This document shows, one piece after another, positions 1 through 64,000 of a DNA stretch of 64,000 nucleotides. The stretch is from positions 1-64,000 of the forward strand of contig JAERSH010000065.1 of assembly GCA_016845785.1 (NCBI GenBank), written 5' to 3'. The notes beneath the pieces were generated by a model. That model made no database searches. It saw nothing but the letters and a program-made list of their open reading frames with translations, and was not told where the DNA came from. Positions within the stretch are counted from its first letter, which is position 1, and the number at the start of each line of letters is the position of its first letter. The translations under genes and the position numbers were made by a program. The stretch is from Fidelibacterota bacterium. GTDB taxonomy: Bacteria; Fidelibacterota; Marinisomatia; Marinisomatales; TCS55.

Positions 1-1357
1 TAGGAGCGTACCAATTGGCCCGCTCCCATCCGGCTAGTTCACCGAAGCAAGCACCATTATCTTTCAATCGACCATGAAATGGACTCTTTCTCACATTTCT
101 CGCCGTATCGTATTGGCGGAAAGGCCAGTGCATTTGATAAAGCAACCCCAATGTCTCGACTGTCCTATCATGAAGGTAATTGGGATTGGCCTGGAAGGGG
201 AGCATCCGCAAAATATCCACTTCACCCACATCTTTTGGGGGTTGACCATCTACGATCCAATCCGCCAGTGCCCAACCGGCACCACCGCCGGAAAGGATGC
301 CCACTGAGTTAAATCCGGCTGCCACATAAAACCCCTTCATTCCTGGGGCTTCTCCAAGATGAAAAAGATCGTCCGGCGTAAAACTTTCAGGACCATTAAA
401 AAATTGCTGAATCCCTGTTTCTCTTAGGATTGGAACACGGTTCATGGCATTTTCAAGATACGGTTCGAGGTGCTCCCACTCCGGTCCCAATTCACTAAAA
501 CAAAAATCTTCAGGAATCCCATTCATCCCCCATGGGCGTGCTTCCGGTTCAAAGAAACCAACCAATAATTTTCCACCTGCTTCATGCTTAAAATAAAGGC
601 ATGACCCTTGGTCACGGAGGACAGGCAATTTTGAATCAATTCCGGGAATTTTATCTGTTATAATATAAAAGTGTTCCGCCGCATGGAGTGGAATATCTAC
701 ACTGCACATTTTACCAATTTCACGTGCCCACATGCCACCACAGTTCACCACCACATCTGTTTCAATATTCCCTTTATCCGTGGCTACACCGGTGATCTTC
801 CCCTCACTGAATTGGATGGCATTCACTTTCGTATTTTGAAAAAATTGGGCACCACCCATTTTGGCCCCTTTGGCCAATGCCATGGTTACATCTGAGGGAC
901 CTAATTGAGCATCCTTTACAATATGTACCGCCCCTACCAAATCGTCTGTATGAAGCAATGGCCACATCTTTTTTAATTCTGATGGGGTGAGTTCATTGAC
1001 CTCAATCCCAAAATAGCGAGCCATGGATGCACCCCGTAGAAGTTCCTCCATCCGTTCTTCATCACTAGCAATGGACAGGGAACCTACCTCATCATAGCCT
1101 GTACTTTGTCCCGTTTCCTTCTCTAATCGCGCATATAATTCTGATGAGTATCTGGCCAATCGAGTTAGGCTATGGGTCGCACGTAACTGGCCAAGAAGTC
1201 CCGCCGCGTGCCAAGTTGTACCGGATGTCAATTGCTTCCGCTCTAGCAATACAATGTCTTTCCATCCCCGTTTTACCAGATGATAGGCTACACTGCACCC
1301 TGCTACGCCCCCACCAATAATGACGGCTTGGGCTTTGGTCGGAAAATTATTCTTCAT
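1..1357 (-). CDS. Dimethylglycine/sarcosine dehydrogenase-like FAD oxidoreductase (3' end beyond window)
   Basis: I translated this from the minus strand; 452 codons are visible and the C-terminus runs off the window start. The N-terminus carries a Rossmann dinucleotide motif (VIIGGGVAGCSVAYHL, residues ~12-27). It then has TSGTTWHAAGL, whose His is the residue that holds FAD covalently in dimethylglycine and sarcosine dehydrogenases. The visible part ends in WERANWYAP, a stretch typical of the DMGDH/SARDH family before its GcvT-like folate-binding domain, so the full protein probably has that domain. Expected role is oxidative demethylation of N-methylglycines, passing one-carbon units to tetrahydrofolate. 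Its ATG overlaps the stop of the upstream symporter (ATGA), implying translational coupling and hinting that the symporter imports its substrate. The exact substrate is inferred. Confidence 0.85.
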   Translation of the reverse strand, partial: MKNNFPTKAQAVIIGGGVAGCSVAYHLVKRGWKDIVLLERKQLTSGTTWHAAGLLGQLRATHSLTRLARYSSELYARLEKETGQSTGYDEVGSLSIASDEERMEELLRGASMARYFGIEVNELTPSELKKMWPLLHTDDLVGAVHIVKDAQLGPSDVTMALAKGAKMGGAQFFQNTKVNAIQFSEGKITGVATDKGNIETDVVVNCGGMWAREIGKMCSVDIPLHAAEHFYIITDKIPGIDSKLPVLRDQGSCLYFKHEAGGKLLVGFFEPEARPWGMNGIPEDFCFSELGPEWEHLEPYLENAMNRVPILRETGIQQFFNGPESFTPDDLFHLGEAPGMKGFYVAAGFNSVGILSGGGAGWALADWIVDGQPPKDVGEVDILRMLPFQANPNYLHDRTVETLGLLYQMHWPFRQYDTARNVRKSPFHGRLKDNGACFGELAGWERANWYAP

Positions 1358-2805
1358 GAATTTCGATGGCTTTTTAGGTTGGGCATATCCTTTTCATAGG
1401 ATTGCATTTCTCTTTTCACAATGGGTGCCAGCATATACAATCCCAAAAAATTAGCCAATGCCATGGCAAATATCATGGCATCTGAAAAATCCAAAATGGA
1501 ATCCAACTGGGTCATACAACCCAAAGCAACGGATCCGCAAAATATTGCATTATAGACATTGATTACTTTTTTCTTATTCCCAAATAGATATATCCATCCT
1601 TCTCTGCCGTAATAGGACCAAGCAATAATAGTGGAATAAGCAAACAGCATAACCACCACGGCTAAAATATAAGGAAAGAATGGAAAGACACTCCCAAAAG
1701 CAGCGGAGGTCAACTCCACCCCAGACAATGAAGTGGGCGGTGCGCCTGGATCATAAATTGTAACCGTGATCACCAAAGCTGTGACGGGGCTTACCACGAT
1801 TGAATCAATAAATGGCTCCAATAAACTCACGTATCCTTCTGTGACGGGTTTTTTGGTACTCACGGCTGAATGGGCAACCGCAGCGGAACCGATGCCTGCT
1901 TCATTGGAATATGCTGCCCTCCGGAATCCCAGCAATAGAACACCAATCATACCGCCACCCGCGCCTTGGAGTGAAAAAGCATTATTTAAAATTACACCCA
2001 CCGCACCGGGGATACGATCAAGATTAAATGCAATAACCAACAACCCTGTGGAGAGATAGAGTAAAGCCATAAATGGCACTAATTTCCCGGCTACATTGGC
2101 AATTTTTTTAATGCCCCCAATGATGACCACACCCACCAATAAAGCAATCAACAATCCAAAAAGCCAGCCATTATTAGCAAAGAAACTTTCGGCACCGCCA
2201 GTTACATTCACAAATTGAACATAGGCCTGATTGGACTGAAACATGCTCCCTGCACCAAAACCACCAATAATGATACAAAACGCATAATAATGGGCCATGA
2301 CCTTGCCCAAACGAGGACGGCCTAATTCAGATAATCCTCGATCAAGATAATACATGGGTCCACCGGAGATGGAACCATCTTCATTCACTTTTCGATATTT
2401 GACACCCAGTGTACATTCAGCGAATTTGGACGCCATTCCAAAAAATCCTGCCACCATCATCCAGAAGGCAGCACCGGGACCACCAATGGATATAGCAATG
2501 GCCACATGGGCAATATTCCCAACACCTACTGTACCGGATATGGCTGTGGCCAATGCTTGAAAATGGGTTACTTCACCGGGATCGTTGGGATCTGAATAAT
2601 CTCCTCGTGTGATTTTGAGCGCATGGGTAAATCCTCGGATATTGATAAAGCGTAAATAAAAGGTAAAAAAGATCGCCCCAACCACAAGCCAAAGGACAAT
2701 CAAAGGGACTTCGTGGCCGCCGATGGAAACGGTAAAAAAGACTACATCCGAAAAAACCTTCGCGATCGGTTTAAATGCATTATTGATGGCCAAATCAATT
2801 CCCAT
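1354..2805 (-). CDS. Sodium:alanine/glycine symporter family (AGCS) transporter
   Basis: This 483-residue polytopic membrane protein has the hallmark composition of the alanine/glycine:cation symporter family. Gly-rich helices, the stretch ATAISGTVGVGNIAHVAIA (~88-106) and the motif RRAAYSNEAGIGSAAVAHSA (~293-312) are diagnostic. The length is normal for the family. It would use the sodium gradient to import a small neutral amino acid or an N-methylated glycine. The stop overlaps the start of the downstream dimethylglycine/sarcosine dehydrogenase-like gene, which favours a substrate such as glycine, sarcosine or dimethylglycine; that link is inferred. About 70 bp separate it from the upstream acyl-CoA ligase, so it could have its own promoter or read through from the liv operon. 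Confidence 0.92.
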   Translation of the reverse strand: MGIDLAINNAFKPIAKVFSDVVFFTVSIGGHEVPLIVLWLVVGAIFFTFYLRFINIRGFTHALKITRGDYSDPNDPGEVTHFQALATAISGTVGVGNIAHVAIAISIGGPGAAFWMMVAGFFGMASKFAECTLGVKYRKVNEDGSISGGPMYYLDRGLSELGRPRLGKVMAHYYAFCIIIGGFGAGSMFQSNQAYVQFVNVTGGAESFFANNGWLFGLLIALLVGVVIIGGIKKIANVAGKLVPFMALLYLSTGLLVIAFNLDRIPGAVGVILNNAFSLQGAGGGMIGVLLLGFRRAAYSNEAGIGSAAVAHSAVSTKKPVTEGYVSLLEPFIDSIVVSPVTALVITVTIYDPGAPPTSLSGVELTSAAFGSVFPFFPYILAVVVMLFAYSTIIAWSYYGREGWIYLFGNKKKVINVYNAIFCGSVALGCMTQLDSILDFSDAMIFAMALANFLGLYMLAPIVKREMQSYEKDMPNLKSHRNS

Positions 2806-2874
2806 AATGTTTTTGATATATACTTGGCGTTAATTATGGTTGGTTAAATAGAAAAAATTTTCATTCACCAATGA

Positions 2875-4704
2875 CTATTTACCCGAATACATGCTATTGA
2901 TCAGGTCTATATTGTTTACTGTTACCACTTTACGTTTAACCTTTAATGTTGGGGTTACTTCATCTTTATCTTGATCTAACTCTTCTTCTAGTATTCGAAA
3001 CTTTTTGATGGATTCATAAGAAGCCAATTCATGATTTTTTTCTTTAATGACATGATTTAATAAATCGACTACTTCTTCTTTTTTGGTCAAATCTCCTAAA
3101 TCTTGATAAAGAATTTTACGGTCTCTAGCAAATTTGGTAATCTCATCTTCATCTAATGTAACCAACATGGTTAAGTATGGTTTTTTATCTCCAATTACCA
3201 TCGCCTGGGAAATATAGGGGCTAGTTTTCATCAGATTTTCAATGTTTTGAGGTGCTACATTTTTTCCACCAGCCGTAATGATGATATCTTTTTTGCGATC
3301 GGTAATAAATAAGTAACCATCCTCGTCTACATGGCCCACATCTCCCGTATGCAACCAAAACCCACCTTCTCCATCGGGTTTAAGCAATTCTTCGGTCGCT
3401 TCCTCATTTTTATAATATCCCTGTATATTTTGTTCGCCACGGCAACAAATTTCACCATCGTCCATAATTTTTATTTCGGTCCCCTTAATGGGCAACCCTA
3501 CAGAACCTATTTTGGTTTTCCCTGCAGAATTCATGGTAATAATTCCAGATGTTTCGGTCATACCAAAGGCTTCATATACTTCTACGCCTACCCAATTGAA
3601 AAAATGAATAATCTCTTTTGATATAGGCGCAGCACCAGTGATCATACAGCGGATATTTCCACCAAAAATATCTTTTATTTTTTCTAATACTAATAAATGC
3701 GCAAGCCATCCTTTTGTACGAAGCCAAATTGACAAGGGCTCGTTTGCAATTCTCTTATCACTTATTATTCTTCCAAGATTAATTGCCCAATGGTAAATTT
3801 TTTGTTGTATCCATGTAGCATCATCTATTCCAGTCATTATTTTGGCATAAAATTTTTCCCAGACCCTAGGGGTGCCAAAAACAACCGTCGGACCGGTTTG
3901 CCGAATATTTTGCGGCATATCCTCAATGCTTTCTGCAAAAGCAGCCGCATGTCCTGTGTATAATCGAATAAAATGTCCAACCAATCGTTCTGCAATATGG
4001 GCCATAGGCAGGAAACACACATAAAAATCTTCCCTATTTATCCCAATAGCCTTTGGTAATTCTTTAGATCCTGATATGATATTTCGGCTCGTATACATCC
4101 CGGCTTTTGGATTTCCAGTCGTACCAGATGTGTATGTAAAACTAATAAGATCGTCTGGTTTTCCCGCTTGAATTGATTCTACAAATTGGTCTGGATTCTC
4201 CCTACCATATTGGTGACCCAATTTAATAAAGTTTTTTAGAGAGCAAACATTCGGGAGATCTGAAGGCATAAAGTGATCCATGACAACAATTTGTTTTATA
4301 TTGGGTAATCGATCCCAAATGGCTAACATTTTATCTAACTGTTCTTGGTCTTCTACAAATACAAGAACACTATCACTTTGATCTGCTATATAAAAAACCT
4401 GTTCATTAGTATTCGAGTGATAAATAGGCGCAGTCACACATCCTATAGAAATGATACCCATATCACAATAAACCCATTCGCTCCTGGTCTGACTCAGAAT
4501 GGAAATTTTATCCCCTTTTTTAATTCCGGATGCCAATAAGGCATTGCCAATATCCCGGGCGTGGTTACCATATTCTCCCCAGGTCGTGGACTGCCATAAT
4601 CCTTCTTTTTTATCCCAAATAGATATGTCATCTGAAAAGTCGGTTACCAGGCGCCAGAATAATTTTGGTAGTGTGTTATATGTATTAAAATCGATATTCA
4701 TCAT
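2875..4704 (-). CDS. Long-chain acyl-CoA synthetase (AMP-forming, FadD15-like)
   Basis: This AMP-dependent synthetase activates a carboxylic acid to its CoA thioester through an acyl-adenylate. Visible motifs are the P-loop TYTSGTTGNPKAG (~190-205), FGMTETSG, HTGDVG, and the hinge DRKKDIIITAGGKNVAPQNIEN near the C-terminus. Length (609 aa) and the central 'lid' insertion suit bacterial FadD15-type long-chain enzymes. I chose the ATG at 4704 because it forms an ATGA overlap with the livF stop and has GGAG just upstream; a GTG at 4713 is the longer alternative. Sitting directly behind a LivFGHM-type transporter, it may activate whatever acid that transporter imports. Substrate chain length cannot be read from the sequence. 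Confidence 0.92.
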   Translation of the reverse strand: MMNIDFNTYNTLPKLFWRLVTDFSDDISIWDKKEGLWQSTTWGEYGNHARDIGNALLASGIKKGDKISILSQTRSEWVYCDMGIISIGCVTAPIYHSNTNEQVFYIADQSDSVLVFVEDQEQLDKMLAIWDRLPNIKQIVVMDHFMPSDLPNVCSLKNFIKLGHQYGRENPDQFVESIQAGKPDDLISFTYTSGTTGNPKAGMYTSRNIISGSKELPKAIGINREDFYVCFLPMAHIAERLVGHFIRLYTGHAAAFAESIEDMPQNIRQTGPTVVFGTPRVWEKFYAKIMTGIDDATWIQQKIYHWAINLGRIISDKRIANEPLSIWLRTKGWLAHLLVLEKIKDIFGGNIRCMITGAAPISKEIIHFFNWVGVEVYEAFGMTETSGIITMNSAGKTKIGSVGLPIKGTEIKIMDDGEICCRGEQNIQGYYKNEEATEELLKPDGEGGFWLHTGDVGHVDEDGYLFITDRKKDIIITAGGKNVAPQNIENLMKTSPYISQAMVIGDKKPYLTMLVTLDEDEITKFARDRKILYQDLGDLTKKEEVVDLLNHVIKEKNHELASYESIKKFRILEEELDQDKDEVTPTLKVKRKVVTVNNIDLINSMYSGK

Positions 4705-5441
4705 CCACTCCACACTTTAGCACGGCGGTTGTATTTACCCTCACCTAAATACTGTTCACGGACTTTTTCTTCTTCCAACAATTCGTCATAGGTGCCGCTT
4801 AAGAAAATTTTACCCGTGGTAAGAACATACCCATAATCGGCGATCTTTAATGCTTGGTTTACATTTTGTTCAACTAGTAAAATGGTTGTCCCTGCGTTAT
4901 GCAATTCTTTAATCGTTGCAAAAATATCCTGAACCAATAATGGTGATAGCCCTAAAGAAGGTTCGTCAAGTAGTAACAATTTGGGCTTCAACATAAGCGC
5001 ACGCGAGATGGCCAACATTTGCTGTTCTCCCCCACTCATATTCCCTGCTTGCTGACTTTTCCTTTTTTTCAAAATGGGGAAATGTTGAAACGCTTCCTCC
5101 ATTCGAGCATGTACTAATTCTTTATCTTTTAATAGAAACCCACCCATAAGCAAGTTTTCTTCTACAGTTAATTCGCCAAAAATCCGCCGCCATTCAGGTA
5201 CGTGACCAATCCCCATCCTAACAATTTCTTCCCCATCCATTCGGTCAATGCGTTTTTCATTAAAATGGATGGTTCCATATTCCGGCTCAACCAATCCGCT
5301 AATGGTTTTCAGGATGGTGGATTTTCCAGCCCCATTGGCACCCAATATACATACCAACTGTCCTTCTAGCACCTCAAGAGAAACACCATGGAGCGCTTTT
5401 ATTTTTCCATAATAGGTTTCTATACCAATCAGCTTAAGCAT
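4701..5441 (-). CDS. livF: ABC transporter ATPase, LivF type
   Basis: A 246-residue cytoplasmic ATPase of the branched-chain amino acid (HAAT) transporter family. Walker A (GANGAGKST, ~34-42), the signature MSGGEQQM, Walker B LLLLDEP and the switch His (VEQN region) are all intact. The short length and the absence of LivG's extra helical insertion make it LivF. It starts 8 nt inside the end of livG and ends overlapping the start of the acyl-CoA ligase, so these three are tightly coupled. It pairs with LivG to power the LivH/LivM channel. HAAT transporters carry amino acids but also aromatic acids, urea and other carboxylates, so 'branched-chain amino acid' specificity should not be assumed. 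Confidence 0.93.
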   Translation of the reverse strand: MLKLIGIETYYGKIKALHGVSLEVLEGQLVCILGANGAGKSTILKTISGLVEPEYGTIHFNEKRIDRMDGEEIVRMGIGHVPEWRRIFGELTVEENLLMGGFLLKDKELVHARMEEAFQHFPILKKRKSQQAGNMSGGEQQMLAISRALMLKPKLLLLDEPSLGLSPLLVQDIFATIKELHNAGTTILLVEQNVNQALKIADYGYVLTTGKIFLSGTYDELLEEEKVREQYLGEGKYNRRAKVWSG

Positions 5442-6195
5442 CGAATCCTTCTCCTAGGTACGCTTTTAATACCTTGGGGTGCGCTTTTACTTCTGCAGGG
5501 AGACCAACGGTAATTATCTTGCCAGAGTCCAATACACCAACACGGTCAGAAATACTCATCACCAAATTCATATCATGCTCTACAACCATAACCGTAATAC
5601 CAAGTCGATCCCTGATTTCACCAATAATTTTTGCAATTTCATATGTTTCTTGGTCATTCATTCCTGCGGCTGGCTCATCCATTAGAATAAGCTCTGGTTT
5701 TGGCATTAATGCTCTAGCAATTTCAACTAACTTTTGAATGCCATAAGGTTGCCCACTCATATATTTAGATTCATAATTAGCAATACCTAAAAAATCCATA
5801 ACCTCTAAGGCCAATGCTTCTTCTTTCTCTCGATATGATCGAATGAACCATCGATTCAAAGTGAATTTGGCATCAATGCGGTTATGGGCACCCAACAGCA
5901 CATTGTCCAAAACCGTCATATAAGGCACATTTTGAATGTTTTGAAATGTGCGCGAAATACCCGTCTTGATCACATCATGAGATGGCGTTTTATTTAGATT
6001 ATACCCATTGTAATTAATTTTCCCCTCTTGGGGTCGATTAAACCCATTGATGCAGTTAAACAGAGTAGATTTACCAGAACCATTGGGACCGATCAAAGAG
6101 AAAATTTCTCCTTCATTCACACTGATTGATACATCATTCAGGGCCACAACACCAGAGAACCGCATGGTTACATTATTGACGTTAAGTTGACTCAT
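5434..6195 (-). CDS. livG: ABC transporter ATPase, LivG type
   Basis: The second ATPase of the HAAT-type transporter, 253 residues from the chosen start. Walker A is GPNGSGKST, the signature region is a degenerate QPYGIQKLVEIARAL as in LivG proteins, and Walker B is ELILMDEP. The LivG-specific insertion after Walker A (FNRPQEGKINYNGYNLNKTP onward) is present. I chose the ATG at 6195 (MSQLNVNNVTM). The only longer option is a GTG at 6219 that lies inside a perfect hairpin and adds residues with no counterpart in the family. The ribosome site is weak (AAGA). It follows the binding-protein gene after that hairpin and overlaps livF by 8 nt. Confidence 0.93.
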   Translation of the reverse strand: MSQLNVNNVTMRFSGVVALNDVSISVNEGEIFSLIGPNGSGKSTLFNCINGFNRPQEGKINYNGYNLNKTPSHDVIKTGISRTFQNIQNVPYMTVLDNVLLGAHNRIDAKFTLNRWFIRSYREKEEALALEVMDFLGIANYESKYMSGQPYGIQKLVEIARALMPKPELILMDEPAAGMNDQETYEIAKIIGEIRDRLGITVMVVEHDMNLVMSISDRVGVLDSGKIITVGLPAEVKAHPKVLKAYLGEGFDA

Positions 6196-6210
6196 TAATC
6201 TTATTTTGGT

Positions 6211-6238
6211 TTGAGGCACCGGGATGTCGGTGCCTCAA
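6211..6238 (-). terminator. Intercistronic hairpin between binding-protein gene and livG
   Basis: A perfect 10-bp stem (TTGAGGCACC / GGTGCCTCAA) encloses an 8-nt loop. It lies between the stop of the first binding-protein gene and the livG start. On the minus strand the stem is followed by ACCAAAATAAG rather than a T run, so it is a poor intrinsic terminator. More likely it stabilises the 3' end of the binding-protein transcript or attenuates read-through, giving more binding protein than ATPase. Confidence 0.5.
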
Positions 6239-6249
6239 TTCTAATTATT

Positions 6250-7419
6250 CTATTTCATCCATCCAGCTATTGGGATTTGTTTACCATTCTTAATCTGGAT
6301 GAGCATTGCTTGATCAGATCCCTGTCGGTCATTCGGACCCCAAGTAATTGGAGGAAGATTTGTTTCATCCCAATCTTTAATGGATTCCATTCCTTTTATT
6401 AGGCCGGTGCGAGATAGGTTTTCCCCTGCACGGGTTAATCCTTCAACAAGTACTTTAGCAGCAGTAACACCATAGAAGTGATACATGCCTCTCATTTTTT
6501 CAGGTACTTCATATTGATTGCATAGTTCTCTGTATTCTACTGCTGATGGGTGGTCAGAATTCCACATATATGCACCATTTGCTGAAATAAATCCTTCACC
6601 TGCTTTTCCGGCGGCTAGACCAACACGGTGATCCATTGTGGGTCCAAATCCCATAAATTGCGGTTTGTATCCCATGGCTGCTGCGGTTTTCATTATAATG
6701 ATCGGCTCTTTGACAATGGCAGCTATTAATACATAGTCACATCCACCTTTCATTACGTTCCCTACCTGACCGGTGAAATCTGTAGTTCCACGCTGAAAAC
6801 TTTCCTTTTGAATAGAAATTCCATGCTTTTCTTCTGCGTTTTTTAATCCTTCAAGCGCGTTTTCACCGTAATCATCATCCTGATAAATCACACCAATAGT
6901 TGCATCTGGGTTTTGATTCATGATCCAATTCACCATAATCTCCCCTTGGCGATTATAACCAACCTCAGTAGAAAAAATATATTTGCTTCCAGGGCGGCTT
7001 AAGTCGGACATGGTTCCTGATTGGGACTCAGGTGCGATTAATGGAATTTCATTCTCCACTAATAAGCTTCTAATTGCTTCTGTAGGTGAAGTTCCAAGTA
7101 TAGCAAACAATGAAAATACCTGTTCTTTTTCAATGAGTTTTTTTACCGCAACTACTGTTTTTTGTGGATTGTATTGAGCATCTTCAACGAGCAATTTGAT
7201 CTTCCGACCATGTACACCACCCTGTGAATTAATATGGTTGATATACATTTGTTCACCCCCTGTAATTAGGGCTCCTAATTCCTTTGCTGGACCGCTAAGA
7301 TCTGATGTAGTCCCGATTACGACTTCTGCATCAGTCACGCCGGGTGATTTTGCACCGCTACCACAACCAATCATGGTGACACATAGTATAGCAATCATCG
7401 ATTTAATCATGTGTTTCAT
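6250..7419 (-). CDS. ABC transporter substrate-binding lipoprotein (LivK-like), copy 1
   Basis: A periplasmic binding protein of the leucine-isoleucine-valine (peripla_BP_6) family, 389 residues from the ATG at 7419. That start has a clear AAGGAG ribosome site and opens a lipoprotein signal peptide ending at a Cys (TMIGC|GSG). Longer upstream in-frame starts would spoil the signal. The mature part begins with the family-typical VVIGTTSDLSGPAKELG. It has conserved blocks such as GVIYQDDDYGENALEGL and GGCDYVLIAAIVKEPIIIMKTA. It is closely related to, and exactly as long as, the next gene, so the pair is a tandem duplication. It delivers substrate to LivHM; the ligand is unknown. Confidence 0.92.
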   Translation of the reverse strand: MKHMIKSMIAILCVTMIGCGSGAKSPGVTDAEVVIGTTSDLSGPAKELGALITGGEQMYINHINSQGGVHGRKIKLLVEDAQYNPQKTVVAVKKLIEKEQVFSLFAILGTSPTEAIRSLLVENEIPLIAPESQSGTMSDLSRPGSKYIFSTEVGYNRQGEIMVNWIMNQNPDATIGVIYQDDDYGENALEGLKNAEEKHGISIQKESFQRGTTDFTGQVGNVMKGGCDYVLIAAIVKEPIIIMKTAAAMGYKPQFMGFGPTMDHRVGLAAGKAGEGFISANGAYMWNSDHPSAVEYRELCNQYEVPEKMRGMYHFYGVTAAKVLVEGLTRAGENLSRTGLIKGMESIKDWDETNLPPITWGPNDRQGSDQAMLIQIKNGKQIPIAGWMK

Positions 7420-7451
7420 TATTATTGACTCCTTTTTTAACATTAAATTTA

Positions 7452-8621
7452 TTATTCTAACCAAGTGGAAATCGTTTGCTGAACACCATCTTTTACTTGC
7501 ACTAAAATGACACTTTCTGCTCCCGCATGATCATTTCTGCTATATGTAATTGGTTGGGTGCCAGCCATATTCCAATTATTAAAAGTTTCCATTCCTCTTA
7601 TTAATTTTTTCCGAGTTGGGTTTTTACCAGCTCTATTAAGCCCCTCTACCAAAATGATGGCAGTCGTAAAACCATAATAATGATACATGCCTCTCATGGC
7701 TACTGGTACATTCGCCTTTTCGCAAAGCTCACGGTATAAGTTAGGAATTTCGTTATCTGAATCCCATAAATAGGCAAAATTAGCGGCTATAAATCCTTCC
7801 CCTGCTGAGCCAGCTGCCAATGCAACACGATGATCCATCGTTGGACTGATTCCTAAAAATTGTGGTGAGAATCCCATGGCTTCGGCGGTTTTCATGATAA
7901 TGATGGGTTCCTTAACGATTCCAGCGATGATGACATGTGTACACCCACCTTTCATAAGGTTCATTACTTGTCCAGAAAATTCAGTCGCACCCCGTTGAAA
8001 GGCTTCCTTTTGCACAGATATATTTAATTCATATTCAATCGCCTCAATTCCTTTTAGAACATTATCACCATAATCATCATCTTGATAAATTACTCCGATC
8101 ACTGCATTAGGATCCAATTTAATTACATATTCTGTTAATATACCTGCCTGTATGTCATATCCTGTATCTGTATGAAAAATATATCGTGCTGCTGGGCGAC
8201 TCATATCTGACATGGTCCCGGACTGGGTGGCAGGTGCAATTAATGGGACTCCTGATTCTTCCAGCAATGGCCGAATTGCCTCTACCGGGGAAGTCCCAAT
8301 CACATTATATAAACAGAATATTTGTTCTTTTTCGATTAATTTTTTGACAACGGCTACAGTCTTTTGGGGATTATATTGGGCATCCTCTACTAGCATTCTA
8401 ACATTGCGACCGTGAACGCCGCCATTGTTATTAACATAGTCTAAATACAAATTCGATCCTGAAGGCAGCAATTTCCCTAATTCCTTCATAGGACCGCTCA
8501 AGTCCTGCACATTACCAATTAAAATTTCATTGTCTGAAATACCGGGCGATCCTGATGGACCACTACAACCCAATACAAAAAATATGGATGCAGTCAAATT
8601 GAATGATATAAATTTTTTCAT
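7452..8621 (-). CDS. ABC transporter substrate-binding lipoprotein (LivK-like), copy 2
   Basis: The paralogue of the neighbouring binding protein, also 389 residues from the chosen ATG at 8621. GAGG lies upstream, and the lipoprotein signal MKKFISFNLTASIFFVLGC ends at the lipid-attachment Cys. A GTG at 8642 is the longer alternative and would precede the signal peptide with charged residues. Shared blocks with copy 1 include GVIYQDDDYG(D/E)N, VKEPIIIMKTA and MDHRV(A/G)LAAG. Differences cluster in the lobe interiors, as expected if the two copies bind different ligands. It lies 24 bp after livM and 32 bp before copy 1, in the same transcription unit. Confidence 0.92.
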   Translation of the reverse strand: MKKFISFNLTASIFFVLGCSGPSGSPGISDNEILIGNVQDLSGPMKELGKLLPSGSNLYLDYVNNNGGVHGRNVRMLVEDAQYNPQKTVAVVKKLIEKEQIFCLYNVIGTSPVEAIRPLLEESGVPLIAPATQSGTMSDMSRPAARYIFHTDTGYDIQAGILTEYVIKLDPNAVIGVIYQDDDYGDNVLKGIEAIEYELNISVQKEAFQRGATEFSGQVMNLMKGGCTHVIIAGIVKEPIIIMKTAEAMGFSPQFLGISPTMDHRVALAAGSAGEGFIAANFAYLWDSDNEIPNLYRELCEKANVPVAMRGMYHYYGFTTAIILVEGLNRAGKNPTRKKLIRGMETFNNWNMAGTQPITYSRNDHAGAESVILVQVKDGVQQTISTWLE

Positions 8622-8645
8622 AGTAAACCATTTCCTCAGCACATA

Positions 8646-9677
8646 TTAAGTAAAGCGTTGCTTTGGATTAAATGGAAATAACTTCCAATAGATTCTAATT
8701 TTTAACCACATACCATATAATCCTGTCGGTTGGAAAATAATAAAAAGAAACATAATGAGACCGAATATAAGAGATTCAATGTCCCCAGCTTCTATCTGAA
8801 ATAAAACATGGAGCCATTCCTCAATTACCGGCACAATCAAATTTTCTAATAATACGATAAATATTGTTCCTAGCACTGCACCATAGATGGATCCAATTCC
8901 ACCGACCAAAACCATAATAATAAAGTATATCGATAACATATTATCAAAATGATCGGTAGAAATGAAGTGATTGGTATGGGCCATGAGCACGCCGGCTAAT
9001 CCTGCGAAGACACCGGAAATAAAAAATGACATCATTTTATATTGGGCAAGATTGATGCCGGAGGCCTCTGCGGCTTGCTCAGAGTCACGAATCGCCATAA
9101 ATGCCCTTCCAACCTTTGACTTCATCATTCGACGTGACGCAACTATAGACAGTATGGCCAAGGTCCAAACCAGAAAATAGTTTGCCCAGTCACCATTAAA
9201 TGTATACCCAAATAGTTTTGGCGAGGATACTGCGAGGCCACCAGATCCTTGAGTCCATTCACGGAGTGCTATAATTAAACGACGAATTATAAAACCAAAT
9301 CCCATGGTGGTCAACCCCAAATACATCCCCGAAACCCGCAGGGCCGGAAAACCAATAATAAATCCAAAGCAGCCGGCGATGATGGGCGAAAGCACCAGTG
9401 AAAACCCAAAGGGCAGTCCCACTTGATCGACCAAAATAGCTGACGTATAGGCACCAATGGCCATAAACCCTGCATGCCCCAGCGAAATTAACCCGGTGTA
9501 CCCAGATAGGATATCCAACCCTACGGTGAGAATGAGATAAATTCCGATGGTGTTTAAAATATAAAGATAATACTTATAACTAAACGTGATTCCCTTCAAC
9601 ATAAAGGGCAATAGAATCACCAACCCGATTAAGGCAGGAATCCATTTTATATTTTCGTCTGCGTACCGACCCTTCAT
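8646..9677 (-). CDS. livM: ABC transporter permease, LivM type
   Basis: This 343-residue inner-membrane permease has about ten hydrophobic segments and the LivM hallmark blocks GLDILSGYTGLISLGHAGFMAIGAY (~53-77) and ALRVSGMYLGLTTMGFGFI (~112-130). It also has the EAA-like loop AIRDSEQAAEASGINLAQYK that contacts the ATPases. The C-terminal cytoplasmic tail is slightly long but within the family range. Its ATG overlaps the livH stop (TAATG), so the two permeases are coupled. It forms the translocation path together with LivH. Confidence 0.93.
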   Translation of the reverse strand: MKGRYADENIKWIPALIGLVILLPFMLKGITFSYKYYLYILNTIGIYLILTVGLDILSGYTGLISLGHAGFMAIGAYTSAILVDQVGLPFGFSLVLSPIIAGCFGFIIGFPALRVSGMYLGLTTMGFGFIIRRLIIALREWTQGSGGLAVSSPKLFGYTFNGDWANYFLVWTLAILSIVASRRMMKSKVGRAFMAIRDSEQAAEASGINLAQYKMMSFFISGVFAGLAGVLMAHTNHFISTDHFDNMLSIYFIIMVLVGGIGSIYGAVLGTIFIVLLENLIVPVIEEWLHVLFQIEAGDIESLIFGLIMFLFIIFQPTGLYGMWLKIRIYWKLFPFNPKQRFT

Positions 9678-10606
9678 TATACCTTTTTAATCTCCTCAGT
9701 CCCTAAAATTCCAGTTGGACGAATCATCAATACTGCGATCAACACAATCCATACAATAATATCATTTATTTCTTTTACCCATTGAAAATGGAATGATAAT
9801 GTTCCCATACTAACTGTTTCAATAATACCCAAAATAACCCCACCAACGATTGCACCGGGAATGGAACCAAACCCACCCAATACCGCAGCTGGGAATGCCT
9901 TTAGACCCAGAAAGCCCATATTCGTATCTAAAATGGCAGCACGCGGTGCCAATAATACACCACTTACGGCAGCAACTATGGCAGCAAAAATCCATACTAA
10001 TGAATATACTTTATTCACAGGTACGCCCATCAATTCTGCAGCGATTGGATCCTCAGAGGTTGCTTGCATAGCAAGCCCCCAGCGTGTTTTGTTAAAGAAG
10101 TAGTAAAATACTGCTACCAATGCAATAGCAGCACCGATAATAAAAAGATCCAAGATGGAGATAATAATACCACTCAATTGAATATGAGCACCACCAAAAG
10201 GTGACTTGGGGACTAAACTCATGGGACCAGCGATTAGTCCTACAATTGCTCTTAAAACAATTCCAATACTAATTGTAGCCATAATAATTGAAAATACCGG
10301 TTCATCCTTCATGGGTCGGTTGATAATTAAATCTAAAAACCAACCGAACAGAACCGCAAATATAATAGACCCTAGAAGTCCCAATATAAATGTCAAAAAT
10401 GTAGGTGCACCCATACTGCTTGTAAAGGACTGAATCAGAAAGAAGTTAACATAGGCCCCTACCATCATGAGTTCACCCTGTGCAAAATTCACTACTTCTG
10501 TTGCTTTATATATCAGGATAAACCCTAGGGCAATCAATGCGTATATTGATCCAAGTGCGATACCGCTAACAATTTCCTGACTTATTTCAGTGAAGAGTGA
10601 ATTCAT
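9677..10606 (-). CDS. livH: ABC transporter permease, LivH type
   Basis: A 309-residue permease, first gene of the transporter operon. It has the LivH features SGIALGSIYALIALGFILIYKATEVVNFAQGE (~13-44), the EAA-like loop ATSEDPIAAELMGVPVNKVY, and the C-terminal block AAVLGGFGSIPGAIVGG. It forms the second half of the membrane channel. Upstream, 10607-10663 must hold the operon promoter because the strong terminator at 10664-10710 insulates it from the gene before. I cannot point to convincing -35/-10 boxes. Confidence 0.93.
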   Translation of the reverse strand: MNSLFTEISQEIVSGIALGSIYALIALGFILIYKATEVVNFAQGELMMVGAYVNFFLIQSFTSSMGAPTFLTFILGLLGSIIFAVLFGWFLDLIINRPMKDEPVFSIIMATISIGIVLRAIVGLIAGPMSLVPKSPFGGAHIQLSGIIISILDLFIIGAAIALVAVFYYFFNKTRWGLAMQATSEDPIAAELMGVPVNKVYSLVWIFAAIVAAVSGVLLAPRAAILDTNMGFLGLKAFPAAVLGGFGSIPGAIVGGVILGIIETVSMGTLSFHFQWVKEINDIIVWIVLIAVLMIRPTGILGTEEIKKV

Positions 10607-10663
10607 ATTGAACCGAATGTACGATTAGTTTTCCCATTCTTCCGCAGGGGAAGATTTAATTTT

Positions 10664-10710
10664 AACAAGAAAAAAGGGGCTTCTAAAAAACCATAGAAGC
10701 CCCTTTTTTT
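10664..10710 (-). terminator. Strong, symmetric rho-independent terminator
   Basis: A 9-bp stem (10676-10684 GGGGCTTCT with 10695-10703 AGAAGCCCC) has A and T tracts on both sides. Read on the minus strand it ends the acyl-CoA-dehydrogenase/TonB-barrel gene with a run of T residues after the stem. It would also work in the plus direction. It separates that gene from the liv operon. Confidence 0.85.
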
Positions 10711-10748
10711 ACAACCTTTGAGACTTAGAGAACAGCCTATTAGATTAG

Positions 10749-12440
10749 TTAGAAATTGTATTTCACAGAAAACTTGGATGTTTTAGGTAATCCCCTGTGT
10801 ACACGAGGGAATCTCAAAAAACTTTCCGTTTTATTAATCAGATATTCTGTGTCATCTAAGTTGTTAATTACATAGTTGATCGACCATTTTCCGCTGGCAG
10901 CTTCAAGTCCGACCCCAAGGTTTGCAATCGAATGCGCCTCAACCCAATTGGTTTCTTTGTTATTGTTATTATTGGTGAAGAAACCGGCTTTATTCGCTTT
11001 GTCATAATGAAATTTCAATCGACCAAAGTTTCCAACTGGATAACGATAGTCTATGGAGAAACTATTATTATTTTCAGGAGAGAATTCAAGTTTATTCCCC
11101 GAATAATCAACACCCGGGCCACCGCCATCTTTAAATTCATCATAATTGGTATCATTGTTGCCCAAGGTAGCGCTAAGTGTTAATCCGGAGACGGGGATGA
11201 AACTGGCTTCTAATTCAAACCCGCTAGAGGACACCTTACCCGCATTTGTTAGGGTAATAAAGGTTTGACCTTTTGTGGTTTGTTGGAATTGATACACCTG
11301 GAAATCAGTAAACTTGGATGTATAATACGCTGCATTCAAGCGAAGTCGATTATTCATCATTGTTGATTTATACCCGAGTTCAACACTACTTACATATTCG
11401 GCATCATAATCAAATTGCTCCATGGTGGAAATAAAGTAGGCATTCCAACCACCACTTTTGAATGATTCTGAATAGGAGGCATAGGCCATGGCAGCTTTTT
11501 CTGGTGAAAGTGTTTTTGCATTCAATTGAAGGATGCAGTCATCGATAAAAACACGCCCCACCTCTGCTTCGGTTTTCATTTCTGCTAATTTGAATTTTGA
11601 ATTTTGGAATGAACCAATGGATTGACCAAATGCCTTCCGCTCCTGACAATACTCAATCGTGTAATCCAACATAGCTTCTACCGCGGCCATGGCGCCTACT
11701 GCAATGGTCATCCGTTCTTGGGGCAGATTTTCCATAAGATATTGAAATCCTCTTCCCTCCTCGCCAAGTCTATTCTCTATAGGCACTTTTACATCACTGA
11801 AAAATATCTCCGCAGTGTCCTGTGATTTTTGACCAATTTTTTCAAATGGGCTCCCATGGGTAAACCCTTCCATCCCCCGTTCAAGAACCAATAAGCTCAT
11901 CCCTTTGGCACCTGCCTGTGGATCTGTCTTTACGGCTACAATCACTAAATCTGCCAATACGCCATTGGTGATAAATGTCTTTTGCCCATTCACAACATAA
12001 TGGTCGCCATTTAGAATGGCTGTTGTTTTTGTCCCCGCCACATCGCTGCCTGCTATGGGCTCTGTCATGGCCAAAGCGGAAACATGTTCTCCTGAACACA
12101 ATTTGGGAATCCAACGTTGTTTTTGTTCATCCGTGGCATAACGCATTAAATAAGGGATGACCAAATCATTCGTGATGCTAAAGCCAATGGCCACTCCACT
12201 CCGCCATATCTCTTCTATAATGACTGTATTATATCTAAAATCATTAATGCCGGCACCCCCATATACTTCCGGTGCGTCTGTGCCCAATAATCCAGTTTCA
12301 CCTGCTTTCCGCCATATTTCTCTAGATACAACACCGGCTTTGGACCATTCTTCCACATTCGGTATAATTTCATTTTTAATGAATAACTGAACCATATCTC
12401 GGAACAATTGCAGTTCCTCATTAAACATATTTTCTCTCAT
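10749..12440 (-). CDS. Chimeric ORF: acyl-CoA dehydrogenase N-terminus joined to TonB-dependent receptor C-terminus
   Basis: One uninterrupted 563-codon frame carries two unrelated halves. Residues 1 to ~318 are an acyl-CoA dehydrogenase, with the ACAD signature AMTEPIAGSD at 124-133 and the FAD/acyl-binding middle domain. The C-terminal helical domain with the catalytic Glu and second signature is missing. From ~319 (AYASYSESFKSGGWNAYF) it is the last ~245 residues of a TonB-dependent receptor barrel. These include the TLTNAGKVSSSGFELEASF strand pair and a terminal Phe, but there is no plug domain or signal peptide. The switch falls at about 11484-11493, at a CCATGG hexamer. A cytoplasmic flavoenzyme fused to a barrel end cannot work as either. 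The candidates are a genomic deletion joining two genes or an assembly chimera. Confidence 0.9.
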   Translation of the reverse strand: MRENMFNEELQLFRDMVQLFIKNEIIPNVEEWSKAGVVSREIWRKAGETGLLGTDAPEVYGGAGINDFRYNTVIIEEIWRSGVAIGFSITNDLVIPYLMRYATDEQKQRWIPKLCSGEHVSALAMTEPIAGSDVAGTKTTAILNGDHYVVNGQKTFITNGVLADLVIVAVKTDPQAGAKGMSLLVLERGMEGFTHGSPFEKIGQKSQDTAEIFFSDVKVPIENRLGEEGRGFQYLMENLPQERMTIAVGAMAAVEAMLDYTIEYCQERKAFGQSIGSFQNSKFKLAEMKTEAEVGRVFIDDCILQLNAKTLSPEKAAMAYASYSESFKSGGWNAYFISTMEQFDYDAEYVSSVELGYKSTMMNNRLRLNAAYYTSKFTDFQVYQFQQTTKGQTFITLTNAGKVSSSGFELEASFIPVSGLTLSATLGNNDTNYDEFKDGGGPGVDYSGNKLEFSPENNNSFSIDYRYPVGNFGRLKFHYDKANKAGFFTNNNNNKETNWVEAHSIANLGVGLEAASGKWSINYVINNLDDTEYLINKTESFLRFPRVHRGLPKTSKFSVKYNF

Positions 12441-12465
12441 ATTTTTTCCTTAATCATTTTGTTAT

Positions 12466-12478
12466 CTTACAACGTTAG
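12466..12478. promoter_or_regulatory. Probable TetR operator upstream of the acyl-CoA dehydrogenase
   Basis: The near-palindrome CTTAC-AAC-GTTAG matches the site upstream of the adjacent tetR gene (CTAAC-AGT-GTTAG) with one change per arm. On the minus strand it follows a TTGACA (-35-like) and lies where the -10 spacer should be. A bound repressor would therefore block transcription of the dehydrogenase. The assignment to this TetR protein is inferred from proximity and site similarity. Confidence 0.6.
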
Positions 12479-12497
12479 AATGTCAAGTAAAAAAAAC

Positions 12498-13109
12498 TTA
12501 CGCCACTTCTAATTCCAGCGGTGTTTTATATGAATTAAATAATACTTCTAAAATACTTTCTGTCAGCGTAATTGTATCAAATCTAGGATCCATTCTACCT
12601 CCGGAAAGATTAGTGACCAGACCATGCAAGACAGACCATGTATAGGTAATAATCAATAAAGGATTTTTTGCCTTTACCGATCCATCTGCTACCCCTTCCT
12701 TCACGATACCTAGAAGAATACCACCTAGAATTCGTTCTTCTTCATATATTTTTTCCCGCAGATGATCCGAATCCAACTTCATTGAATACATAACAAAATA
12801 GTACCCTGGGTTTTGAGTAGCAAAATCAATATAATTTCTACAGAACTCTTCAATTTTTTCAAAAGGAGTTATATTTTTTTCTGCCGTTATTTTATCCGCT
12901 TCAATTAACATTCTAAACCCTTCTTCAATAAGCTCCTCAATAATGGCTGTTTTATTTTTATAGTAATAATATAAGGTGGGTGCCTGACAATTCAATTTGG
13001 CAGCAAGCTTCCGCATAGACAACCCCTCATAGCCGTCTGTGATGAGGAGGCGACGTGCGGCATACAGGATTTCTTCCTGCGTTAAATGTTTATTTGATCC
13101 CCGACGCAT
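12498..13109 (-). CDS. TetR/AcrR family transcriptional regulator
   Basis: This 203-residue regulator has an N-terminal TetR helix-turn-helix (ILYAARRLLITDGYEGLSMRKLAAKLNCQAPTLYYYYKNKTAII, written here in outline, residues ~14-57) and a ligand-binding C-terminal domain. The C-terminal part (residues ~80-190) resembles the WHG/TetR_C type without obvious catalytic residues. It stands between a MaoC hydratase and an acyl-CoA dehydrogenase. Two related palindromes flank it, one in its own promoter and one before the dehydrogenase, so autoregulation plus control of acyl-CoA metabolism is likely. By analogy with other TetR regulators of fatty-acid genes the effector could be an acyl-CoA; this is inference. 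Confidence 0.92.
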   Translation of the reverse strand: MRRGSNKHLTQEEILYAARRLLITDGYEGLSMRKLAAKLNCQAPTLYYYYKNKTAIIEELIEEGFRMLIEADKITAEKNITPFEKIEEFCRNYIDFATQNPGYYFVMYSMKLDSDHLREKIYEEERILGGILLGIVKEGVADGSVKAKNPLLIITYTWSVLHGLVTNLSGGRMDPRFDTITLTESILEVLFNSYKTPLELEVA

Positions 13110-13116
13110 TGTATTC

Positions 13117-13152
13117 TGTATATTTGCTATCTAACAGTGTTAGCAATATACA
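13117..13152. promoter_or_regulatory. TetR autoregulatory operator (extended palindrome)
   Basis: An inner palindrome CTAAC-AGT-GTTAG (13131-13143) sits inside longer arms: TGTATATTTGCTA (13117-13129) and TAGCAATATACA (13141-13152), complementary but for one extra base. It lies immediately upstream of the tetR ATG at 13109, the classic position for autorepression. The inner core recurs before the acyl-CoA dehydrogenase. Confidence 0.7.
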
Positions 13153-13199
13153 CTTTAGACGCCCCGAAAGGGCAAGTAAAATCTAATCGTAGAATTAAA

Positions 13200-13667
13200 T
13201 CAGAAAAAGATTAATGTAACCGTTTCAGCCACACAGGCAGGCTTGGCCGATCCCTGTATTTCAATGGTTACTTTTTTGATGACACGCAATGCTTTGCGCC
13301 GCATTTTTTCAACACTAACAATATGATAATTTGATCGAACCATATTTCCCGGTTTTACAGGCGACATAAATCGCACTTTATTGGTGCCATAATTCACAAA
13401 TTGTTTGATGTTTTGCACAGGGATTCCCCCAAGGTTCATATCATCCGTTAACAGAGGAATTAAAGATAATGTTAAAAATCCGTGGGCAATTGTACCGCCA
13501 TATGGCGATTCTTTCGCCGATCGTTCCGAATCCACATGAATCCACTGAAAATCCCCTGTCGCTTCTGCGAATTGGTCGATTCGCCCTTGCGTCATCTCAT
13601 GCCAGTCCCCAATTATGGGCTGATCAATTTTTGATGACCAATATTGATATCCTTGTTCTAAAGACAT
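13200..13667 (-). CDS. MaoC-like (R)-specific enoyl-CoA hydratase
   Basis: A 155-residue single hot-dog domain. The catalytic hydratase-2 motif is present (GDFQWIHVDSERS, with Asp39 and His44 as the catalytic pair), followed by YGGTIAHGFLTLSL, the other conserved block of this family. It would hydrate trans-2-enoyl-CoA to (R)-3-hydroxyacyl-CoA in the cytoplasm. Length matches small MaoC proteins such as mycobacterial Rv0130. A GAGGG ribosome site precedes the ATG. It is 23 bp downstream of the DUF5916 gene and upstream of tetR, so it probably belongs to the same acyl-CoA set as the dehydrogenase. Confidence 0.9.
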   Translation of the reverse strand: MSLEQGYQYWSSKIDQPIIGDWHEMTQGRIDQFAEATGDFQWIHVDSERSAKESPYGGTIAHGFLTLSLIPLLTDDMNLGGIPVQNIKQFVNYGTNKVRFMSPVKPGNMVRSNYHIVSVEKMRRKALRVIKKVTIEIQGSAKPACVAETVTLIFF

Positions 13668-13689
13668 TTTACCCTCTATTAATTTCTAG

Positions 13690-15876
13690 TTAAAAGGCAT
13701 CAAATAAATAACTGTATTTAACCACAAAGGATTTCGTGCTAGACTCTATCGGAATTCCATCATAATCCTGCATGTGGTTATATACAATGTATAAACCGGT
13801 GGCTGCCGATTGCTGCCAAATAAATCGACCATTCATGGACCATTGATCTGACCGACTATTATACTGGAGTAAAGTTTGCACATACATCTTTGGTGTAAAT
13901 GCGTATGTTATTCTCGCTCGTAATAAATTGGTGGTGAAGTTTCCTCCGGGCAATTCTACTTTATTATAGTTTGAGCTGAATTCTGATGTAATTTTATCTT
14001 TATACCGATACTGAATGGTGGGCGTCACATTGATTCGGTCGCCACCAAAAAACCCACCAATCCGGTTCATGGTGAAAAAACTGATGGGCTTGGACCGATC
14101 AGTCATAATTAAAATTTGAATCTCTTTATCATCGTATGTCCCTGCAGGTACCACCACATCTTTTGCAATTTCAAAGGGAGAGGATACACCCTCTTTTACC
14201 AAATTCACCCCAGTATGGAATTCAAACCCGGATCGAAATTCCCAATGGTTGTCAATGTGCCATCGACCTGACTCCTGGAAATCATTCATTTTCCAGTAGC
14301 CGTCAAAATTGATGTGAGGACGAATTTCAAGTAATCCTAATTTATTTTCTGGGCGAAACCGCGTAAATATCCGACCGGACCATTTGCGATAATTTTCTCG
14401 CTTCAAGAATCCCATTTCAGGATTAAAACTGGCGCCCACTTCATCATAAGATAATGATGATGAAATTTGTTTGGTATCTCTGGCCAATTCGATATGATAT
14501 GCATAGGCTTTGTCTTTATCTAAATCGGGAGTATCGGTGCGCCCTGCAAATACAATGATTTTACTCAATTCACCAATCCCCACTTGGGCATCTACAGCAT
14601 AAGCTTGATTCAAATATCCATCTGCACCGCCATGGTCTAGTGCCGTAATCATACCGCCAATATGGGTACGATTGGGCAATTCTTTTTTTAATCGAAAAAC
14701 TGAATATTGATTCGCCTCAGTCACATCTTCAACCGCATCTGTTCCCATACTCAGCATACCAATTTTCATCCCGGCCAGTGTACCGGTCAATCTTCCACCT
14801 CCTAATATTGGGACTGGTGTTCCTTCTGGCCCCACACCAATTCGACGGCTGAAAAACATTTCAATATCCGGACCAAAAAACCCACCGCCAGTTCCCACAG
14901 AAAAGAGGCCTGCATTCTCCAAAAAGAATGCCCGTTTTTCAGGGAAAAATAAGCTGAACCGATCCAAATTAATTTGTTGGTCATCGGCTTCTACTTGGGC
15001 AAAATCTGTATTATAAGTCAAATCTAATGTCATGGTTGAACTGACACTTACCTTCGCATCCAAACCGAAATTACTGTCACTCTCGGAAGATGATGTTTCA
15101 CCTTTAACTTTATTATTCTGCCCTAAGGCATAAGGCATCACTTTAATATTTCTGGCATTGGGCACATTCATATGGGTTAAGGTTCCGGCAGAGATGAGTC
15201 GCGTCATTGTAAATTGCCTGGAAACGGGTGCCCAATGCACCTCCTCTTTTTTCCGAGCGATGACCCGTTCAAAATTAATTCCCCAAGATTGATCTTTTTC
15301 TTTTTTGTACCGTAAGGTTTTAAAAGGAATAGCAAATTCTGCACTCCATCCATATTCGCCCCGTTGGGTCTCCACTTCCCAAACCGCATCCCAATTCACA
15401 TTAAACCCTCCACCGGTACCCATACTGAATCGACGCATCATGCCACCCTCTTCGCCACCACCGGTAATCTGGGCATCATATTCAATGCCGGCAGGATTTG
15501 TGCCAAATAGATAACCGGTTTGGTAATCTTTAAAGGTATCGATAATGAATGAGAAGCTATCAGAAGTATTGAGAGGAGAATCCCGCCTTGTATCTGAAAC
15601 CACCAAGGCATCCGATGAGGAATCATAGCATACGACGGAAACAAAAAATGTATGGTCAGAATAAGCCACTTTCACCACAGTATTTTCTGATGCATTTTTG
15701 CCTTCATCCGGTGTCTTTTGAATAAAGGTTGTTACGGCAGGGATATCCTCCCAGGCCGGGTCGTTTAACACATTACCATCAATGGTTGGATCAACAGTCG
15801 ACCGTGTGGCTTTTGTAATTTGTTGGCTGAATGCTATTGAGACTAAGAAGGTGATGGTGTAAAAATATTTTTTCAT
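13690..15876 (-). CDS. DUF5916 outer-membrane protein with CBM9-like N-terminal domain
   Basis: A 728-residue exported protein. A signal peptide (cleavage near AFS|QQ, ~residue 18) precedes a carbohydrate-binding-module-9-like domain (PTIDGNVLNDPAWEDIPAV, ~30-48, extending to ~220). The remaining ~500 residues are alternating aromatic/polar strands ending in YSYLFDAF, typical of the DUF5916 barrel. The domain pair is common in Bacteroidetes and other FCB bacteria, but its function is not established. Roles in glycan handling or as a membrane-associated metalloprotease-like accessory have been guessed. The gene is complete and of normal family length, and is followed closely by the MaoC gene. 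Confidence 0.85.
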   Translation of the reverse strand: MKKYFYTITFLVSIAFSQQITKATRSTVDPTIDGNVLNDPAWEDIPAVTTFIQKTPDEGKNASENTVVKVAYSDHTFFVSVVCYDSSSDALVVSDTRRDSPLNTSDSFSFIIDTFKDYQTGYLFGTNPAGIEYDAQITGGGEEGGMMRRFSMGTGGGFNVNWDAVWEVETQRGEYGWSAEFAIPFKTLRYKKEKDQSWGINFERVIARKKEEVHWAPVSRQFTMTRLISAGTLTHMNVPNARNIKVMPYALGQNNKVKGETSSSESDSNFGLDAKVSVSSTMTLDLTYNTDFAQVEADDQQINLDRFSLFFPEKRAFFLENAGLFSVGTGGGFFGPDIEMFFSRRIGVGPEGTPVPILGGGRLTGTLAGMKIGMLSMGTDAVEDVTEANQYSVFRLKKELPNRTHIGGMITALDHGGADGYLNQAYAVDAQVGIGELSKIIVFAGRTDTPDLDKDKAYAYHIELARDTKQISSSLSYDEVGASFNPEMGFLKRENYRKWSGRIFTRFRPENKLGLLEIRPHINFDGYWKMNDFQESGRWHIDNHWEFRSGFEFHTGVNLVKEGVSSPFEIAKDVVVPAGTYDDKEIQILIMTDRSKPISFFTMNRIGGFFGGDRINVTPTIQYRYKDKITSEFSSNYNKVELPGGNFTTNLLRARITYAFTPKMYVQTLLQYNSRSDQWSMNGRFIWQQSAATGLYIVYNHMQDYDGIPIESSTKSFVVKYSYLFDAF

Positions 15877-15895
15877 GTTATGGATGGGTTTAGAA

Positions 15896-16174
15896 TTATA
15901 AAAGTGTATCTACAGCTTTAGCCATGGTGATACATTGGCCGGTGACACCGCCTTGATCATGGGATGTAAAGGTCACACCCACTTTACACCATCCTACGGT
16001 TAAATCAGGATGATGATTATTGGCTTCCGCAATGTCAGCCAATTTATTTATAAAGGCAATCCCCGCCATATAGGTATCAAAATTAATGTTTTTATGGATG
16101 ACATTACCTTGAAATATCCATCCATCCATGGATGCCAATTCTTGTTGGATAGCATCCGATGTAAGCAAAGCCAT
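15896..16174 (-). CDS. phhB: Pterin-4a-carbinolamine dehydratase
   Basis: A 92-residue protein with the complete PCD fold signature. It has GWIFQGNVIHKNINFDTYM, then the active-site block AEANNHHPDLTVGW (His-His-Pro), and a TSHDQGGVT loop. It dehydrates 4a-hydroxytetrahydrobiopterin to recycle the pterin cofactor of aromatic amino acid hydroxylases. No hydroxylase gene is in the window, so it may serve a distant phenylalanine hydroxylase or molybdopterin-related chemistry. The start is the only sensible ATG. It is 19 bp upstream of the DUF5916 gene and 11 bp downstream of the MATE gene. Confidence 0.92.
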   Translation of the reverse strand: MALLTSDAIQQELASMDGWIFQGNVIHKNINFDTYMAGIAFINKLADIAEANNHHPDLTVGWCKVGVTFTSHDQGGVTGQCITMAKAVDTLL

Positions 16175-16185
16175 GTAACCTCCTT

Positions 16186-17553
16186 CTAGGTTGGTTCTGC
16201 AGGTAACAATTTACGAAATGCCCACCGAAGCCAAACAATAGAAATGATGGTGGCCACAATACCGGAAATGACCATGGCATACCACATCCATTCTACCGGT
16301 TTATTGAGGACATGGGTAAAATAATAGGCCAAAGGACCGGCCACCCCAATGACACGAATCACGGTGATGATGAGTGAGGGCATTCCCAACCCGATCCCTT
16401 GCAATATCCGCCCGATTGTCATTCCAATTGCTATTAATGGAAAAATGAATGCAATGATTCTTAAATAATCTACCGCAATCGATTGAATAACTGACTCTTG
16501 AGTGAAAACGGTCACAACAGATGGGGCTAAAGTAAATAGTAAGGTTGAACCAGTCGCCGTAATTAACACGGCTCTCGATATCCCATATTTGGTAATATAT
16601 TTGATTTTTTCTGATTCTTTTGCACCAAAAAACATACCTACCATTGTAGTTAGCGCCGATGCGATACCCATTATAGGGAGAAATACTACCATGTCAATCC
16701 GACCTCCAACCTGATACGCTGCAACAGCATTAGTTGAATACGATACCAGCATTCGATTAAAGACTAATTGGCCAATTGACATGACCATCATAGACATGGA
16801 TGCGGGAATACCCACCTTGACAATGTCCTGAATGATAAATCGAGACGGTTTGAAATCCCGCATTCTGAATTTGACATAAGCATGTTCTTTTACAAATAGC
16901 ATAAATACGAAAATTATAAAAACAATGATTTGGCTAATGGTTGTGGCCCATGCGGCGCCTGCCACACCAAAGTCCAGTGTAAAAATAAAAATGGGATCCA
17001 AAATGATATTAAAAACTGTGCCCAAACCCGCGACCATCATGGGGAGTTTCATATCTCCTTCTCCAGCTAATATGGATCTAAAAAACATTGAGAATATGCC
17101 AAATGACATACCATAGCAGCTTACCTTTAAATATTCCCATGCTTGAGGTAATACTTCTGGTGTACATCCCATTTTGGTAAGGATTTCAGGACCACGGGTC
17201 AACCCCAATGTGGTTAGCACGGCACTAATCGCCATCGCCATCGCCACTGAATGTTCAGCCGCATTATCTGCATTCGCCTTATCGTCCGCACCAATGAACC
17301 GTGCAATGGAAGCAGTTACGCCACTCCCCAATCCGAATGATAAACCCAGAACCATAAAAAATACGGGCATATTAAATGCCACAGCCGCGATGGCATCACC
17401 GCCTAGTTTGCCGATAAAAATCATATCCACTATAGTATATAAAGTTTGAATCCCCATGCCCGCAATGATGGGGATAGCCAATGTCCACATGGATTTGGTC
17501 GGGTGATCTAAAAAGGATTGAAGCCGCGAATGGCGATTATTATCAAAATTCAT
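16186..17553 (-). CDS. MATE family multidrug/Na+ antiporter
   Basis: A 455-residue, twelve-helix membrane protein of the multidrug and toxic compound extrusion family. The first half has PTKSMWTLAIPIIAGMGIQTLYTIVDMIFIGKLGGDAIAAVAF (~18-60, outlined) and GLSFGLGSGVTASIARFIGA, both typical MATE blocks. The pseudo-symmetric second half repeats the pattern at GIPASMSMMVMSIGQLVFN. It would export cationic compounds or metabolites in exchange for Na+ or H+. Length is standard. It is followed closely by the pterin dehydratase gene; no functional link is evident. Confidence 0.92.
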   Translation of the reverse strand: MNFDNNRHSRLQSFLDHPTKSMWTLAIPIIAGMGIQTLYTIVDMIFIGKLGGDAIAAVAFNMPVFFMVLGLSFGLGSGVTASIARFIGADDKANADNAAEHSVAMAMAISAVLTTLGLTRGPEILTKMGCTPEVLPQAWEYLKVSCYGMSFGIFSMFFRSILAGEGDMKLPMMVAGLGTVFNIILDPIFIFTLDFGVAGAAWATTISQIIVFIIFVFMLFVKEHAYVKFRMRDFKPSRFIIQDIVKVGIPASMSMMVMSIGQLVFNRMLVSYSTNAVAAYQVGGRIDMVVFLPIMGIASALTTMVGMFFGAKESEKIKYITKYGISRAVLITATGSTLLFTLAPSVVTVFTQESVIQSIAVDYLRIIAFIFPLIAIGMTIGRILQGIGLGMPSLIITVIRVIGVAGPLAYYFTHVLNKPVEWMWYAMVISGIVATIISIVWLRWAFRKLLPAEPT

Positions 17554-17603
17554 CAGCGCGGAATTTAGCGGTTATATATCTGAGAATTAAATTGTATATC
17601 TGA

Positions 17604-18308
17604 TTATTTAGGAAAGGAAATCTGCCAATCTGCATTAAGTTTTAGACCATCTATATGGCCGGAGAGTGCATCAGATTCATATAAAATATGCATATGCGTA
17701 TATCGAGTGTGATGTGTAAATACTGCTTGATGTTTCTCAGAGTAAAACCCTAAAATTTTCCCTTGAGTATTTGAATCCTTCCTTTTCCATGATTTTGCTA
17801 AATGATCATCATGGCTGCCGTCTGGACTTTGGGGTGAAATAATATGCCAATCGATTTCGCTAAACTCTCCCGTAATAATGAATGGAAAGGGGTTTTCTAT
17901 ATCCACCCCAACTTTTTTTGCTTCTGCTTTTATTTTGGAATCGATTGAATAATAATCTGTTTCTTGATTGATTTGAATGGTTTGCCAATCATTAACCTTC
18001 GCCGTCACTAATAATAAGGCTTTACTATTTTTATCAGGTATTGTTTGACCTGTGGGTATTCCGTAAGGTTTTGCCCGATTTATGAGCAATTGACTATCCA
18101 TGATTAGGATTTCACCATCCAAGTTTTCCATCGCGCCAATACCATAAACATGATCATCATTTATGACCTCAGATAATTGAACAACCCCCTGGCGAGCTCC
18201 TTTATGCATGATTTCTTTTAATGCACCATGAATTTGAAGATCTAATTCTGGCTGTTGAACGCACGAGAATAAAAAACCCAATTGAAAAATGTAAATAAAT
18301 CTGTTCAT
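17604..18308 (-). CDS. Exported acetolactate decarboxylase-like lipoprotein
   Basis: A 234-residue protein of the alpha-acetolactate decarboxylase family. Three candidate zinc ligands, His205, His207 and His218 (YTHMH...SGH), have the same 2- and 11-residue spacing as in the Brevibacillus enzyme. The glycine/acid block NLDGEILIMD (Glu66) is also present. The enzyme converts 2-acetolactate to acetoin. The N-terminus looks like a lipoprotein signal (short charged start, hydrophobic core, GFLFSC with Cys16), which would put it in the periplasm. The Brevibacillus enzyme is also secreted, but the physiological sense of a periplasmic form here is unclear. No acetolactate synthase is nearby. Confidence 0.8.
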   Translation of the reverse strand: MNRFIYIFQLGFLFSCVQQPELDLQIHGALKEIMHKGARQGVVQLSEVINDDHVYGIGAMENLDGEILIMDSQLLINRAKPYGIPTGQTIPDKNSKALLLVTAKVNDWQTIQINQETDYYSIDSKIKAEAKKVGVDIENPFPFIITGEFSEIDWHIISPQSPDGSHDDHLAKSWKRKDSNTQGKILGFYSEKHQAVFTHHTRYTHMHILYESDALSGHIDGLKLNADWQISFPK

Positions 18309-18344
18309 TATATTTTCCTTACTACGACCGTAGCATTAATTGAC

Positions 18345-18563
18345 TCATCCAAACCCTGGACCCGCTGGAGCGGCGCAACTTGGCTTTGCACATCCGGGGT
18401 CAAATGATGACTCCACTGAGACTGATGGCGCTGACAATTGTTTCTTTGATTGATGTGCCCCACATTTAGGGCATGGTATTTCAGAATCTGGAACTGAACT
18501 TGAAATTACAAGTTCATCAAATGTATGTTCACATTGTCCACAAATATAATCAAACATTGGCAT
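18345..18563 (-). CDS. FmdB-family zinc-ribbon protein
   Basis: This 72-residue protein has two CxxC knuckles (YICGQCEHTFDEL and IPCPKCGA) that form the FmdB zinc ribbon in its first 45 residues. A low-complexity tail contains two further Cys and Ala/Pro/Gly residues. FmdB proteins are proposed regulators or small metal-binding partners; the biochemical role is not settled. A strong AAGGAAG ribosome site lies within the 3' end of the preceding tiny ORF. It is the last recognisable member of the redox/sulfur operon that begins with thioredoxin. Confidence 0.88.
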   Translation of the reverse strand: MPMFDYICGQCEHTFDELVISSSVPDSEIPCPKCGAHQSKKQLSAPSVSVESSFDPGCAKPSCAAPAGPGFG

Positions 18564-18566
18564 AAT

Positions 18567-18713
18567 TTATTCTTCCTTTTTATCGACTCGCCCGTCCTCA
18601 CCCGGAGGAAATGGATTATGTCAAGTTGGTACCCCTGCTCTTGGCAGGATGAACCGACTCATTAGCCACCATACTCCAAAAATGATAGCAATATTAAATA
18701 TATCTTCAATCAT
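18567..18713 (-). CDS. Tiny membrane ORF with in-frame TGA: candidate selenoprotein (or 30-aa peptide)
   Basis: An ATG at 18713 overlaps the DUF302 stop (ATGA) and opens MIEDIFNIAIIFGVWWLMSR..., one membrane helix followed by RFILPRAGVPT. A TGA at 18621-18623 comes after 30 codons. The same frame continues for 17 more residues (HNPFPPGEDGRVDKKEE) to a TAA at 18567, only 3 bp before the FmdB ATG. If the TGA is decoded as selenocysteine the product is 48 residues and exactly fills the gap in a tightly packed operon. A SECIS-like hairpin follows the TGA. Alternatives are a real 30-residue peptide or a nonsense mutation. I know of no characterised homologue. Confidence 0.45.
18592..18614 (-). other. 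SECIS-like hairpin after the in-frame TGA
   Basis: On the minus strand, 11 nt after the TGA, TCCTC (18609-18605) pairs with GAGGA (18599-18595) around the loop CGGGT. An outer CC/GG pair is reached through a small internal bulge. The apical loop starts 17 nt after the TGA and has G as its second base. Both points fit the published bacterial SECIS consensus (loop 16-37 nt downstream, a G in the first two loop bases). A 5-bp stem can occur by chance. Confidence 0.35.
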
Positions 18714-19096
18714 ACAGCATCAATAGCTTCTGTGAGCAATTGATTAACTTGATTCGATAAGGGTTCCATATCATTTCGACCCGTTACGGACAGCATTTGT
18801 CGGGCATCAATCGCAGAAAGGGTAACGGTTCCATCCTCATTATCCCATATCACTATATTACAAGGCAATAGCAATCCGATTCCTGGTTCTTCTGATAATG
18901 CTTGGTGGGCAATATTTGGATTGCAAGCGCCTAAAATTTTATATGGCCTAAAATCAACATCTAATTTTGTTTTTAATGTTTTTTTCACATCGATTTCGGT
19001 GAGAACTCCAAATCCTTTTGATTGAAGGGTTCGCCTAACTTTTTCTTCCGTTTTTTCCATACCAAGTTGAATGATTTTACTATATCCATATTTCAT
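18710..19096 (-). CDS. DUF302 domain protein
   Basis: A 128-residue soluble protein covering the whole DUF302 fold. It contains KVRRTLQSKGFGVLTEIDVKKTLKTKL, the conserved YKILGACNPNIAHQAL block and LLLPCNIVIWDNEDGTV. The single Cys in GACNP and the Cys in LLPC are conserved in many members. The family is widespread, often beside thioredoxin, rhodanese or metal-related genes, with no proven activity. I chose the ATG at 19096, which has AAGGAAA upstream and overlaps the DUF6132 stop (ATGA); a longer start at 19126 would lie inside that gene. Confidence 0.88.
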   Translation of the reverse strand: MKYGYSKIIQLGMEKTEEKVRRTLQSKGFGVLTEIDVKKTLKTKLDVDFRPYKILGACNPNIAHQALSEEPGIGLLLPCNIVIWDNEDGTVTLSAIDARQMLSVTGRNDMEPLSNQVNQLLTEAIDAV

Positions 19097-19299
19097 GATT
19101 TTTCCTTTTTTTGATTTGTGGGCCAAAATAGTATTATCCCCATTACAGTTCCATATATCATACTATTGATCGGATTGGAAGTAATGGCACATGTTCCTGA
19201 ATCACAACCAATAAAATAGTAATAACCAAAACCAACCATACTCCCTAAGAAAATACCTGCTCCCATTCTAATAGTCATCTTTGACAAATATTTATTCAT
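19093..19299 (-). CDS. DUF6132 family small membrane protein
   Basis: A 68-residue protein with two hydrophobic segments bracketing FIGCDSGTCAITSNPINSMIYG, the Cys/Gly-rich core of the DUF6132 family. The two Cys six residues apart face one side of the membrane and could be redox active or metal binding; that is inferred. The start at 19299 overlaps the rhodanese stop (ATGA); an in-frame ATG at 19314 is possible. In other FCB genomes the family often lies next to rhodaneses, as here, suggesting a shared sulfur or redox task. Confidence 0.82.
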   Translation of the reverse strand: MNKYLSKMTIRMGAGIFLGSMVGFGYYYFIGCDSGTCAITSNPINSMIYGTVMGIILFWPTNQKKEKS

Positions 19300-19685
19300 T
19301 TCGATCGGTTCCATTTAATCATTCCGCCCAACATATTTTTTGCTGTGAATCCACTTTTATTTAAAAAATTAGTGGCTTGTCCAGATCGATTACCTGACCG
19401 ACATACCATGATTAATTCCTTGAATCTATATTTATCAAGTTCATGAATACGATTAGGTAATTCATCCAGCGGTAATAATTGTGCGCCTTCGATATGGTCA
19501 TTATGATATTCTGAGGGTGTTCTTACATCAATTAGGATTAATTTTTCCATTTTCATTCTTAATCTTAAAGAATCAACCGTAATTGTATCATTCAGTAATC
19601 TTCCAGACTCAATTTGATTTGGTTGCCAGTGTTGAACAATAAAATACCCAATGATTAATACACCAACTGCCATTGTCAATTTCAT
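19296..19685 (-). CDS. Membrane-anchored rhodanese-like sulfurtransferase
   Basis: This 129-residue protein starts with an N-terminal hydrophobic anchor (MKLTMAVGVLIIGYFIVQHW) and continues as a single rhodanese domain: LILIDVRTPSEYHNDHIEGAQLLP and the active-site loop VCRSGNRSGQA with catalytic Cys. It would carry sulfane sulfur as a persulfide on the outer face of the inner membrane. The start overlaps the anti-sigma stop (TAATG) and the end overlaps the DUF6132 gene, so production of these proteins is coupled. The natural donor and acceptor are unknown. Confidence 0.9.
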   Translation of the reverse strand: MKLTMAVGVLIIGYFIVQHWQPNQIESGRLLNDTITVDSLRLRMKMEKLILIDVRTPSEYHNDHIEGAQLLPLDELPNRIHELDKYRFKELIMVCRSGNRSGQATNFLNKSGFTAKNMLGGMIKWNRSK

Positions 19686-19930
19686 TATGAATGCCTTTTC
19701 AATTTTAACGTTTTAAATAACCGATCTGAAACATCTTCTGGAACAGATTGATTCTTTTCTGTCGTTCGATAAATTTTAACCGTGTGTTTCACACTGTCTA
19801 CATAAATTTTGCAATCGGGACAATCTTTCATATGCTTCGCAATATTTTCCATAACTTCGGAATCAATATCTTTTCCAAATTGAGACTGGAGTGAATCCAA
19901 CAGTTGCTTGTCATGATTATGATGATTCAA
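19685..19930 (-). CDS. Small zinc-binding anti-sigma factor
   Basis: This 81-residue protein lies 1 bp after the ECF sigma gene. It has the zinc anti-sigma (zf-HC2) motif HMKDCPDCKIYVD (His-x3-Cys-x2-Cys). There is no membrane segment, so it is a soluble anti-sigma of the ZAS type, which often releases its sigma factor when the Cys are oxidised. The His-rich start (MNHHNHDK) may add metal affinity. Pairing with the sigma factor upstream is inferred from position and motif. With thioredoxin in the same operon, a thiol-redox switch is an attractive reading. Confidence 0.82.
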   Translation of the reverse strand: MNHHNHDKQLLDSLQSQFGKDIDSEVMENIAKHMKDCPDCKIYVDSVKHTVKIYRTTEKNQSVPEDVSDRLFKTLKLKRHS

Positions 19931-19931
19931 A

Positions 19932-20522
19932 TTATCTCCTTTCTACACACTTTAACTTGATGGCCAATTGATCTCTCAACAATAGTCGTGCTCGCATCAA
20001 CCTTACTTTAACATTCGAAATTGAAATTCCAAGAATTTTTGAAGTTTCTTTGGTAGACATCCCTTCTAAATCTCTAAGAACAAATACAACTCTATAATCT
20101 TCTGAAAGCCGGTTTAGTGCTTTTGTTAAACAATCGCTAAATGCTTTTTTGTCCATTTCATTTTCAGGATGATTTGGCCAATTCCGAATTTCATATCCTT
20201 TAAGTGATTCAAAATCTGGGTCATGAATAGAAATGTCTTTGTCGATTAATTCTTTTGCTCGCATTTTACTTAGTGCAACATTTGTTGTTACCCGAAAAAG
20301 CCAAGTACTTAAGGATGATTCCCCCCTATAAGATTGAACCTTATTCATAAAAATTAGGAATGTTTCTTGGAGCACATCTTCTGCATCTTCTTTATTTCGT
20401 AATAATTTTAGGGCGAGATTATAAACTCGACCCGACTCTCTGGATACAATTTCAGCGATGGCCCATTTGTCCCCCGTTTTTGCCATTTTAACCAAATGGG
20501 CTTCATCGCTATTATTGGGCAT
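19932..20522 (-). CDS. ECF-type RNA polymerase sigma factor
   Basis: A 196-residue sigma-70 family protein of the extracytoplasmic-function group. Region 2 has RVYNLALKLLRNKEDAEDVLQETFLIF and SSLSTWLFRVTTNVAL. Region 4 has RLSEDYRVVFVLRDLEGMSTKETSKILGISISNVKVRLMRARLLL with its helix-turn-helix. There is no region 1 or 3. The ATG at 20522 is preferred; a TTG at 20525 is adjacent. It sits between thioredoxin and the zinc anti-sigma and probably directs transcription of its own operon in response to oxidative or sulfur stress. No promoter repeat could be confirmed from one site. Confidence 0.93.
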   Translation of the reverse strand: MPNNSDEAHLVKMAKTGDKWAIAEIVSRESGRVYNLALKLLRNKEDAEDVLQETFLIFMNKVQSYRGESSLSTWLFRVTTNVALSKMRAKELIDKDISIHDPDFESLKGYEIRNWPNHPENEMDKKAFSDCLTKALNRLSEDYRVVFVLRDLEGMSTKETSKILGISISNVKVRLMRARLLLRDQLAIKLKCVERR

Positions 20523-20532
20523 CAATTGTGTA

Positions 20533-20871
20533 CTACACTAATTTAGCAGCTAAATGATAATCAATTTTTTCTTTGAGAACGTGTTTTGGTAAAGCGCCAA
20601 CCACACGGTCAATTTCTTCTCCATCCCTCAAGAATAGAATCGATGGTATTCCAGTAACTCCAAATTCACTTGGCTTGCTATTTTCATCCGCATTGAGTTT
20701 TCCTATGATGGCTTTGCCTTCATATTCATCGGCTAATTCATCAATAATTGGCCCTACAATTCGACAGGGTCCACACCAAGGTGCCCATATGTCTACAATA
20801 ACCAATCCATTCGAGTTTACGACTTCTGAATTCCAGTTTTGATCCGTAATCATTTTGGTGTTTTTGGACAT
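20533..20871 (-). CDS. trxA: Thioredoxin
   Basis: A 112-residue classical thioredoxin with active site WAPWCGPCR, the buried Asp (VDIWAPW), the cis-Pro loop GVTGIPS and a conserved C-terminal helix. It reduces protein disulfides in the cytoplasm. I chose the ATG at 20871, which has GGGG at the right distance, over an ATG at 20883 with no ribosome site. It is the first gene of the ECF sigma/rhodanese/DUF302 operon, seven bases ahead of the sigma gene. It may therefore reset the zinc anti-sigma thiols as well as serve general reduction. Confidence 0.95.
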   Translation of the reverse strand: MSKNTKMITDQNWNSEVVNSNGLVIVDIWAPWCGPCRIVGPIIDELADEYEGKAIIGKLNADENSKPSEFGVTGIPSILFLRDGEEIDRVVGALPKHVLKEKIDYHLAAKLV

Positions 20872-20930
20872 TTTATTCCCCATTTAATTATACGTTTGAT
20901 GGAAAAAATGATTAAGAGTTACATAATTTT

Positions 20931-22721
20931 TTAAAATGGCCAAAATATAGGAATAAATATTATCGCTAATATCCATGTGATAAACGCCAAGGGAAGCCCC
21001 ACCTTTATATAATCAAAAAACTTATACCCGCCTGGGCCATACACCATGAGGTTAGTCTGATATCCTACAGGTGTGACAAAGGATGCCGATGCAGCAAAAC
21101 ACACCCCAAAGATGAATGGTCTTGCATCTATATTCATTTGTGCTGTAACTGCCATGACGATGGGTGTCATAATAATCGCAGTAGCCGCATTAGAAGACAT
21201 TTCAGTTAATAACATGGTGATAAGGTAAATAACAGCTAGTAATACGTACGGCTGGGTATCCGGTGGGACCAATTGAATTAGTCGCACTATTGATTCTCCA
21301 ATCCATTCTGCCGTACCAGATGATTGAATGACTATACCTAAAGGGATTAGAGCAGCTATCATGATAATCACTTGCCAATGGATTGATTGATACGCCTCAT
21401 TAGGAGTGACGACTTTAAAAATAAGTAATATGACAACACTAATTAACGCACCCTTTAAAATGGGAAATATCCCTAATGCAGCAAATAGTACCGTTAAAAA
21501 AATGGCTGCGATGCTTACCCACCAAAAACGAACTTTTACTAAATCCGCCTGGACTTCGCCTAATAGAATGAATTCCCCACTATTGGCCAATTCATCCAAT
21601 TGTTTTCGTCGGCCATAGACCAAGAGGGTATCATAAGTGTTTAGAACAACATGTGCGATTTTTTTCCTAAGAATTGACCCCTCGCGACGAATGGCTAAGA
21701 TAAACGCATCAAACCGATTTCTAAAATTGCTTTGCATTATGGATTGCCCTACGATATCCGACTTATCTGTAAGCATGCATTCCATGAGAATATTATCTTC
21801 TTGTTCTAACTCAGACTGAGTCAATTTTTCATCTGTAAGTAATGATACTTTTTCTACTTCTTTCATCCGTAAAAAACTTTCGACGGTCCCTTTTACAAAT
21901 AATATATCTCCAGCTTGAATTTGCTGTTCACCTACATTTTGTGAAATTAATCGTCCTTCCCGTTGAATATCTAATACCATCACATCATAATTTTGATTCA
22001 CTTGCCTTTCAAGGCAAGATGTGCCTAACAATGGTGATTCATTTGATACTCGCATTTCAGTTAAGTATCCTGCCATATGATAACTCTTTGTTAAACTGGA
22101 AGTCACTGTTCTTGAAGGCAATATTTTTGGAGCTATCCAGATGATATATAATAATCCTACAATAAGTTTAATTCCTCCAAATCGCGAAAATTCAAATAGT
22201 CCTAATGGAATACCCCCCTTTTCAATATACATCGCATTTACAATTAAATTAGTTGATGTACCAACCAATGTCATGGTCCCACCTATAATGGCCGCATAAC
22301 TTAATGGAATTAATAGTTTTGATGGACTCATTTTATATCGGTGAGCTATCCGAATGGTAACCGGCATGAAGATGGCCACAATTGCTGTGTTGTTCATGAG
22401 AGCACTTGCCAACCCGATCGTGAGCAGATAAACACCCAAACCCAGAGTTTGAGATCGCGTCACTAATCGATTAATTCGTACAATAAGGTATTCAAGGATT
22501 CTAGTTTTTTGTAGGGCATGGCTTAAAACAAATAATAATCCAATTGTGACGACTGCAGGATTAGAAAAACCAGAAATGGCTTCTGCTGGAGTTAAAAACC
22601 CACCCAAGAATAAAATACTTAAGATCAAAAGTGCTGTGACATCTAGTGTATACTTTTCCGTCACAAAGAGAATGAATGCAAGGACGATTAGTCCAAGAAC
22701 GAATGCAATTTCAAATGTCAT
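20931..22721 (-). CDS. SLC13-family permease with paired RCK_C (TrkA-C) domains
   Basis: This 596-residue protein consists of two halves of a citrate-transporter-like membrane domain (about 1-195 and 400-596) around a soluble insert of two TrkA-C domains (~205-385; e.g. NVGEQQIQAGDILFVKGT). The membrane halves have the DASS/SLC13 repeats NNTAIVAIFMPV and SSNAATAIIMTPI. Such proteins take up di- or tricarboxylates or sulfate with sodium, and the TrkA-C pair suggests regulation by a small ligand. Substrate cannot be told from sequence. It stands alone between thioredoxin and the GAF/HD-GYP gene. Confidence 0.9.
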   Translation of the reverse strand: MTFEIAFVLGLIVLAFILFVTEKYTLDVTALLILSILFLGGFLTPAEAISGFSNPAVVTIGLLFVLSHALQKTRILEYLIVRINRLVTRSQTLGLGVYLLTIGLASALMNNTAIVAIFMPVTIRIAHRYKMSPSKLLIPLSYAAIIGGTMTLVGTSTNLIVNAMYIEKGGIPLGLFEFSRFGGIKLIVGLLYIIWIAPKILPSRTVTSSLTKSYHMAGYLTEMRVSNESPLLGTSCLERQVNQNYDVMVLDIQREGRLISQNVGEQQIQAGDILFVKGTVESFLRMKEVEKVSLLTDEKLTQSELEQEDNILMECMLTDKSDIVGQSIMQSNFRNRFDAFILAIRREGSILRKKIAHVVLNTYDTLLVYGRRKQLDELANSGEFILLGEVQADLVKVRFWWVSIAAIFLTVLFAALGIFPILKGALISVVILLIFKVVTPNEAYQSIHWQVIIMIAALIPLGIVIQSSGTAEWIGESIVRLIQLVPPDTQPYVLLAVIYLITMLLTEMSSNAATAIIMTPIVMAVTAQMNIDARPFIFGVCFAASASFVTPVGYQTNLMVYGPGGYKFFDYIKVGLPLAFITWILAIIFIPIFWPF

Positions 22722-22734
22722 GGGTCAATTGGAT

Positions 22735-24420
22735 TTAAATTTGAACGTCGTCAATCTGTTCCGGATCCAGAAAGCACTCTGCATATTTCATGTAGATTTT
22801 TTCTTTTACAAAAATATCAAATAGATCCACATCAATATGGGCATCATTTTTCATAAAGCCAAGAATACGCATGGCTTGGCTCAAGGTTTTCCCTTTTTTG
22901 TAGGGGCGGTCTCGAGCAGTGAGTGCTTCAAAAATATCGGCGATAGCCATGATCCGTGCTTGAACAGACATTTCATCTTTGGTCAACCCTTTGGGGTATC
23001 CCGTTCCATCTAATTTTTCATGATGGCCACCGGCAAATTCCGGCACATTTCTTAAATGTTTGGGATAGGGCAATTCTTCTAACATATTGATTGTGACCAC
23101 AATATGATCATTAATGACCTTTCGCTCTTCCGGTGTGAGCGTCCCTCTGGGGATGGTCAAATTATACACCTCATCATCCGACAAGAAATTTTCCATTTTA
23201 CCGTTCGGCTTCCATTTGTATTGGGCAATGTCATAGACGCGGGCCTTTTTATCCCCGGACATAAATTCGCCACCCACATTGGATTCTTTCACAAATTCCT
23301 CATCCGCTTTCAACTGTCGGATGGTTTTTCTATAAGTCTTTTTCAAATCACTTATTTTTGCTGTTTTTTCATCAGCAGGCAAAGATGCATCCCGTTCTAT
23401 CTTCAGTTCTTTTTTCAGACGTTTTATTTCTTCATCTCGACGGAGAATACCAAAACGCGTCTCCACTTCATTCACCCGATCGTAAATGGTTTCGAGTTTG
23501 GTGGATTTATCAACCACAAATTCCGGTGTGGCCACTTTTCCACAATCATGAAGCCAAGCGGCGATCTTTAATTCGTACATTTCTTTATCTGAAAATGCCA
23601 CTTCAGCAAATGGACCATCTTTTGTATCCTGCACCGCCTCCGCCAACATCATGGTAATCTCCGGTACGCGAGCGCAATGGCCACCGGTGTAAGGTGATTT
23701 GGCATCAATGGCAGATGCGATTAGCTTAATAAAGGATTCGAATAATTTTTCTAGATCTTTTATGAGATTTTTGTTGGTAATGGCCACAGCGGCTTGACTG
23801 GCCAATGCTTCTACCATTTCTTGCACTTCAGACGCAAACGGAATGATATTTTTGGATTTGGCATCCTGTGCGTTTAATAATTGAAGGACACCAATAATTT
23901 CATCTTCATGATTTTTTAACGGTACTGTTAAAAAAGATTGGGATCGATAACCGGTTTTTTCATCAAACATTTTCGTCCCGGAGAAATCAAATCCCTTGGC
24001 CGTATAAGCATCCTCAATGTTGACCGTATCGCCGGTGAGACCCACATAAGCTGCAATCATGGATTTGTTTGGATCACCTTCTTCTGTGTAGAGTTTCACG
24101 GGATAAAAAGGGATGTCTTCTCCGGATGTGCCGCCCATATGAAAATTGAGTGAGTCGGTCATCATGATTTCAAACCGCAACCGCTGATCGTCCGTCATCA
24201 TGTAGAGGGTACCGCCGTCAGAGTTGGCTATCCGCTTGGCCTCGACCAAAATCATTTCTAGGAGCTTGTTCATATCCTTCTCTTTGGATAGGGCCAAGCC
24301 AATATTGGAGAGATTTCGAATCTGCTGTTCCAGATCCGTTATGTAGGATTTGACGGCCTTAGGCGCGTCTGCCAAATACTTGGCAACCTGCGTGGATGAA
24401 TACGTTGTTTTTTTCGCCAT
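22735..24420 (-). CDS. GAF / HD-GYP domain protein (probable cyclic-di-GMP phosphodiesterase)
   Basis: A 561-residue soluble signalling protein. An N-terminal helix leads into a GAF domain (~38-220), followed by an HD-GYP domain with HCARVPEI (~248), HDCGK (291-295), HHEKLDGTGYP (466-476) and DRPYKKG (504-510). All metal-binding and GYP residues are intact, so c-di-GMP hydrolysis is expected. Unusual is a ~120-residue insertion between HDCGK and the next motif (~305-425), beginning with a charged, coiled-coil-like stretch (RRDEEIKRLKKELKIERD). There is no receiver or membrane segment; the GAF domain presumably senses a cytoplasmic ligand. It is transcribed divergently from the giant ligase gene. 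Confidence 0.9.
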   Translation of the reverse strand: MAKKTTYSSTQVAKYLADAPKAVKSYITDLEQQIRNLSNIGLALSKEKDMNKLLEMILVEAKRIANSDGGTLYMMTDDQRLRFEIMMTDSLNFHMGGTSGEDIPFYPVKLYTEEGDPNKSMIAAYVGLTGDTVNIEDAYTAKGFDFSGTKMFDEKTGYRSQSFLTVPLKNHEDEIIGVLQLLNAQDAKSKNIIPFASEVQEMVEALASQAAVAITNKNLIKDLEKLFESFIKLIASAIDAKSPYTGGHCARVPEITMMLAEAVQDTKDGPFAEVAFSDKEMYELKIAAWLHDCGKVATPEFVVDKSTKLETIYDRVNEVETRFGILRRDEEIKRLKKELKIERDASLPADEKTAKISDLKKTYRKTIRQLKADEEFVKESNVGGEFMSGDKKARVYDIAQYKWKPNGKMENFLSDDEVYNLTIPRGTLTPEERKVINDHIVVTINMLEELPYPKHLRNVPEFAGGHHEKLDGTGYPKGLTKDEMSVQARIMAIADIFEALTARDRPYKKGKTLSQAMRILGFMKNDAHIDVDLFDIFVKEKIYMKYAECFLDPEQIDDVQI

Positions 24421-24521
24421 GTTTAATATCGAATGGTTTCGAGGGAAAACTTACTGAAACCAAATATGCAGAACAACTATATAGATGCAGTTTGTATAGA
24501 ATGAATTTTCTAATTTTACCG
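24421..24521. promoter_or_regulatory. Divergent promoter region
   Basis: About 100 bp separate the minus-strand GAF/HD-GYP gene from the plus-strand giant gene, so both promoters must lie here. A 7-bp inverted repeat TGGTTTC (24434-24440) / GAAACCA (24456-24462) is visible and could be a regulator site. TTGTATAGAAT near 24491-24501 resembles a -10 for the plus gene. Neither is proven. Confidence 0.4.
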
Positions 24522-27500
24522 ATGGCTGAAATCCAAAAAATGGTCCAAAAAGTCTTTATTGGTCAATTCAATACCGATGACTTATTTGCCTCGGCACAAG
24601 CACTTATTGATTCGAATGAAAGGGATGCAATCCATGCCTTCTTAGAGATTGGCCATCTCCCCAATGTCAATAGAGTTATAGCAAAAGATAATAATGTGGA
24701 TGAATGGTTTCACCTTTTACATCAACTCATCATTCAATCCAATTATGATGTAGCTGCCATGATGAAGCAGCGGGCAGATCGGTATGGAGATAAATCCCTG
24801 TTTCAATCTATTTCAGAAAATGAAATTATTGCCCATTCTTACGAAGATGTATGGGGCGCTGTTCAATCCATTGGTTCTTATTTTCATGGGCAATTACAGG
24901 ATGATGATACGGTAGGCATTTTTACACCGAACCACTTCAATGGTGTATTGATTGATTTGGCCTGTCTTACATATGGAATTCGTGTTGTACCCATCCCCAT
25001 GAACCTTTCTCCCGATCATTTGGATTATGTGTTGGATCACGCCGAAATCACATATTTGTTCTTAAGCAGTGACCGAGCTAAGGAATTACTCTCTGAAGCA
25101 AAACGCAATCCGACCAATCTCAACACAATCCAAATTGATGATTCTAACCAATGGAATGACTTCCTCACGCGTTGCAAAAAAACAAAAATCATCAATCCCC
25201 CTATCAAAAATCTCCAATCTCTCGCAACGGTCATGTACACTTCTGGTACGACGGACAATCCAAAGGGAATCATATTTACTCAAGAAAATATCATCACCAA
25301 ACGATTTGCTCGTGCTTTGGCATTGCCTAAAATTGGTCCGGAAGATAGTTTTCTCTGCTACCTCCCCCTTTATCACACTTTCGGTCGTTGGTTTGAAATG
25401 ATGGGATCCATCTTTTGGGGATCCACTTACACATTTACTGAATCCACTTCATTCAAAACACTCCTTCGGGCTTTTAAAATTGCCAAACCATCCGTTTTTA
25501 TTTCCATCCCGAAACGGTGGATTCAGATTCAGGAGCAAGTGGCTGCATCTATTCCGATTGAAAAATCTGATGACGCTGAAATTGCAAACGTAACGAATGC
25601 CATCACGGGTGGTCAATTGAAGTGGGGACTTTCCGCCGCCGGTTATCTTGATCCGGGTATTTTTAAGTTTTTCCATCAAAATAATATCAACCTCCTCAGC
25701 GGATATGGGATGACGGAAGCCACAGGTGGTATTACCATGACACCGCCAGAAGATTATGAAGCGGATTCTGTGGGGAAGACGCTGCCGGGTATTGAGTTGA
25801 AACTGGCAGATGATAATGAACTTTTCATGCGCGGGCCCTATGTTTCACCCGGTTATTATAAAGAAGGAATTGCAGGATCTCATACGGATGGTTGGTTTCA
25901 TTCCGGTGATATTTTTAAAGAAAAGCGGGGCCATTATTTTATCGTCGATCGCAAAAAGGAGATCTATAAGAATAGTCGAGGACAAACCATATCGCCTCAA
26001 AAAATAGAAAACCTTTTTCAGGATTTTGAAGCTATACGATCTGTTTTCCTCGTGGGAGATGGAAAAGAATTCAATACCATTCTACTCTACCCTGAACCGG
26101 AGAATGATGCGGTAGATTTAGGTGAAATGTCCCCAGAAGAGATTCGCACCTATTTCAGTTCGTTGGTTTTTTCTGTGAATACATTTTTACCGCCTTACGA
26201 ACGGATTGTGAATTATGCAATTATCCCCCGAGATTTCGATCACGCCCATGATGAATTAACTCCAAAGAATACCTATAAGCGCAAAAATGTGCTGAAGCAC
26301 TTTTCAGAAGTGATCGACCCCATGTATGAAAAAAATTATATCAGTCTCATTCATGGGGATTATGAGGTGAAAATTCCAAACTGGCTCTTACGTGAAAAAA
26401 GCCTAACTCGTGGGGATATTCGTTGGGATGGAAAACAGATTCGAGAATATGAATTGACGGAAGGGCTGCCCTTAAAATGGACAAAGAAATCCCTAAGAAT
26501 TGGTGACTATCAATACCATACCAACGAGACTACTGTAAGCGTTGAGAATCTCCTCCGGGACCCGACCTTGTGGATTGGTAATCAAGCATTGGTGGATTTT
26601 ATTGGTGATGTGGGATTCCGGATTGTGGCCTTTGAGCCCTACAGAGGATTTAATGTGGATCACACATCCCTCCCCTTTCAGTCTCACGATCAATCAATTT
26701 CTGAGGCACCACCCTATCCTGAAGGTGAGCCAAATACAACAACCTTGCATCAGGCGGCACATAATTTATTTGAATCGGATGATCAGCATGTTCGTGTTGC
26801 TTTGGATTATCTCCGTTCGGCTATGGATTCACCCAACCACCAACCGGTTATTCAAGATCAATTGCTTCGTTTGGTTCACCATCCTGATCCCTCTATTTGG
26901 GTTCGGGCCTTGGAGATGCTCATGCCCCATATCAATGGGGATATGTTTATCAACCTCTACCGCCAAAGTGAAGATTTGGAAAAAATGTCTGCATTCGACC
27001 CATCCTTTATCGAGGAGCACCATTTGGAAGCAATGGTCCGATTGCTGACCCAGTTTCGTGATTCCAAAAAAATGAAAAAGGATGAAATTAGGTTGGGAAA
27101 GGCATTTATCCATCTCATGACAGAATTGGGATTAAAACATCCCAAATATTTATCGCGAATCCGTGGCGAACTCACATTATGGATGCTCGTATCTGAAAAC
27201 AGTACCCTTTCCCAACTGGCACGAGCCAACCAGACCATACTAAATAATGGTTTTCGCACGTGGATCAGTGAACTGTTTGATCCTTCTTTTGATTGGGCCC
27301 CCGTTATTCAATTTGACCATAATGTGGATGAACCGCTTCAGAAGATTATAGAAAAATCCATTCGAGAGACCACATTGATTCAAGAATCCGTATTTATCTT
27401 TTCTAAAGGTGAGCGAATTCAGTTAACTGATATTGCTCCGGAGGGTGTATGGCTCACTCTATTGGGAAGCGGTCATGGGAAATATGTCGTTCGCGCATTG

Positions 27501-28991
27501 GTTCAACTCAACAATAAGCAGGCGTATAATTTTGTCATCAACGTAAACGATAACCTTAAATCAACTCGATTTAAACGGGAAACCAATTGGCTCATATCCA
27601 TTGGTGCCAGCGTGGCTGAAGATAAACTGGTAGAAGATTTTGGATCGGTGTGGGAAGATTATCATGTTTTTACTGAAGAGTATATTCCAGGGGAAACCGT
27701 CCGACAGTACTTAAACCGCAAGCAAAATGAAATTGCATCGGGCGCCTATCCGGATCGGTGGCAAATGCGGTGGCTCCATTTTATTTGGAATGCGGTGGCA
27801 GCCTATATAGAATTTTGGAGACGAACCGGCCAAACACGAATGATTGCAGATGCATCCCCACGGAATGTCATTATTCCTGAATTTGATTATTATACAGGCA
27901 CGAGACTTGTCTCCATTGCCGGTCGAAAGAAAGCCGATTCCATTTCAGATGTATTGACGGCCCTCTATCAACAATTTATTTTAGAAACAGAAGTACAACT
28001 CCCGGGATTGAAAAAAATGGCGGAATGGGAAATCCTTTTTACGGTTGTCCTTGAAATTTTTGGGACTCAAGAAGGTAGTCGCCTACTCAAGACGATTAAA
28101 ACTTCTAACCAGACAATGCACTTGACGCCAAAACGGGTGAAGGCATTTCTGCAGGATGTAACCGATTTTGGTCTGTTGAGAAAACCGGTTGTCTTTGCAT
28201 CACTTCGGTACCAACGCTGGTTAGATTTGAACCCCGATGCCACACATAAGGCAAAGGGCATAATCATTCAGGATCTATATAAAGATTATAAACTCCAGCA
28301 GATGATTGAACGGTATCCGGAGACTCGGATTCGATTTTTTCTCATGACGGCCTTTCGGGATGCCAATCCGGATCTTGTGGTCCGCCTCAATACGCTCATG
28401 AATCAAATGCGGTCTGAATCCATTTCTGAAGAACAATTAGAAACGCATCTCCACCATATTCACGATGAAGTGAAATTAACTGATTCAGAAAAATATTTTC
28501 TAACGCGACTCGTATTTGAACATGTAGATGCCGCAGATTATGCAGAGTTAATTTCGCGAGATATGGGTGAAAAAGGCCGATTAGATCTGGTGGTACTGGT
28601 GGAGGATGCTTCCGGCCAAACATTTAAAATTCGTCCCCCATTTCATCCAAAAGAAGTGGCGCGGTTTCATCGATTACTCCTTGATGCAAAATTGGATGTT
28701 CAATTTGAAACGCATCACGCTTTCCTTCTTCTGCTTGATAATAAAGACCACATGGCCGGCGGTGTTTTTTGGAAGAAAACCGGTCCCGGGATTGCCCATT
28801 TAGAAAAGGTGGTCATCGCCCCTCACTATCAAAAAAGCCATTTAAGTATTCGTGTGGTTGAAGAATTATTTCAACGGCTTCGACTTAAAAAATATAAGTT
28901 TCTAACGGTTGGGTTTTTCCAGTCAGGACTATTTTATAAACTGGGTTTTGAAATTGACCAGAAATTTGGTGGATTGGTAAAAAGACTATAA
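24522..28991 (+). CDS. Giant multidomain protein: AMP-dependent ligase + HEAT-like + kinase-like + GNAT-like
   Basis: Reading is open from 24396 (1531 codons). I prefer the ATG at 24522 (MAEIQKMVQ, 1489 aa) because the upstream part is not protein-like and overlaps the divergent gene. Numbering below is for the long frame. Residues ~122-640 are a complete acyl-CoA-synthetase-like adenylation domain: YTSGTTDNPKG 281-291, YGMTEATGG 437-445, HSGD 502-505, VDRKKEIYKNSRG 517-529 and C-terminal Lys motif ~625-631. Residues ~780-960 are helical, HEAT-like. Residues ~1010-1180 look like a degenerate kinase fold (GSGHGKY; DASPRNVII in place of the HxDxxPxN loop). Residues ~1400-1531 resemble a GNAT acetyltransferase with VVIAPHYQ and GLFYKLGF. 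No carrier domain or signal is seen. Overall function is unknown; an acyl-transfer or protein-modification role is conceivable. Confidence 0.8.
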   Translation: MAEIQKMVQKVFIGQFNTDDLFASAQALIDSNERDAIHAFLEIGHLPNVNRVIAKDNNVDEWFHLLHQLIIQSNYDVAAMMKQRADRYGDKSLFQSISENEIIAHSYEDVWGAVQSIGSYFHGQLQDDDTVGIFTPNHFNGVLIDLACLTYGIRVVPIPMNLSPDHLDYVLDHAEITYLFLSSDRAKELLSEAKRNPTNLNTIQIDDSNQWNDFLTRCKKTKIINPPIKNLQSLATVMYTSGTTDNPKGIIFTQENIITKRFARALALPKIGPEDSFLCYLPLYHTFGRWFEMMGSIFWGSTYTFTESTSFKTLLRAFKIAKPSVFISIPKRWIQIQEQVAASIPIEKSDDAEIANVTNAITGGQLKWGLSAAGYLDPGIFKFFHQNNINLLSGYGMTEATGGITMTPPEDYEADSVGKTLPGIELKLADDNELFMRGPYVSPGYYKEGIAGSHTDGWFHSGDIFKEKRGHYFIVDRKKEIYKNSRGQTISPQKIENLFQDFEAIRSVFLVGDGKEFNTILLYPEPENDAVDLGEMSPEEIRTYFSSLVFSVNTFLPPYERIVNYAIIPRDFDHAHDELTPKNTYKRKNVLKHFSEVIDPMYEKNYISLIHGDYEVKIPNWLLREKSLTRGDIRWDGKQIREYELTEGLPLKWTKKSLRIGDYQYHTNETTVSVENLLRDPTLWIGNQALVDFIGDVGFRIVAFEPYRGFNVDHTSLPFQSHDQSISEAPPYPEGEPNTTTLHQAAHNLFESDDQHVRVALDYLRSAMDSPNHQPVIQDQLLRLVHHPDPSIWVRALEMLMPHINGDMFINLYRQSEDLEKMSAFDPSFIEEHHLEAMVRLLTQFRDSKKMKKDEIRLGKAFIHLMTELGLKHPKYLSRIRGELTLWMLVSENSTLSQLARANQTILNNGFRTWISELFDPSFDWAPVIQFDHNVDEPLQKIIEKSIRETTLIQESVFIFSKGERIQLTDIAPEGVWLTLLGSGHGKYVVRALVQLNNKQAYNFVINVNDNLKSTRFKRETNWLISIGASVAEDKLVEDFGSVWEDYHVFTEEYIPGETVRQYLNRKQNEIASGAYPDRWQMRWLHFIWNAVAAYIEFWRRTGQTRMIADASPRNVIIPEFDYYTGTRLVSIAGRKKADSISDVLTALYQQFILETEVQLPGLKKMAEWEILFTVVLEIFGTQEGSRLLKTIKTSNQTMHLTPKRVKAFLQDVTDFGLLRKPVVFASLRYQRWLDLNPDATHKAKGIIIQDLYKDYKLQQMIERYPETRIRFFLMTAFRDANPDLVVRLNTLMNQMRSESISEEQLETHLHHIHDEVKLTDSEKYFLTRLVFEHVDAADYAELISRDMGEKGRLDLVVLVEDASGQTFKIRPPFHPKEVARFHRLLLDAKLDVQFETHHAFLLLLDNKDHMAGGVFWKKTGPGIAHLEKVVIAPHYQKSHLSIRVVEELFQRLRLKKYKFLTVGFFQSGLFYKLGFEIDQKFGGLVKRL

Positions 28992-29016
28992 ATAGTCGTG
29001 TAATTATTTAAAGCGT

Positions 29017-29053
29017 AAAACGTAATGTGATTATGGTCAACTATTTACGTTTT
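29017..29053. terminator. Bidirectional hairpin between convergent genes
   Basis: AAAACGTAA (29017-29025) pairs perfectly with TTACGTTTT (29045-29053) across a 19-nt loop. It lies between the ends of the plus-strand giant gene and the minus-strand respiratory cluster. The arms are A/T-rich at the base, giving a short T run in either direction. The AT-rich stem makes it a modest terminator. Confidence 0.55.
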
Positions 29054-29059
29054 CCACTG

Positions 29060-29581
29060 TTAATATAGCATCCAGTAAATCATAACCCCCGTAACAGACA
29101 CATAAAGCCACAGCGGTAATGTAATTTTTGCAATCTTTCGGTGTTTACCCAATTGATCCGACCACCCTCTGTATAGGGTCACCAATGCCAGTGGAATGAT
29201 AATCGCTGCCAACACAATATGGGTTAATAAAATAAATAAATAAATCTCGGTGAATTCGCCAGTGTATTGTTTCGGCCCTGCTTTAAACCAATGATAAATC
29301 ACATAGGATACCAAAAAGGCACCAGACGTTCCAAAGGATGCGAGCATCACATTTTTATGGCGCTGCCGTTGTTTTTGCCGAATCAGTATATATCCATAAA
29401 CGAGTAATACAGTAGTGATGCCATTTAATGAAGCATTCACCAGGGGCAAACCTGATACATCCAATGATCCCTCAATACCCTCCGGACGTGGCCCTAAAAT
29501 CAAAAAGGCCACAGCAGCTGAAATTACTACGGATACGATATAGATGATCCGCAGCCAGAAGTTATCTTGATTGGGCTTCAA
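29060..29581 (-). CDS. DUF420 family membrane protein (oxidase assembly)
   Basis: This 173-residue protein has five predicted membrane segments and the DUF420 features: VNASLNGITTVLLVYGYILIR, HKNVMLASF and YLFILLTHIVLAAIIIPLALVTLYRG, with His residues suited to haem or metal contact. Members of this family lie beside cytochrome oxidase assembly genes, and one Staphylococcus relative (CtaM) is needed for active oxidase. Here it overlaps sco1 by an ATGA and ends the ctaA-ctaB-sco1 unit. An assembly role is therefore likely but not proven. Confidence 0.87.
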   Translation of the reverse strand: MKPNQDNFWLRIIYIVSVVISAAVAFLILGPRPEGIEGSLDVSGLPLVNASLNGITTVLLVYGYILIRQKQRQRHKNVMLASFGTSGAFLVSYVIYHWFKAGPKQYTGEFTEIYLFILLTHIVLAAIIIPLALVTLYRGWSDQLGKHRKIAKITLPLWLYVSVTGVMIYWMLY

Positions 29582-30159
29582 TTTTCTCCCAATAGATTAT
29601 TGATATCTTGTTTCAATTGTGTCATTTCTTCTGTTTTTATGCCGTTATAGTAACCGCGAATTTGGCCCTGTTGATCTACCAATGCAAATTTTTCGCTGTG
29701 AAATATAATATCTTCATAATCACCGATTTTAAAACCATCTTTAATTACATCCTGAACCGATTCCTCGGGGCCCGTAAGAAAATGCCACCGATTTGTATTG
29801 GCATCGTATCGGGATGCATATTCGGCTAATACTTCCGGTGTATCATATTCCGGGTATACTGAAATAGAGACGATTCGCACATCATCATTTTCTTTGAATG
29901 CTTTATGGACAATATTCATATTCCCCGTCATGACCGGACATGCCATATTGCAAGTGGTAAAAATGAAGTCCGCCACCCATACTTTACCCGCCATATTGGC
30001 TTTGGTAATGGTTTCACCATGACTATCCGTAAATGAAAATTCAGGAACAGTTCCTATTACAGGCAAGGCGGGAGTGTTATCAGATTCTTTGATAAAATAG
30101 GTTATGGCAAGAAAAATGGCCACAATACCATAAATGATAAATCGTGTTTTTTGGTTCAT
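29578..30159 (-). CDS. sco1: SCO1/SenC-type copper chaperone
   Basis: A 193-residue thioredoxin-fold protein anchored by one N-terminal helix (FIIYGIVAIFLAITYFI). It has the copper-binding CxxxC in FTTCNMACPVM and the distal His in IIFHSEKFALVD. Sco proteins deliver or reduce copper for the CuA site of oxidase subunit II on the outer face of the inner membrane. Two subunit II genes are in this window. The start overlaps the ctaB stop by four bases and the end overlaps DUF420. Confidence 0.93.
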   Translation of the reverse strand: MNQKTRFIIYGIVAIFLAITYFIKESDNTPALPVIGTVPEFSFTDSHGETITKANMAGKVWVADFIFTTCNMACPVMTGNMNIVHKAFKENDDVRIVSISVYPEYDTPEVLAEYASRYDANTNRWHFLTGPEESVQDVIKDGFKIGDYEDIIFHSEKFALVDQQGQIRGYYNGIKTEEMTQLKQDINNLLGEN

Positions 30160-31055
30160 GTTTGTAATCCTAAATCAATCATGATGATGATAAGTAATGC
30201 GGGTAAATAAAATACCGACGCCTTCAATAATAATAATGCGCTTTTGTGAGATCGATCTTTTGCCAAGGGGATGGCGGATAGAAAGAATGCACAAGAAATA
30301 ATGGTTACACCCACTAAGTAAATCGTGCCCAATGATCCTTCGACTACTGGTAGCAAAGAAATGGGAATCATCAGAAGCAAATGCCAAAATATCTGACGCA
30401 TGGTTCGAGCACCATCCGGTTCGATGACAGGCAGCATTTTAAAATTTGCTGCGGCATAATCATCCTTGCACATCCAAGCGATGGCATAAAAATGAGGATG
30501 TTGCCAAAGGTACATAATCCCAAATAAAATCCAAGCCATGGTGCCAATTTCACCTGTTGCTGCTGTCCACCCTCCAATGATAGGCATGGCCCCGGGGATA
30601 GATCCCACGGATGTATTGAGCCATGTAATTCTTTTCAATGGTGTATAAATAGCGATATAAAGAAAGGCCGTCAGTAAGGATAAAAAACCGGTGAGCATAT
30701 TCACCTGAGATAATAAAATTACACTCCCTACCACTATCATACTTACGCCATAAATAATTACACCTAATGGCGAAATGGTTCCTGCTGCAAGAGGCCTATT
30801 TTTGGTCCGGGTCATGAGTTGATCTGGTTTCCGTTCCAAATAATGGTTTAATGCACCTGCACCGGCAGATGTCATGGCTGTCCCCAATAAAGTAAATCCA
30901 AGCAACGACCAAGAGCCAATGCCATTATTCCCTAAATAATAGCCCAAAAATGTGGCCACCAATACTAAGGACAGAATATTCATTTTACTCAGTTCGAGGT
31001 AAATACTTAACGTGGATTTCGCTTGTTGTTTTTTCAGTTTCACTTCAATTTCCAC
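30156..31055 (-). CDS. ctaB: Protohaem IX farnesyltransferase (haem O synthase)
   Basis: A 299-residue UbiA-family prenyltransferase with about nine membrane helices. The first Asp-rich active-site region is NHYLERKPDQLMTRTKNRPLAAG (~72-94), the motif that distinguishes haem O synthases, and the second conserved loop contains the WKDDYAAANFKMLPV-like stretch MCKDDYAAANFKMLPV. It attaches a farnesyl group to haem B to make haem O, the substrate of the CtaA encoded just upstream. The reading frame overlaps the end of ctaA by 16 bases. Its presence fits haem A-containing oxidases. Confidence 0.95.
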   Translation of the reverse strand: MEIEVKLKKQQAKSTLSIYLELSKMNILSLVLVATFLGYYLGNNGIGSWSLLGFTLLGTAMTSAGAGALNHYLERKPDQLMTRTKNRPLAAGTISPLGVIIYGVSMIVVGSVILLSQVNMLTGFLSLLTAFLYIAIYTPLKRITWLNTSVGSIPGAMPIIGGWTAATGEIGTMAWILFGIMYLWQHPHFYAIAWMCKDDYAAANFKMLPVIEPDGARTMRQIFWHLLLMIPISLLPVVEGSLGTIYLVGVTIISCAFFLSAIPLAKDRSHKSALLLLKASVFYLPALLIIIMIDLGLQT

Positions 31056-32029
31056 TCAATCATTTTTAGTGAATTTACTTTTAATAATAATAGGGTGCAC
31101 AACCCCAACAATGCTGCACCCGTCACCACATGAAAACTTGCAATATAAGGGGCGCGAACAGTAAGAACCGTTAATGCGCCCAATGAAAATTGAATCATCA
31201 AAATGGCAATGATACTTAATAATGTGGATCGACCTAATTGACCTTCATTAATCGCAGAACCATGCTTGAAGTAGAAATAACCAATGATGCCTGTAACAAT
31301 CACTGCACCCAATCGATGCATAAAGTGGATGATGACCTGTCCTTTTGAAACGGGGTCTATATCCAGATCGAATAAGACCGCATTTATATTTTCAACCATC
31401 GTACTAGAAAAAGTAGGAAACCACAAGCCGCCCATGGTGGGGAAATCGGGAATGGCCAATCCGGAAGCAGTGTGGCGCATGAGTGCCCCTAATATCAATT
31501 GAATGTATACAGCACCACCCATGACCATCGCTCCCTTCCGAATGGATAGCTCTAATCCGGCCTCCATGCGATGCTGCCATTCTGAAGATAAACTGTAAGC
31601 GATGAGGATGGTCATGATAAAAAAAGTCTGGGCCAAAATACCATGCATGATGGATACAGGTGGCGGTAAAAAGAAAAGAACAGTAATCCCACCGAACAGA
31701 CCTTGAATAATGACCATTGCCAATGCAGCATACCCTAGTTTTTTCAACCAATCGGGATGGTTTGAAAATCCCAACCATATGGCTTGCATCATCGTGAAAA
31801 AGCCCACAATAGTAGCAATCATCCGGTGGCCGTGTTCATAGAATATACCCCCCACCATATCAGATAATGGAAAGGCAAACATTTGTTTTCCATAGGTGGT
31901 TGGCCAGTCGGGAACCGACAACCCCACTTCGTGGCTTTTCACCAATGCACCTGCAAAAATGAGGAACAAGGTAGAAAAAACAGTCAGTTTGGAAAGGCGT
32001 CTAAGCCAGATATTGGATGGTGAATTCAT
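31040..32029 (-). CDS. ctaA: Haem A synthase (COX15/CtaA)
   Basis: This 329-residue membrane protein has eight helices in two similar halves. The first half has KSHEVGLSVPDWPTTYGKQM with the conserved Glu, and paired His residues occur in YEHGHRM and in the second half (MRHTASGLAIPDFPT, FMHRLGAV). It oxidises the methyl group of haem O to give haem A for the aa3-type oxidases encoded next door. It starts just below the terminator of oxidase cluster 1, so it needs its own promoter in 32030-32100, where I see only AT-rich sequence. Confidence 0.94.
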   Translation of the reverse strand: MNSPSNIWLRRLSKLTVFSTLFLIFAGALVKSHEVGLSVPDWPTTYGKQMFAFPLSDMVGGIFYEHGHRMIATIVGFFTMMQAIWLGFSNHPDWLKKLGYAALAMVIIQGLFGGITVLFFLPPPVSIMHGILAQTFFIMTILIAYSLSSEWQHRMEAGLELSIRKGAMVMGGAVYIQLILGALMRHTASGLAIPDFPTMGGLWFPTFSSTMVENINAVLFDLDIDPVSKGQVIIHFMHRLGAVIVTGIIGYFYFKHGSAINEGQLGRSTLLSIIAILMIQFSLGALTVLTVRAPYIASFHVVTGAALLGLCTLLLLKVNSLKMIEWKLK

Positions 32030-32100
32030 CTTTGATTTTTTCCCCCGAAAACAGACATCAAATTTACAATTGACTACTGATTATTCCCTTTATTAATCCC

Positions 32101-32142
32101 AATAAAAAACCCCTATTTATTCAATCGAATGCTTAGGGGTTT
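32101..32142 (-). terminator. Rho-independent terminator of oxidase cluster 1
   Basis: AACCCCTA (32108-32115) pairs with TAGGGGTT (32134-32141) around an 18-nt loop. On the minus strand the stem is followed by TTTTATT. It lies 27 bp after the subunit II stop and ends the coxI-III-IV-x-x-II unit ahead of ctaA. Confidence 0.75.
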
Positions 32143-32168
32143 CCAAGATTTATATAATGACCTGTGGA

Positions 32169-33008
32169 TTACCAGTCTTCGTCGTCACCCCAATCATCTT
32201 CATCATCTTCAACGATATATTGCTTTTGTTCTTCTAACCAAGCCGCATAACCTTCATCGTCGTGGATGGTCAAAAATCCCTTCATTCGGTAATGACCCAA
32301 TCCGCACAATTGTGCGCAAGATATTTCAAATCCTTGGCCTTCTCTTGCTGTGCCCACCGTTGTCTTTAAGAATTCTTCTGTCGTCATGGTGGCTTCAAAC
32401 CAAACAGGAATTTCCATCCCCGGGATGGCATCCTGCTTTACGCGCAATTCCGTCAGACCAAAACTGTGAATTACATCTTTTGATGATAAGGAAATATTAA
32501 TAGGCGTATTCACAGGGATATGGAGTTGGTTAATGGTGAAAATATCATCCTTGGCAAATTCATCACTGCGATCTAAACCGATGGGGTTTTCCGCTTCATC
32601 CACCAAGTCGGCAGATGTTTTACCGAAGACACCATCATCACCGGGATAATGAATATTCCATGCAAATTGCTGGGCAACCACACGAATCTGCACCGCATCA
32701 GGGCCTTTGGGTACATCATTCACACGGCTGGCCCAAATGGGGAAAGCAAAACCAAATAATAGTACAACCTCAATGACGGCTACCCCTGCTTCTATGTAAG
32801 AAGAAAAGTGGCTCTTTACCCCATGGTAGTCCGCTTTTGGATTGCTGGATGCTTTAAATTTATTTAAGGCATAAATGAAGTAGGCACCCCAACCGACAAA
32901 TAAAATGAGCATTAGCCAATGAATAAGCGAGATAATATTATCAATCGCTGGCCCTTGAGTTGATGCTGCCACCGATGGCAGTCCTAAATTTCTAAGCAGT
33001 TCTAACAC
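32169..33008 (-). CDS. coxB: Cytochrome c oxidase subunit II (cluster 1)
   Basis: This 279-residue subunit has two N-terminal membrane helices and a periplasmic cupredoxin domain. The binuclear CuA ligands are complete: the first His in DVIHSFGL, and CAQLCGLGHYRM (Cys-x3-Cys-x3-His-x2-Met). There is no fused cytochrome c domain, so it is aa3-type in form. The C-terminus is an odd acidic tail with tryptophans (VEDDEDDWGDDEDW), also found in the cluster 2 subunit. The protein accepts electrons from a cytochrome c, here probably one reduced by alternative complex III. It is the last gene of cluster 1 and is followed by a terminator. Confidence 0.95.
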   Translation of the reverse strand: MLELLRNLGLPSVAASTQGPAIDNIISLIHWLMLILFVGWGAYFIYALNKFKASSNPKADYHGVKSHFSSYIEAGVAVIEVVLLFGFAFPIWASRVNDVPKGPDAVQIRVVAQQFAWNIHYPGDDGVFGKTSADLVDEAENPIGLDRSDEFAKDDIFTINQLHIPVNTPINISLSSKDVIHSFGLTELRVKQDAIPGMEIPVWFEATMTTEEFLKTTVGTAREGQGFEISCAQLCGLGHYRMKGFLTIHDDEGYAAWLEEQKQYIVEDDEDDWGDDEDW

Positions 33009-33025
33009 CGAAGATTTCCTCCGAA

Positions 33026-33265
33026 TTAATTCTCTTTATTTTTTAATGATTCAGCATATTTCTGAGCACGGCGACGCAATACATAAATGGATGATCCAAA
33101 TCCACCCAAGACCCCTCCCGTAATACCCAACATGGCAATGATGGCTTTGTTCATCCCTTGGGTTGCCGCCGCATTGGGATTCCCAAAACAAGTGGCACAA
33201 GAATATCCCACTTCAGGCAGGAATGCCACAATAAGGGTCAATGCCATAATGATTGTCTTTTTCAT
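33026..33265 (-). CDS. Small exported CxxC membrane protein of the oxidase operon
   Basis: This 79-residue protein has a signal-like N-terminus ending at YSCATCFGNPNAAATQGM, where a CxxC would sit at the mature N-terminus, then one membrane helix (~43-65) and a basic tail (LRRRAQKYAES). It is sandwiched between a 58-aa membrane peptide and subunit II, with a TAATG overlap at its start. The same plan recurs in oxidase cluster 2 (36682-36861). Small CxxC proteins of this kind accompany oxidase operons in several phyla. A role in copper delivery or disulfide chemistry for CuA is a guess from context. Confidence 0.75.
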   Translation of the reverse strand: MKKTIIMALTLIVAFLPEVGYSCATCFGNPNAAATQGMNKAIIAMLGITGGVLGGFGSSIYVLRRRAQKYAESLKNKEN

Positions 33266-33441
33266 TAGCTGATTGTTTTAAATTTTTTCAGTACCTGAAT
33301 ACCGTACACAACCAATCCGCCTCCTGCAAAAAAGGAAAGCACCCCTAGCCATAATGATTCATTTAATCCCCAAATACCCAACCAAATGGTTGTGGCTATG
33401 GCAAGAATGATGAATAGGATATGGAATGATTTGATCGACAT
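33265..33441 (-). CDS. Small two-helix membrane protein in oxidase operon
   Basis: A 58-residue peptide found by reading the gap between subunit IV and the CxxC protein. It has two hydrophobic helices (FHILFIILAIATTIWLGIWG and LWLGVLSFFAGGGLVVYGI) and a short basic C-terminus. Its ATG is one base after the subunit IV stop and its TAA overlaps the next ATG, so it is clearly a translated member of the operon. It may be an accessory oxidase subunit. I recognise no named family. Confidence 0.75.
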   Translation of the reverse strand: MSIKSFHILFIILAIATTIWLGIWGLNESLWLGVLSFFAGGGLVVYGIQVLKKFKTIS

Positions 33442-33442
33442 T

Positions 33443-33745
33443 TTATACCTGTGTTTGTGCCAAACTGGTACTTAAAGGTAAAAATAGCAGTACCAAAAAC
33501 ATGGCCACTGTTGCAAGCAAGGTCCAATAGATGGTGATTTTTTCATCAATCAAATGCATAAAATAACATGCCACCAATGATCCTTTTATGCTGGCCACAA
33601 TCAGTGCCAAAACGATACCACCTGTCACACCTAAATCCAGATATGAAATGCCAACGGTGACTACGGTCAAAAAGGCCAATGCCACGAAAACCATGACATA
33701 GGTTTTAATGTGATGTTTTACTTCTTCAGGCGTCATATTTGCCAT
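33443..33745 (-). CDS. Cytochrome c oxidase subunit IV (cluster 1)
   Basis: This 100-residue protein has three membrane helices and the prokaryotic COX4 pattern: a short charged N-terminus (PEEVKHHIKTYVMVFVAL), LALIVASIKGSLVACYFMHL in the middle and a final helix. The KxxLVxxxFMHL motif is the best family marker. Subunit IV stabilises the oxidase and is not catalytic. It lies nine bases after subunit III and one base before the 58-aa membrane protein gene. Confidence 0.88.
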   Translation of the reverse strand: MANMTPEEVKHHIKTYVMVFVALAFLTVVTVGISYLDLGVTGGIVLALIVASIKGSLVACYFMHLIDEKITIYWTLLATVAMFLVLLFLPLSTSLAQTQV

Positions 33746-33754
33746 ATCAATTCC

Positions 33755-34345
33755 TTACAATAAGTAGAGGACCGGGAACAAGAATATCCATACCAGATCC
33801 ACAAAGTGCCAATAAAGTCCCACAATTTCAATCCGGTTTGTAAACCGTCCCGGATCGGTCTCCCACATCTTCGCGCCGGGCATCCAATAAAAGAATATGA
33901 CCACAATTCCACCAATCACATGAAGTACATGAAGGCCAGTCATGGTAAAATAAATGCCCAGAAAGTTATTGGTGGAGGGAAAATATCCGTGGTGAAACTT
34001 TGAAGTGTATTCAAAATATTTAACCACTAAAAAGCCCAATGCCAACAAGAGTGTAATGCCTGCATACATTTTGAACTTTTTAAAATCATTCAACTTGAGC
34101 GATGCCCAACTCATGACCATGGTCACAGATGACGTAATCAAAAACATGGTGTTTAGTGTCGCTAAAGGTACACTCAAATATTCAGCACCCATGGGCCAAT
34201 TATCAACACCCGTTCTCAAAAAGATATAGGCAGAAAATAGCCCACCAAATAACATGACCTCTGACGCCAAAAAGAGCCAGACGCCCAATTTCCCATTATA
34301 AAGTCCTGTATCCGGACGGTTTTTAACGGTATAAGGGATATCCAT
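33755..34345 (-). CDS. coxC: Cytochrome c oxidase subunit III (cluster 1)
   Basis: A 196-residue five-helix subunit III of the short bacterial type (no first two helices of the mitochondrial form). Characteristic blocks are GVWLFLASEVMLFGGLFSAYIFLR, TGLHVLHVIGG and GLYWHFVDLVWIFLFPVLYLL. Subunit III supports sustained turnover and proton uptake. It lies five bases after subunit I. Its C-terminal EIVGLYWHFVDL is nearly identical to that of the cluster 2 protein at 37155, so these two are the true paralogues. Confidence 0.95.
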   Translation of the reverse strand: MDIPYTVKNRPDTGLYNGKLGVWLFLASEVMLFGGLFSAYIFLRTGVDNWPMGAEYLSVPLATLNTMFLITSSVTMVMSWASLKLNDFKKFKMYAGITLLLALGFLVVKYFEYTSKFHHGYFPSTNNFLGIYFTMTGLHVLHVIGGIVVIFFYWMPGAKMWETDPGRFTNRIEIVGLYWHFVDLVWIFLFPVLYLL

Positions 34346-34350
34346 AAATC

Positions 34351-36066
34351 TTAACCCTTCTCACTTTGCGGTGTAAAATCTTTATCAGCACCGGGCACAC
34401 TATATTCATAAGGCCCACGGTAAACGGATGGTACTGTTTCAAAATTGCCATGACCCAATGGCGGCGATGTGGTATCGGTCCATTCGATGGTTGTGGCATC
34501 CCATGGATTCACCTCAGCTGTTTTCTTACCCCGTAAACTGACAATCATATTTACGATAAAGAAAATTTGAGCTAAACCCAAAAGCCATGCAGAAACAGAC
34601 ATGACTTCATTCAAGTAAAGGACATCAGCGGCATGGGCATAAATTTCTCCACCATCCCATAAGCGACGCGATACCCCTGCCAATCCTTGGACAAACATGG
34701 GCATAAAAACCCCATTCATAAAGATGAATGAAAAGAAGAAATGAAGTTTCCCCAATGTTTCGTTGGTTTTCTTCCCCGTCATCTTCGGGAACCAATAATA
34801 GATACCTGCAAACAATGCAAATATGGTTCCTGGTGCAACCACATAATGAAAATGGCCAATTACATAATAGGTATCATGAAGATGGATATCTGAGGCTGCG
34901 AGCCCCAAAGGTAATCCTGTTAATCCACCGATACCAAACATCGGTATGAATCCAAGCGCAAATAACATGGGGGTATTAAATCGAATAGAACCACCCCACA
35001 GTGATAAGAGCAATGCGGTTAAAATCACGACAGATGGAATGGAAATAATCATGGTGGTGGTTTGGAAAAATGCACCAATAGTAGTTCCCATACCTGTGAT
35101 ATACATATGGTGAGCCCACACAATGAAGGACATGAATCCTAAAAAGATCATGGCATAGACTAATGCTTTATAACCCCAAATTGGCTTCCGTGTATTGTTT
35201 GCTATAATTTCAGTAATAATGCCAAAAGCAGGTAAAATCAAAACATAGACTTCCGGATGAGCCAAGAACCAGAATAAGTGCTGCCACAGTAAAGGACTAC
35301 CGCCACCAGCATTGGTTAATACTTCGCCCGAAACCACCAATCCGCTTGGCATAAAGAAACTCGTCCCAGCCAATCGATCCATGAGCTGCAATACACCTGC
35401 TGCTTCTAGTGGCGGGAAAGCCAATAGAAGTAAAAATGCTGTAATGAACTGTGTCCAAACAAAGATAGGCAATTTCATCCACGTCATGCCTTCGGTCCTG
35501 AGCTGAATTACAGTTACAAGAATATTCACAGATCCCAATAATGAGGAAGTAATTAACAATACCATTCCCCAGAGCCAAACGGTCTGTCCCATGGTGGCCA
35601 CATCTGCCAATGGTGGATAAGAAGTCCAACCGGAATTGGCTGCACCACCCGGCACGAAAAACCCAATAGCCATGACAACAGATCCCATGAAGTACATCCA
35701 GTAAGAGGCTGCATTCAATTTGGGGAAGGCCATATCAATGGCACCAATCTGTAATGGGACGAAGTAGTTACCAAAGGCACCAAATGCCAATGGTACAACG
35801 CCTAAAAAGATCATGATGGTTCCATGCATGGCACCCAATGAATTATACATTTCAGAGGGCAATATGCCGCCATCACCCAACAATGATCCAATGAATGGAA
35901 CGGGTGATTCTGGATAAGCCAATTGATATCGCATGATCATCATGAGTGTAAATCCGAAGAGGAGCCACACTAATGATGTAATACCATATTGGATACCAAT
36001 AATTTTATGGTCTGTGGAGAATATGTATTTTGTCCAAAAACTTTCTTTATGGTGGTCAGTGCTCAT
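34351..36066 (-). CDS. coxA: Cytochrome c oxidase subunit I (cluster 1)
   Basis: This 571-residue catalytic subunit of an A-type haem-copper oxidase has twelve helices. The haem a ligand region is NSLGAMHGTIMIFLG, CuB ligands lie in FWFLAHPEVYVLILP (His-x3-Tyr pair) and FIVWAHHMYITGM, and haem a/a3 ligands lie in HDTYYVIGHFHYVVA. The Glu in HPEVY marks the A1 subgroup with a normal D-channel exit. It reduces oxygen to water and pumps protons. It is the first gene of cluster 1, 130 bp downstream of an rrf2 regulator, with an inverted repeat in between. Confidence 0.97.
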   Translation of the reverse strand: MSTDHHKESFWTKYIFSTDHKIIGIQYGITSLVWLLFGFTLMMIMRYQLAYPESPVPFIGSLLGDGGILPSEMYNSLGAMHGTIMIFLGVVPLAFGAFGNYFVPLQIGAIDMAFPKLNAASYWMYFMGSVVMAIGFFVPGGAANSGWTSYPPLADVATMGQTVWLWGMVLLITSSLLGSVNILVTVIQLRTEGMTWMKLPIFVWTQFITAFLLLLAFPPLEAAGVLQLMDRLAGTSFFMPSGLVVSGEVLTNAGGGSPLLWQHLFWFLAHPEVYVLILPAFGIITEIIANNTRKPIWGYKALVYAMIFLGFMSFIVWAHHMYITGMGTTIGAFFQTTTMIISIPSVVILTALLLSLWGGSIRFNTPMLFALGFIPMFGIGGLTGLPLGLAASDIHLHDTYYVIGHFHYVVAPGTIFALFAGIYYWFPKMTGKKTNETLGKLHFFFSFIFMNGVFMPMFVQGLAGVSRRLWDGGEIYAHAADVLYLNEVMSVSAWLLGLAQIFFIVNMIVSLRGKKTAEVNPWDATTIEWTDTTSPPLGHGNFETVPSVYRGPYEYSVPGADKDFTPQSEKG

Positions 36067-36158
36067 TAATGATTCCTGATTAATCTAAAATGGTTGGTAT
36101 TCAAAAAAATGAATTCAAAAATAGGAGCGGAATTTAGTCCACCCAAAAGTGAATGAAC

Positions 36159-36178
36159 AAATACTTCAGAAAGTATTT
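36159..36178. promoter_or_regulatory. Inverted repeat between rrf2 and coxA (candidate operator)
   Basis: AAATACTT (36159-36166) and AAGTATTT (36171-36178) form a perfect 8-bp dyad with a CAGA centre, in the 131-bp gap upstream of oxidase cluster 1. The spacing suits a dimeric regulator, and AT-rich dyads of this size are typical of Rrf2-family sites. On the minus strand it could also be a weak terminator after rrf2, but there is no T run after the stem. It is therefore a plausible target of the adjacent Rrf2 protein. Confidence 0.45.
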
Positions 36179-36197
36179 ATAAAAAAATATAAAGAGA

Positions 36198-36650
36198 TTA
36201 GCTACGCATTATTTTCCGCTTTTCGATCACCCTCTTTGCCAAGTGCTCTAGTGACTCAGAATCTAGCATGTGCCTTAATTGGTGGCGAATAGGTTTCCAT
36301 TGTTCATGAAGAGGGCAAGGTGTGTCATCTGAGCAAAGATCTAGTCCCACAACGCATTGTTCTTTATCTGGGGGTAAGCCATCAATAGCAAAAATGATAT
36401 CATTAAGAAAAATTTCTTTGGCAGATTTGGCAAGATTAATTCCTCCATTCCTACCCCGAGTTGCTTTTACTAATCTTTGTTTTACCAATGATTGCATTAT
36501 TTTTGACAAAAATTGAGAAGGAATACCATATTCTTTCGCAATTTTATGAATCATTACTGGCTTATCAGGTTTGTGTTCAGCCAGATAAATCATCGCCTGG
36601 ATTGCATATTCTGCTGATTTTGAGTACAACATGAGGAGCGACGTTACCAT
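36198..36650 (-). CDS. Rrf2-family transcriptional regulator (cluster 1/2 junction)
   Basis: A 150-residue Rrf2 winged-helix protein. The HTH and wing are MIHKIAKEYGIPSQFLSKIMQSLVKQRLVKATRGRNGG, outlined at ~32-70. Three Cys that would hold an Fe-S cluster are spaced Cys-x6-Cys-x5-Cys (QCVVGLDLCSDDTPC). The ATG at 36650 has AAGGA seven bases upstream; the alternative ATG at 36632 (MLYSKSAEY) has none, though that is where homologues usually begin. By family knowledge it could sense NO, oxygen or iron status as NsrR/IscR do. It lies between the two oxidase clusters and is very similar to the regulator next to narG. Confidence 0.92.
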   Translation of the reverse strand: MVTSLLMLYSKSAEYAIQAMIYLAEHKPDKPVMIHKIAKEYGIPSQFLSKIMQSLVKQRLVKATRGRNGGINLAKSAKEIFLNDIIFAIDGLPPDKEQCVVGLDLCSDDTPCPLHEQWKPIRHQLRHMLDSESLEHLAKRVIEKRKIMRS

Positions 36651-36681
36651 GACAATTCCTTATTTTCCAATATCAATATAT

Positions 36682-36861
36682 TTATCTTTTAGATTTAATA
36701 TAATAAACGACTCCACCCACAATAATAAATGGTGAAATAATGATCCCCGCCAAGGGAATATATACAGACAATCCACCGCCAATTGAATCATTCGTAGCGC
36801 AGTAAGGACAGGCCCAAATGCCCTGTTGCATCAATAGTAATAGTGATAATATTTTTTTCAA
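36682..36861 (-). CDS. Small exported CxxC membrane protein of oxidase cluster 2 (TTG start)
   Basis: A 59-residue product read from a TTG at 36861. It has a short signal-like segment (KKILSLLLLMQQGIWA), then CPYCATND with CxxC at the mature N-terminus, one membrane helix and a basic tail (YYIKSKR). It begins five bases after the subunit IV stop. No upstream ATG exists in frame, and an internal ATG would cut the signal. The layout mirrors the 79-aa CATC protein of cluster 1, so the two are probably functional equivalents despite weak sequence similarity. I infer an oxidase accessory role from this repeated association. Confidence 0.65.
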   Translation of the reverse strand: MKKILSLLLLMQQGIWACPYCATNDSIGGGLSVYIPLAGIIISPFIIVGGVVYYIKSKR

Positions 36862-36866
36862 TGCAC

Positions 36867-37151
36867 TTAAATGGTCCAGTTAAATGATAGGTCGTAGACC
36901 ACGCCCCACAAAAAGAAAAGGGCCAATGGAATGGGCAATACAATCAGTCTTCGAAGTAACTTGGTTTCATACCTTAAATGCATGTAGATCAATGCCACCA
37001 ACATCATTTTAGTCACGGTAAATGCAATGAGGATTGTGACCATAGCAATGCGATCCAGATTCGTCCCCACAATCCAAACCTCAAATAATGTAATAATGGT
37101 TAACCATGCTGCATTATAAAAATAATCTTTTTTATGATCTTTCATCGACAC
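36867..37151 (-). CDS. Cytochrome c oxidase subunit IV (cluster 2)
   Basis: This 94-residue, three-helix protein matches prokaryotic subunit IV: a charged N-terminus (MSMKDHKKDYFYNAAW), the central VTKMMLVALIYMHLRYE block and a final helix ending FLWGVVYDLSFNWTI. It is the counterpart of the cluster 1 protein at 33443. It stabilises the complex and has no cofactor. The gene lies three bases after subunit III. Confidence 0.85.
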   Translation of the reverse strand: MSMKDHKKDYFYNAAWLTIITLFEVWIVGTNLDRIAMVTILIAFTVTKMMLVALIYMHLRYETKLLRRLIVLPIPLALFFLWGVVYDLSFNWTI

Positions 37152-37154
37152 CTC

Positions 37155-37784
37155 CTATAACAAATAAATTATGGTAAAGACCAAAATCCAGATTAAATCC
37201 ACGAAATGCCAAAACAATCCTGCGATTTCTACCCTATCAAAATTATCCGATCCATAAATACCATTTTTTGCCTGCAAGAATATGACGAATAAATAAATCA
37301 CACCAGACAATACATGAAGTCCGTGGAAGGAAGTTGTGGTATAAAATACAGCCCCATACATCCCCGTTGATGGCAAGAACTTATCCCCCGAAAAACCGGA
37401 AGCAGATAAAGCTGCACCTAAAGATTCATTGCCAGCGATAAAATGGTAATATTCATAAACCTGGATTCCCAAAAAGACAACCCCGCCCAAAATGGTTAAA
37501 CCTAAATATTTCACCAATGATTTCTGATCATTTCTCTGGACTCCATTCAACGCCATCACCATTGTAAAGCTAGTGCAAATCAACAAAAATGTATTAAATG
37601 CAGTGAGTGGAACATTTAGAATTACATCGGCTTGGGGCCAGGAAGGCGCCGCATTCCGTAATGCTATACCACCAATTAAAATAGTGATAAATGTGAGTGC
37701 ATCCATAACAAGGAAAAGCCACATTGCCAGCTTCCCTGTTGTGGCTGTTCCGAATGATTTTCCTGCAGCAAGTGTTTGATTCAT
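37155..37784 (-). CDS. coxC: Cytochrome c oxidase subunit III (cluster 2, copy a)
   Basis: A 209-residue, five-helix subunit III. Blocks GKLAMWLFLVMDALTFITILIGG, TSFHGLHVLSGVIYL and EIAGLFWHFVDLIWILVFTIIYLL are diagnostic, and it has the conserved Glu/Asp on helix III side. It contains a ~15-residue insertion before the HGLHV helix (NESLGAALSASGFSGDKFLP). It follows another subunit III-like gene by seven bases, so cluster 2 encodes two different subunit III polypeptides. Confidence 0.93.
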   Translation of the reverse strand: MNQTLAAGKSFGTATTGKLAMWLFLVMDALTFITILIGGIALRNAAPSWPQADVILNVPLTAFNTFLLICTSFTMVMALNGVQRNDQKSLVKYLGLTILGGVVFLGIQVYEYYHFIAGNESLGAALSASGFSGDKFLPSTGMYGAVFYTTTSFHGLHVLSGVIYLFVIFLQAKNGIYGSDNFDRVEIAGLFWHFVDLIWILVFTIIYLL

Positions 37785-37791
37785 TATTATC

Positions 37792-38373
37792 TCAAATTTG
37801 GATTAATATTAAAATTGCAGATAAAAGTATGATCCACAACCCGGTTAAAAAGTGCCAATACCATCCAATCAGTCGAAATCGAAGGGGTTTGATGGGGATC
37901 CCCCGATATAATTGCACCCAAACCCAAGCAACAAAAACCAATCCCGTCAATAAATGGACCCCATGGGCGCCTGCCATCAAGTACGTCATTCCTGCCAGTA
38001 CATTTGTACCGCTCTGCAAACCATCACTGACCAGGATTTGCCAAATGGTGATTTGACCGAATAAAAAAACCAATCCTAAAATGTGACTTGATAAAATGAA
38101 ACGGTGACTTCGTGTACTTTTTGTACCCTGCCATTGTCTGAATCCGGAATCAAAGAGTAAACTGCTGACGATCATAAGACAGGCATTCCCAACAACGATG
38201 GCTTGGTGTGTACCACTTAATTTGATATAGGATAATTCTTTAGCCACCATGGCCCCAAAGGTGGATAAAAATGTAATAAACAGCATGGTGATACTGCCAA
38301 GAAGAATGATGATACCCAACTTGGACGTATTCTCATCACATTGGATGGGTACAGTCGAATCCATGGTTTTCAT
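37792..38373 (-). CDS. Subunit III-like protein of oxidase cluster 2 (copy b)
   Basis: A 193-residue, five-helix protein of the haem-copper oxidase subunit III family but clearly divergent. MTYLMAGAHGVHLLTGLVFVAWVW and RLIGWYWHFLTGLWIILLSAILIL replace the usual HGLHV and WHFVDLVW blocks. The Asp of WHFVD is Thr here, and the N-terminal helix motif is weak. It overlaps the subunit I stop by four bases. Two subunit III genes side by side are known in some caa3/ACIII-linked oxidases. The divergent copy may be structural or assist assembly. Confidence 0.85.
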   Translation of the reverse strand: MKTMDSTVPIQCDENTSKLGIIILLGSITMLFITFLSTFGAMVAKELSYIKLSGTHQAIVVGNACLMIVSSLLFDSGFRQWQGTKSTRSHRFILSSHILGLVFLFGQITIWQILVSDGLQSGTNVLAGMTYLMAGAHGVHLLTGLVFVAWVWVQLYRGIPIKPLRFRLIGWYWHFLTGLWIILLSAILILIQI

Positions 38374-40082
38374 CCGGCACTCTCAATCTGGACCGATTGG
38401 GGTACCCAATCCTGCCCCTTCACTTTCGGATTACTGTATTCATTAGGGCCGTTATAGACTTGAGGTATTTCCGCAAAATTCCCATGGGGAACGGGGTAAT
38501 CCACTGTCCATTCCAAGGTGTTCGATTTCCAGGGATTCTTTTCAGCAATCGGACCCTTAAACATGGACCAAGTGAAGTTGAATAAATAGATGAATTGGAA
38601 AGCACCCAACACAATGGCGGCATAGGTAATAAATTCATTCAAACCCATGAGTGGTTTTATGAAATCATATTCTGCAGGGTTATAAATCCGGCGATGGTGA
38701 CCGGCATAACCCAAAACCATCATATTGAAGAAAACCAAATTCAATGAAATGAATGTGCCCCAAAAATGGATGCGGTTCATCAATGGATTCATCATGCGCC
38801 CAAACATTTTGGGATACCAATATGAGATAGCGGCATATCCACCGAATAATACGGAAGCAGCCATAGTATAATGAAAATGACCCACCACAAACATTGTGTC
38901 GTGAAGATAAATATCCGCTGTGACTGTGGCGTTATATAATCCTGTCAATCCCCCAATGGCAAATACCCAAATCACTGCCATGGTATAAAGCATAGGTGTT
39001 TTAAAATGGAGGGAACCCTTCCATAAAGTCAGTAACCAATTGAAGAAGAAAATGGAAGATGGAATACTGATCAACAGGGTTAAGAACATAAAGGACTTGC
39101 CCAGCAGTGGGCTCATGCCCGTGGTGTACATGTGATGCCCCCAAACGATTGAACTCAATACCACGATGGTACACATACAAATCGCCGTCACTTTATATCC
39201 AAATGCGGGTTTCCGGGAAAAGACAGAAAGCAATTCAGAAACTATACCCCAGACCGGTAAAATTAGGATATATACTTCTGGATGGCCAAAAATCCAAAAG
39301 ACATGTTGGTACAACAGTGGATCTCCACCCCCGCCGGCGGCCAGCCTTCCGGCTAAAAAGAATTGGGTGCCCAATAGACGATCCAATAAAAGCATGATCA
39401 ATCCAGCCGCGATTACAGGAACAAAAATGGCATTCAAAATGGATGTAAGCCATAACCCCCAAACGGAGAGAGGCATTTTGAAATAGGTCATTCCCGGAGC
39501 ACGCATTCGAATTACAGTAATTACATAATTGATGGCACCCATCATGGTGGATGTGCCTGCAAGGGTTAGCGCCAATGTCCAATATGTTTGGCCATGGCCG
39601 GGGATTCCCCCTTCCTCCAGGCTCAAGGGTGGATAAGATGTCCACCCTCCTGCAGCCGTACCGTCAGGTAAAAAGTAGGATGCCAAGAGAACAATACTGG
39701 CCAAGAACATGGTCCAAAAAGACAGCATATTTAGGGTGGGGAATGCCATGTCTCTCGCACCGATTTGCAAAGGGATAACGTAGTTTCCAAAGGCACCAAT
39801 TAAAATTGGTGTAATGGCCCAGAATATCATGATGGTCCCGTGCATGGTAAATAATTGATTATACATGTCCGGGTCAATAATCCCGCCAGAACCTTTAAAT
39901 AGAAATCCCAATAACCACCATGGCACCGGCTGCTCGGGATAGGCCAATTGCCAACGAATCAACAGGGCTTGAAATCCGCCGAACAATAAAAAGAAAATAC
40001 CTAAAAACAAATATTGCTTACCGATCATTTTGTGATCGAGTGAAAAAATATATTTTCGCCAAACTGATTGATGTTCGCTCAT
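38370..40082 (-). CDS. coxA: Cytochrome c oxidase subunit I (cluster 2)
   Basis: This 570-residue haem-copper oxidase subunit is counted from the ATG at 40082, which overlaps the subunit II stop (ATGA); a 9-residue longer start lies inside that gene. Ligand motifs are intact: QLFTMHGTIMIFWA, FWIFGHPEVYILILP, SIVWGHHMYTTGM and HDTMFVVGHFHYTMA. The Glu of HPEVY again marks the A1 group. Divergence from the cluster 1 subunit I is substantial throughout, so this is an old paralogue rather than a recent copy. It is expected to pump protons and probably differs in expression or partner cytochrome. Confidence 0.97.
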   Translation of the reverse strand: MSEHQSVWRKYIFSLDHKMIGKQYLFLGIFFLLFGGFQALLIRWQLAYPEQPVPWWLLGFLFKGSGGIIDPDMYNQLFTMHGTIMIFWAITPILIGAFGNYVIPLQIGARDMAFPTLNMLSFWTMFLASIVLLASYFLPDGTAAGGWTSYPPLSLEEGGIPGHGQTYWTLALTLAGTSTMMGAINYVITVIRMRAPGMTYFKMPLSVWGLWLTSILNAIFVPVIAAGLIMLLLDRLLGTQFFLAGRLAAGGGGDPLLYQHVFWIFGHPEVYILILPVWGIVSELLSVFSRKPAFGYKVTAICMCTIVVLSSIVWGHHMYTTGMSPLLGKSFMFLTLLISIPSSIFFFNWLLTLWKGSLHFKTPMLYTMAVIWVFAIGGLTGLYNATVTADIYLHDTMFVVGHFHYTMAASVLFGGYAAISYWYPKMFGRMMNPLMNRIHFWGTFISLNLVFFNMMVLGYAGHHRRIYNPAEYDFIKPLMGLNEFITYAAIVLGAFQFIYLFNFTWSMFKGPIAEKNPWKSNTLEWTVDYPVPHGNFAEIPQVYNGPNEYSNPKVKGQDWVPQSVQIESAG

Positions 40083-40879
40083 TTTACTTCCTTCCAGGGC
40101 CATCCCCATTTTGTGGGTACACCTTCATCTTCATCGTCTCCCCAATCATCCCAATCGTCTTCAGTCACTTCTGGCTCCTGTTCACTTAGCCATGTATAAA
40201 AGTCTTCCTTGGATTGCACTTTTAGGTAGCCCTTCATTTTAAAATGGCCGTTGCCGCAAAGTTCAGCACAGGCAATTTCATATTCACCCGTTTCCGTTGC
40301 TTGAAACCAAATAGCGGTGACCATTCCCGGTGTTGCGTCCTGCTTTATTCTAAAATTGGGTAAATAAAATGAATGAATGACATCGTATGTGGTCAATTGG
40401 ACGACGACAGGCGTATTCACGGGAATATTTAAAATGTTTTGGGGTGGCACAACATCATCATCGGTCCCAAACTCTTCGTCTTCCCCGGCATAGCGAAAAT
40501 TCCACGCATATTGCATGGGCATAGCCTCGATGCGAAGTACATCCTTTCCTTTAGGAAAATTCCAAAATGCCTCTTTCAAATCTCTGAAAGACATGGTTTC
40601 GATTACCACGTCAATTGATAAAAAGACCACCATCCCCATGACCACGGTCATGATAAGGTGTTTCTTTTTGTCCCCGTGTTCATAAGCTGCTTTAGGGTGT
40701 TTTCGGGAATTGTACTTCCAAACGAAAAACGCCAATGCCGCCACAACAATCCCAAAATATAATGTAATGACAAAATCAGTATATTGAATGACATTATCAA
40801 TGCGATAACCATCCAATGATATATCCTTCGGTGGATCCATGAACCAAATTCCTGGAAGCCACTTTTTCAAATTGGTCAT
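40079..40879 (-). CDS. coxB: Cytochrome c oxidase subunit II (cluster 2)
   Basis: A 266-residue subunit with two membrane helices and a cupredoxin domain. The CuA set is complete (YDVIHSFYLPN and CAELCGNGHFKM). No haem c domain is fused. The C-terminus again has an acidic, tryptophan-dotted stretch (EDDWDDWGDDEDEG) followed here by a short basic end. It is the first gene of cluster 2, and its ribosome site (AGGAGA) is inside a hairpin that could limit translation. Confidence 0.95.
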   Translation of the reverse strand: MTNLKKWLPGIWFMDPPKDISLDGYRIDNVIQYTDFVITLYFGIVVAALAFFVWKYNSRKHPKAAYEHGDKKKHLIMTVVMGMVVFLSIDVVIETMSFRDLKEAFWNFPKGKDVLRIEAMPMQYAWNFRYAGEDEEFGTDDDVVPPQNILNIPVNTPVVVQLTTYDVIHSFYLPNFRIKQDATPGMVTAIWFQATETGEYEIACAELCGNGHFKMKGYLKVQSKEDFYTWLSEQEPEVTEDDWDDWGDDEDEGVPTKWGWPWKEVK

Positions 40880-40881
40880 TT

Positions 40882-40905
40882 ATTCTCCTAATCCTGAAGG
40901 AGAAT
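40882..40905 (-). promoter_or_regulatory. Hairpin sequestering the coxB ribosome binding site
   Basis: On the minus strand, ATTCTCCT (40905-40898) pairs perfectly with AGGAGAAT (40889-40882) around an 8-nt loop. The second arm is the Shine-Dalgarno of the cluster 2 subunit II gene, whose ATG begins two bases later. Folding would hide the ribosome site, so this is a candidate translational switch or thermosensor-like element. Confidence 0.5.
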
Positions 40906-40945
40906 ATATTAACTATATCATAATATTTATACCTTTTTATCCTGT

Positions 40946-42091
40946 TTATAGATTAACAGATATCATGAGGTACCCCCATTGTGCCATTTTCCCATCCTCA
41001 GCAAACAACTCTCCGGGGAAGAAAAATGAATGGCCCAACACCATTTTTGATTTACCTATAAATGGAAAACTCAAATTATTATCGATTTCTGTACCAAAAA
41101 TATTTTTTCCATCTTGGTTATTTTTTTGAGAATAAAACTGATGAACAGTGGTATTCAGTTTCCACCCCAAAATGGTTGTAATCACCTGAATTTGGGCATC
41201 CACCAGCCCTAACCCCTTGGTGTGGACAGGGAGATTTAAAAAATAATCCATATGCCCATAAAATTTATGGTTTGTGGCAAAGAGGGTATTAAAAGATTCA
41301 TCTTTAGTCGTTGTGGAATCATCGCCACTGATGATGTCGATCCCGGCACGAAATACCACTGAATTCAATTTGTAAGCGCCACTAACAGAAGCCATCCAAC
41401 CTGCCAAATCCTTTTCATTATGTTTCCCGGATTGAAACCCCAACTCGCCATTAAAACTGAAAGCTCCTGATTTTTTACCCAAGGTCAGTAACCCTGTAAT
41501 GCGGTCTTTATCCTGGAGTAGCAACCCTTCCTGAACAAGAGGAAACGTGTTATTGATGAAAAAATTTATACCTCTTACATTGGTATCATCCTTTTCTTTA
41601 TTTGGATATCCTTCAACCTGCTTGAGATTAAAAATATCCATCTTTGAGCCATTGGACAGTTGATATGTAAATGTATATCCATCAAAACTCCTGCCGATAT
41701 TATGCCAGCCTACAGCGCCCATGATTCTTTGGGATCCGTAAGCCACTTCATAGCGGCCCATTTTTAATGATAATGGACTATCATTCTTCAAGACAGTATA
41801 AGCTTGGTGCATATCCAGAGCATCTGCTGATCCATCTTTCAACGTATTGGTTTCGGTACCCATAACCCTGGAGTCCTGCAATTGAAGGAATACAAATTTA
41901 TTGTCCTTTTCATATGTTGAAGAAAACCGCGTTCTTTGGTAGTTCAAATTGTTGAACCCTGTCGTGTCCGAAAAATCCTTATTCAATGCTTCATGACGAA
42001 TCCGTACCGATCCGCCAAAATACCACCCCTGTGCAATCAATAATCCCCCCATCGCTATTGCAATTCCAATAATTTGTTTAAACCGTTTCAT
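40946..42091 (-). CDS. Alginate-export-type outer-membrane porin
   Basis: This 381-residue exported barrel has a signal peptide (cleavage around LIAQG|WYF) and then repeated amphipathic strands. GGSVRIRHEALN and LSLKMGRYEVAYGSQRIMGAVGWHNIGRSFDGYTF (in outline) are the signatures of the alginate_exp family. It ends on MISVNL with the hydrophobic C-terminal pattern needed for BAM. Such porins carry anions or sugars. It lies between ACIII and oxidase cluster 2, an odd place for a porin, but only 20 bp after actF. It may therefore be cotranscribed and serve, for example, nitrate entry or metabolite exchange. Confidence 0.82.
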   Translation of the reverse strand: MKRFKQIIGIAIAMGGLLIAQGWYFGGSVRIRHEALNKDFSDTTGFNNLNYQRTRFSSTYEKDNKFVFLQLQDSRVMGTETNTLKDGSADALDMHQAYTVLKNDSPLSLKMGRYEVAYGSQRIMGAVGWHNIGRSFDGYTFTYQLSNGSKMDIFNLKQVEGYPNKEKDDTNVRGINFFINNTFPLVQEGLLLQDKDRITGLLTLGKKSGAFSFNGELGFQSGKHNEKDLAGWMASVSGAYKLNSVVFRAGIDIISGDDSTTTKDESFNTLFATNHKFYGHMDYFLNLPVHTKGLGLVDAQIQVITTILGWKLNTTVHQFYSQKNNQDGKNIFGTEIDNNLSFPFIGKSKMVLGHSFFFPGELFAEDGKMAQWGYLMISVNL

Positions 42092-42111
42092 ATTTCCCCC
42101 GATTTATTTTG

Positions 42112-43275
42112 TTATGTATGCAAATTCAAACTTTCCTGTAAATATGGATCTTTTGTGGGTACCATATTCCCTTTTGAAATCCTTGCCAACACCACCCATA
42201 GTGTTACCCCCACAATACCAACAACTATTCCAATCTCTAATAGTCCGAAAACCGGTACTGCTGTATCCAATAGCGGTGGAAAAATCATCATATATAAATC
42301 TGTCCAGTGCCCAACCAAAACGATGGCAGATGCCAATAAGAGAGATTTTTCTGATCTCTTTGTTTTACGAAACAGTAAAATAGTAAATGGGATGAGCCAA
42401 TTAAGACAAATATTTAAGACGGCCAAAACACCGAATGAGCCAAAATGTCGTTTCAGGTAATAACCCGTTTCTTCAGGTAGGTTGGCGTACCAAATGAGCA
42501 TATGTTGCGAAAACCAGATGTAAACCCAAAATGTAGTAAAGGCGAATAAGTAACGGCCTAATTCATGAAGATGATCATTTTTGAGTTCAGGTAAATAACC
42601 ACCCCTTCGTAAAAAGATCAGCACAATAATCATAAAAGCCAAACCCGCATCGAACATGCCTGCAAAATTATAAAATCCAAAAATGGTGGAAAACCAATGG
42701 GGCTCTACCGACATAATCCAGTCAAAACTGGCAATCACAAATGCGATGCCGCCCAAGTATAAAAAAGCTGCGGACCATCGGACAGATTTTTGGGTATGGG
42801 CTTTATCTCCATCTTCATCTTGCAATCGTGAATGTTTTAGAATCGGTCTCCCAAACAGAAGCCATAACCCGAAATAGATGGGAATTCGAATAATGAATCC
42901 GGGAAGATTCAACCAAGGTTGTTTCCCCTGTAAAATGAGGTCTTTCGCCACAACGTCTAAATGGGTCCATTCGTAAATATGATGAGCGCCGAGTACCACC
43001 AATATCATTAAAATAAATCCGATCGTTAACGCAGAAAACATCGCTTCGGGAATGCGTCGAATAGCCACTCCCCACCCTGCGTTACTCACATAATGGATGG
43101 CCACAAACATAATGCCCGAAAATCCAATACCGGTGATGTACCACGCTGCCAACAAAATATTAGGCCAAATTCGTTCAGAAAAAAGGACTCCCAATATTAA
43201 GGTTAGAACACCGATGGCTGTAGCACCACTCAGCCAATTGAATTGAGATTGTTTGATTTTAAACTTTTTTGCCAT
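42112..43275 (-). CDS. actF: Alternative complex III subunit ActF
   Basis: This 387-residue, ten-helix membrane protein without cofactor motifs carries the ActF features LAAWYITGIGFSGIMFVAIHYVSNAGWGVAIRRIPEAM (outlined ~42-80) and GAHHIYEWTHLDVV. The paired helices resemble the C-terminal half of NrfD-like ActC, to which ActF is related. In the known ACIII structures ActF stabilises the membrane part and may take part in proton movement. It lies three bases after actE and completes the actABCDEF order. Confidence 0.92.
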   Translation of the reverse strand: MAKKFKIKQSQFNWLSGATAIGVLTLILGVLFSERIWPNILLAAWYITGIGFSGIMFVAIHYVSNAGWGVAIRRIPEAMFSALTIGFILMILVVLGAHHIYEWTHLDVVAKDLILQGKQPWLNLPGFIIRIPIYFGLWLLFGRPILKHSRLQDEDGDKAHTQKSVRWSAAFLYLGGIAFVIASFDWIMSVEPHWFSTIFGFYNFAGMFDAGLAFMIIVLIFLRRGGYLPELKNDHLHELGRYLFAFTTFWVYIWFSQHMLIWYANLPEETGYYLKRHFGSFGVLAVLNICLNWLIPFTILLFRKTKRSEKSLLLASAIVLVGHWTDLYMMIFPPLLDTAVPVFGLLEIGIVVGIVGVTLWVVLARISKGNMVPTKDPYLQESLNLHT

Positions 43276-43278
43276 TTT

Positions 43279-43839
43279 TTACTTCATCGATTTAATAAAA
43301 TGCACTACCAGCCATCGATCATTCCGCTTCATTTGTATTTGATACGGTGGCATATTCCCAACTCCATGGGTGATCAAATAATATAGGTCTCCATCCTTCA
43401 TATTTCGGACTTTATCTGTTTTCAGAGATGGAGGTGGCGGCACACCCCGTTTTGTCACTGGGCCGTCTCCATCACCGGAAAGTCCATGACAAGTTTGACA
43501 AAATGTGGCATACATTTTTGCACCGCGAGCCATATCAGCCGTGGCCGCATCATAAGGGCTCTTGAGTAAATCACCGGCATTTTCTCTTGTCAGTTCACCA
43601 TCGGGATATTCAGGCATAAATCCTAAAGCGATGGTTCCCTTCGGGGGTGCCTGTAGTGTTTTTCCATCCTTGGTATTTGGATTGGGCGCATAGGTTTCAT
43701 AGGCCACCGAATAAACCATCTCCGGCATTACTTCCACGTTGGGTTCCGTTTTTTCCGATGAAAGGCCTTTACCAAGTCCATAGACCACCACCAAAGCCAA
43801 CACAAAATAAATCAGTGATTTCATGTTCATATTAAGCAT
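43279..43839 (-). CDS. actE: Alternative complex III subunit ActE (monohaem cytochrome c)
   Basis: A 186-residue membrane-anchored cytochrome c. One N-terminal helix is followed by a periplasmic domain with a single haem motif CQTCHG, then LSGDGDGPVTKRGVPPPPSL and a distal Met in VGNMPPY. It is the subunit thought to hand electrons to the oxidase. In-frame ATGs at 43839, 43830 and 43824 are all possible; the first overlaps the actD stop by eight bases. It has normal ActE length. Confidence 0.92.
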   Translation of the reverse strand: MLNMNMKSLIYFVLALVVVYGLGKGLSSEKTEPNVEVMPEMVYSVAYETYAPNPNTKDGKTLQAPPKGTIALGFMPEYPDGELTRENAGDLLKSPYDAATADMARGAKMYATFCQTCHGLSGDGDGPVTKRGVPPPPSLKTDKVRNMKDGDLYYLITHGVGNMPPYQIQMKRNDRWLVVHFIKSMK

Positions 43840-44341
43840 CCACCATTTCGCCGTGATGGACGTGAATTATTTCCGACACAGTCGAGTTGGACTTACGCTG
43901 TTGCCCTTGTTTCATGACCAAATAAAATCGATCATTGGTGGCGCGCAAACTGGGCTGAAGGCTTTGTTTACCATATTTCAATTTTCGCCATGCGAAAAAG
44001 CTGAACACGGTGCCCAATCCTGCGAATAGAACAGTAACTTCAAATGCCACAGGCATAAATGCCGGCAGCGAATTCCATGGGCGTCCACCAATATTAATGG
44101 GCCAATTAATGGCAGATACCCAATATTGTCCCAATACACCAATGGTTAAACCCAAAAAGGCGAACATGAAGCATACTTGGTTCAATCGAGATTTTTTCAG
44201 TCCCATTGCTTTATCCAATCCATGGACGGCAAACGGTGTGTATGCATCTACAATTTCCACCCCAGATTCACGGACTGCGCTTACTGCATCTATAAGATCA
44301 TACTCATTTCTGAATTCAGCTACTTGAAGTCGTTCCGTCAT
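43832..44341 (-). CDS. actD: Alternative complex III subunit ActD (DUF3341)
   Basis: This 169-residue protein belongs to the DUF3341/ActD family. It has a soluble N-terminal part ([41 protein letters not shown]) and two membrane helices in a hairpin ([20 protein letters not shown] and [21 protein letters not shown]). It carries no cofactor; ActD bridges the membrane subunits in the complex. It overlaps actC at one end (ATGA) and actE at the other. Confidence 0.92.
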
Positions 44342-45699
44342 GATTTTTCTCCATTGCCGCGGTAGTGCAATACCGATTTCACTTCACCCATGGAAATCAT
44401 GGGCATGGTACGGATAAACAATAAAAAGAGTGTAAAGAATAGTCCGAAGCTTCCCACCAAGGTGCCTATTTCTACCCATGTTGGCGAATACATGCTCCAT
44501 GCAGATGGCAAAAAATCTCGATGTAAGGATGTTACAATAATAACAAACCGCTCGAACCACATACCAATATTCACAAAAATGGACAGAATGAAAACAATCA
44601 CCACATTTCGCCTAATCGATCGGAACCAGAAAAATTGGGGTGTAATCAAATTACAGCCCACCATGATCCAATAGGCCCATGCGAAAGGTCCTAAGGCGCG
44701 ATTCAAAAAGACGAATTGTTCGAATCCATTCCCTGAATACCATGCAATGAAAAATTCTGTTGCGTAGGATAGTGTCACTATCCCACCCGTAACAATGATC
44801 ACTTTGGTCATATTTTCGATATGATTCAGCGTAATGTATTCTTCCAATCGGAGTGTTTTTCGGGCGATGATCATGAGCGTGAGCACCATGGCAAATCCAC
44901 TGAAAACCGCTCCTGCCACAAAGTAGGGTGGAAAGGTTGTGGTATGCCACCCTGGAATGGATGACGTAGCAAAGTCAAAACTCACAACTGTATGTACAGA
45001 CACTACCAGCGGTGTCGCCAAACCAGCCAAGAGTGCATAGACCGTTTCGTAACGGTGCCAAACACGGTAGCTTCCATTCCATCCCAAACTCAGGATACCG
45101 AAAAAGAATTTCTTAATTTTATTTTTCGCTCGATCTCGTACTGTGGCCAAATCAGGAACCATCCCCACATACCAAAACACAGCAGAAATGGTTAAATAAG
45201 TTCCGATGGCAAAAACATCCCATGCTAATGGTGATCTAAAATTGATCCATAGTGGGCCACGAAAGTTTGGATAGGGAAATACCCAATAGGCGAGCCAAGG
45301 TCGCCCCATGTGAATGATGGGAAAAATTCCTGCACAAATTACGGCGAAAATGGTCATGGCTTCTGCCGAACGGTTGATGGACGTCCGCCATTTTTGCCTG
45401 AATAAAAACAGGATTGCCGAAATCAATGTTCCAGCATGACCGATTCCAACCCAGAAAACAAAGTTGGTAATGTCAAAAGCCCAACCCACAGTTTTGTTTA
45501 AACCCCAAGTCCCGATCCCCGTCATGATCTGATATGAAACGGACACAAGTCCAAGGACCAAAGCGCTCAATGCCAAACTAAAACCAAGCCACCAGAGCCA
45601 TGTGGGTTTCCGTTCCATGATGTCACAAACATCATTGGTCACATCGGTTAAATTTTTATCTCCGTGAATTTGGGGTGGCCGCGTAGAATGGTTATCCAT
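44338..45699 (-). CDS. actC: Alternative complex III subunit ActC (NrfD-like quinol site)
   Basis: This 453-residue NrfD/PsrC-family integral protein has ten helices. Signatures are [38 protein letters not shown] (outlined ~85-125) and [10 protein letters not shown]. ActC binds menaquinol and passes electrons to the iron-sulfur subunit ActB. I chose the ATG at 45699 ([13 protein letters not shown]), overlapping the actB stop by eight bases; a start at 45741 would reach deep into actB. It overlaps actD by four bases downstream. Confidence 0.93.
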
Positions 45700-48667
45700 G
45701 ATGTTCCCCCATTTCACCAGATGCATCTCTATTTCGCACATTGGTCAAATAGCCCACCGTTGGCGCCACATTCAAATCTTCCAATACATGGTAATGCCGC
45801 TCGGAATTCACCATTTGTGATATTCTGCTTTCAGGATCATTCAGATCTCCAAACACAATGGCATCCGCCGGACAAGATTGTTCACAGGCCAATTGAATAT
45901 CCCCATCTTTCAGGGGAAGCCCCAACCGTTTCGCTTCAAATTTTGCTTCTTGGATGCGTTGGATACACATGGAACATTTTTCCATGACACCACGGGATCG
46001 GACTGTCACATCTGGGTTTAATACCATATTCTCCATCACATCATCGTGGGCATAATCAAACCAGTTAAATCGACGTACTTTATATGGACAGTTATTCGCA
46101 CAAAATCGTGTTCCCACACAGCGATTGTACACTTGTTGATTTAATCCTTCTGAACTGTGAACCGTGGCCAATACAGGACAAACCGGTTCGCAGGGTGCAT
46201 TGTCACAATGCTGACACATCATGGCTTGGAAGGAGACATCCACATCTTCTCCATCCCCGGAATAGTATCGATCCAATCGTAGCCATGCCATATCCCGTTT
46301 CCGCAATACTTCATCTTTCCCCACCACAGGCACATTGTTTTCTACTTGGCAACCGATGATGCAAGACGAACAACCCGTACAGGCAGACAAGTCCAAAGCC
46401 ATACCCCAATGGTAACCTTCATAGATATGGTCATCACTCCACATGGTTGTGACAGGATGGCCATGATGGCTTCCTGCAGATGGATCCTTTTTATATTCAT
46501 CAAAGGTGGTTTCCTGGACAAAGGGTCTAACAGGCATGACAGCCGGTGCTGTGTTCTTTGGATTCTCTAATGAATGATAGGTTTGACTGAAGGCCAAGTC
46601 CCAAGTTTTACCCGTTTTTTTAACCGTGACAGGCATCCCACTATAGGACAAGGAACCATTCATACTTAAAAACGGCATAATGGAAGCACCTACCGTTTCT
46701 CCCTTTTTGACAGTGGGCACTTTTTCGAACCAATCGGGGCCAATATCGTGAAACCGTTCTGTCCCCTTCCGGCCATAACCCATGGCCACAGTAATGGTAT
46801 TTTTCCGTTGGCCCGGTTGAAGTAATGCAGGAAGATCAACTGATTTTTTTCCTGCCTGAATTGAAATGACATCCCCTGTTTTGATGCCTATGGATTCACC
46901 TGTTTCGGGTGAAATGGACGCAACATTGTCCCAAGCCACTTTCGTGACGGGGTCGGGCAATTCTTGAAGCCACGGATTTTCGGCGTGGGTTCCCGTGCCC
47001 ATTTGGGATGACTGAAATACCACCAATTCCAATCCATTGGATTTGAATATTGGTTTGGGAATAGATTGATCTTTGAATGATGTAAGATTTATAGATGACG
47101 ATGACACTCTCGCAAATCCATCATGGACCAATTCGTTCCAGAATCGGGCGAATGTTTTGCCACTCTTCACACGTGTTTTAAACACTTTTATCCAATAATT
47201 CCGCACCAAATCTCGTTCATCTTGTTGGTTTCCTATCCAAACTGAAAGCGATTTTCTGAACGATCGGTTTTCACCATAAGGATGAATTACCGGTTGGGTC
47301 ATGGAAATTAATCCAGTGGTCAGTTCTGCATCATGCCAGGATTCCATATCGTGAAGCCCCGGCGCGGTGATTTGGCAAAAGTCGAATGTTTCATTACGTT
47401 TATCTGAAAATGAAATAGTGAGATCGACAGATTTCATCAATTTGCCGAAGTGAGATCCATTGGGTAAAGCGTAGACCGGATTGGTGTCTGATATCAAAAG
47501 AGCGCCAACCATACCGCTCTCAAGTTGATCTATAAGTGATTGTACAGATGAGTCCGATCCGCCAAATTGTCGGCTCGGTTTCATTATATCCAATGTCCGG
47601 TCTACGTTACCCAATTTTTGGTTTATTCGATTCACCAACAACTGGATTTGGATGTCATTGATGCCTGAAACCACCAAGGATTTTCCCCTGTGTTTTTTCA
47701 ACAATCGGGCGAATTCTTTAACTTTTTCATCCTTAACATTTTTTCCCTGAATTGCCTGATCCAGTTCATAGACGAATTGAGCCATTTCTGACGGAGATTT
47801 GGTTAGTCGCTCATCAGCCTTTGCGCCCGTGATAGACATGCGGGACTCAACCTGAATGAGTTTCGAAATATGCTTCGCATCCAGATTTCTGTTTTTTCTA
47901 AAATCTTTTGTGAATTGGGTTGGCGAAATCCATGAACCCAAAAAGTCAGCATCGATAGAAAGGACCACATCCGCTTTATCAAATCGGTATCTGGGCAAAA
48001 TCCGTTTCCCATAATTTTTCTCATGGGCATCCAATATGGCGGAGTAAGAATAATCATCCATTTGGATATGGGTCGCAGTCTTGAATTTCTTTTTGAATTT
48101 TTGAATGGTGAATTCAAGAGAAGGACTATTCACCGTCCCCGTGAGTAAAACGATGGCTTTTCCTTCGTCTCTCACCTTCCGAAGTTTTTTAATGACATAA
48201 TCATCTACCGTTGCCCAATCGGCGTTCATCCCATCCACTTTCGGATTAAAAATTCGTGTGGAATCATAAAGTTCAATTAGACTCGCTTGACACTGGGCAC
48301 AAAGTCCACCCTGAGTGATGGGATGATCCGGGTTCCCTTCCAATTTGATGGGACGGCCATCTCGATTTTTCACATGAACGGCGCATCCGCTTACACAAGC
48401 CAAACTGGTGGATGCGTACCACGTAGCTTTCCCCGGCGTAATTTCTTCCGGCTGAATCAAAAATGGTATGGCTTTTCGGACGGGTGTTTTGCTACACGCC
48501 GTCATTAAAGCGGCGAAGGAAAATCCTGTCGTTTTTAAGAAACTTCTGCGTGTGAATCCTGCAGTTTCCTTCACTGCTTCTTGCGATGGCAAGTCTGAAT
48601 GACAGCAATCCGAATCGCAGGGTTTATCTTCGTAACTGGTATAATATTGTTTAATTAATCCTGGCAT
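45692..48667 (-). CDS. actB: Alternative complex III subunit ActB (molybdopterin-like/Fe-S fusion)
   Basis: A 991-residue Tat-exported protein ([10 protein letters not shown], residues 39-48). The larger part is a molybdopterin-oxidoreductase-like domain that lacks cofactor-binding residues in this family. The C-terminal ~250 residues are a ferredoxin-like part with [38 protein letters not shown] and CSMCIQ...CEQSCPADA, giving three 4Fe-4S and one 3Fe-4S cluster as in known complexes. An extra Cys-rich leader (CDSDCCHSD) precedes the Tat motif. It relays electrons from ActC to the haem subunits on the outer membrane face. Confidence 0.95.
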
Positions 48668-48673
48668 AAATCT

Positions 48674-49312
48674 TTAATAGTGACAGGCGGCGCAATCCTG
48701 CAATTGTGCGGTTCGCCCTGCCGCTTGTTGAAGGGATTCATGATCTTGACGGTGGCAATCCAAGCACCATCCCATGGATAAATCATTCACTTGTTTTACG
48801 CGCGTCATGGTGGTGACATCGCCGTGACATTTAGCACAATCCACCCCCGCATTGACATGGGGTTTATGGCTAAAGAAAACGAAATCCGGGACATTGTGTA
48901 CTTTTACCCATTCGGTGGGCTTTGTTTCTCCGGATTTTGTACCATCCATATTTTGCCCAAGGGATGCATAAATTTTCGCAATCTCTTCACTTGGAATCGG
49001 TTTCCGTTTTTCTTCATCGGCCAAGCGTGATTCGTTAAACGAATTGTTTACAAATTCGTGGCAATTCATACATATACTTGCCGGTGGAATTCCCGCGTGT
49101 CGGCTGTCTTCCGCCCCAAAGTGACAATATTGACAATTGATCTCCATCTCCCCCGCGTGGAGTTGATGAGAAAATGCAATGGGCTGAATCGGTTCATAAT
49201 CCTGCTGGTTCCCGGGAATATGAAAGGTGGAATTCCGGAAGGACATGACCAACCCAATGATCAAAATCAAAACGATCATTGTGGAAAATTGCTTATTGAG
49301 TCCTTTATCCAT
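48674..49312 (-). CDS. actA: Alternative complex III subunit ActA (pentahaem cytochrome c)
   Basis: A 212-residue protein with an N-terminal anchor (STMIVLILIIGLVMSF) and five CxxCH motifs: CQYCH, CMNCH, CAKCH, CLDCH and CAACH. This matches the pentahaem ActA subunit. Additional conserved His residues supply distal ligands. It is the first act gene, 8 bp after ric, so the NO-repair gene and ACIII may share a transcript. It carries electrons from ActB towards ActE and the soluble cytochrome pool. Confidence 0.93.
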   Translation of the reverse strand: MDKGLNKQFSTMIVLILIIGLVMSFRNSTFHIPGNQQDYEPIQPIAFSHQLHAGEMEINCQYCHFGAEDSRHAGIPPASICMNCHEFVNNSFNESRLADEEKRKPIPSEEIAKIYASLGQNMDGTKSGETKPTEWVKVHNVPDFVFFSHKPHVNAGVDCAKCHGDVTTMTRVKQVNDLSMGWCLDCHRQDHESLQQAAGRTAQLQDCAACHY

Positions 49313-49320
49313 TAAAGTAA

Positions 49321-50028
49321 TTACCCAATAAGTTTGGATTCCAATTCAATGGCTTTGGGGAACAAAATATTATTTTCCAAATGGATGTGAAAATGGACAT
49401 CATCCTCCAAGGCTTTCAAATTGGCATAGGCTGCTTTGTACGTATTGCACGCATCAGAAGGTGGTGTATATCCCGAAGTAAGGTCATTTAATTTTTTTAA
49501 CATTTCACCGGCGAGATCGTGCTCCATTTCCATAACACGAATCGGATGAGCCACAAAGGGTCGGGTCGTATTCGACTCATCGGCTTCTGCCGCCAACAAA
49601 GATTTCACATAAGGAAAAAGGACATTTTCTTCTTTCATCATATGGTGGTTCAATTCTGACAATAATTCATTATAAACTTTGGCCACTTCCACCGTTTCAG
49701 GATGGCGCTCACCATGAACATGAGCTACTTTATTTACGAATTGCGTTGTAATGGGCCCATTCTCATAAATGTATTTGTGGTGTTTATCAAAAATGTGGTC
49801 CACCAATTCACCCAATGGCATGGATTGGAAATCCACATCCGGATCAGATCCGCTCATGATTTGATTAATCTCTGCCATAAGATTGTCATAATTGGCGCCT
49901 TTTTCTTCACAGGCTTCTTGGATGGCTTTTCCGCCACCGCAGCAAAAATCAATCCCGAATTTTTTAAATACTGTTGCTGTCCTGATATCTTCCGTTACCA
50001 ATTCACCGACTGTTTTTTGATCGTTCAT
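49321..50028 (-). CDS. ric: Iron-sulfur cluster repair di-iron protein (Ric/ScdA/YtfE)
   Basis: This 235-residue protein has an N-terminal ScdA_N domain (GELVTEDIRTATVFKKFGIDFCCGGG with paired Cys) followed by a hemerythrin-like domain. The domain's di-iron ligands lie in KHHKY, HGERHPE, HHMMKEENVLFPY, MEMEHD and FHIHLENNILFPKA. Such proteins repair clusters damaged by NO or peroxide, or release NO-bound iron. I chose the ATG at 50028, which has AAAGGAAAG; the earlier ATG at 50055 lacks a site. Placement between narK and ACIII fits nitrosative stress produced by nitrate respiration. Confidence 0.92.
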   Translation of the reverse strand: MNDQKTVGELVTEDIRTATVFKKFGIDFCCGGGKAIQEACEEKGANYDNLMAEINQIMSGSDPDVDFQSMPLGELVDHIFDKHHKYIYENGPITTQFVNKVAHVHGERHPETVEVAKVYNELLSELNHHMMKEENVLFPYVKSLLAAEADESNTTRPFVAHPIRVMEMEHDLAGEMLKKLNDLTSGYTPPSDACNTYKAAYANLKALEDDVHFHIHLENNILFPKAIELESKLIG

Positions 50029-50115
50029 AGTCTTTCCTTTATTTTTTCCATTCAACGCACGAATAGCATGAAGCCATTAAATTTCATTTTTAGGTGTGTT
50101 TCGTGAGCACAATTT

Positions 50116-51726
50116 TTACGGGTTATTATATTCTTTCTTTGGTCCCAAGTAATACCACCAGTTCAACACGGCACAGACTGCGTAGAATAATGCGAATCCA
50201 TACATGGCATATTCCGGTGTTGTGGCTTTCATTTGTTCACCAATCACCTTCGGAATTAAAAATGCACCATAGGCTGCCACTGCGGATGTCCACCCCAACA
50301 CTGGTCCGGCCTGTTCTTCATTAAATACCATTGAAATGGTCCGGAAAGTGGATCCATTTCCAATTCCCGTGGCAGTGAATAAAATCACCAACAACACAAA
50401 GAAAGGCATGAAATAATCTTGGGGTGTAGCGGACTGGTAGGCCAGTTTTGCATAATATCCAACACCGATAGCTGAAACAACCATCACAATGGATACCCAT
50501 TGAGTAACAATGGCACCGCCCACTTTATCAGACAATTTTCCACCAATAGGCCGAATCAATGCACCGATGAAAGCGCCCACCCATGCAAACATAAATGTTG
50601 CCGGTCCGTCGGGATTGGCCATGGTGTGGGTCATAATTCCATCAACCATTACATGCTTTACGCCAAAAATGAATTTGATGGAAAGTCCCACTGCTGCGGA
50701 AAACCCAATAAAGGACCCAAATGTCATGGTATAAATGATGGTCATTATCCATGTATGTTTATGGTCAAATATTTTAAATTGTCGTTCCAGGTTTTTCTTG
50801 ATTTCTCCCGGGGATAATGATTTCATCAGGAAAACGGTTGCTGCAATAACGCCCGGCAATGCCACCCATTTCACCCAAGTATGTGTTTTAAATGTGAGAA
50901 TGAAATAGAGCCCAACAGCGGCTGTGACAAAGCCAATCATTAAGAGCCACGAAATACGTCCGAAAGAAATGATTGGATTTTTCAACCCTGGTGTGACATG
51001 GTCTGTTTTAATGTTGTTTAAACCAGTCCAACCGAAAAATGCCAATGGAATGAGCCAAAGCATCCATACCCAACCAGCATTAGCAAGCCACGTTTCTGAC
51101 CCAGCCATAATGCGTTTAAAGATGGTTCCGCTGTTGGCGGTTAAAATCATGGATTCACCACTAAATGCACCCAATAAAGGGATCGTCATAACCAAGGGCA
51201 CTAGGATTTGCATGGTGGTCACACCAAAATTTCCCAGCCCTGCATTCATCCCAAGGGCATACCCTTGCATCCGTTTGGGGAAGAAGAAACTGATATTGCT
51301 CATGGATGATGCAAAGTTTCCGCCACCGAAACCGGACAAGAATGCTAAAATTTGGAATACCCATAGGGGCGTATTTTTATCCTGAAGAACTAAAGCTGAT
51401 CCAAAGGCAGGAATCATCAACAATGCTGTGGTGAAAAAGATGGTATTTCGTCCCCCAGCCAATCGGATAAAAAATGAACTGGGTATTCTAAGGGTTGCAC
51501 CGGTGAGTCCAGCGATGGCTGTAAGTGTAAATAATTCACTTTGAGAAAATGGGAATCCGAGATTCTTCATTTGCACAGTGATTATACCCCACATGAGCCA
51601 TACAGAGAATCCTACCAATAAACTGGGGATGGATATCCATAAATTCCGTTTTGCAATATGTTGGCCTGTAGAATCCCAGAATTCCTGATTTTCTACATCC
51701 CATCTTTCTAGATCAACTTTTGACAT
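50116..51726 (-). CDS. narK: NarK-type nitrate/nitrite transporter (copy 1)
   Basis: This 536-residue MFS protein of the NNP family has twelve main helices. Signatures include FLSGFGGGNFASSMSNISFFFPKRMQGYALGMNAGLGNFGV (in outline) and MTFGSFIGFSAAVGLSIKF, with the conserved Arg residues for nitrate in helices II and VIII. A ~60-residue hydrophilic/helical section between helices VI and VII is longer than in E. coli NarK. It would exchange nitrite for nitrate or import nitrate with protons. An AAGGA ribosome site precedes the ATG. Confidence 0.93.
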   Translation of the reverse strand: MSKVDLERWDVENQEFWDSTGQHIAKRNLWISIPSLLVGFSVWLMWGIITVQMKNLGFPFSQSELFTLTAIAGLTGATLRIPSSFFIRLAGGRNTIFFTTALLMIPAFGSALVLQDKNTPLWVFQILAFLSGFGGGNFASSMSNISFFFPKRMQGYALGMNAGLGNFGVTTMQILVPLVMTIPLLGAFSGESMILTANSGTIFKRIMAGSETWLANAGWVWMLWLIPLAFFGWTGLNNIKTDHVTPGLKNPIISFGRISWLLMIGFVTAAVGLYFILTFKTHTWVKWVALPGVIAATVFLMKSLSPGEIKKNLERQFKIFDHKHTWIMTIIYTMTFGSFIGFSAAVGLSIKFIFGVKHVMVDGIMTHTMANPDGPATFMFAWVGAFIGALIRPIGGKLSDKVGGAIVTQWVSIVMVVSAIGVGYYAKLAYQSATPQDYFMPFFVLLVILFTATGIGNGSTFRTISMVFNEEQAGPVLGWTSAVAAYGAFLIPKVIGEQMKATTPEYAMYGFALFYAVCAVLNWWYYLGPKKEYNNP

Positions 51727-51747
51727 AATTCAATTCCTTAAATAGGT

Positions 51748-53313
51748 TTATTCTTCAGCGAAGGAGCCTTTTGGTTCTTCTAAAAAGATCCAACAGTACA
51801 AGAAGCTGAGAAAGGCACCGCCTGCAATGATGAAGAAAAATGTTTTGGCATCTACTAAAGAATAGATCACGAGATAAACTACGGCACCGACATTTCCGTA
51901 AGCGCCGGCCATTCCGGCAATTTGTCCTGTCATTTTTCGGTTGATCATGGGAATCACAGCAAAAGTGGCCCCTTCTGCTCCCTGGACAAAAATTGATGCC
52001 ATTACGGTAATCACTATAGAAACAATGAGCCATCCCATGCCATCAAACATGGGAACAAGCGTTTGGACGCCATTTTCCACAGGACCCCATTCAGCAATAT
52101 GTGCCATCCCTAAAAATCCAAGTGTAATGCCGACCATATAAATCAACATGGTTCGTTTTCGGTTCGCCATCATATCGGATAGAAGTCCACCTAAGGGACG
52201 AGCGAACAAATTCACAAATGCGAAGGATGCTGCAATCACACCAGCTAAAGTTGCTGTCATGATTAGATTACCATCCGAATTGGTGAGATTGGAAAAAGTC
52301 GTTTCAAAAAACCATGGTAACATTGAAACGACTGCAAGTTCTGCACCAAAGTTGGCAAAATAGGTGCTATTTAATGCTGCCACACTAGACCAATGGTATT
52401 TTTCTTTTTCTGGGACACCGGCTTTCAGATAAGGCAAATTCACCTGCAACGTTTTTACCACGTGGGCGATATAGATTATTGTCAGAATTCCGTATACCAT
52501 AGTTAGGATGTCACCAGAGATGAGTGGGACACCACCTACTTTAACATTTCCAATCCGCCATGCCAGTACACCCATGGCACCAACCAAAGGAATTGACCAC
52601 AATAAATATTGCCCTAAATCAATCCAAGAAGTGACCATCATGGGTTCAGTTTTCTTTGTTTTGGCAACAGGACGATCATCCGAGTGGTCTTTTACCAAGA
52701 AGTAATACATGATACCGTAAATGAATGACACAGCGGCGTTTACGGCCAAAGCGTAGCGCCATGCGTCACCATCAAAGCTCAGTTGTTCATTAAAAAAGTG
52801 TAGTGCAATCCATGGCATGGTCATGGCAGCCCAAGCAGAACCGAAGTTTCCCCATCCTGCATAAAACCCTTCTGCACGACCAATCATTTTTGGCGGAAAC
52901 CAATTGGCAACCATTTTTATCCCGACTACAAAACCGGCACCGATGGAGCCTAGAACTAACCGAGACACCAACAGTTGTGTAAATGAATTTCCAAAAGCAA
53001 AAAGCCATGCAGGAATGGCCATCAATACCATAAGCCCTGAAAAAACGATTCTCGGACCATAACGATCAATTAGCGCGCCAATGATAATCCGCGCTGGGAT
53101 GGTGAGTGCCACGTTGGAAATCGCTAATACTTTCAAATGTTCTTTGGTGAGCCATTGAACATTTTTCAACATGGTGGTCGCCAAAGGGGCCATATTGAAC
53201 CAAACATAAAATGTGATAAAAAACGCAATCCATGTAAAATGAAGGACACGGATTCGCTCTTTCCCGAAATCGAGCAATTCAGGTGTTTGCCGCTTCGATT
53301 GAATGTTAGCCAT
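51748..53313 (-). CDS. narK: NarK-type nitrate/nitrite transporter (copy 2)
   Basis: A 521-residue NNP-family MFS protein. HFTWIAFFITFYVWFNMAPLA at the start and IGAGFVVGIKMVANWFPPKMIGRAEGFYAGWGNFGSAWAA (outlined) are typical of NarK1-like members. The second signature is YFANFGAELAVVSMLPWFFETTF. It differs markedly from copy 1, so the pair probably combines a proton symporter with a nitrate/nitrite antiporter, as in Paracoccus NarK1-NarK2. The gene order narGHJI-narK-narK supports this. Which copy does which is not decided here. Confidence 0.93.
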   Translation of the reverse strand: MANIQSKRQTPELLDFGKERIRVLHFTWIAFFITFYVWFNMAPLATTMLKNVQWLTKEHLKVLAISNVALTIPARIIIGALIDRYGPRIVFSGLMVLMAIPAWLFAFGNSFTQLLVSRLVLGSIGAGFVVGIKMVANWFPPKMIGRAEGFYAGWGNFGSAWAAMTMPWIALHFFNEQLSFDGDAWRYALAVNAAVSFIYGIMYYFLVKDHSDDRPVAKTKKTEPMMVTSWIDLGQYLLWSIPLVGAMGVLAWRIGNVKVGGVPLISGDILTMVYGILTIIYIAHVVKTLQVNLPYLKAGVPEKEKYHWSSVAALNSTYFANFGAELAVVSMLPWFFETTFSNLTNSDGNLIMTATLAGVIAASFAFVNLFARPLGGLLSDMMANRKRTMLIYMVGITLGFLGMAHIAEWGPVENGVQTLVPMFDGMGWLIVSIVITVMASIFVQGAEGATFAVIPMINRKMTGQIAGMAGAYGNVGAVVYLVIYSLVDAKTFFFIIAGGAFLSFLYCWIFLEEPKGSFAEE

Positions 53314-53340
53314 TTTTATTTTCCTTTACAAAGAGCTGAC

Positions 53341-54057
53341 TTAAGAATTCTTTTCCGTAGTACGGATTTTTTTCCGATCCCAATTCCACCTGACCACTTG
53401 GGTCTTTCGCCAGAGATAGGGGTTGGGCACCACCAAAGCGTGAACCAATCGTGTGAAGGGGAACAATAGAATAATGGAATAGGCACTGACGATATGGGCC
53501 TTCACCATAAAGGGCATTGCGGTGATGTAGGTGAGATCCGGAGACAGCTTAATCACGGACCATAAATAGGGCGTTAATGAAGACGCAAACCAACTGGACC
53601 CCCAGCGATAGAAATATGCAGTGTACAATCCTGTAATCACTTGAACTGCGAGAAAGCCCAGCACCCACCAATCCGCTTTGGATGTGACAATCTTTGCCTT
53701 GGGATTTGAATGACGTCGCAGGACAATATTAATCAGACCGATAAAAGTCATGAGTCCGAAAATGAACATGGATACTTCCATGATGTAGAGCCGCGCAGGA
53801 ACTTGATTCCACCATAGGACAGTTTCCGGGAGTAAGAACCAAATAAAATGGGCTGTCAGCACGGCAATGATGCCATAATGAAAAGGCACCAATCCCCAAA
53901 AGTGCTGGCGATTTTCTAAAAATTGGGATGATAAACTGGAATAGGTAAATGCCTTGGATCGATACCGTTGAATGGTGACCAAGAAAAAAGTAAAGATGGT
54001 CACATAGGGAAACATGCCAAAGAAAAATGTGTCGAGAAATTGTTTAAACTGATCCAT
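53341..54057 (-). CDS. narI: Respiratory nitrate reductase gamma subunit (cytochrome b)
   Basis: A 238-residue, five-helix di-haem b protein. Haem ligands are His60 and His70, ten apart as in E. coli NarI (His56/His66), and the pair in KAHIVSAY and LVHALVVP, eighteen apart as in His187/His205. It oxidises quinol on the outer face and sends electrons inward to NarH. It is translationally coupled to narJ (overlap of one base). Confidence 0.95.
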   Translation of the reverse strand: MDQFKQFLDTFFFGMFPYVTIFTFFLVTIQRYRSKAFTYSSLSSQFLENRQHFWGLVPFHYGIIAVLTAHFIWFLLPETVLWWNQVPARLYIMEVSMFIFGLMTFIGLINIVLRRHSNPKAKIVTSKADWWVLGFLAVQVITGLYTAYFYRWGSSWFASSLTPYLWSVIKLSPDLTYITAMPFMVKAHIVSAYSIILLFPFTRLVHALVVPNPYLWRKTQVVRWNWDRKKIRTTEKNS

Positions 54058-54560
54058 TAGGCATCTCCCCCTTCTTTGCCAAATTGATGTTGAAATTGCT
54101 CATCCATAAACTGAATGACATTTTGATATGGATTGTTGGAATCCTTAAATCCGTCCAAAATTTTTGTCAGCGCCGGTTGGATGTACTGATGAACGAAAGC
54201 CTGTTGATCATCTTCAATTAATCCGTCCAACGCAGCCAGAATATGACTCAAATGATCCGGCAATTCGGATGATTCAGCAATTCCTTGCTCCCGAAGTAAT
54301 TCACGAATTTTGAGCATAAATGCACCTCGCTCATAGGCTTCACCATAGAGATGCCAACCCAAATCCAAGCATGTATTTGGACTCATATCAAATGTTTGGG
54401 TGAACTTTTCTTGGAGATCAGCAATGGGTGTTTCTGAGACGAAATCTATAAAATCACTTAAGGGCTGAGAGTCATTTTTATTCAAAGATGAAATCGCTGA
54501 CACCGTAGATGACTCCGGGTAGGACACCATGGGAATCCACTCTTTGAATGATCTTCCCAT
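54057..54560 (-). CDS. narJ: Nitrate reductase assembly chaperone NarJ
   Basis: This 167-residue soluble helical protein, in the place and size of NarJ, contains the family block LGWHLYGEAYERGAFMLKIRELLREQGI and LPDHLSHILAALDGL. It is a private chaperone that holds NarG until the molybdenum cofactor and FS0 cluster are inserted; it is not part of the finished enzyme. It starts with a TAATG overlap on narH. Confidence 0.92.
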   Translation of the reverse strand: MGRSFKEWIPMVSYPESSTVSAISSLNKNDSQPLSDFIDFVSETPIADLQEKFTQTFDMSPNTCLDLGWHLYGEAYERGAFMLKIRELLREQGIAESSELPDHLSHILAALDGLIEDDQQAFVHQYIQPALTKILDGFKDSNNPYQNVIQFMDEQFQHQFGKEGGDA

Positions 54561-56050
54561 TACATCCCCCGTGCCGGCGCATCGCGAAAACCAAATCCGG
54601 CCGTTTGTTTATGTTCAAGGGGATCTTTCATCATTTCGATGGCTTCTTCTCGGTGTGCGGCCGGAATAACAAATCGATCGTCAAAGGTACACAATGATGT
54701 AAGTTTGTAAATATTGTCTGCTTCAGTCGGATTACAATCAGATTCCAATAATGCTTTTTCCGCTTCCAAAAGATCAATATCCCCTACCGTAACCGCACGG
54801 CGATAGGCACGGATGGCCGATTGTTTTTTCAGCACATAACGGAGATGGCTTTCATTGCCACCGCCAAACATGGATGCCAAATATTTGATGGGAGCCCGGG
54901 CTTTATCAAAATCGGGGAAATATTCATCATTAATATTTCGTACCGATTCCCCTTCTTGAGCGGACATAACCGGTAACATGGGTGGCACATAAAACAACAT
55001 GGGCAATGTGCGATATTCCACATGGGGTGGCAGTGCGATTCCCCAATCCTTTACGAATTTATAGACAGGAGATTCCTGTGCTGCTTTGATGGTAGAATCA
55101 GCAATTCCGTTCTTTGTGGCTTCACGAATTACATTTTCATCGAATGGATCCAAAATCATTTCACGCTGTGCATCCACCAATTCGTGATCCGGACGTTTCG
55201 CTGTCTCTTCTATTTTTTCTGCATCATATAGCAAAACACCCAAATAGCGAATCCGACCCACACAAGAATGAAAACATGCCGGCGCTTGCCCCGTTTCTAC
55301 TCTTGGGAAACAAAGAATACATTTTTCAGATTTTCCCGTATTCCAGTTGTAATAAGTTTTTTTGTAAGGGCATGCTGTTATGCAAGACCGCCACGCACGA
55401 CACCGCTCCTGATCTAGCAACACAATTCCATCTTCGCCCCGTTTATACAATGCGCCTGATGGACAAGATGCCACACAAGATGGGTTCACACAATGGTTAC
55501 AAATCCGCGGGAAATAAAACATCATTAGCCGTTCGATGGCAAACAATTGATCCCGCTGCTCTTCAGACAACACATCCAAATTGATATCATTTTCTGCATA
55601 AAGTGGTGACCCGGACAAATCGTCATCCCAGTTGGGCCCAGCTTCAATATTCATATATTCACCGGTGACCATAGAAACCGGTTTTGCCGTCGGTTGATCA
55701 TCCCCTGCCGGTGCGTCAAACAATTCTTTATATTTGTAAGTCCACGGTTCGTAATAGTCATCCAAAGTGGGCATGTCTGTGTTATGGAAAATATTGGTAA
55801 TGGTTTTCCGCTTGGATGTGGATTTAAGTTTGAGCTCGCCGTCCACCAATTCCCAGCCACCTTTGTACTGGTCTTGATCTTCCCAACGTGTTGGAAACCC
55901 CGTTCCGGGTTTGGTTTCCACATTGTTCCACCACATATATTCTGTCCCTTTTCGGTCGGTCCAGATATTTTTACAAGCGATGCTGCAGGTGTGACATCCA
56001 ATACATTTATCGAGATGAAATACCATTGAAATTTGACTTCTAATATCCAT
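54560..56050 (-). CDS. narH: Respiratory nitrate reductase beta subunit
   Basis: This 496-residue protein has four cysteine clusters: CIGCHTCSIACKN near the start, CNHCVNPSCVASCP, CRAWRSCITACPYKK and CILCFPRVETGQAPACFHSC. The Trp in CRAW is the NarH feature that gives a 3Fe-4S rather than a 4Fe-4S centre. The rest follows the usual NarH plan with no signal peptide. It carries electrons from NarI to NarG. Length is near the E. coli value (512). Confidence 0.96.
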   Translation of the reverse strand: MDIRSQISMVFHLDKCIGCHTCSIACKNIWTDRKGTEYMWWNNVETKPGTGFPTRWEDQDQYKGGWELVDGELKLKSTSKRKTITNIFHNTDMPTLDDYYEPWTYKYKELFDAPAGDDQPTAKPVSMVTGEYMNIEAGPNWDDDLSGSPLYAENDINLDVLSEEQRDQLFAIERLMMFYFPRICNHCVNPSCVASCPSGALYKRGEDGIVLLDQERCRAWRSCITACPYKKTYYNWNTGKSEKCILCFPRVETGQAPACFHSCVGRIRYLGVLLYDAEKIEETAKRPDHELVDAQREMILDPFDENVIREATKNGIADSTIKAAQESPVYKFVKDWGIALPPHVEYRTLPMLFYVPPMLPVMSAQEGESVRNINDEYFPDFDKARAPIKYLASMFGGGNESHLRYVLKKQSAIRAYRRAVTVGDIDLLEAEKALLESDCNPTEADNIYKLTSLCTFDDRFVIPAAHREEAIEMMKDPLEHKQTAGFGFRDAPARGM

Positions 56051-56093
56051 ATTTAATTTGTTCTGTTAGGTTGGTTGGTTGAAGAAATCATAA

Positions 56094-59000
56094 CTACCAG
56101 TTCAGGATAGGTAGTTTTCGTACCATGATGAAAGTGTCTCGATTGGCACCTGTTGGCCCCCAATAATTGAAGTGATAAGTAAACTGGCCATAACCACCTA
56201 CCATCAAATTGGGTTTCAACCGCGCTCGTGTCAGACTGTTATTCATTCCCGCACGTTTATTGCCACGCAAAGGTGATTTTGGTACAGACAGTGTCCGTTC
56301 CGTTGCATGATAAATAATCACAATGCCCCGTGGGATTCGCGCACTCACATTGGCACGTGTCACCACGACACCATTATCATTGTACACTTCTACCCAGTCA
56401 TTATCCACAATACCCAATTCTTCTGCATCTTTATCATTGATCCAGAACGGCTCCACACCACGGCTTAACGTGGACATACGGTGGTTGTCTCCATAGGTGG
56501 AATGGATATGCCATTTCCCGTGGGGTGTGAGATAGTTAAACACCTTGGTTGGATGCTCACTTTCACTAACGGTCAATTCTGCATATTGAGTGGGTGTTGG
56601 TTTCGGTTTATAAGTAGGTAAATGTTCACCAAATTGGATATAACCGGGGTGATCCAAATAAAATTGTTGGCGACCTGTCAAAGTACGCCATGGTACCAAC
56701 CGTTCTACATTGTAAGTAAATGGAGAATAGGCGCGACCATTTTCTGTCAACCCGGACCACATGGGGCTGTTCAGCAATCGTCTTGGCTGGGAGCAAAGAT
56801 CATCAAAATCCACACGTGAGCCCCGGTTCTTCTCTGCTAAATCCGCTAAGACTAATCCGGTTTTTGCTTCCATATTTTTATAAGAGCGATAGGCCAATTC
56901 ACCGTTGGTTACGGTGGCCAAAGTCAATACAGTATTGGCAACGTGTCGTGCTTCCCGAAGAGATGGATAGGTATTTCCATCCCATTCTTCGGTTGGATGT
57001 TCATCCATGAGCCGTTCATATTCATCTTTGACTTGGTAACCGGTCCCGTGAGCACCCAACCCATTTTTTGGAATGTTAGGACCGTATGAAATAAATTGTT
57101 TATAGACATTTTTATAATCCCGACTCACCACTTTCATCCCTGACATTGTCTTGCCTGGGATTGCATCGGTCTCGCCCTTAATCCAATCTTTGATTTCTTT
57201 TTGGGCGATTTCAGCCGGCGTATCGTGAGCCAATGGGACGGAGACTAAATCTTCTACAGAATCAGGAAAATGCTTTTTCGCCAATTCAGAAAAGGATTCC
57301 GAAATGGCTTTGAAAATATCCCAATCACTTTTGGATTCCCATGCTGGTGGCACTGCTTCTTGCAGCGGATGAATAAAACTGTGCATGTCTGTAGAATTCA
57401 AATCGTCTTTTTCGTACCATGTGGCTGCGGGTAGAACAATATCCGAATAAAGGGCAGACGTATCCATTCTGAAATTGAGATCAACCACCAAGTCCATTTT
57501 TCCTTGGGGCACTTTATCGTGCCAAACCACTTCTTCTGTGGACCCTTCCGCAAAATTGCTGTCAGACACTTGATTGGTGTGTGTGCCAAGATAATGATCT
57601 AAAAAGAATTCGTGACCTTTGGCGCTACCCCCGATGGCATTCCCCCGCCAAACGAACCATACGCGTGGAAAATTGGCAGCGTTGTCCGGGTCTTCGATGG
57701 AATATTTCAATTCCCTATTTCTTAATTTTTCTACAACGTGATCTACCACACCTTTTTCATCCACAGCGCCGTTTTCTCTTGCTTCTGCCACAAGGTCAAT
57801 GGGGTTCGCTTCAAATTGGGGATAAAATGGGAGCCAACCGTTCCTTACCGCTTTCACGTTCACATCAATGGTATGTCCCTTTGCAAGACTATTTTCCGGT
57901 TGATGCTTGGGAACAGTGTGATAATCGGTGAATCCTTTTTCATATCGCCATTGGTCCGAATGGACATAATGCCAACTGGGTGTATTTTGAAGTCTCGATG
58001 GACCAAACCAATCCTTCGCCAATGCAATGGATGCCCAGGATTCGCCTGGGGCCAATTTTTCCTGCCCTACATAATGGGCTAAACCGCCGCCATTTTTTCC
58101 AATACATCCTGTAAACATGAGCGCATGAATAGCAGCACGATAAATCAAATTTGCATGATACCAGTGATTGATGCCAGCGCCAATAATGACGGTGCATTTT
58201 CCACCCGTATTCATGGCCGTACCTGCCCATTCCCGCGCAAACCGAATTAATGTGTCGGGAGAAATTGCAGTATATTTTTCTGCCCAGGCCGGAGTGTATA
58301 AATCATCCGATTCATAATTTTCTGGATAGCCTTCCAATCCACGGCCCACACCATATTGCGCCATGAGTAAATCATAAACGGTGGCCACAGGAACTTTACC
58401 ATTTACGGTTTCAATATATTTGATCGGCACCTTTCGAAGGTTGGTTTCCCCTTCGGCAAAATTGTCTAACTCGATGTCCATCAATTCGTCATAATCATTT
58501 AAAAAGGAAAGCTGTGGATCGATTTTTGAACCGTCCACATTGTCCTCTAATTTAAGATTCCACTTGCCTTTATTTTCTTCTGCCCAGCGATTGCCCACAG
58601 AGCCCATGGGGACTTTCGTTCTCTGTTCATTTTCATCCCACATGAGAAACTGCCAATCTCCATTTTCGATATTTTTATACTGATTGAGTCGATTGGCCCG
58701 GAGCATTTGATCGGGACGATTTACATCATTATTATTTTTGATCTCCACCAAGAAAGGTGAATCGGTATATTTCTTGGAATAATTAAGAAAATCTTCGATC
58801 GGGTTTTCATGATGAAATTCTTTCAATATCACATGATTCACCGCCATCCAAAATGCGCCATCCTGTCCTGCATTTACTGGAATCCATTCATCCGAAAATT
58901 TCGAAACTTGAGAAAAATCAGGAGAGAACACCACCATCTTCGTTCCATTGTGGCGTGCTTCTGCGGCAAAGTGCACATCAGGCGTCCGCGTCATATTTAG

Positions 59001-59738
59001 GTTCGCTCCCATGACAGCAATCATCTTGGAATTATACCAATCGGCAGATTCTTGGACGTCGGTCTGCTCACCCCATGTTTCCGGAGACGCATTGGGGAGA
59101 TCGCAATACCAATCATAAAATGAAAGGGAGACACCACCCACCAATTGCATGAGCCGTGCACCGGCAGCGTAGCTCACCATAGACATAGCTGGGATGGGTG
59201 AAAAACCTGCAATCCTATCGGGGCCGTGTTCTTTAATTGTGTGCACCATAGATGCAGCAATCAATTCTTTTACATCTTTCCAACCTACACGGCGGAACCC
59301 ACCCTTCCCACGGGCTTCTTGCCAGCGTTTCCGTTTACCCGGATCGGTTACCATGAAATGCCATGCTTCTGCAGGGTCCGCATATTCAGACCGCGCTTCT
59401 TTCCAGAGATCCAACAGGATGCCACGGATATAAGGGTACTTCACTCGAAGGGGGCTATACAAATACCAGGAGAATGAAATACCACGTTGACAGCCACGGG
59501 GCTCATAAGGCGGAATTCCGTTTTCTAATTTTGGGTAATCCAAGCCCTGCATTTCCCAAGTAACGATACCGTCTTTCACGTGAATCTGCCATGTGCAACT
59601 TCCGGTACAATTCACACCGTGTGTGCTGCGGACGACTTTATCGTATTGCCAACGGTTGCGGTAAAATTCTTCCCATTTTCTATTTTTCGGTTCGATTTCA
59701 TCCCGGATCCAGGATAAGGTGCCTTTCTTATTACTCAT
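56094..59738 (-). CDS. narG: Respiratory nitrate reductase alpha subunit
   Basis: This 1214-residue Mo-bisMGD catalytic subunit has FS0 ligands His40, Cys44, Cys48 and Cys83, spaced exactly as in E. coli NarG (50, 54, 58, 93). The Mo-ligand Asp region is conserved ([16 protein letters not shown]). There is no Tat signal; the non-cleaved leader of cytoplasmic NarG is absent or short, so the active site faces the cytoplasm. It reduces nitrate to nitrite. The ATG overlaps the stop of the diheme cytochrome gene (TAATG), tying that protein to the nitrate reductase operon. Confidence 0.97.
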
Positions 59739-60574
59739 TATAAATTTCCTTTAATCATTTTTCTTCTCACGGATCGGAGACGATTCCCCCAAAATAAATC
59801 AAATAAAATCAGGACGATGGCCAGTCCGACAAATCCAAAGATGAGAAAATTGAAATCGTGCATTCCTGCTTCTGCAACATTCATTGAAGCCTTATCTTTA
59901 AAGAAGGCCACTAAGGGGAGTACTTCTGACTCATCAATCGGATGTTTGGCATAGATTGGTCCCATGGTCTCACTGGCAGGACTTGAAAGCCAAGCCGCCA
60001 AGGCAGTTTTTCCACCCAATCGCCCATATACATCGGTCAGATCTGGACCCAATAAACCACCACCCAACTTGCCTTCACCGGCAATAGAATGACATGCAAT
60101 ACACGTGGGGCCATTATTTTCGAAAGGCATTTCGCCAACAAACAAAGCGCGACCTTTCACAATATCACTTGGGGTCAGTGGACTGTCAGCAAGGGTTGAA
60201 CCCCCAAAGACTGATTTTTCTTTCGCTGATTCTTCTTTAATAAAATCAACTAAACTTTGAATAATAAATGGTGTCAGTCCCCCCACTTTTGGCATAATGA
60301 CACCGCGGGATTCTTCCACAATTTGACGTGCGTACAAATCACCGGAATTGATAACAGCCAACGGATCTTCAATAAAATCTTTGATCCATTGCTCATCCTT
60401 CCGTTCGTGGATATTTTTTAAATCCGGTCCGGTAAGGCGTCCGCCGCCAATGGTATGGCAACTGGCACAATTTTGTTTATAGAATTGCTGGACATCTTGA
60501 CTAATGACTCCAGAAGTCCACATTAATCCTAATACGAGAATTGGAATGAGTTTTTTCATAATTACAGAATTCAT
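59738..60574 (-). CDS. Diheme membrane-anchored cytochrome c upstream of narG
   Basis: A 278-residue exported protein with a signal peptide ([14 protein letters not shown]) and two cytochrome c domains, with haem motifs CASCHTIGG (~36) and CIACHSIAG (~158). A C-terminal membrane helix and basic tail ([30 protein letters not shown]) follow. The gene order cytochrome-narGHJI resembles the narC-narGHJI operons of Thermus, but I cannot claim orthology. An ATG at 60574 and one at 60559 are both plausible; the second begins directly with MKKLIP. It could connect the nitrate reductase region to ACIII or accept electrons from NarI. Confidence 0.85.
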
Positions 60575-61039
60575 TTATGATGTTAGTATGAATGAATGGT
60601 TGGTTTTTAATCCGGGCAAATAGTTTCGATCAATCACATCCTGCGCAAGGTTTTCCAATGTTTCTGATTCCATGAGTTCATAAACTTGAGTTATTACATC
60701 GCTCCACCGATGGTGAAATGGACATGGGTATTCTTTTGTACAAGAATCATACCCGAAGCCACATTTAGGGATGATAGATTCTGGCCCATCGACCGCAAAT
60801 AAGATATCATTAATAAAAATTTCATTCGCAGGTTTTGACAATCGAATCCCTCCATTTCGTCCCCGCGTTGATTTAATTAAATGATGTTTCCTTAATGTCC
60901 GAGTAATTTTGGATAAAAAGCTTTGGGGGATATTGTATGCTTCAGCGATCTCAGAAACCATGGTGAGGTTTTCTGCTTCTTTGACCGCTAAATAGATCAT
61001 GGACTGGATGGCATATTTAGCTGATTTTGAATATAACAT
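60575..61039 (-). CDS. Rrf2-family transcriptional regulator (nar operon)
   Basis: A 154-residue Rrf2 protein. The winged helix includes IPQSFLSKITRTLRKHHLIKSTRGRNGGIRLSKP (outlined ~42-75). Three Cys have the spacing Cys-x6-Cys-x5-Cys (KCGFGYDSCTKEYPC), identical to the regulator between the oxidase clusters. Its stop is immediately followed by the ATG of the diheme cytochrome gene, so it leads the nar transcription unit. Sensing NO, nitrite-derived stress or oxygen through an Fe-S cluster is a reasonable guess from NsrR/IscR relatives. No clear ribosome site precedes its ATG. Confidence 0.92.
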   Translation of the reverse strand: MLYSKSAKYAIQSMIYLAVKEAENLTMVSEIAEAYNIPQSFLSKITRTLRKHHLIKSTRGRNGGIRLSKPANEIFINDILFAVDGPESIIPKCGFGYDSCTKEYPCPFHHRWSDVITQVYELMESETLENLAQDVIDRNYLPGLKTNHSFILTS

Positions 61040-61114
61040 TTATTCAGATATGATTATCTCGTTTAAAGATTACAATGAATAGGTAAAGTGAATCAAGCTT
61101 TTATTAGGATATTA

Positions 61115-61606
61115 TCATCCTTTTTTTGGGTTATTTGGAATTTTTCTTAAAATCAAACCTGCTGCTGTGAGCTTTGGCCCCTCCTTAAGAAGAATACCGC
61201 CACTCGTGTGAAGTCCCCCTTCAAGGCCGGTTTCACGGAAATTAAATAAAAGATATTGCAGAGACTTTCGAGTGATATTTTCATTTTTAATCATCGCCCC
61301 TTCCAAATTTCCGGAAATGCGATAATGACTGTTTCCGAGTAACCTTAAAATCCAGTGGTTATTTTCTAACCGACCATCTTTTAATACCGCATCACCGATT
61401 CGCCCCGTGACTTCACCATTTGATTTAATATGAATATGAATTGGAAGTGAATCCTGTTTTACCCAGGTCACTATAATTTTAGCTTGCCCCTTCCAACTCC
61501 CAATCAATGAATCTGTTGGAACAAGTTGGTTACCGTATCCAATGGAGGTCAATAAAAATAAAATCCGTATTAACCCCCTTTGAAAACGAGAGGCATTTCT
61601 TTGCAT
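61115..61606 (-). CDS. Hypothetical exported protein (lipocalin-like composition)
   Basis: A 163-residue protein not recognised as a named family. It has a basic, then hydrophobic N-terminus (RGLIRILFLLTSIGYGNQ) that looks like a signal peptide. It then has alternating strands with LIGSWKGQAKIIVTW and repeated short 'NGEVTGRIGDAVLKDGRL', 'YRISGNLEGAMIKNENI' segments reminiscent of calycin-type barrels. It lies 14 bp after the DsrE-like gene and before rrf2, so it probably belongs to the same operon. Role unknown. Confidence 0.6.
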   Translation of the reverse strand: MQRNASRFQRGLIRILFLLTSIGYGNQLVPTDSLIGSWKGQAKIIVTWVKQDSLPIHIHIKSNGEVTGRIGDAVLKDGRLENNHWILRLLGNSHYRISGNLEGAMIKNENITRKSLQYLLFNFRETGLEGGLHTSGGILLKEGPKLTAAGLILRKIPNNPKKG

Positions 61607-61620
61607 TGGCTGAAAAGGGA

Positions 61621-62088
61621 TCAGGTGAAAATCACCTTGGCATCATCCGTTTTTTCATAAAACTCCCCAACGGTCAGGACCCCCTTCACCCTTTCATCCA
61701 AATCATCCTGCTTTAAGTGAAACATATCCATGGCCAATTTGCAGGCATAGATTTCTGCTCCGGCATCGTCCAGCATTTCAATGAATTCATCCACATGGGG
61801 AATATCCAATTTATCCATTTCTTTCATCATCATATGCGTCGCCAACTTGGACATTCCTGGTAGTCCGCCCAACATGGTTGGAATATGCATGGCAGGGTTA
61901 CCCACTGTGGCCACTTGGATATTTTTCATTTTATCCTTTGTAATTGCCTCCAATCCAAAGAAAGTGAAAAAAAGCATCGCATCCATACCTTCCATTCGAG
62001 CGCCATTGGCCAAAATCAATGCTGGATAAATTCCATCCAGTGAACCCCTGGAACAGATTATTGCGATTTTTTTCGATGATTGATCCAT
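61621..62088 (-). CDS. DsrE/DrsH-like sulfur-carrier family protein
   Basis: A 155-residue protein of the DsrE2-like group. It has KKIAIICSRGSLDGIYPALILANGARMEGMDAMLFFTFFG at the start (outlined), the glycine/methionine-rich loop IPTMLGGLPGMSKLATHMM, and AEIYACKLAMDMF with the conserved Cys. DsrE2-type proteins carry persulfide sulfur or act with TusA and rhodaneses. I chose the ATG at 62088, which has an excellent AAAGGAGG; an earlier ATG at 62112 overlaps the tusE stop. It follows tusE and SQR in one unit, arguing for a sulfane-sulfur relay. Confidence 0.87.
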   Translation of the reverse strand: MDQSSKKIAIICSRGSLDGIYPALILANGARMEGMDAMLFFTFFGLEAITKDKMKNIQVATVGNPAMHIPTMLGGLPGMSKLATHMMMKEMDKLDIPHVDEFIEMLDDAGAEIYACKLAMDMFHLKQDDLDERVKGVLTVGEFYEKTDDAKVIFT

Positions 62089-62102
62089 GATATCCTCCTT
62101 TA

Positions 62103-62411
62103 TTAAATGCATCCGTGGGGCTTTTTAACACCTGCGATCCGTGCCGCTTTTTTACCCGGTCCTCCGGGAAACAACTGATATAGTTCCTTGGTTGGGAATC
62201 CATGGACTTTAGTCAGCCGGCGAAGGGTTGGTGCTTCTCCTTTTTCGGCAAATTCACCCCGAATGGCATAAATCACCTCCAAATGGCGTGAAGTCAGATC
62301 ATAGATTCCTTCTTCTTCAGCCATTGTCTTCGCTAAATCTTCTGACCAATGTTCGTGGTTTTCCAAATAGCCTTCATCGTCAAATTTGACCTTTTCAATA
62401 TATTCAGGCAT
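62103..62411 (-). CDS. tusE: TusE/DsrC-family sulfur relay protein
   Basis: A 102-residue protein of the DsrC/TusE superfamily. It has the N-terminal FDDEGYLENHEHWSEDLAKTMA block and the C-terminal arm PHGCI with the penultimate Cys that carries persulfide. Only this one Cys is present; the second Cys ten residues earlier, essential for DsrC in dissimilatory sulfite reduction, is absent. It is therefore the TusE-like or carrier type rather than a DsrC partner of DsrAB. An AAGGAGGAG ribosome site is strong. It is transcribed between SQR and DsrE. Confidence 0.92.
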   Translation of the reverse strand: MPEYIEKVKFDDEGYLENHEHWSEDLAKTMAEEEGIYDLTSRHLEVIYAIRGEFAEKGEAPTLRRLTKVHGFPTKELYQLFPGGPGKKAARIAGVKKPHGCI

Positions 62412-62425
62412 AATCTCCTCCTTTT

Positions 62426-63634
62426 TTATGATGAAAAGGGAATGTCTTTCCCTTTAATTATTCTATTCCAGTACAACCATTTGAATGCCATTTTCCCAAG
62501 ATGGTTGATTCGTGTTTCTTTTAATAATGACATGGGACCCAGACCATGGATTGGAAAACGCCCTCGCGTCGGATCATTTTCATAATCAAAATCAATTAAT
62601 ATTGCTTTTTCATTCCCTGTTTCGATAAAGCAATTGGTATGGCCGTCAAATTTCGCATTTAATGGGTTATTTTTGATCTTAGAAATTAGGTTTTGAACAA
62701 TCACCTCAGCCTGGTAGTGGATGACTGAACCGGCTTTAGAAGTGGGAATATCCGTTGCATCACCGGCAACAAAAATATTGTCAAAATTCCGAGCCTTAAG
62801 AGTTGCTTGATTTGTGGGCATAAGGTTTAACTCATCCCCCATTCCCGAACGGCCAATGAATTCTGAACCCATATTGGTTGGCACTGTAACCAAAAGGTCA
62901 AAAGGAATTTCACGTTCATCCCATGAAATGATATTTTTATTTTCATTGTCTACCGCAGCAATATTGAAATCCGTATGGATTTTTATATTTTTATTCAAAA
63001 GAAAATTTCCGAATACTTTTGCCGCTTCCGGTTTGGTAAATGCTTCCGGCAAAGGCGTTACATAGTGAATATTCACTTCCGGCCGATACCCATTTCGTTT
63101 AAAATAATAGTCAGATAAGAAGGCGAATTCTAAAGGGGCCACCGGGCACTTGATGGGCATTTCGGTCACATGGACGACTAAGTTTCCACCCTTAAAATTT
63201 TTCATCGCCATTTGAAGGGAAACTGCTCCATCAAAGGAATAAAAATCAAAAACTTGCAGCCCCCACAAATCACCTTTCATACCTTCGACCTCATCCGGGG
63301 CAATATCAACGCCTGTGCTGATAATCAGATAGTCATATTTCAACGCACTTCCATTTTCTAAATAAACGTTATTCTCCTGGGGGACAATCCTATCTATTTC
63401 CGAGAATACTTGGTTCACATTGGGATGAAGCAGTTCGGATTTATTTTTCACAACATCTTCAGGTCTATAAATCCCAAAGGGAATAAAAAGGAAACCGGGT
63501 TGGTAATAATGAATGGGTGAACGATCAATAACGGTGATTTCCCATTCATCAGTATTTAAAGACTTAACCAGTTTATGGCTGAAAATATTCCCGGCGGTTC
63601 CGCCACCCAAAATAATGATTTGCTTCTTATTCAT
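62426..63634 (-). CDS. Sulfide:quinone oxidoreductase-like flavoprotein
   Basis: A 402-residue two-dinucleotide-binding-domain flavoprotein. It has the FAD motif IILGGGTAGN (~7-16), PIHYYQPGFLFIPFG, ISTGVDIAPDEVEG, the conserved Cys163 in MPIKCPVAPLEF, FVAGDATDIPTSKAGSV, and a C-terminal amphipathic part for membrane contact. This fits the SQR / FCSD family, which oxidises sulfide to sulfane sulfur and reduces quinone. Only one of the redox Cys is in a clearly conserved context; a second at ~343 (NCFIETG) is less certain. With tusE and dsrE downstream, a sulfide-oxidising input to the quinone pool is the likely role. Confidence 0.85.
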   Translation of the reverse strand: MNKKQIIILGGGTAGNIFSHKLVKSLNTDEWEITVIDRSPIHYYQPGFLFIPFGIYRPEDVVKNKSELLHPNVNQVFSEIDRIVPQENNVYLENGSALKYDYLIISTGVDIAPDEVEGMKGDLWGLQVFDFYSFDGAVSLQMAMKNFKGGNLVVHVTEMPIKCPVAPLEFAFLSDYYFKRNGYRPEVNIHYVTPLPEAFTKPEAAKVFGNFLLNKNIKIHTDFNIAAVDNENKNIISWDEREIPFDLLVTVPTNMGSEFIGRSGMGDELNLMPTNQATLKARNFDNIFVAGDATDIPTSKAGSVIHYQAEVIVQNLISKIKNNPLNAKFDGHTNCFIETGNEKAILIDFDYENDPTRGRFPIHGLGPMSLLKETRINHLGKMAFKWLYWNRIIKGKDIPFSS

Positions 63635-63750
63635 GATTTATATGTCCTTTTATCTACTTCTATAAATTTGATGGATAATTTTATCATTGGTTACAAAAAA
63701 AATGATTTACGGTGGCACTTTTTTATGTCCAACCGGATTGTAGCTACAGA

Positions 63751-64000
63751 TTATTTCTCATCATACCTTTCTTCATACATGGCTTTCAATGCCTTGACTT
63801 CATCGGGATTTAGCCCCTTCTTCCACAGGTGCTCTTCTGCCATCATCATTTTATCAATTCTGTTTTGGTATTTTTTACCCATAGATGACGAATGCTCTTT
63901 TGCCGCTTTCACCACTGAAGGAAGGAATTTATTATAATAATGCTTAGAGACTTCATACATCCCATGCCAGTGTGTATAGTCTGGTCCCATCATGGAGGCA
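63751..64000 (-). CDS. C-terminal fragment of a probable multiheme cytochrome c (HAO/octaheme-like)
   Basis: Only the last ~82 residues lie in the window; the frame is open to the edge. The visible MMGPDYTHWHGMYEVSKHYY with a helical, charged tail (AEEHLWKKGLNPDEVKALKAMYEERYDE) is reminiscent of the C-terminal helices of octaheme hydroxylamine-oxidoreductase-like or tetrathionate-reductase-like cytochromes. No CxxCH occurs in the visible part, so this is a judgement by pattern. The 116 bp between it and SQR are AT-rich, with an AAAAGGAC ribosome site for SQR and no strong terminator. Confidence 0.4.
   Translation of the reverse strand, partial: ASMMGPDYTHWHGMYEVSKHYYNKFLPSVVKAAKEHSSSMGKKYQNRIDKMMMAEEHLWKKGLNPDEVKALKAMYEERYDEK

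Follow-up and report, generated by a model that had tools for sequence, protein, structure and literature searches.

Whether an in-frame TGA ends a short membrane peptide or is read as selenocysteine (Sec) is the question raised by a 48-codon frame on the minus strand (18713-18567) of the window, by which is meant the whole 64,000-nucleotide stretch of DNA that was analysed. The frame starts with an ATG at 18713, which overlaps the stop codon of a DUF302 gene as ATGA (18710-18713), runs for 30 codons to the TGA (18621-18623, preceded by GVPT) and continues for 17 more codons to a TAA (18567-18569), with 3 bp between this TAA and the ATG (18563) of an FmdB-family gene. These coordinates agree with those of an initial annotation, in which the read-through frame had been put forward as a candidate selenoprotein gene of this particular operon. 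The product would be MIEDIFNIAIIFGVWWLMSRFILPRAGVPT-(TGA)-HNPFPPGEDGRVDKKEE, with Sec at codon 31, and the window gene very probably (roughly 95%) encodes a Sec-containing 48-residue single-pass membrane protein.

The operon and its surroundings

The genes upstream of the frame, all on the minus strand, encode in order a thioredoxin with a WCGPC motif (20533-20883; TIGR01068, 104 bits, over the cut-off), an ECF sigma factor (19932-20525; TIGR02937, 111.8 bits), a small HxxxCxxC protein (19685-19930), a membrane-anchored rhodanese (19296-19685; PF00581, E = 3.2e-16), a small DUF6132 membrane protein (19093-19314; PF19628, E = 1.6e-7) and, directly upstream, the DUF302 protein (18710-19097, with a probable ATG at 19097; PF03625, E = 7.8e-27). 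Directly downstream lies the FmdB-family zinc ribbon protein (18345-18563, minus strand; TIGR02605, E = 1.4e-13; PF09723), in which Cys is present and an in-frame TGA is absent. The genes for DUF6132, DUF302 and FmdB are linked to the selenoprotein gene in other phyla too. From the sigma gene through DUF302, adjacent genes either overlap or lie a few bases apart, as had been observed initially; the accompanying description of all neighbours as thiol/sulfur proteins was too strong, DUF302, DUF6132 and FmdB being without established function. The HxxxCxxC protein, whose motif reads HMKDCPDC, adjoins the ECF sigma gene and looks like a redox-sensing, zinc-binding anti-sigma factor of the RsrA kind that is too diverged for the RsrA model (TIGR03988, E = 1.1e-4, 22 bits, below the cut-off of 62.5). 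A MATE efflux gene is found downstream of FmdB in about 14 related loci; in the window (16186-17553) it is separated from FmdB by a gene whose product matches alpha-acetolactate decarboxylase (17604-18308).

Reading of the in-frame TGA

The window's relatives and 245 genomes of its phylum, Candidatus Neomarinimicrobiota, were searched by read-through, with any stop codon permitted at the site. Among the relatives, matches down to E = 1e-14 were obtained, and the strong ones all contained one TGA. A profile built from 16 relatives gave 31 positive genomes out of the 245; all 31 homologues carried TGA at the same codon, and none had a Cys codon, TAA or TAG there. The window gene is a typical Neomarinimicrobiota member of the family. 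Two partial matches without TGA in this phylum (L034, L046) were attributed to chance, and a copy from the same genus (L032, 1501-1632, genome G001), split over two frames in the helix and with VQT before the TGA, was read as either a pseudogene or an assembly error. A single-protein scan of GTDB contigs was too stringent for a query of 48 residues with C in place of U and returned no match; a motif pattern permitting Sec or Cys overcame this. The DNA pattern W-x7-[LF]-P-[KR]-x-G-[VI]-P-T followed by TGA, TGC or TGT, run over 84,980 species genomes (GTDB), matched at least 115 stretches against an estimated 6 or so expected by chance; among the 115 matches listed, 114 had TGA and one TGC, in a scan that by design sees neither TAA nor TAG, both of which are visible to the read-through profile searches. 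The matches listed came from Nitrospirae, KSB1, Calditrichaeota, Armatimonadota, Geobacter, Trichlorobacter and other Deltaproteobacteria, Myxococcales, SAR324, Gemmatimonadota, Planctomycetota, Thermodesulfobacteria, Acidobacteria, Chloroflexi, Spirochaetes, Zixiibacteria and Actinomycetota, and one TGA match, in Oscillibacter (L216), was plainly due to chance. The selenoprotein family spans well over a dozen phyla; the candidate was borne out, and its confinement to one kind of operon was not. Relatives among plasmid records were sought and none was found.

The core of a bacterial SECIS hairpin, TCCTC-CGGGT-GAGGA, is present on the minus strand at 18595-18609, with its loop beginning 17 nt past the TGA. 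The hairpin had been part of the original proposal; taken by itself, it folds no better than expected by chance (z = -0.39; matched by 65 of 200 shuffles) and is hence uninformative, so that the case rests on comparison, and it is only across homologues that the putative element becomes compelling. When real and dinucleotide-shuffled sequences were searched in the same way for a hairpin scoring at least 9 with a G at loop position 1 or 2, such a hairpin followed the TGA in 93% of 101 members, as against 37.5% of shuffles, and in 94% of the distinct genes finally collected. The loop began mostly 16-24 nt past the TGA across the 101 members, and the stem sequences show no relation to one another (for example, TCTCCCGC/GCGGGAGA, AGGCCCCG/CGGGGCCT and TTCTTGTC/GACAAGAA). 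For a stem of fixed register in Neomarinimicrobiota, 89.7% of cells were paired, relative to 46-61% with the partner slid, and its covariation score was reached by 0 of 500 shuffles. Two of the six Cys forms were still above the hairpin threshold. Rfam holds no model for this hairpin.

Sec machinery was looked for in the same genomes. In the window's genome, a tRNA-Sec with a UCA anticodon was found (66.3 bits; gathering threshold 47), together with the C-terminal piece of SelB, which adjoins mutS at the end of contig C25; both components had been named beforehand as ones that the genome should not lack. A SelA search of this genome gave no match, and the assembly breaks where sister genomes carry selA-selB-mutS in this order, the sisters' selA having been recognised by eye and not by a model; the negative search is probably explained by selA and most of selB falling in the assembly gap. 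Within Neomarinimicrobiota, SelB was present in 29 of the 31 selenoprotein-positive genomes, relative to 166 of 245 overall (p = 0.0007), the window's genome being one of the two exceptions, and in other phyla it was over the cut-off in 43 of 49 TGA genomes. Of 96 genomes from the class in which the first Cys form lies, 23 had the gene (17 TGA and six Cys), with SelB over the cut-off in 16 of the 17 TGA genomes and in none of the six Cys genomes (p = 7e-5). This exchange of a putative Sec for Cys in step with SelB is the strongest single argument for a selenoprotein. The TGA genomes without a SelB match over the cut-off, six in other phyla and one in the Cys-form class (G563, G268, G272, G277, G279, G280 and G289), are probably incomplete MAGs, a recent loss of Sec use being the less likely alternative.

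The frame could instead encode an ordinary membrane peptide of 29-31 residues that stops at the TGA, later conservation being incidental; the conserved helix does precede the TGA, and the tails beyond it are short (13-54 residues) and variable. Against this, the codon at the site in the 187 genes is TGA in 181, TGC in four and TGT in two, and never TAA or TAG, though the true terminators of the 181 TGA genes mix all three stops (TAA 81, TGA 61, TAG 39). The initial annotation had asked whether homologues end at this position with differing stops and whether any has Cys there: none had TAA or TAG, and the six Cys homologues, from genomes without SelB, are open across the site. The region past the TGA also carries, in most relatives, a Cys at +5, and it shows the covarying hairpin and a third-position bias. 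In 33 pairs of similar genes, substitutions at the first, second and third codon positions numbered 33, 26 and 68 over the first 30 nt past the TGA and 63, 46 and 98 over the rest, an excess at third positions in keeping with a coding frame beyond the TGA. Together, the codon statistics and the Cys homologues already refute the short peptide, which is very improbable. Still further down in probability, to the point of being negligible, is a nonsense mutation or sequencing error in one genome: the data are from a MAG and the same-genus copy in G001 looks frameshifted, but the same TGA recurs across many phyla, in a total of well over a hundred genomes, single-contig ones included, and this explanation too is already refuted. 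A genetic code with TGA as Trp was set aside, since only one codon is affected, and that codon has a hairpin of its own and follows the presence of SelB. Alternatively, the UGA might serve as a selenium switch, with the full selenoprotein made when selenium is present and a 30-residue peptide when it is lacking, and with a separate role for the truncated helix. Because Sec lies just past the helix, a product terminated there would still be inserted in the membrane; nothing was found to be conserved for the truncated form specifically, however, and the Cys forms in Sec-free genomes make the long product only, so a dual product appears improbable. A TGA read as a sense codon, the SECIS element, the protein family and a dependence on the Sec machinery are all strongly supported by these comparisons, and insertion of Sec at this codon is taken to be close to certain. 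By the proposed mechanism, SelB loaded with Sec-tRNA(UCA) would bind the hairpin just past the UGA and insert selenocysteine.

Predicted protein and possible function

AlphaFold2 predicted one helix in the window protein (residues 2-22; 18648-18710, minus strand; pLDDT about 92) and a tail without confident structure, and a single transmembrane segment is indicated likewise by hydropathy. Charges counted across the family average 1.0 acidic and 0.2 basic residues at the first six positions, and 1.6 basic residues among the twelve positions that precede Sec; by the positive-inside rule, an acidic N-terminus and a basic stretch before Sec put the Sec on the cytosolic side, next to the membrane, and we infer an N-out/C-in topology. 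The predicted layout is therefore a transmembrane helix, the family motif [LF]P[KR]xG[VI]xT-Sec at the cytosolic face of the membrane and a short polar tail, which in most relatives carries a Cys five residues past the Sec. This Sec-x4-Cys arrangement occurs in 59% of the 187 genes and is absent from the window protein and from most Neomarinimicrobiota, so that a selenenylsulfide cannot be universal. A thioredoxin-like fold with CxxU, UxxC or TxxU was not found in the window protein, and the family Cys lies at U+5, not U+3.

The order DUF6132-DUF302-selenoprotein-FmdB is nearly constant in Neomarinimicrobiota, often with a sigma factor, a rhodanese and a thioredoxin in addition. One or more of FmdB, DUF302 and DUF6132 adjoin the gene in KSB1, Acidobacteria, Armatimonadetes, Chloroflexi, Myxococcales and Deltaproteobacteria, and one Cys form (L148) has DUF6132 and thioredoxin-like genes upstream. 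In several Nitrospirae (L111, L125, L138, L149, L159, L170 and L183) the selenoprotein gene lies directly behind rpoA-rplQ, at the end of a ribosomal protein operon; no constant neighbour was seen in Geobacter-type genomes.

A best guess from this gene neighbourhood is a role in thiol/sulfur redox chemistry or sulfur relay, in which a membrane-tethered selenol would undergo selenenylsulfide cycling or carry sulfane sulfur; its partners would be the DUF302 and DUF6132 proteins and the zinc ribbon protein FmdB. A specific thiol/sulfur redox role is slightly short of an even chance. In Neomarinimicrobiota, the selenoprotein gene is part of an ECF-sigma/thioredoxin/rhodanese operon, and thiol stress probably induces it. 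The main rival to this best guess is that Sec serves as a ligand to a metal or metalloid, or as a carrier in selenium/sulfur trafficking, forming with FmdB a membrane-docked soft-metal site in place of a redox catalyst. FmdB is a zinc ribbon protein and a constant neighbour in several phyla, ArsR-type regulators adjoin some members, and 25 of 101 members lack any downstream Cys and are thus ill-suited to a Sec-Cys redox pair, but the thioredoxin, the rhodanese and the probable redox-type sigma/anti-sigma pair of the Neomarinimicrobiota operon argue the other way, and soft-metal binding is considered unlikely.

Relation to known selenoproteins and distribution

No Pfam or NCBIfam (2026) model matched any of 26 members near its cut-off, and weak matches to FliO, AbgT and others were chance similarities of a hydrophobic helix. 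The GVPTU motif is absent from the 119 prokaryotic selenoprotein families and subfamilies of a 2026 review (PMC13188914), the family is absent from the selenoproteins listed in print for three Geobacter species (PMC1794560), and the motif string was met in literature text only in chance strings such as 'septums'. As far as open papers and family models were checked, this is a genuine and new selenoprotein family. One genome-wide selenoprotein method was applied to ORFs of at least 90 residues, or 80 for SelW (PMC1242214), and other searches depend on Cys homologues (PMC2398784, PMC12013277); the family was likely missed because of such length limits and Cys-based methods, Cys forms being rare here. 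The GOS_A family comprises 155 Cys and 2 Sec forms, a ratio opposite to that of the new family; it is short and without a model, and could not be compared directly. In the FmdB-family selenoprotein of the GOS survey, Sec (UxxU) lies within FmdB itself (PMC2398784), whereas here FmdB is a neighbour with ordinary Cys and the Sec would be in the small membrane protein.

Like FdhF, selenium thioredoxins and peroxiredoxins, the family has an in-frame TGA, a downstream G-loop hairpin, SelB and tRNA-Sec encoded in the genome, and Cys forms in Sec-free genomes; unlike them, its members have about 50 residues, one membrane helix and few Cys homologues, and lack a thioredoxin fold and CxxU or UxxC. The eukaryotic selenoproteins K and S are small single-pass membrane proteins with Sec in a cytosolic tail at the far C-terminus and the SECIS in the 3' UTR. 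The new family resembles them as a small single-pass membrane protein with a predicted cytosolic Sec, no sequence relationship being claimed, and differs in having Sec next to the helix and the SECIS inside the coding region. A broader reading, possible but tentative, is that this is among the most widespread bacterial selenoprotein families, overlooked for being too short for gene callers and having few Cys counterparts; that it is nearly obligately Sec, the occurrence of Cys only in a few Sec-free lineages suggesting that selenium itself is needed; and that it forms a membrane-tethered selenol relay with FmdB, DUF302 and DUF6132, as an architectural counterpart of selenoproteins K and S.

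For two decades, selenoprotein families have been sought mainly through Sec/Cys pairing and under length limits. These searches seem to have passed over a family that occurs in about 80% of sampled Geobacter-class genomes, as well as in Nitrospirota, KSB1, Acidobacteria, Planctomycetes, Chloroflexi, Thermodesulfobacteria, SAR324 and others; selenoproteome counts change accordingly, and the family may help to explain why some genomes retain the Sec machinery. For DUF302, DUF6132 and FmdB, recurrent domains of unknown function, a possible shared pathway is gained. The family is testable in Geobacter or Trichlorobacter species in culture. The class to which Trichlorobacter thiogenes belongs (Geobacter/Trichlorobacter) had the gene in 201 of 244 sampled genomes, with TGA in every match listed for the positive genomes, and the genes read out all had TGA and all Sec-x4-Cys. 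In the phylum of one Nitrospirae locus, 11 of 100 sampled genomes were positive, all with TGA, and the TGA form was also found on single-contig genomes. Some genomes of the Geobacter class (G353, G397 and G471) contained two copies of the selenoprotein gene each.
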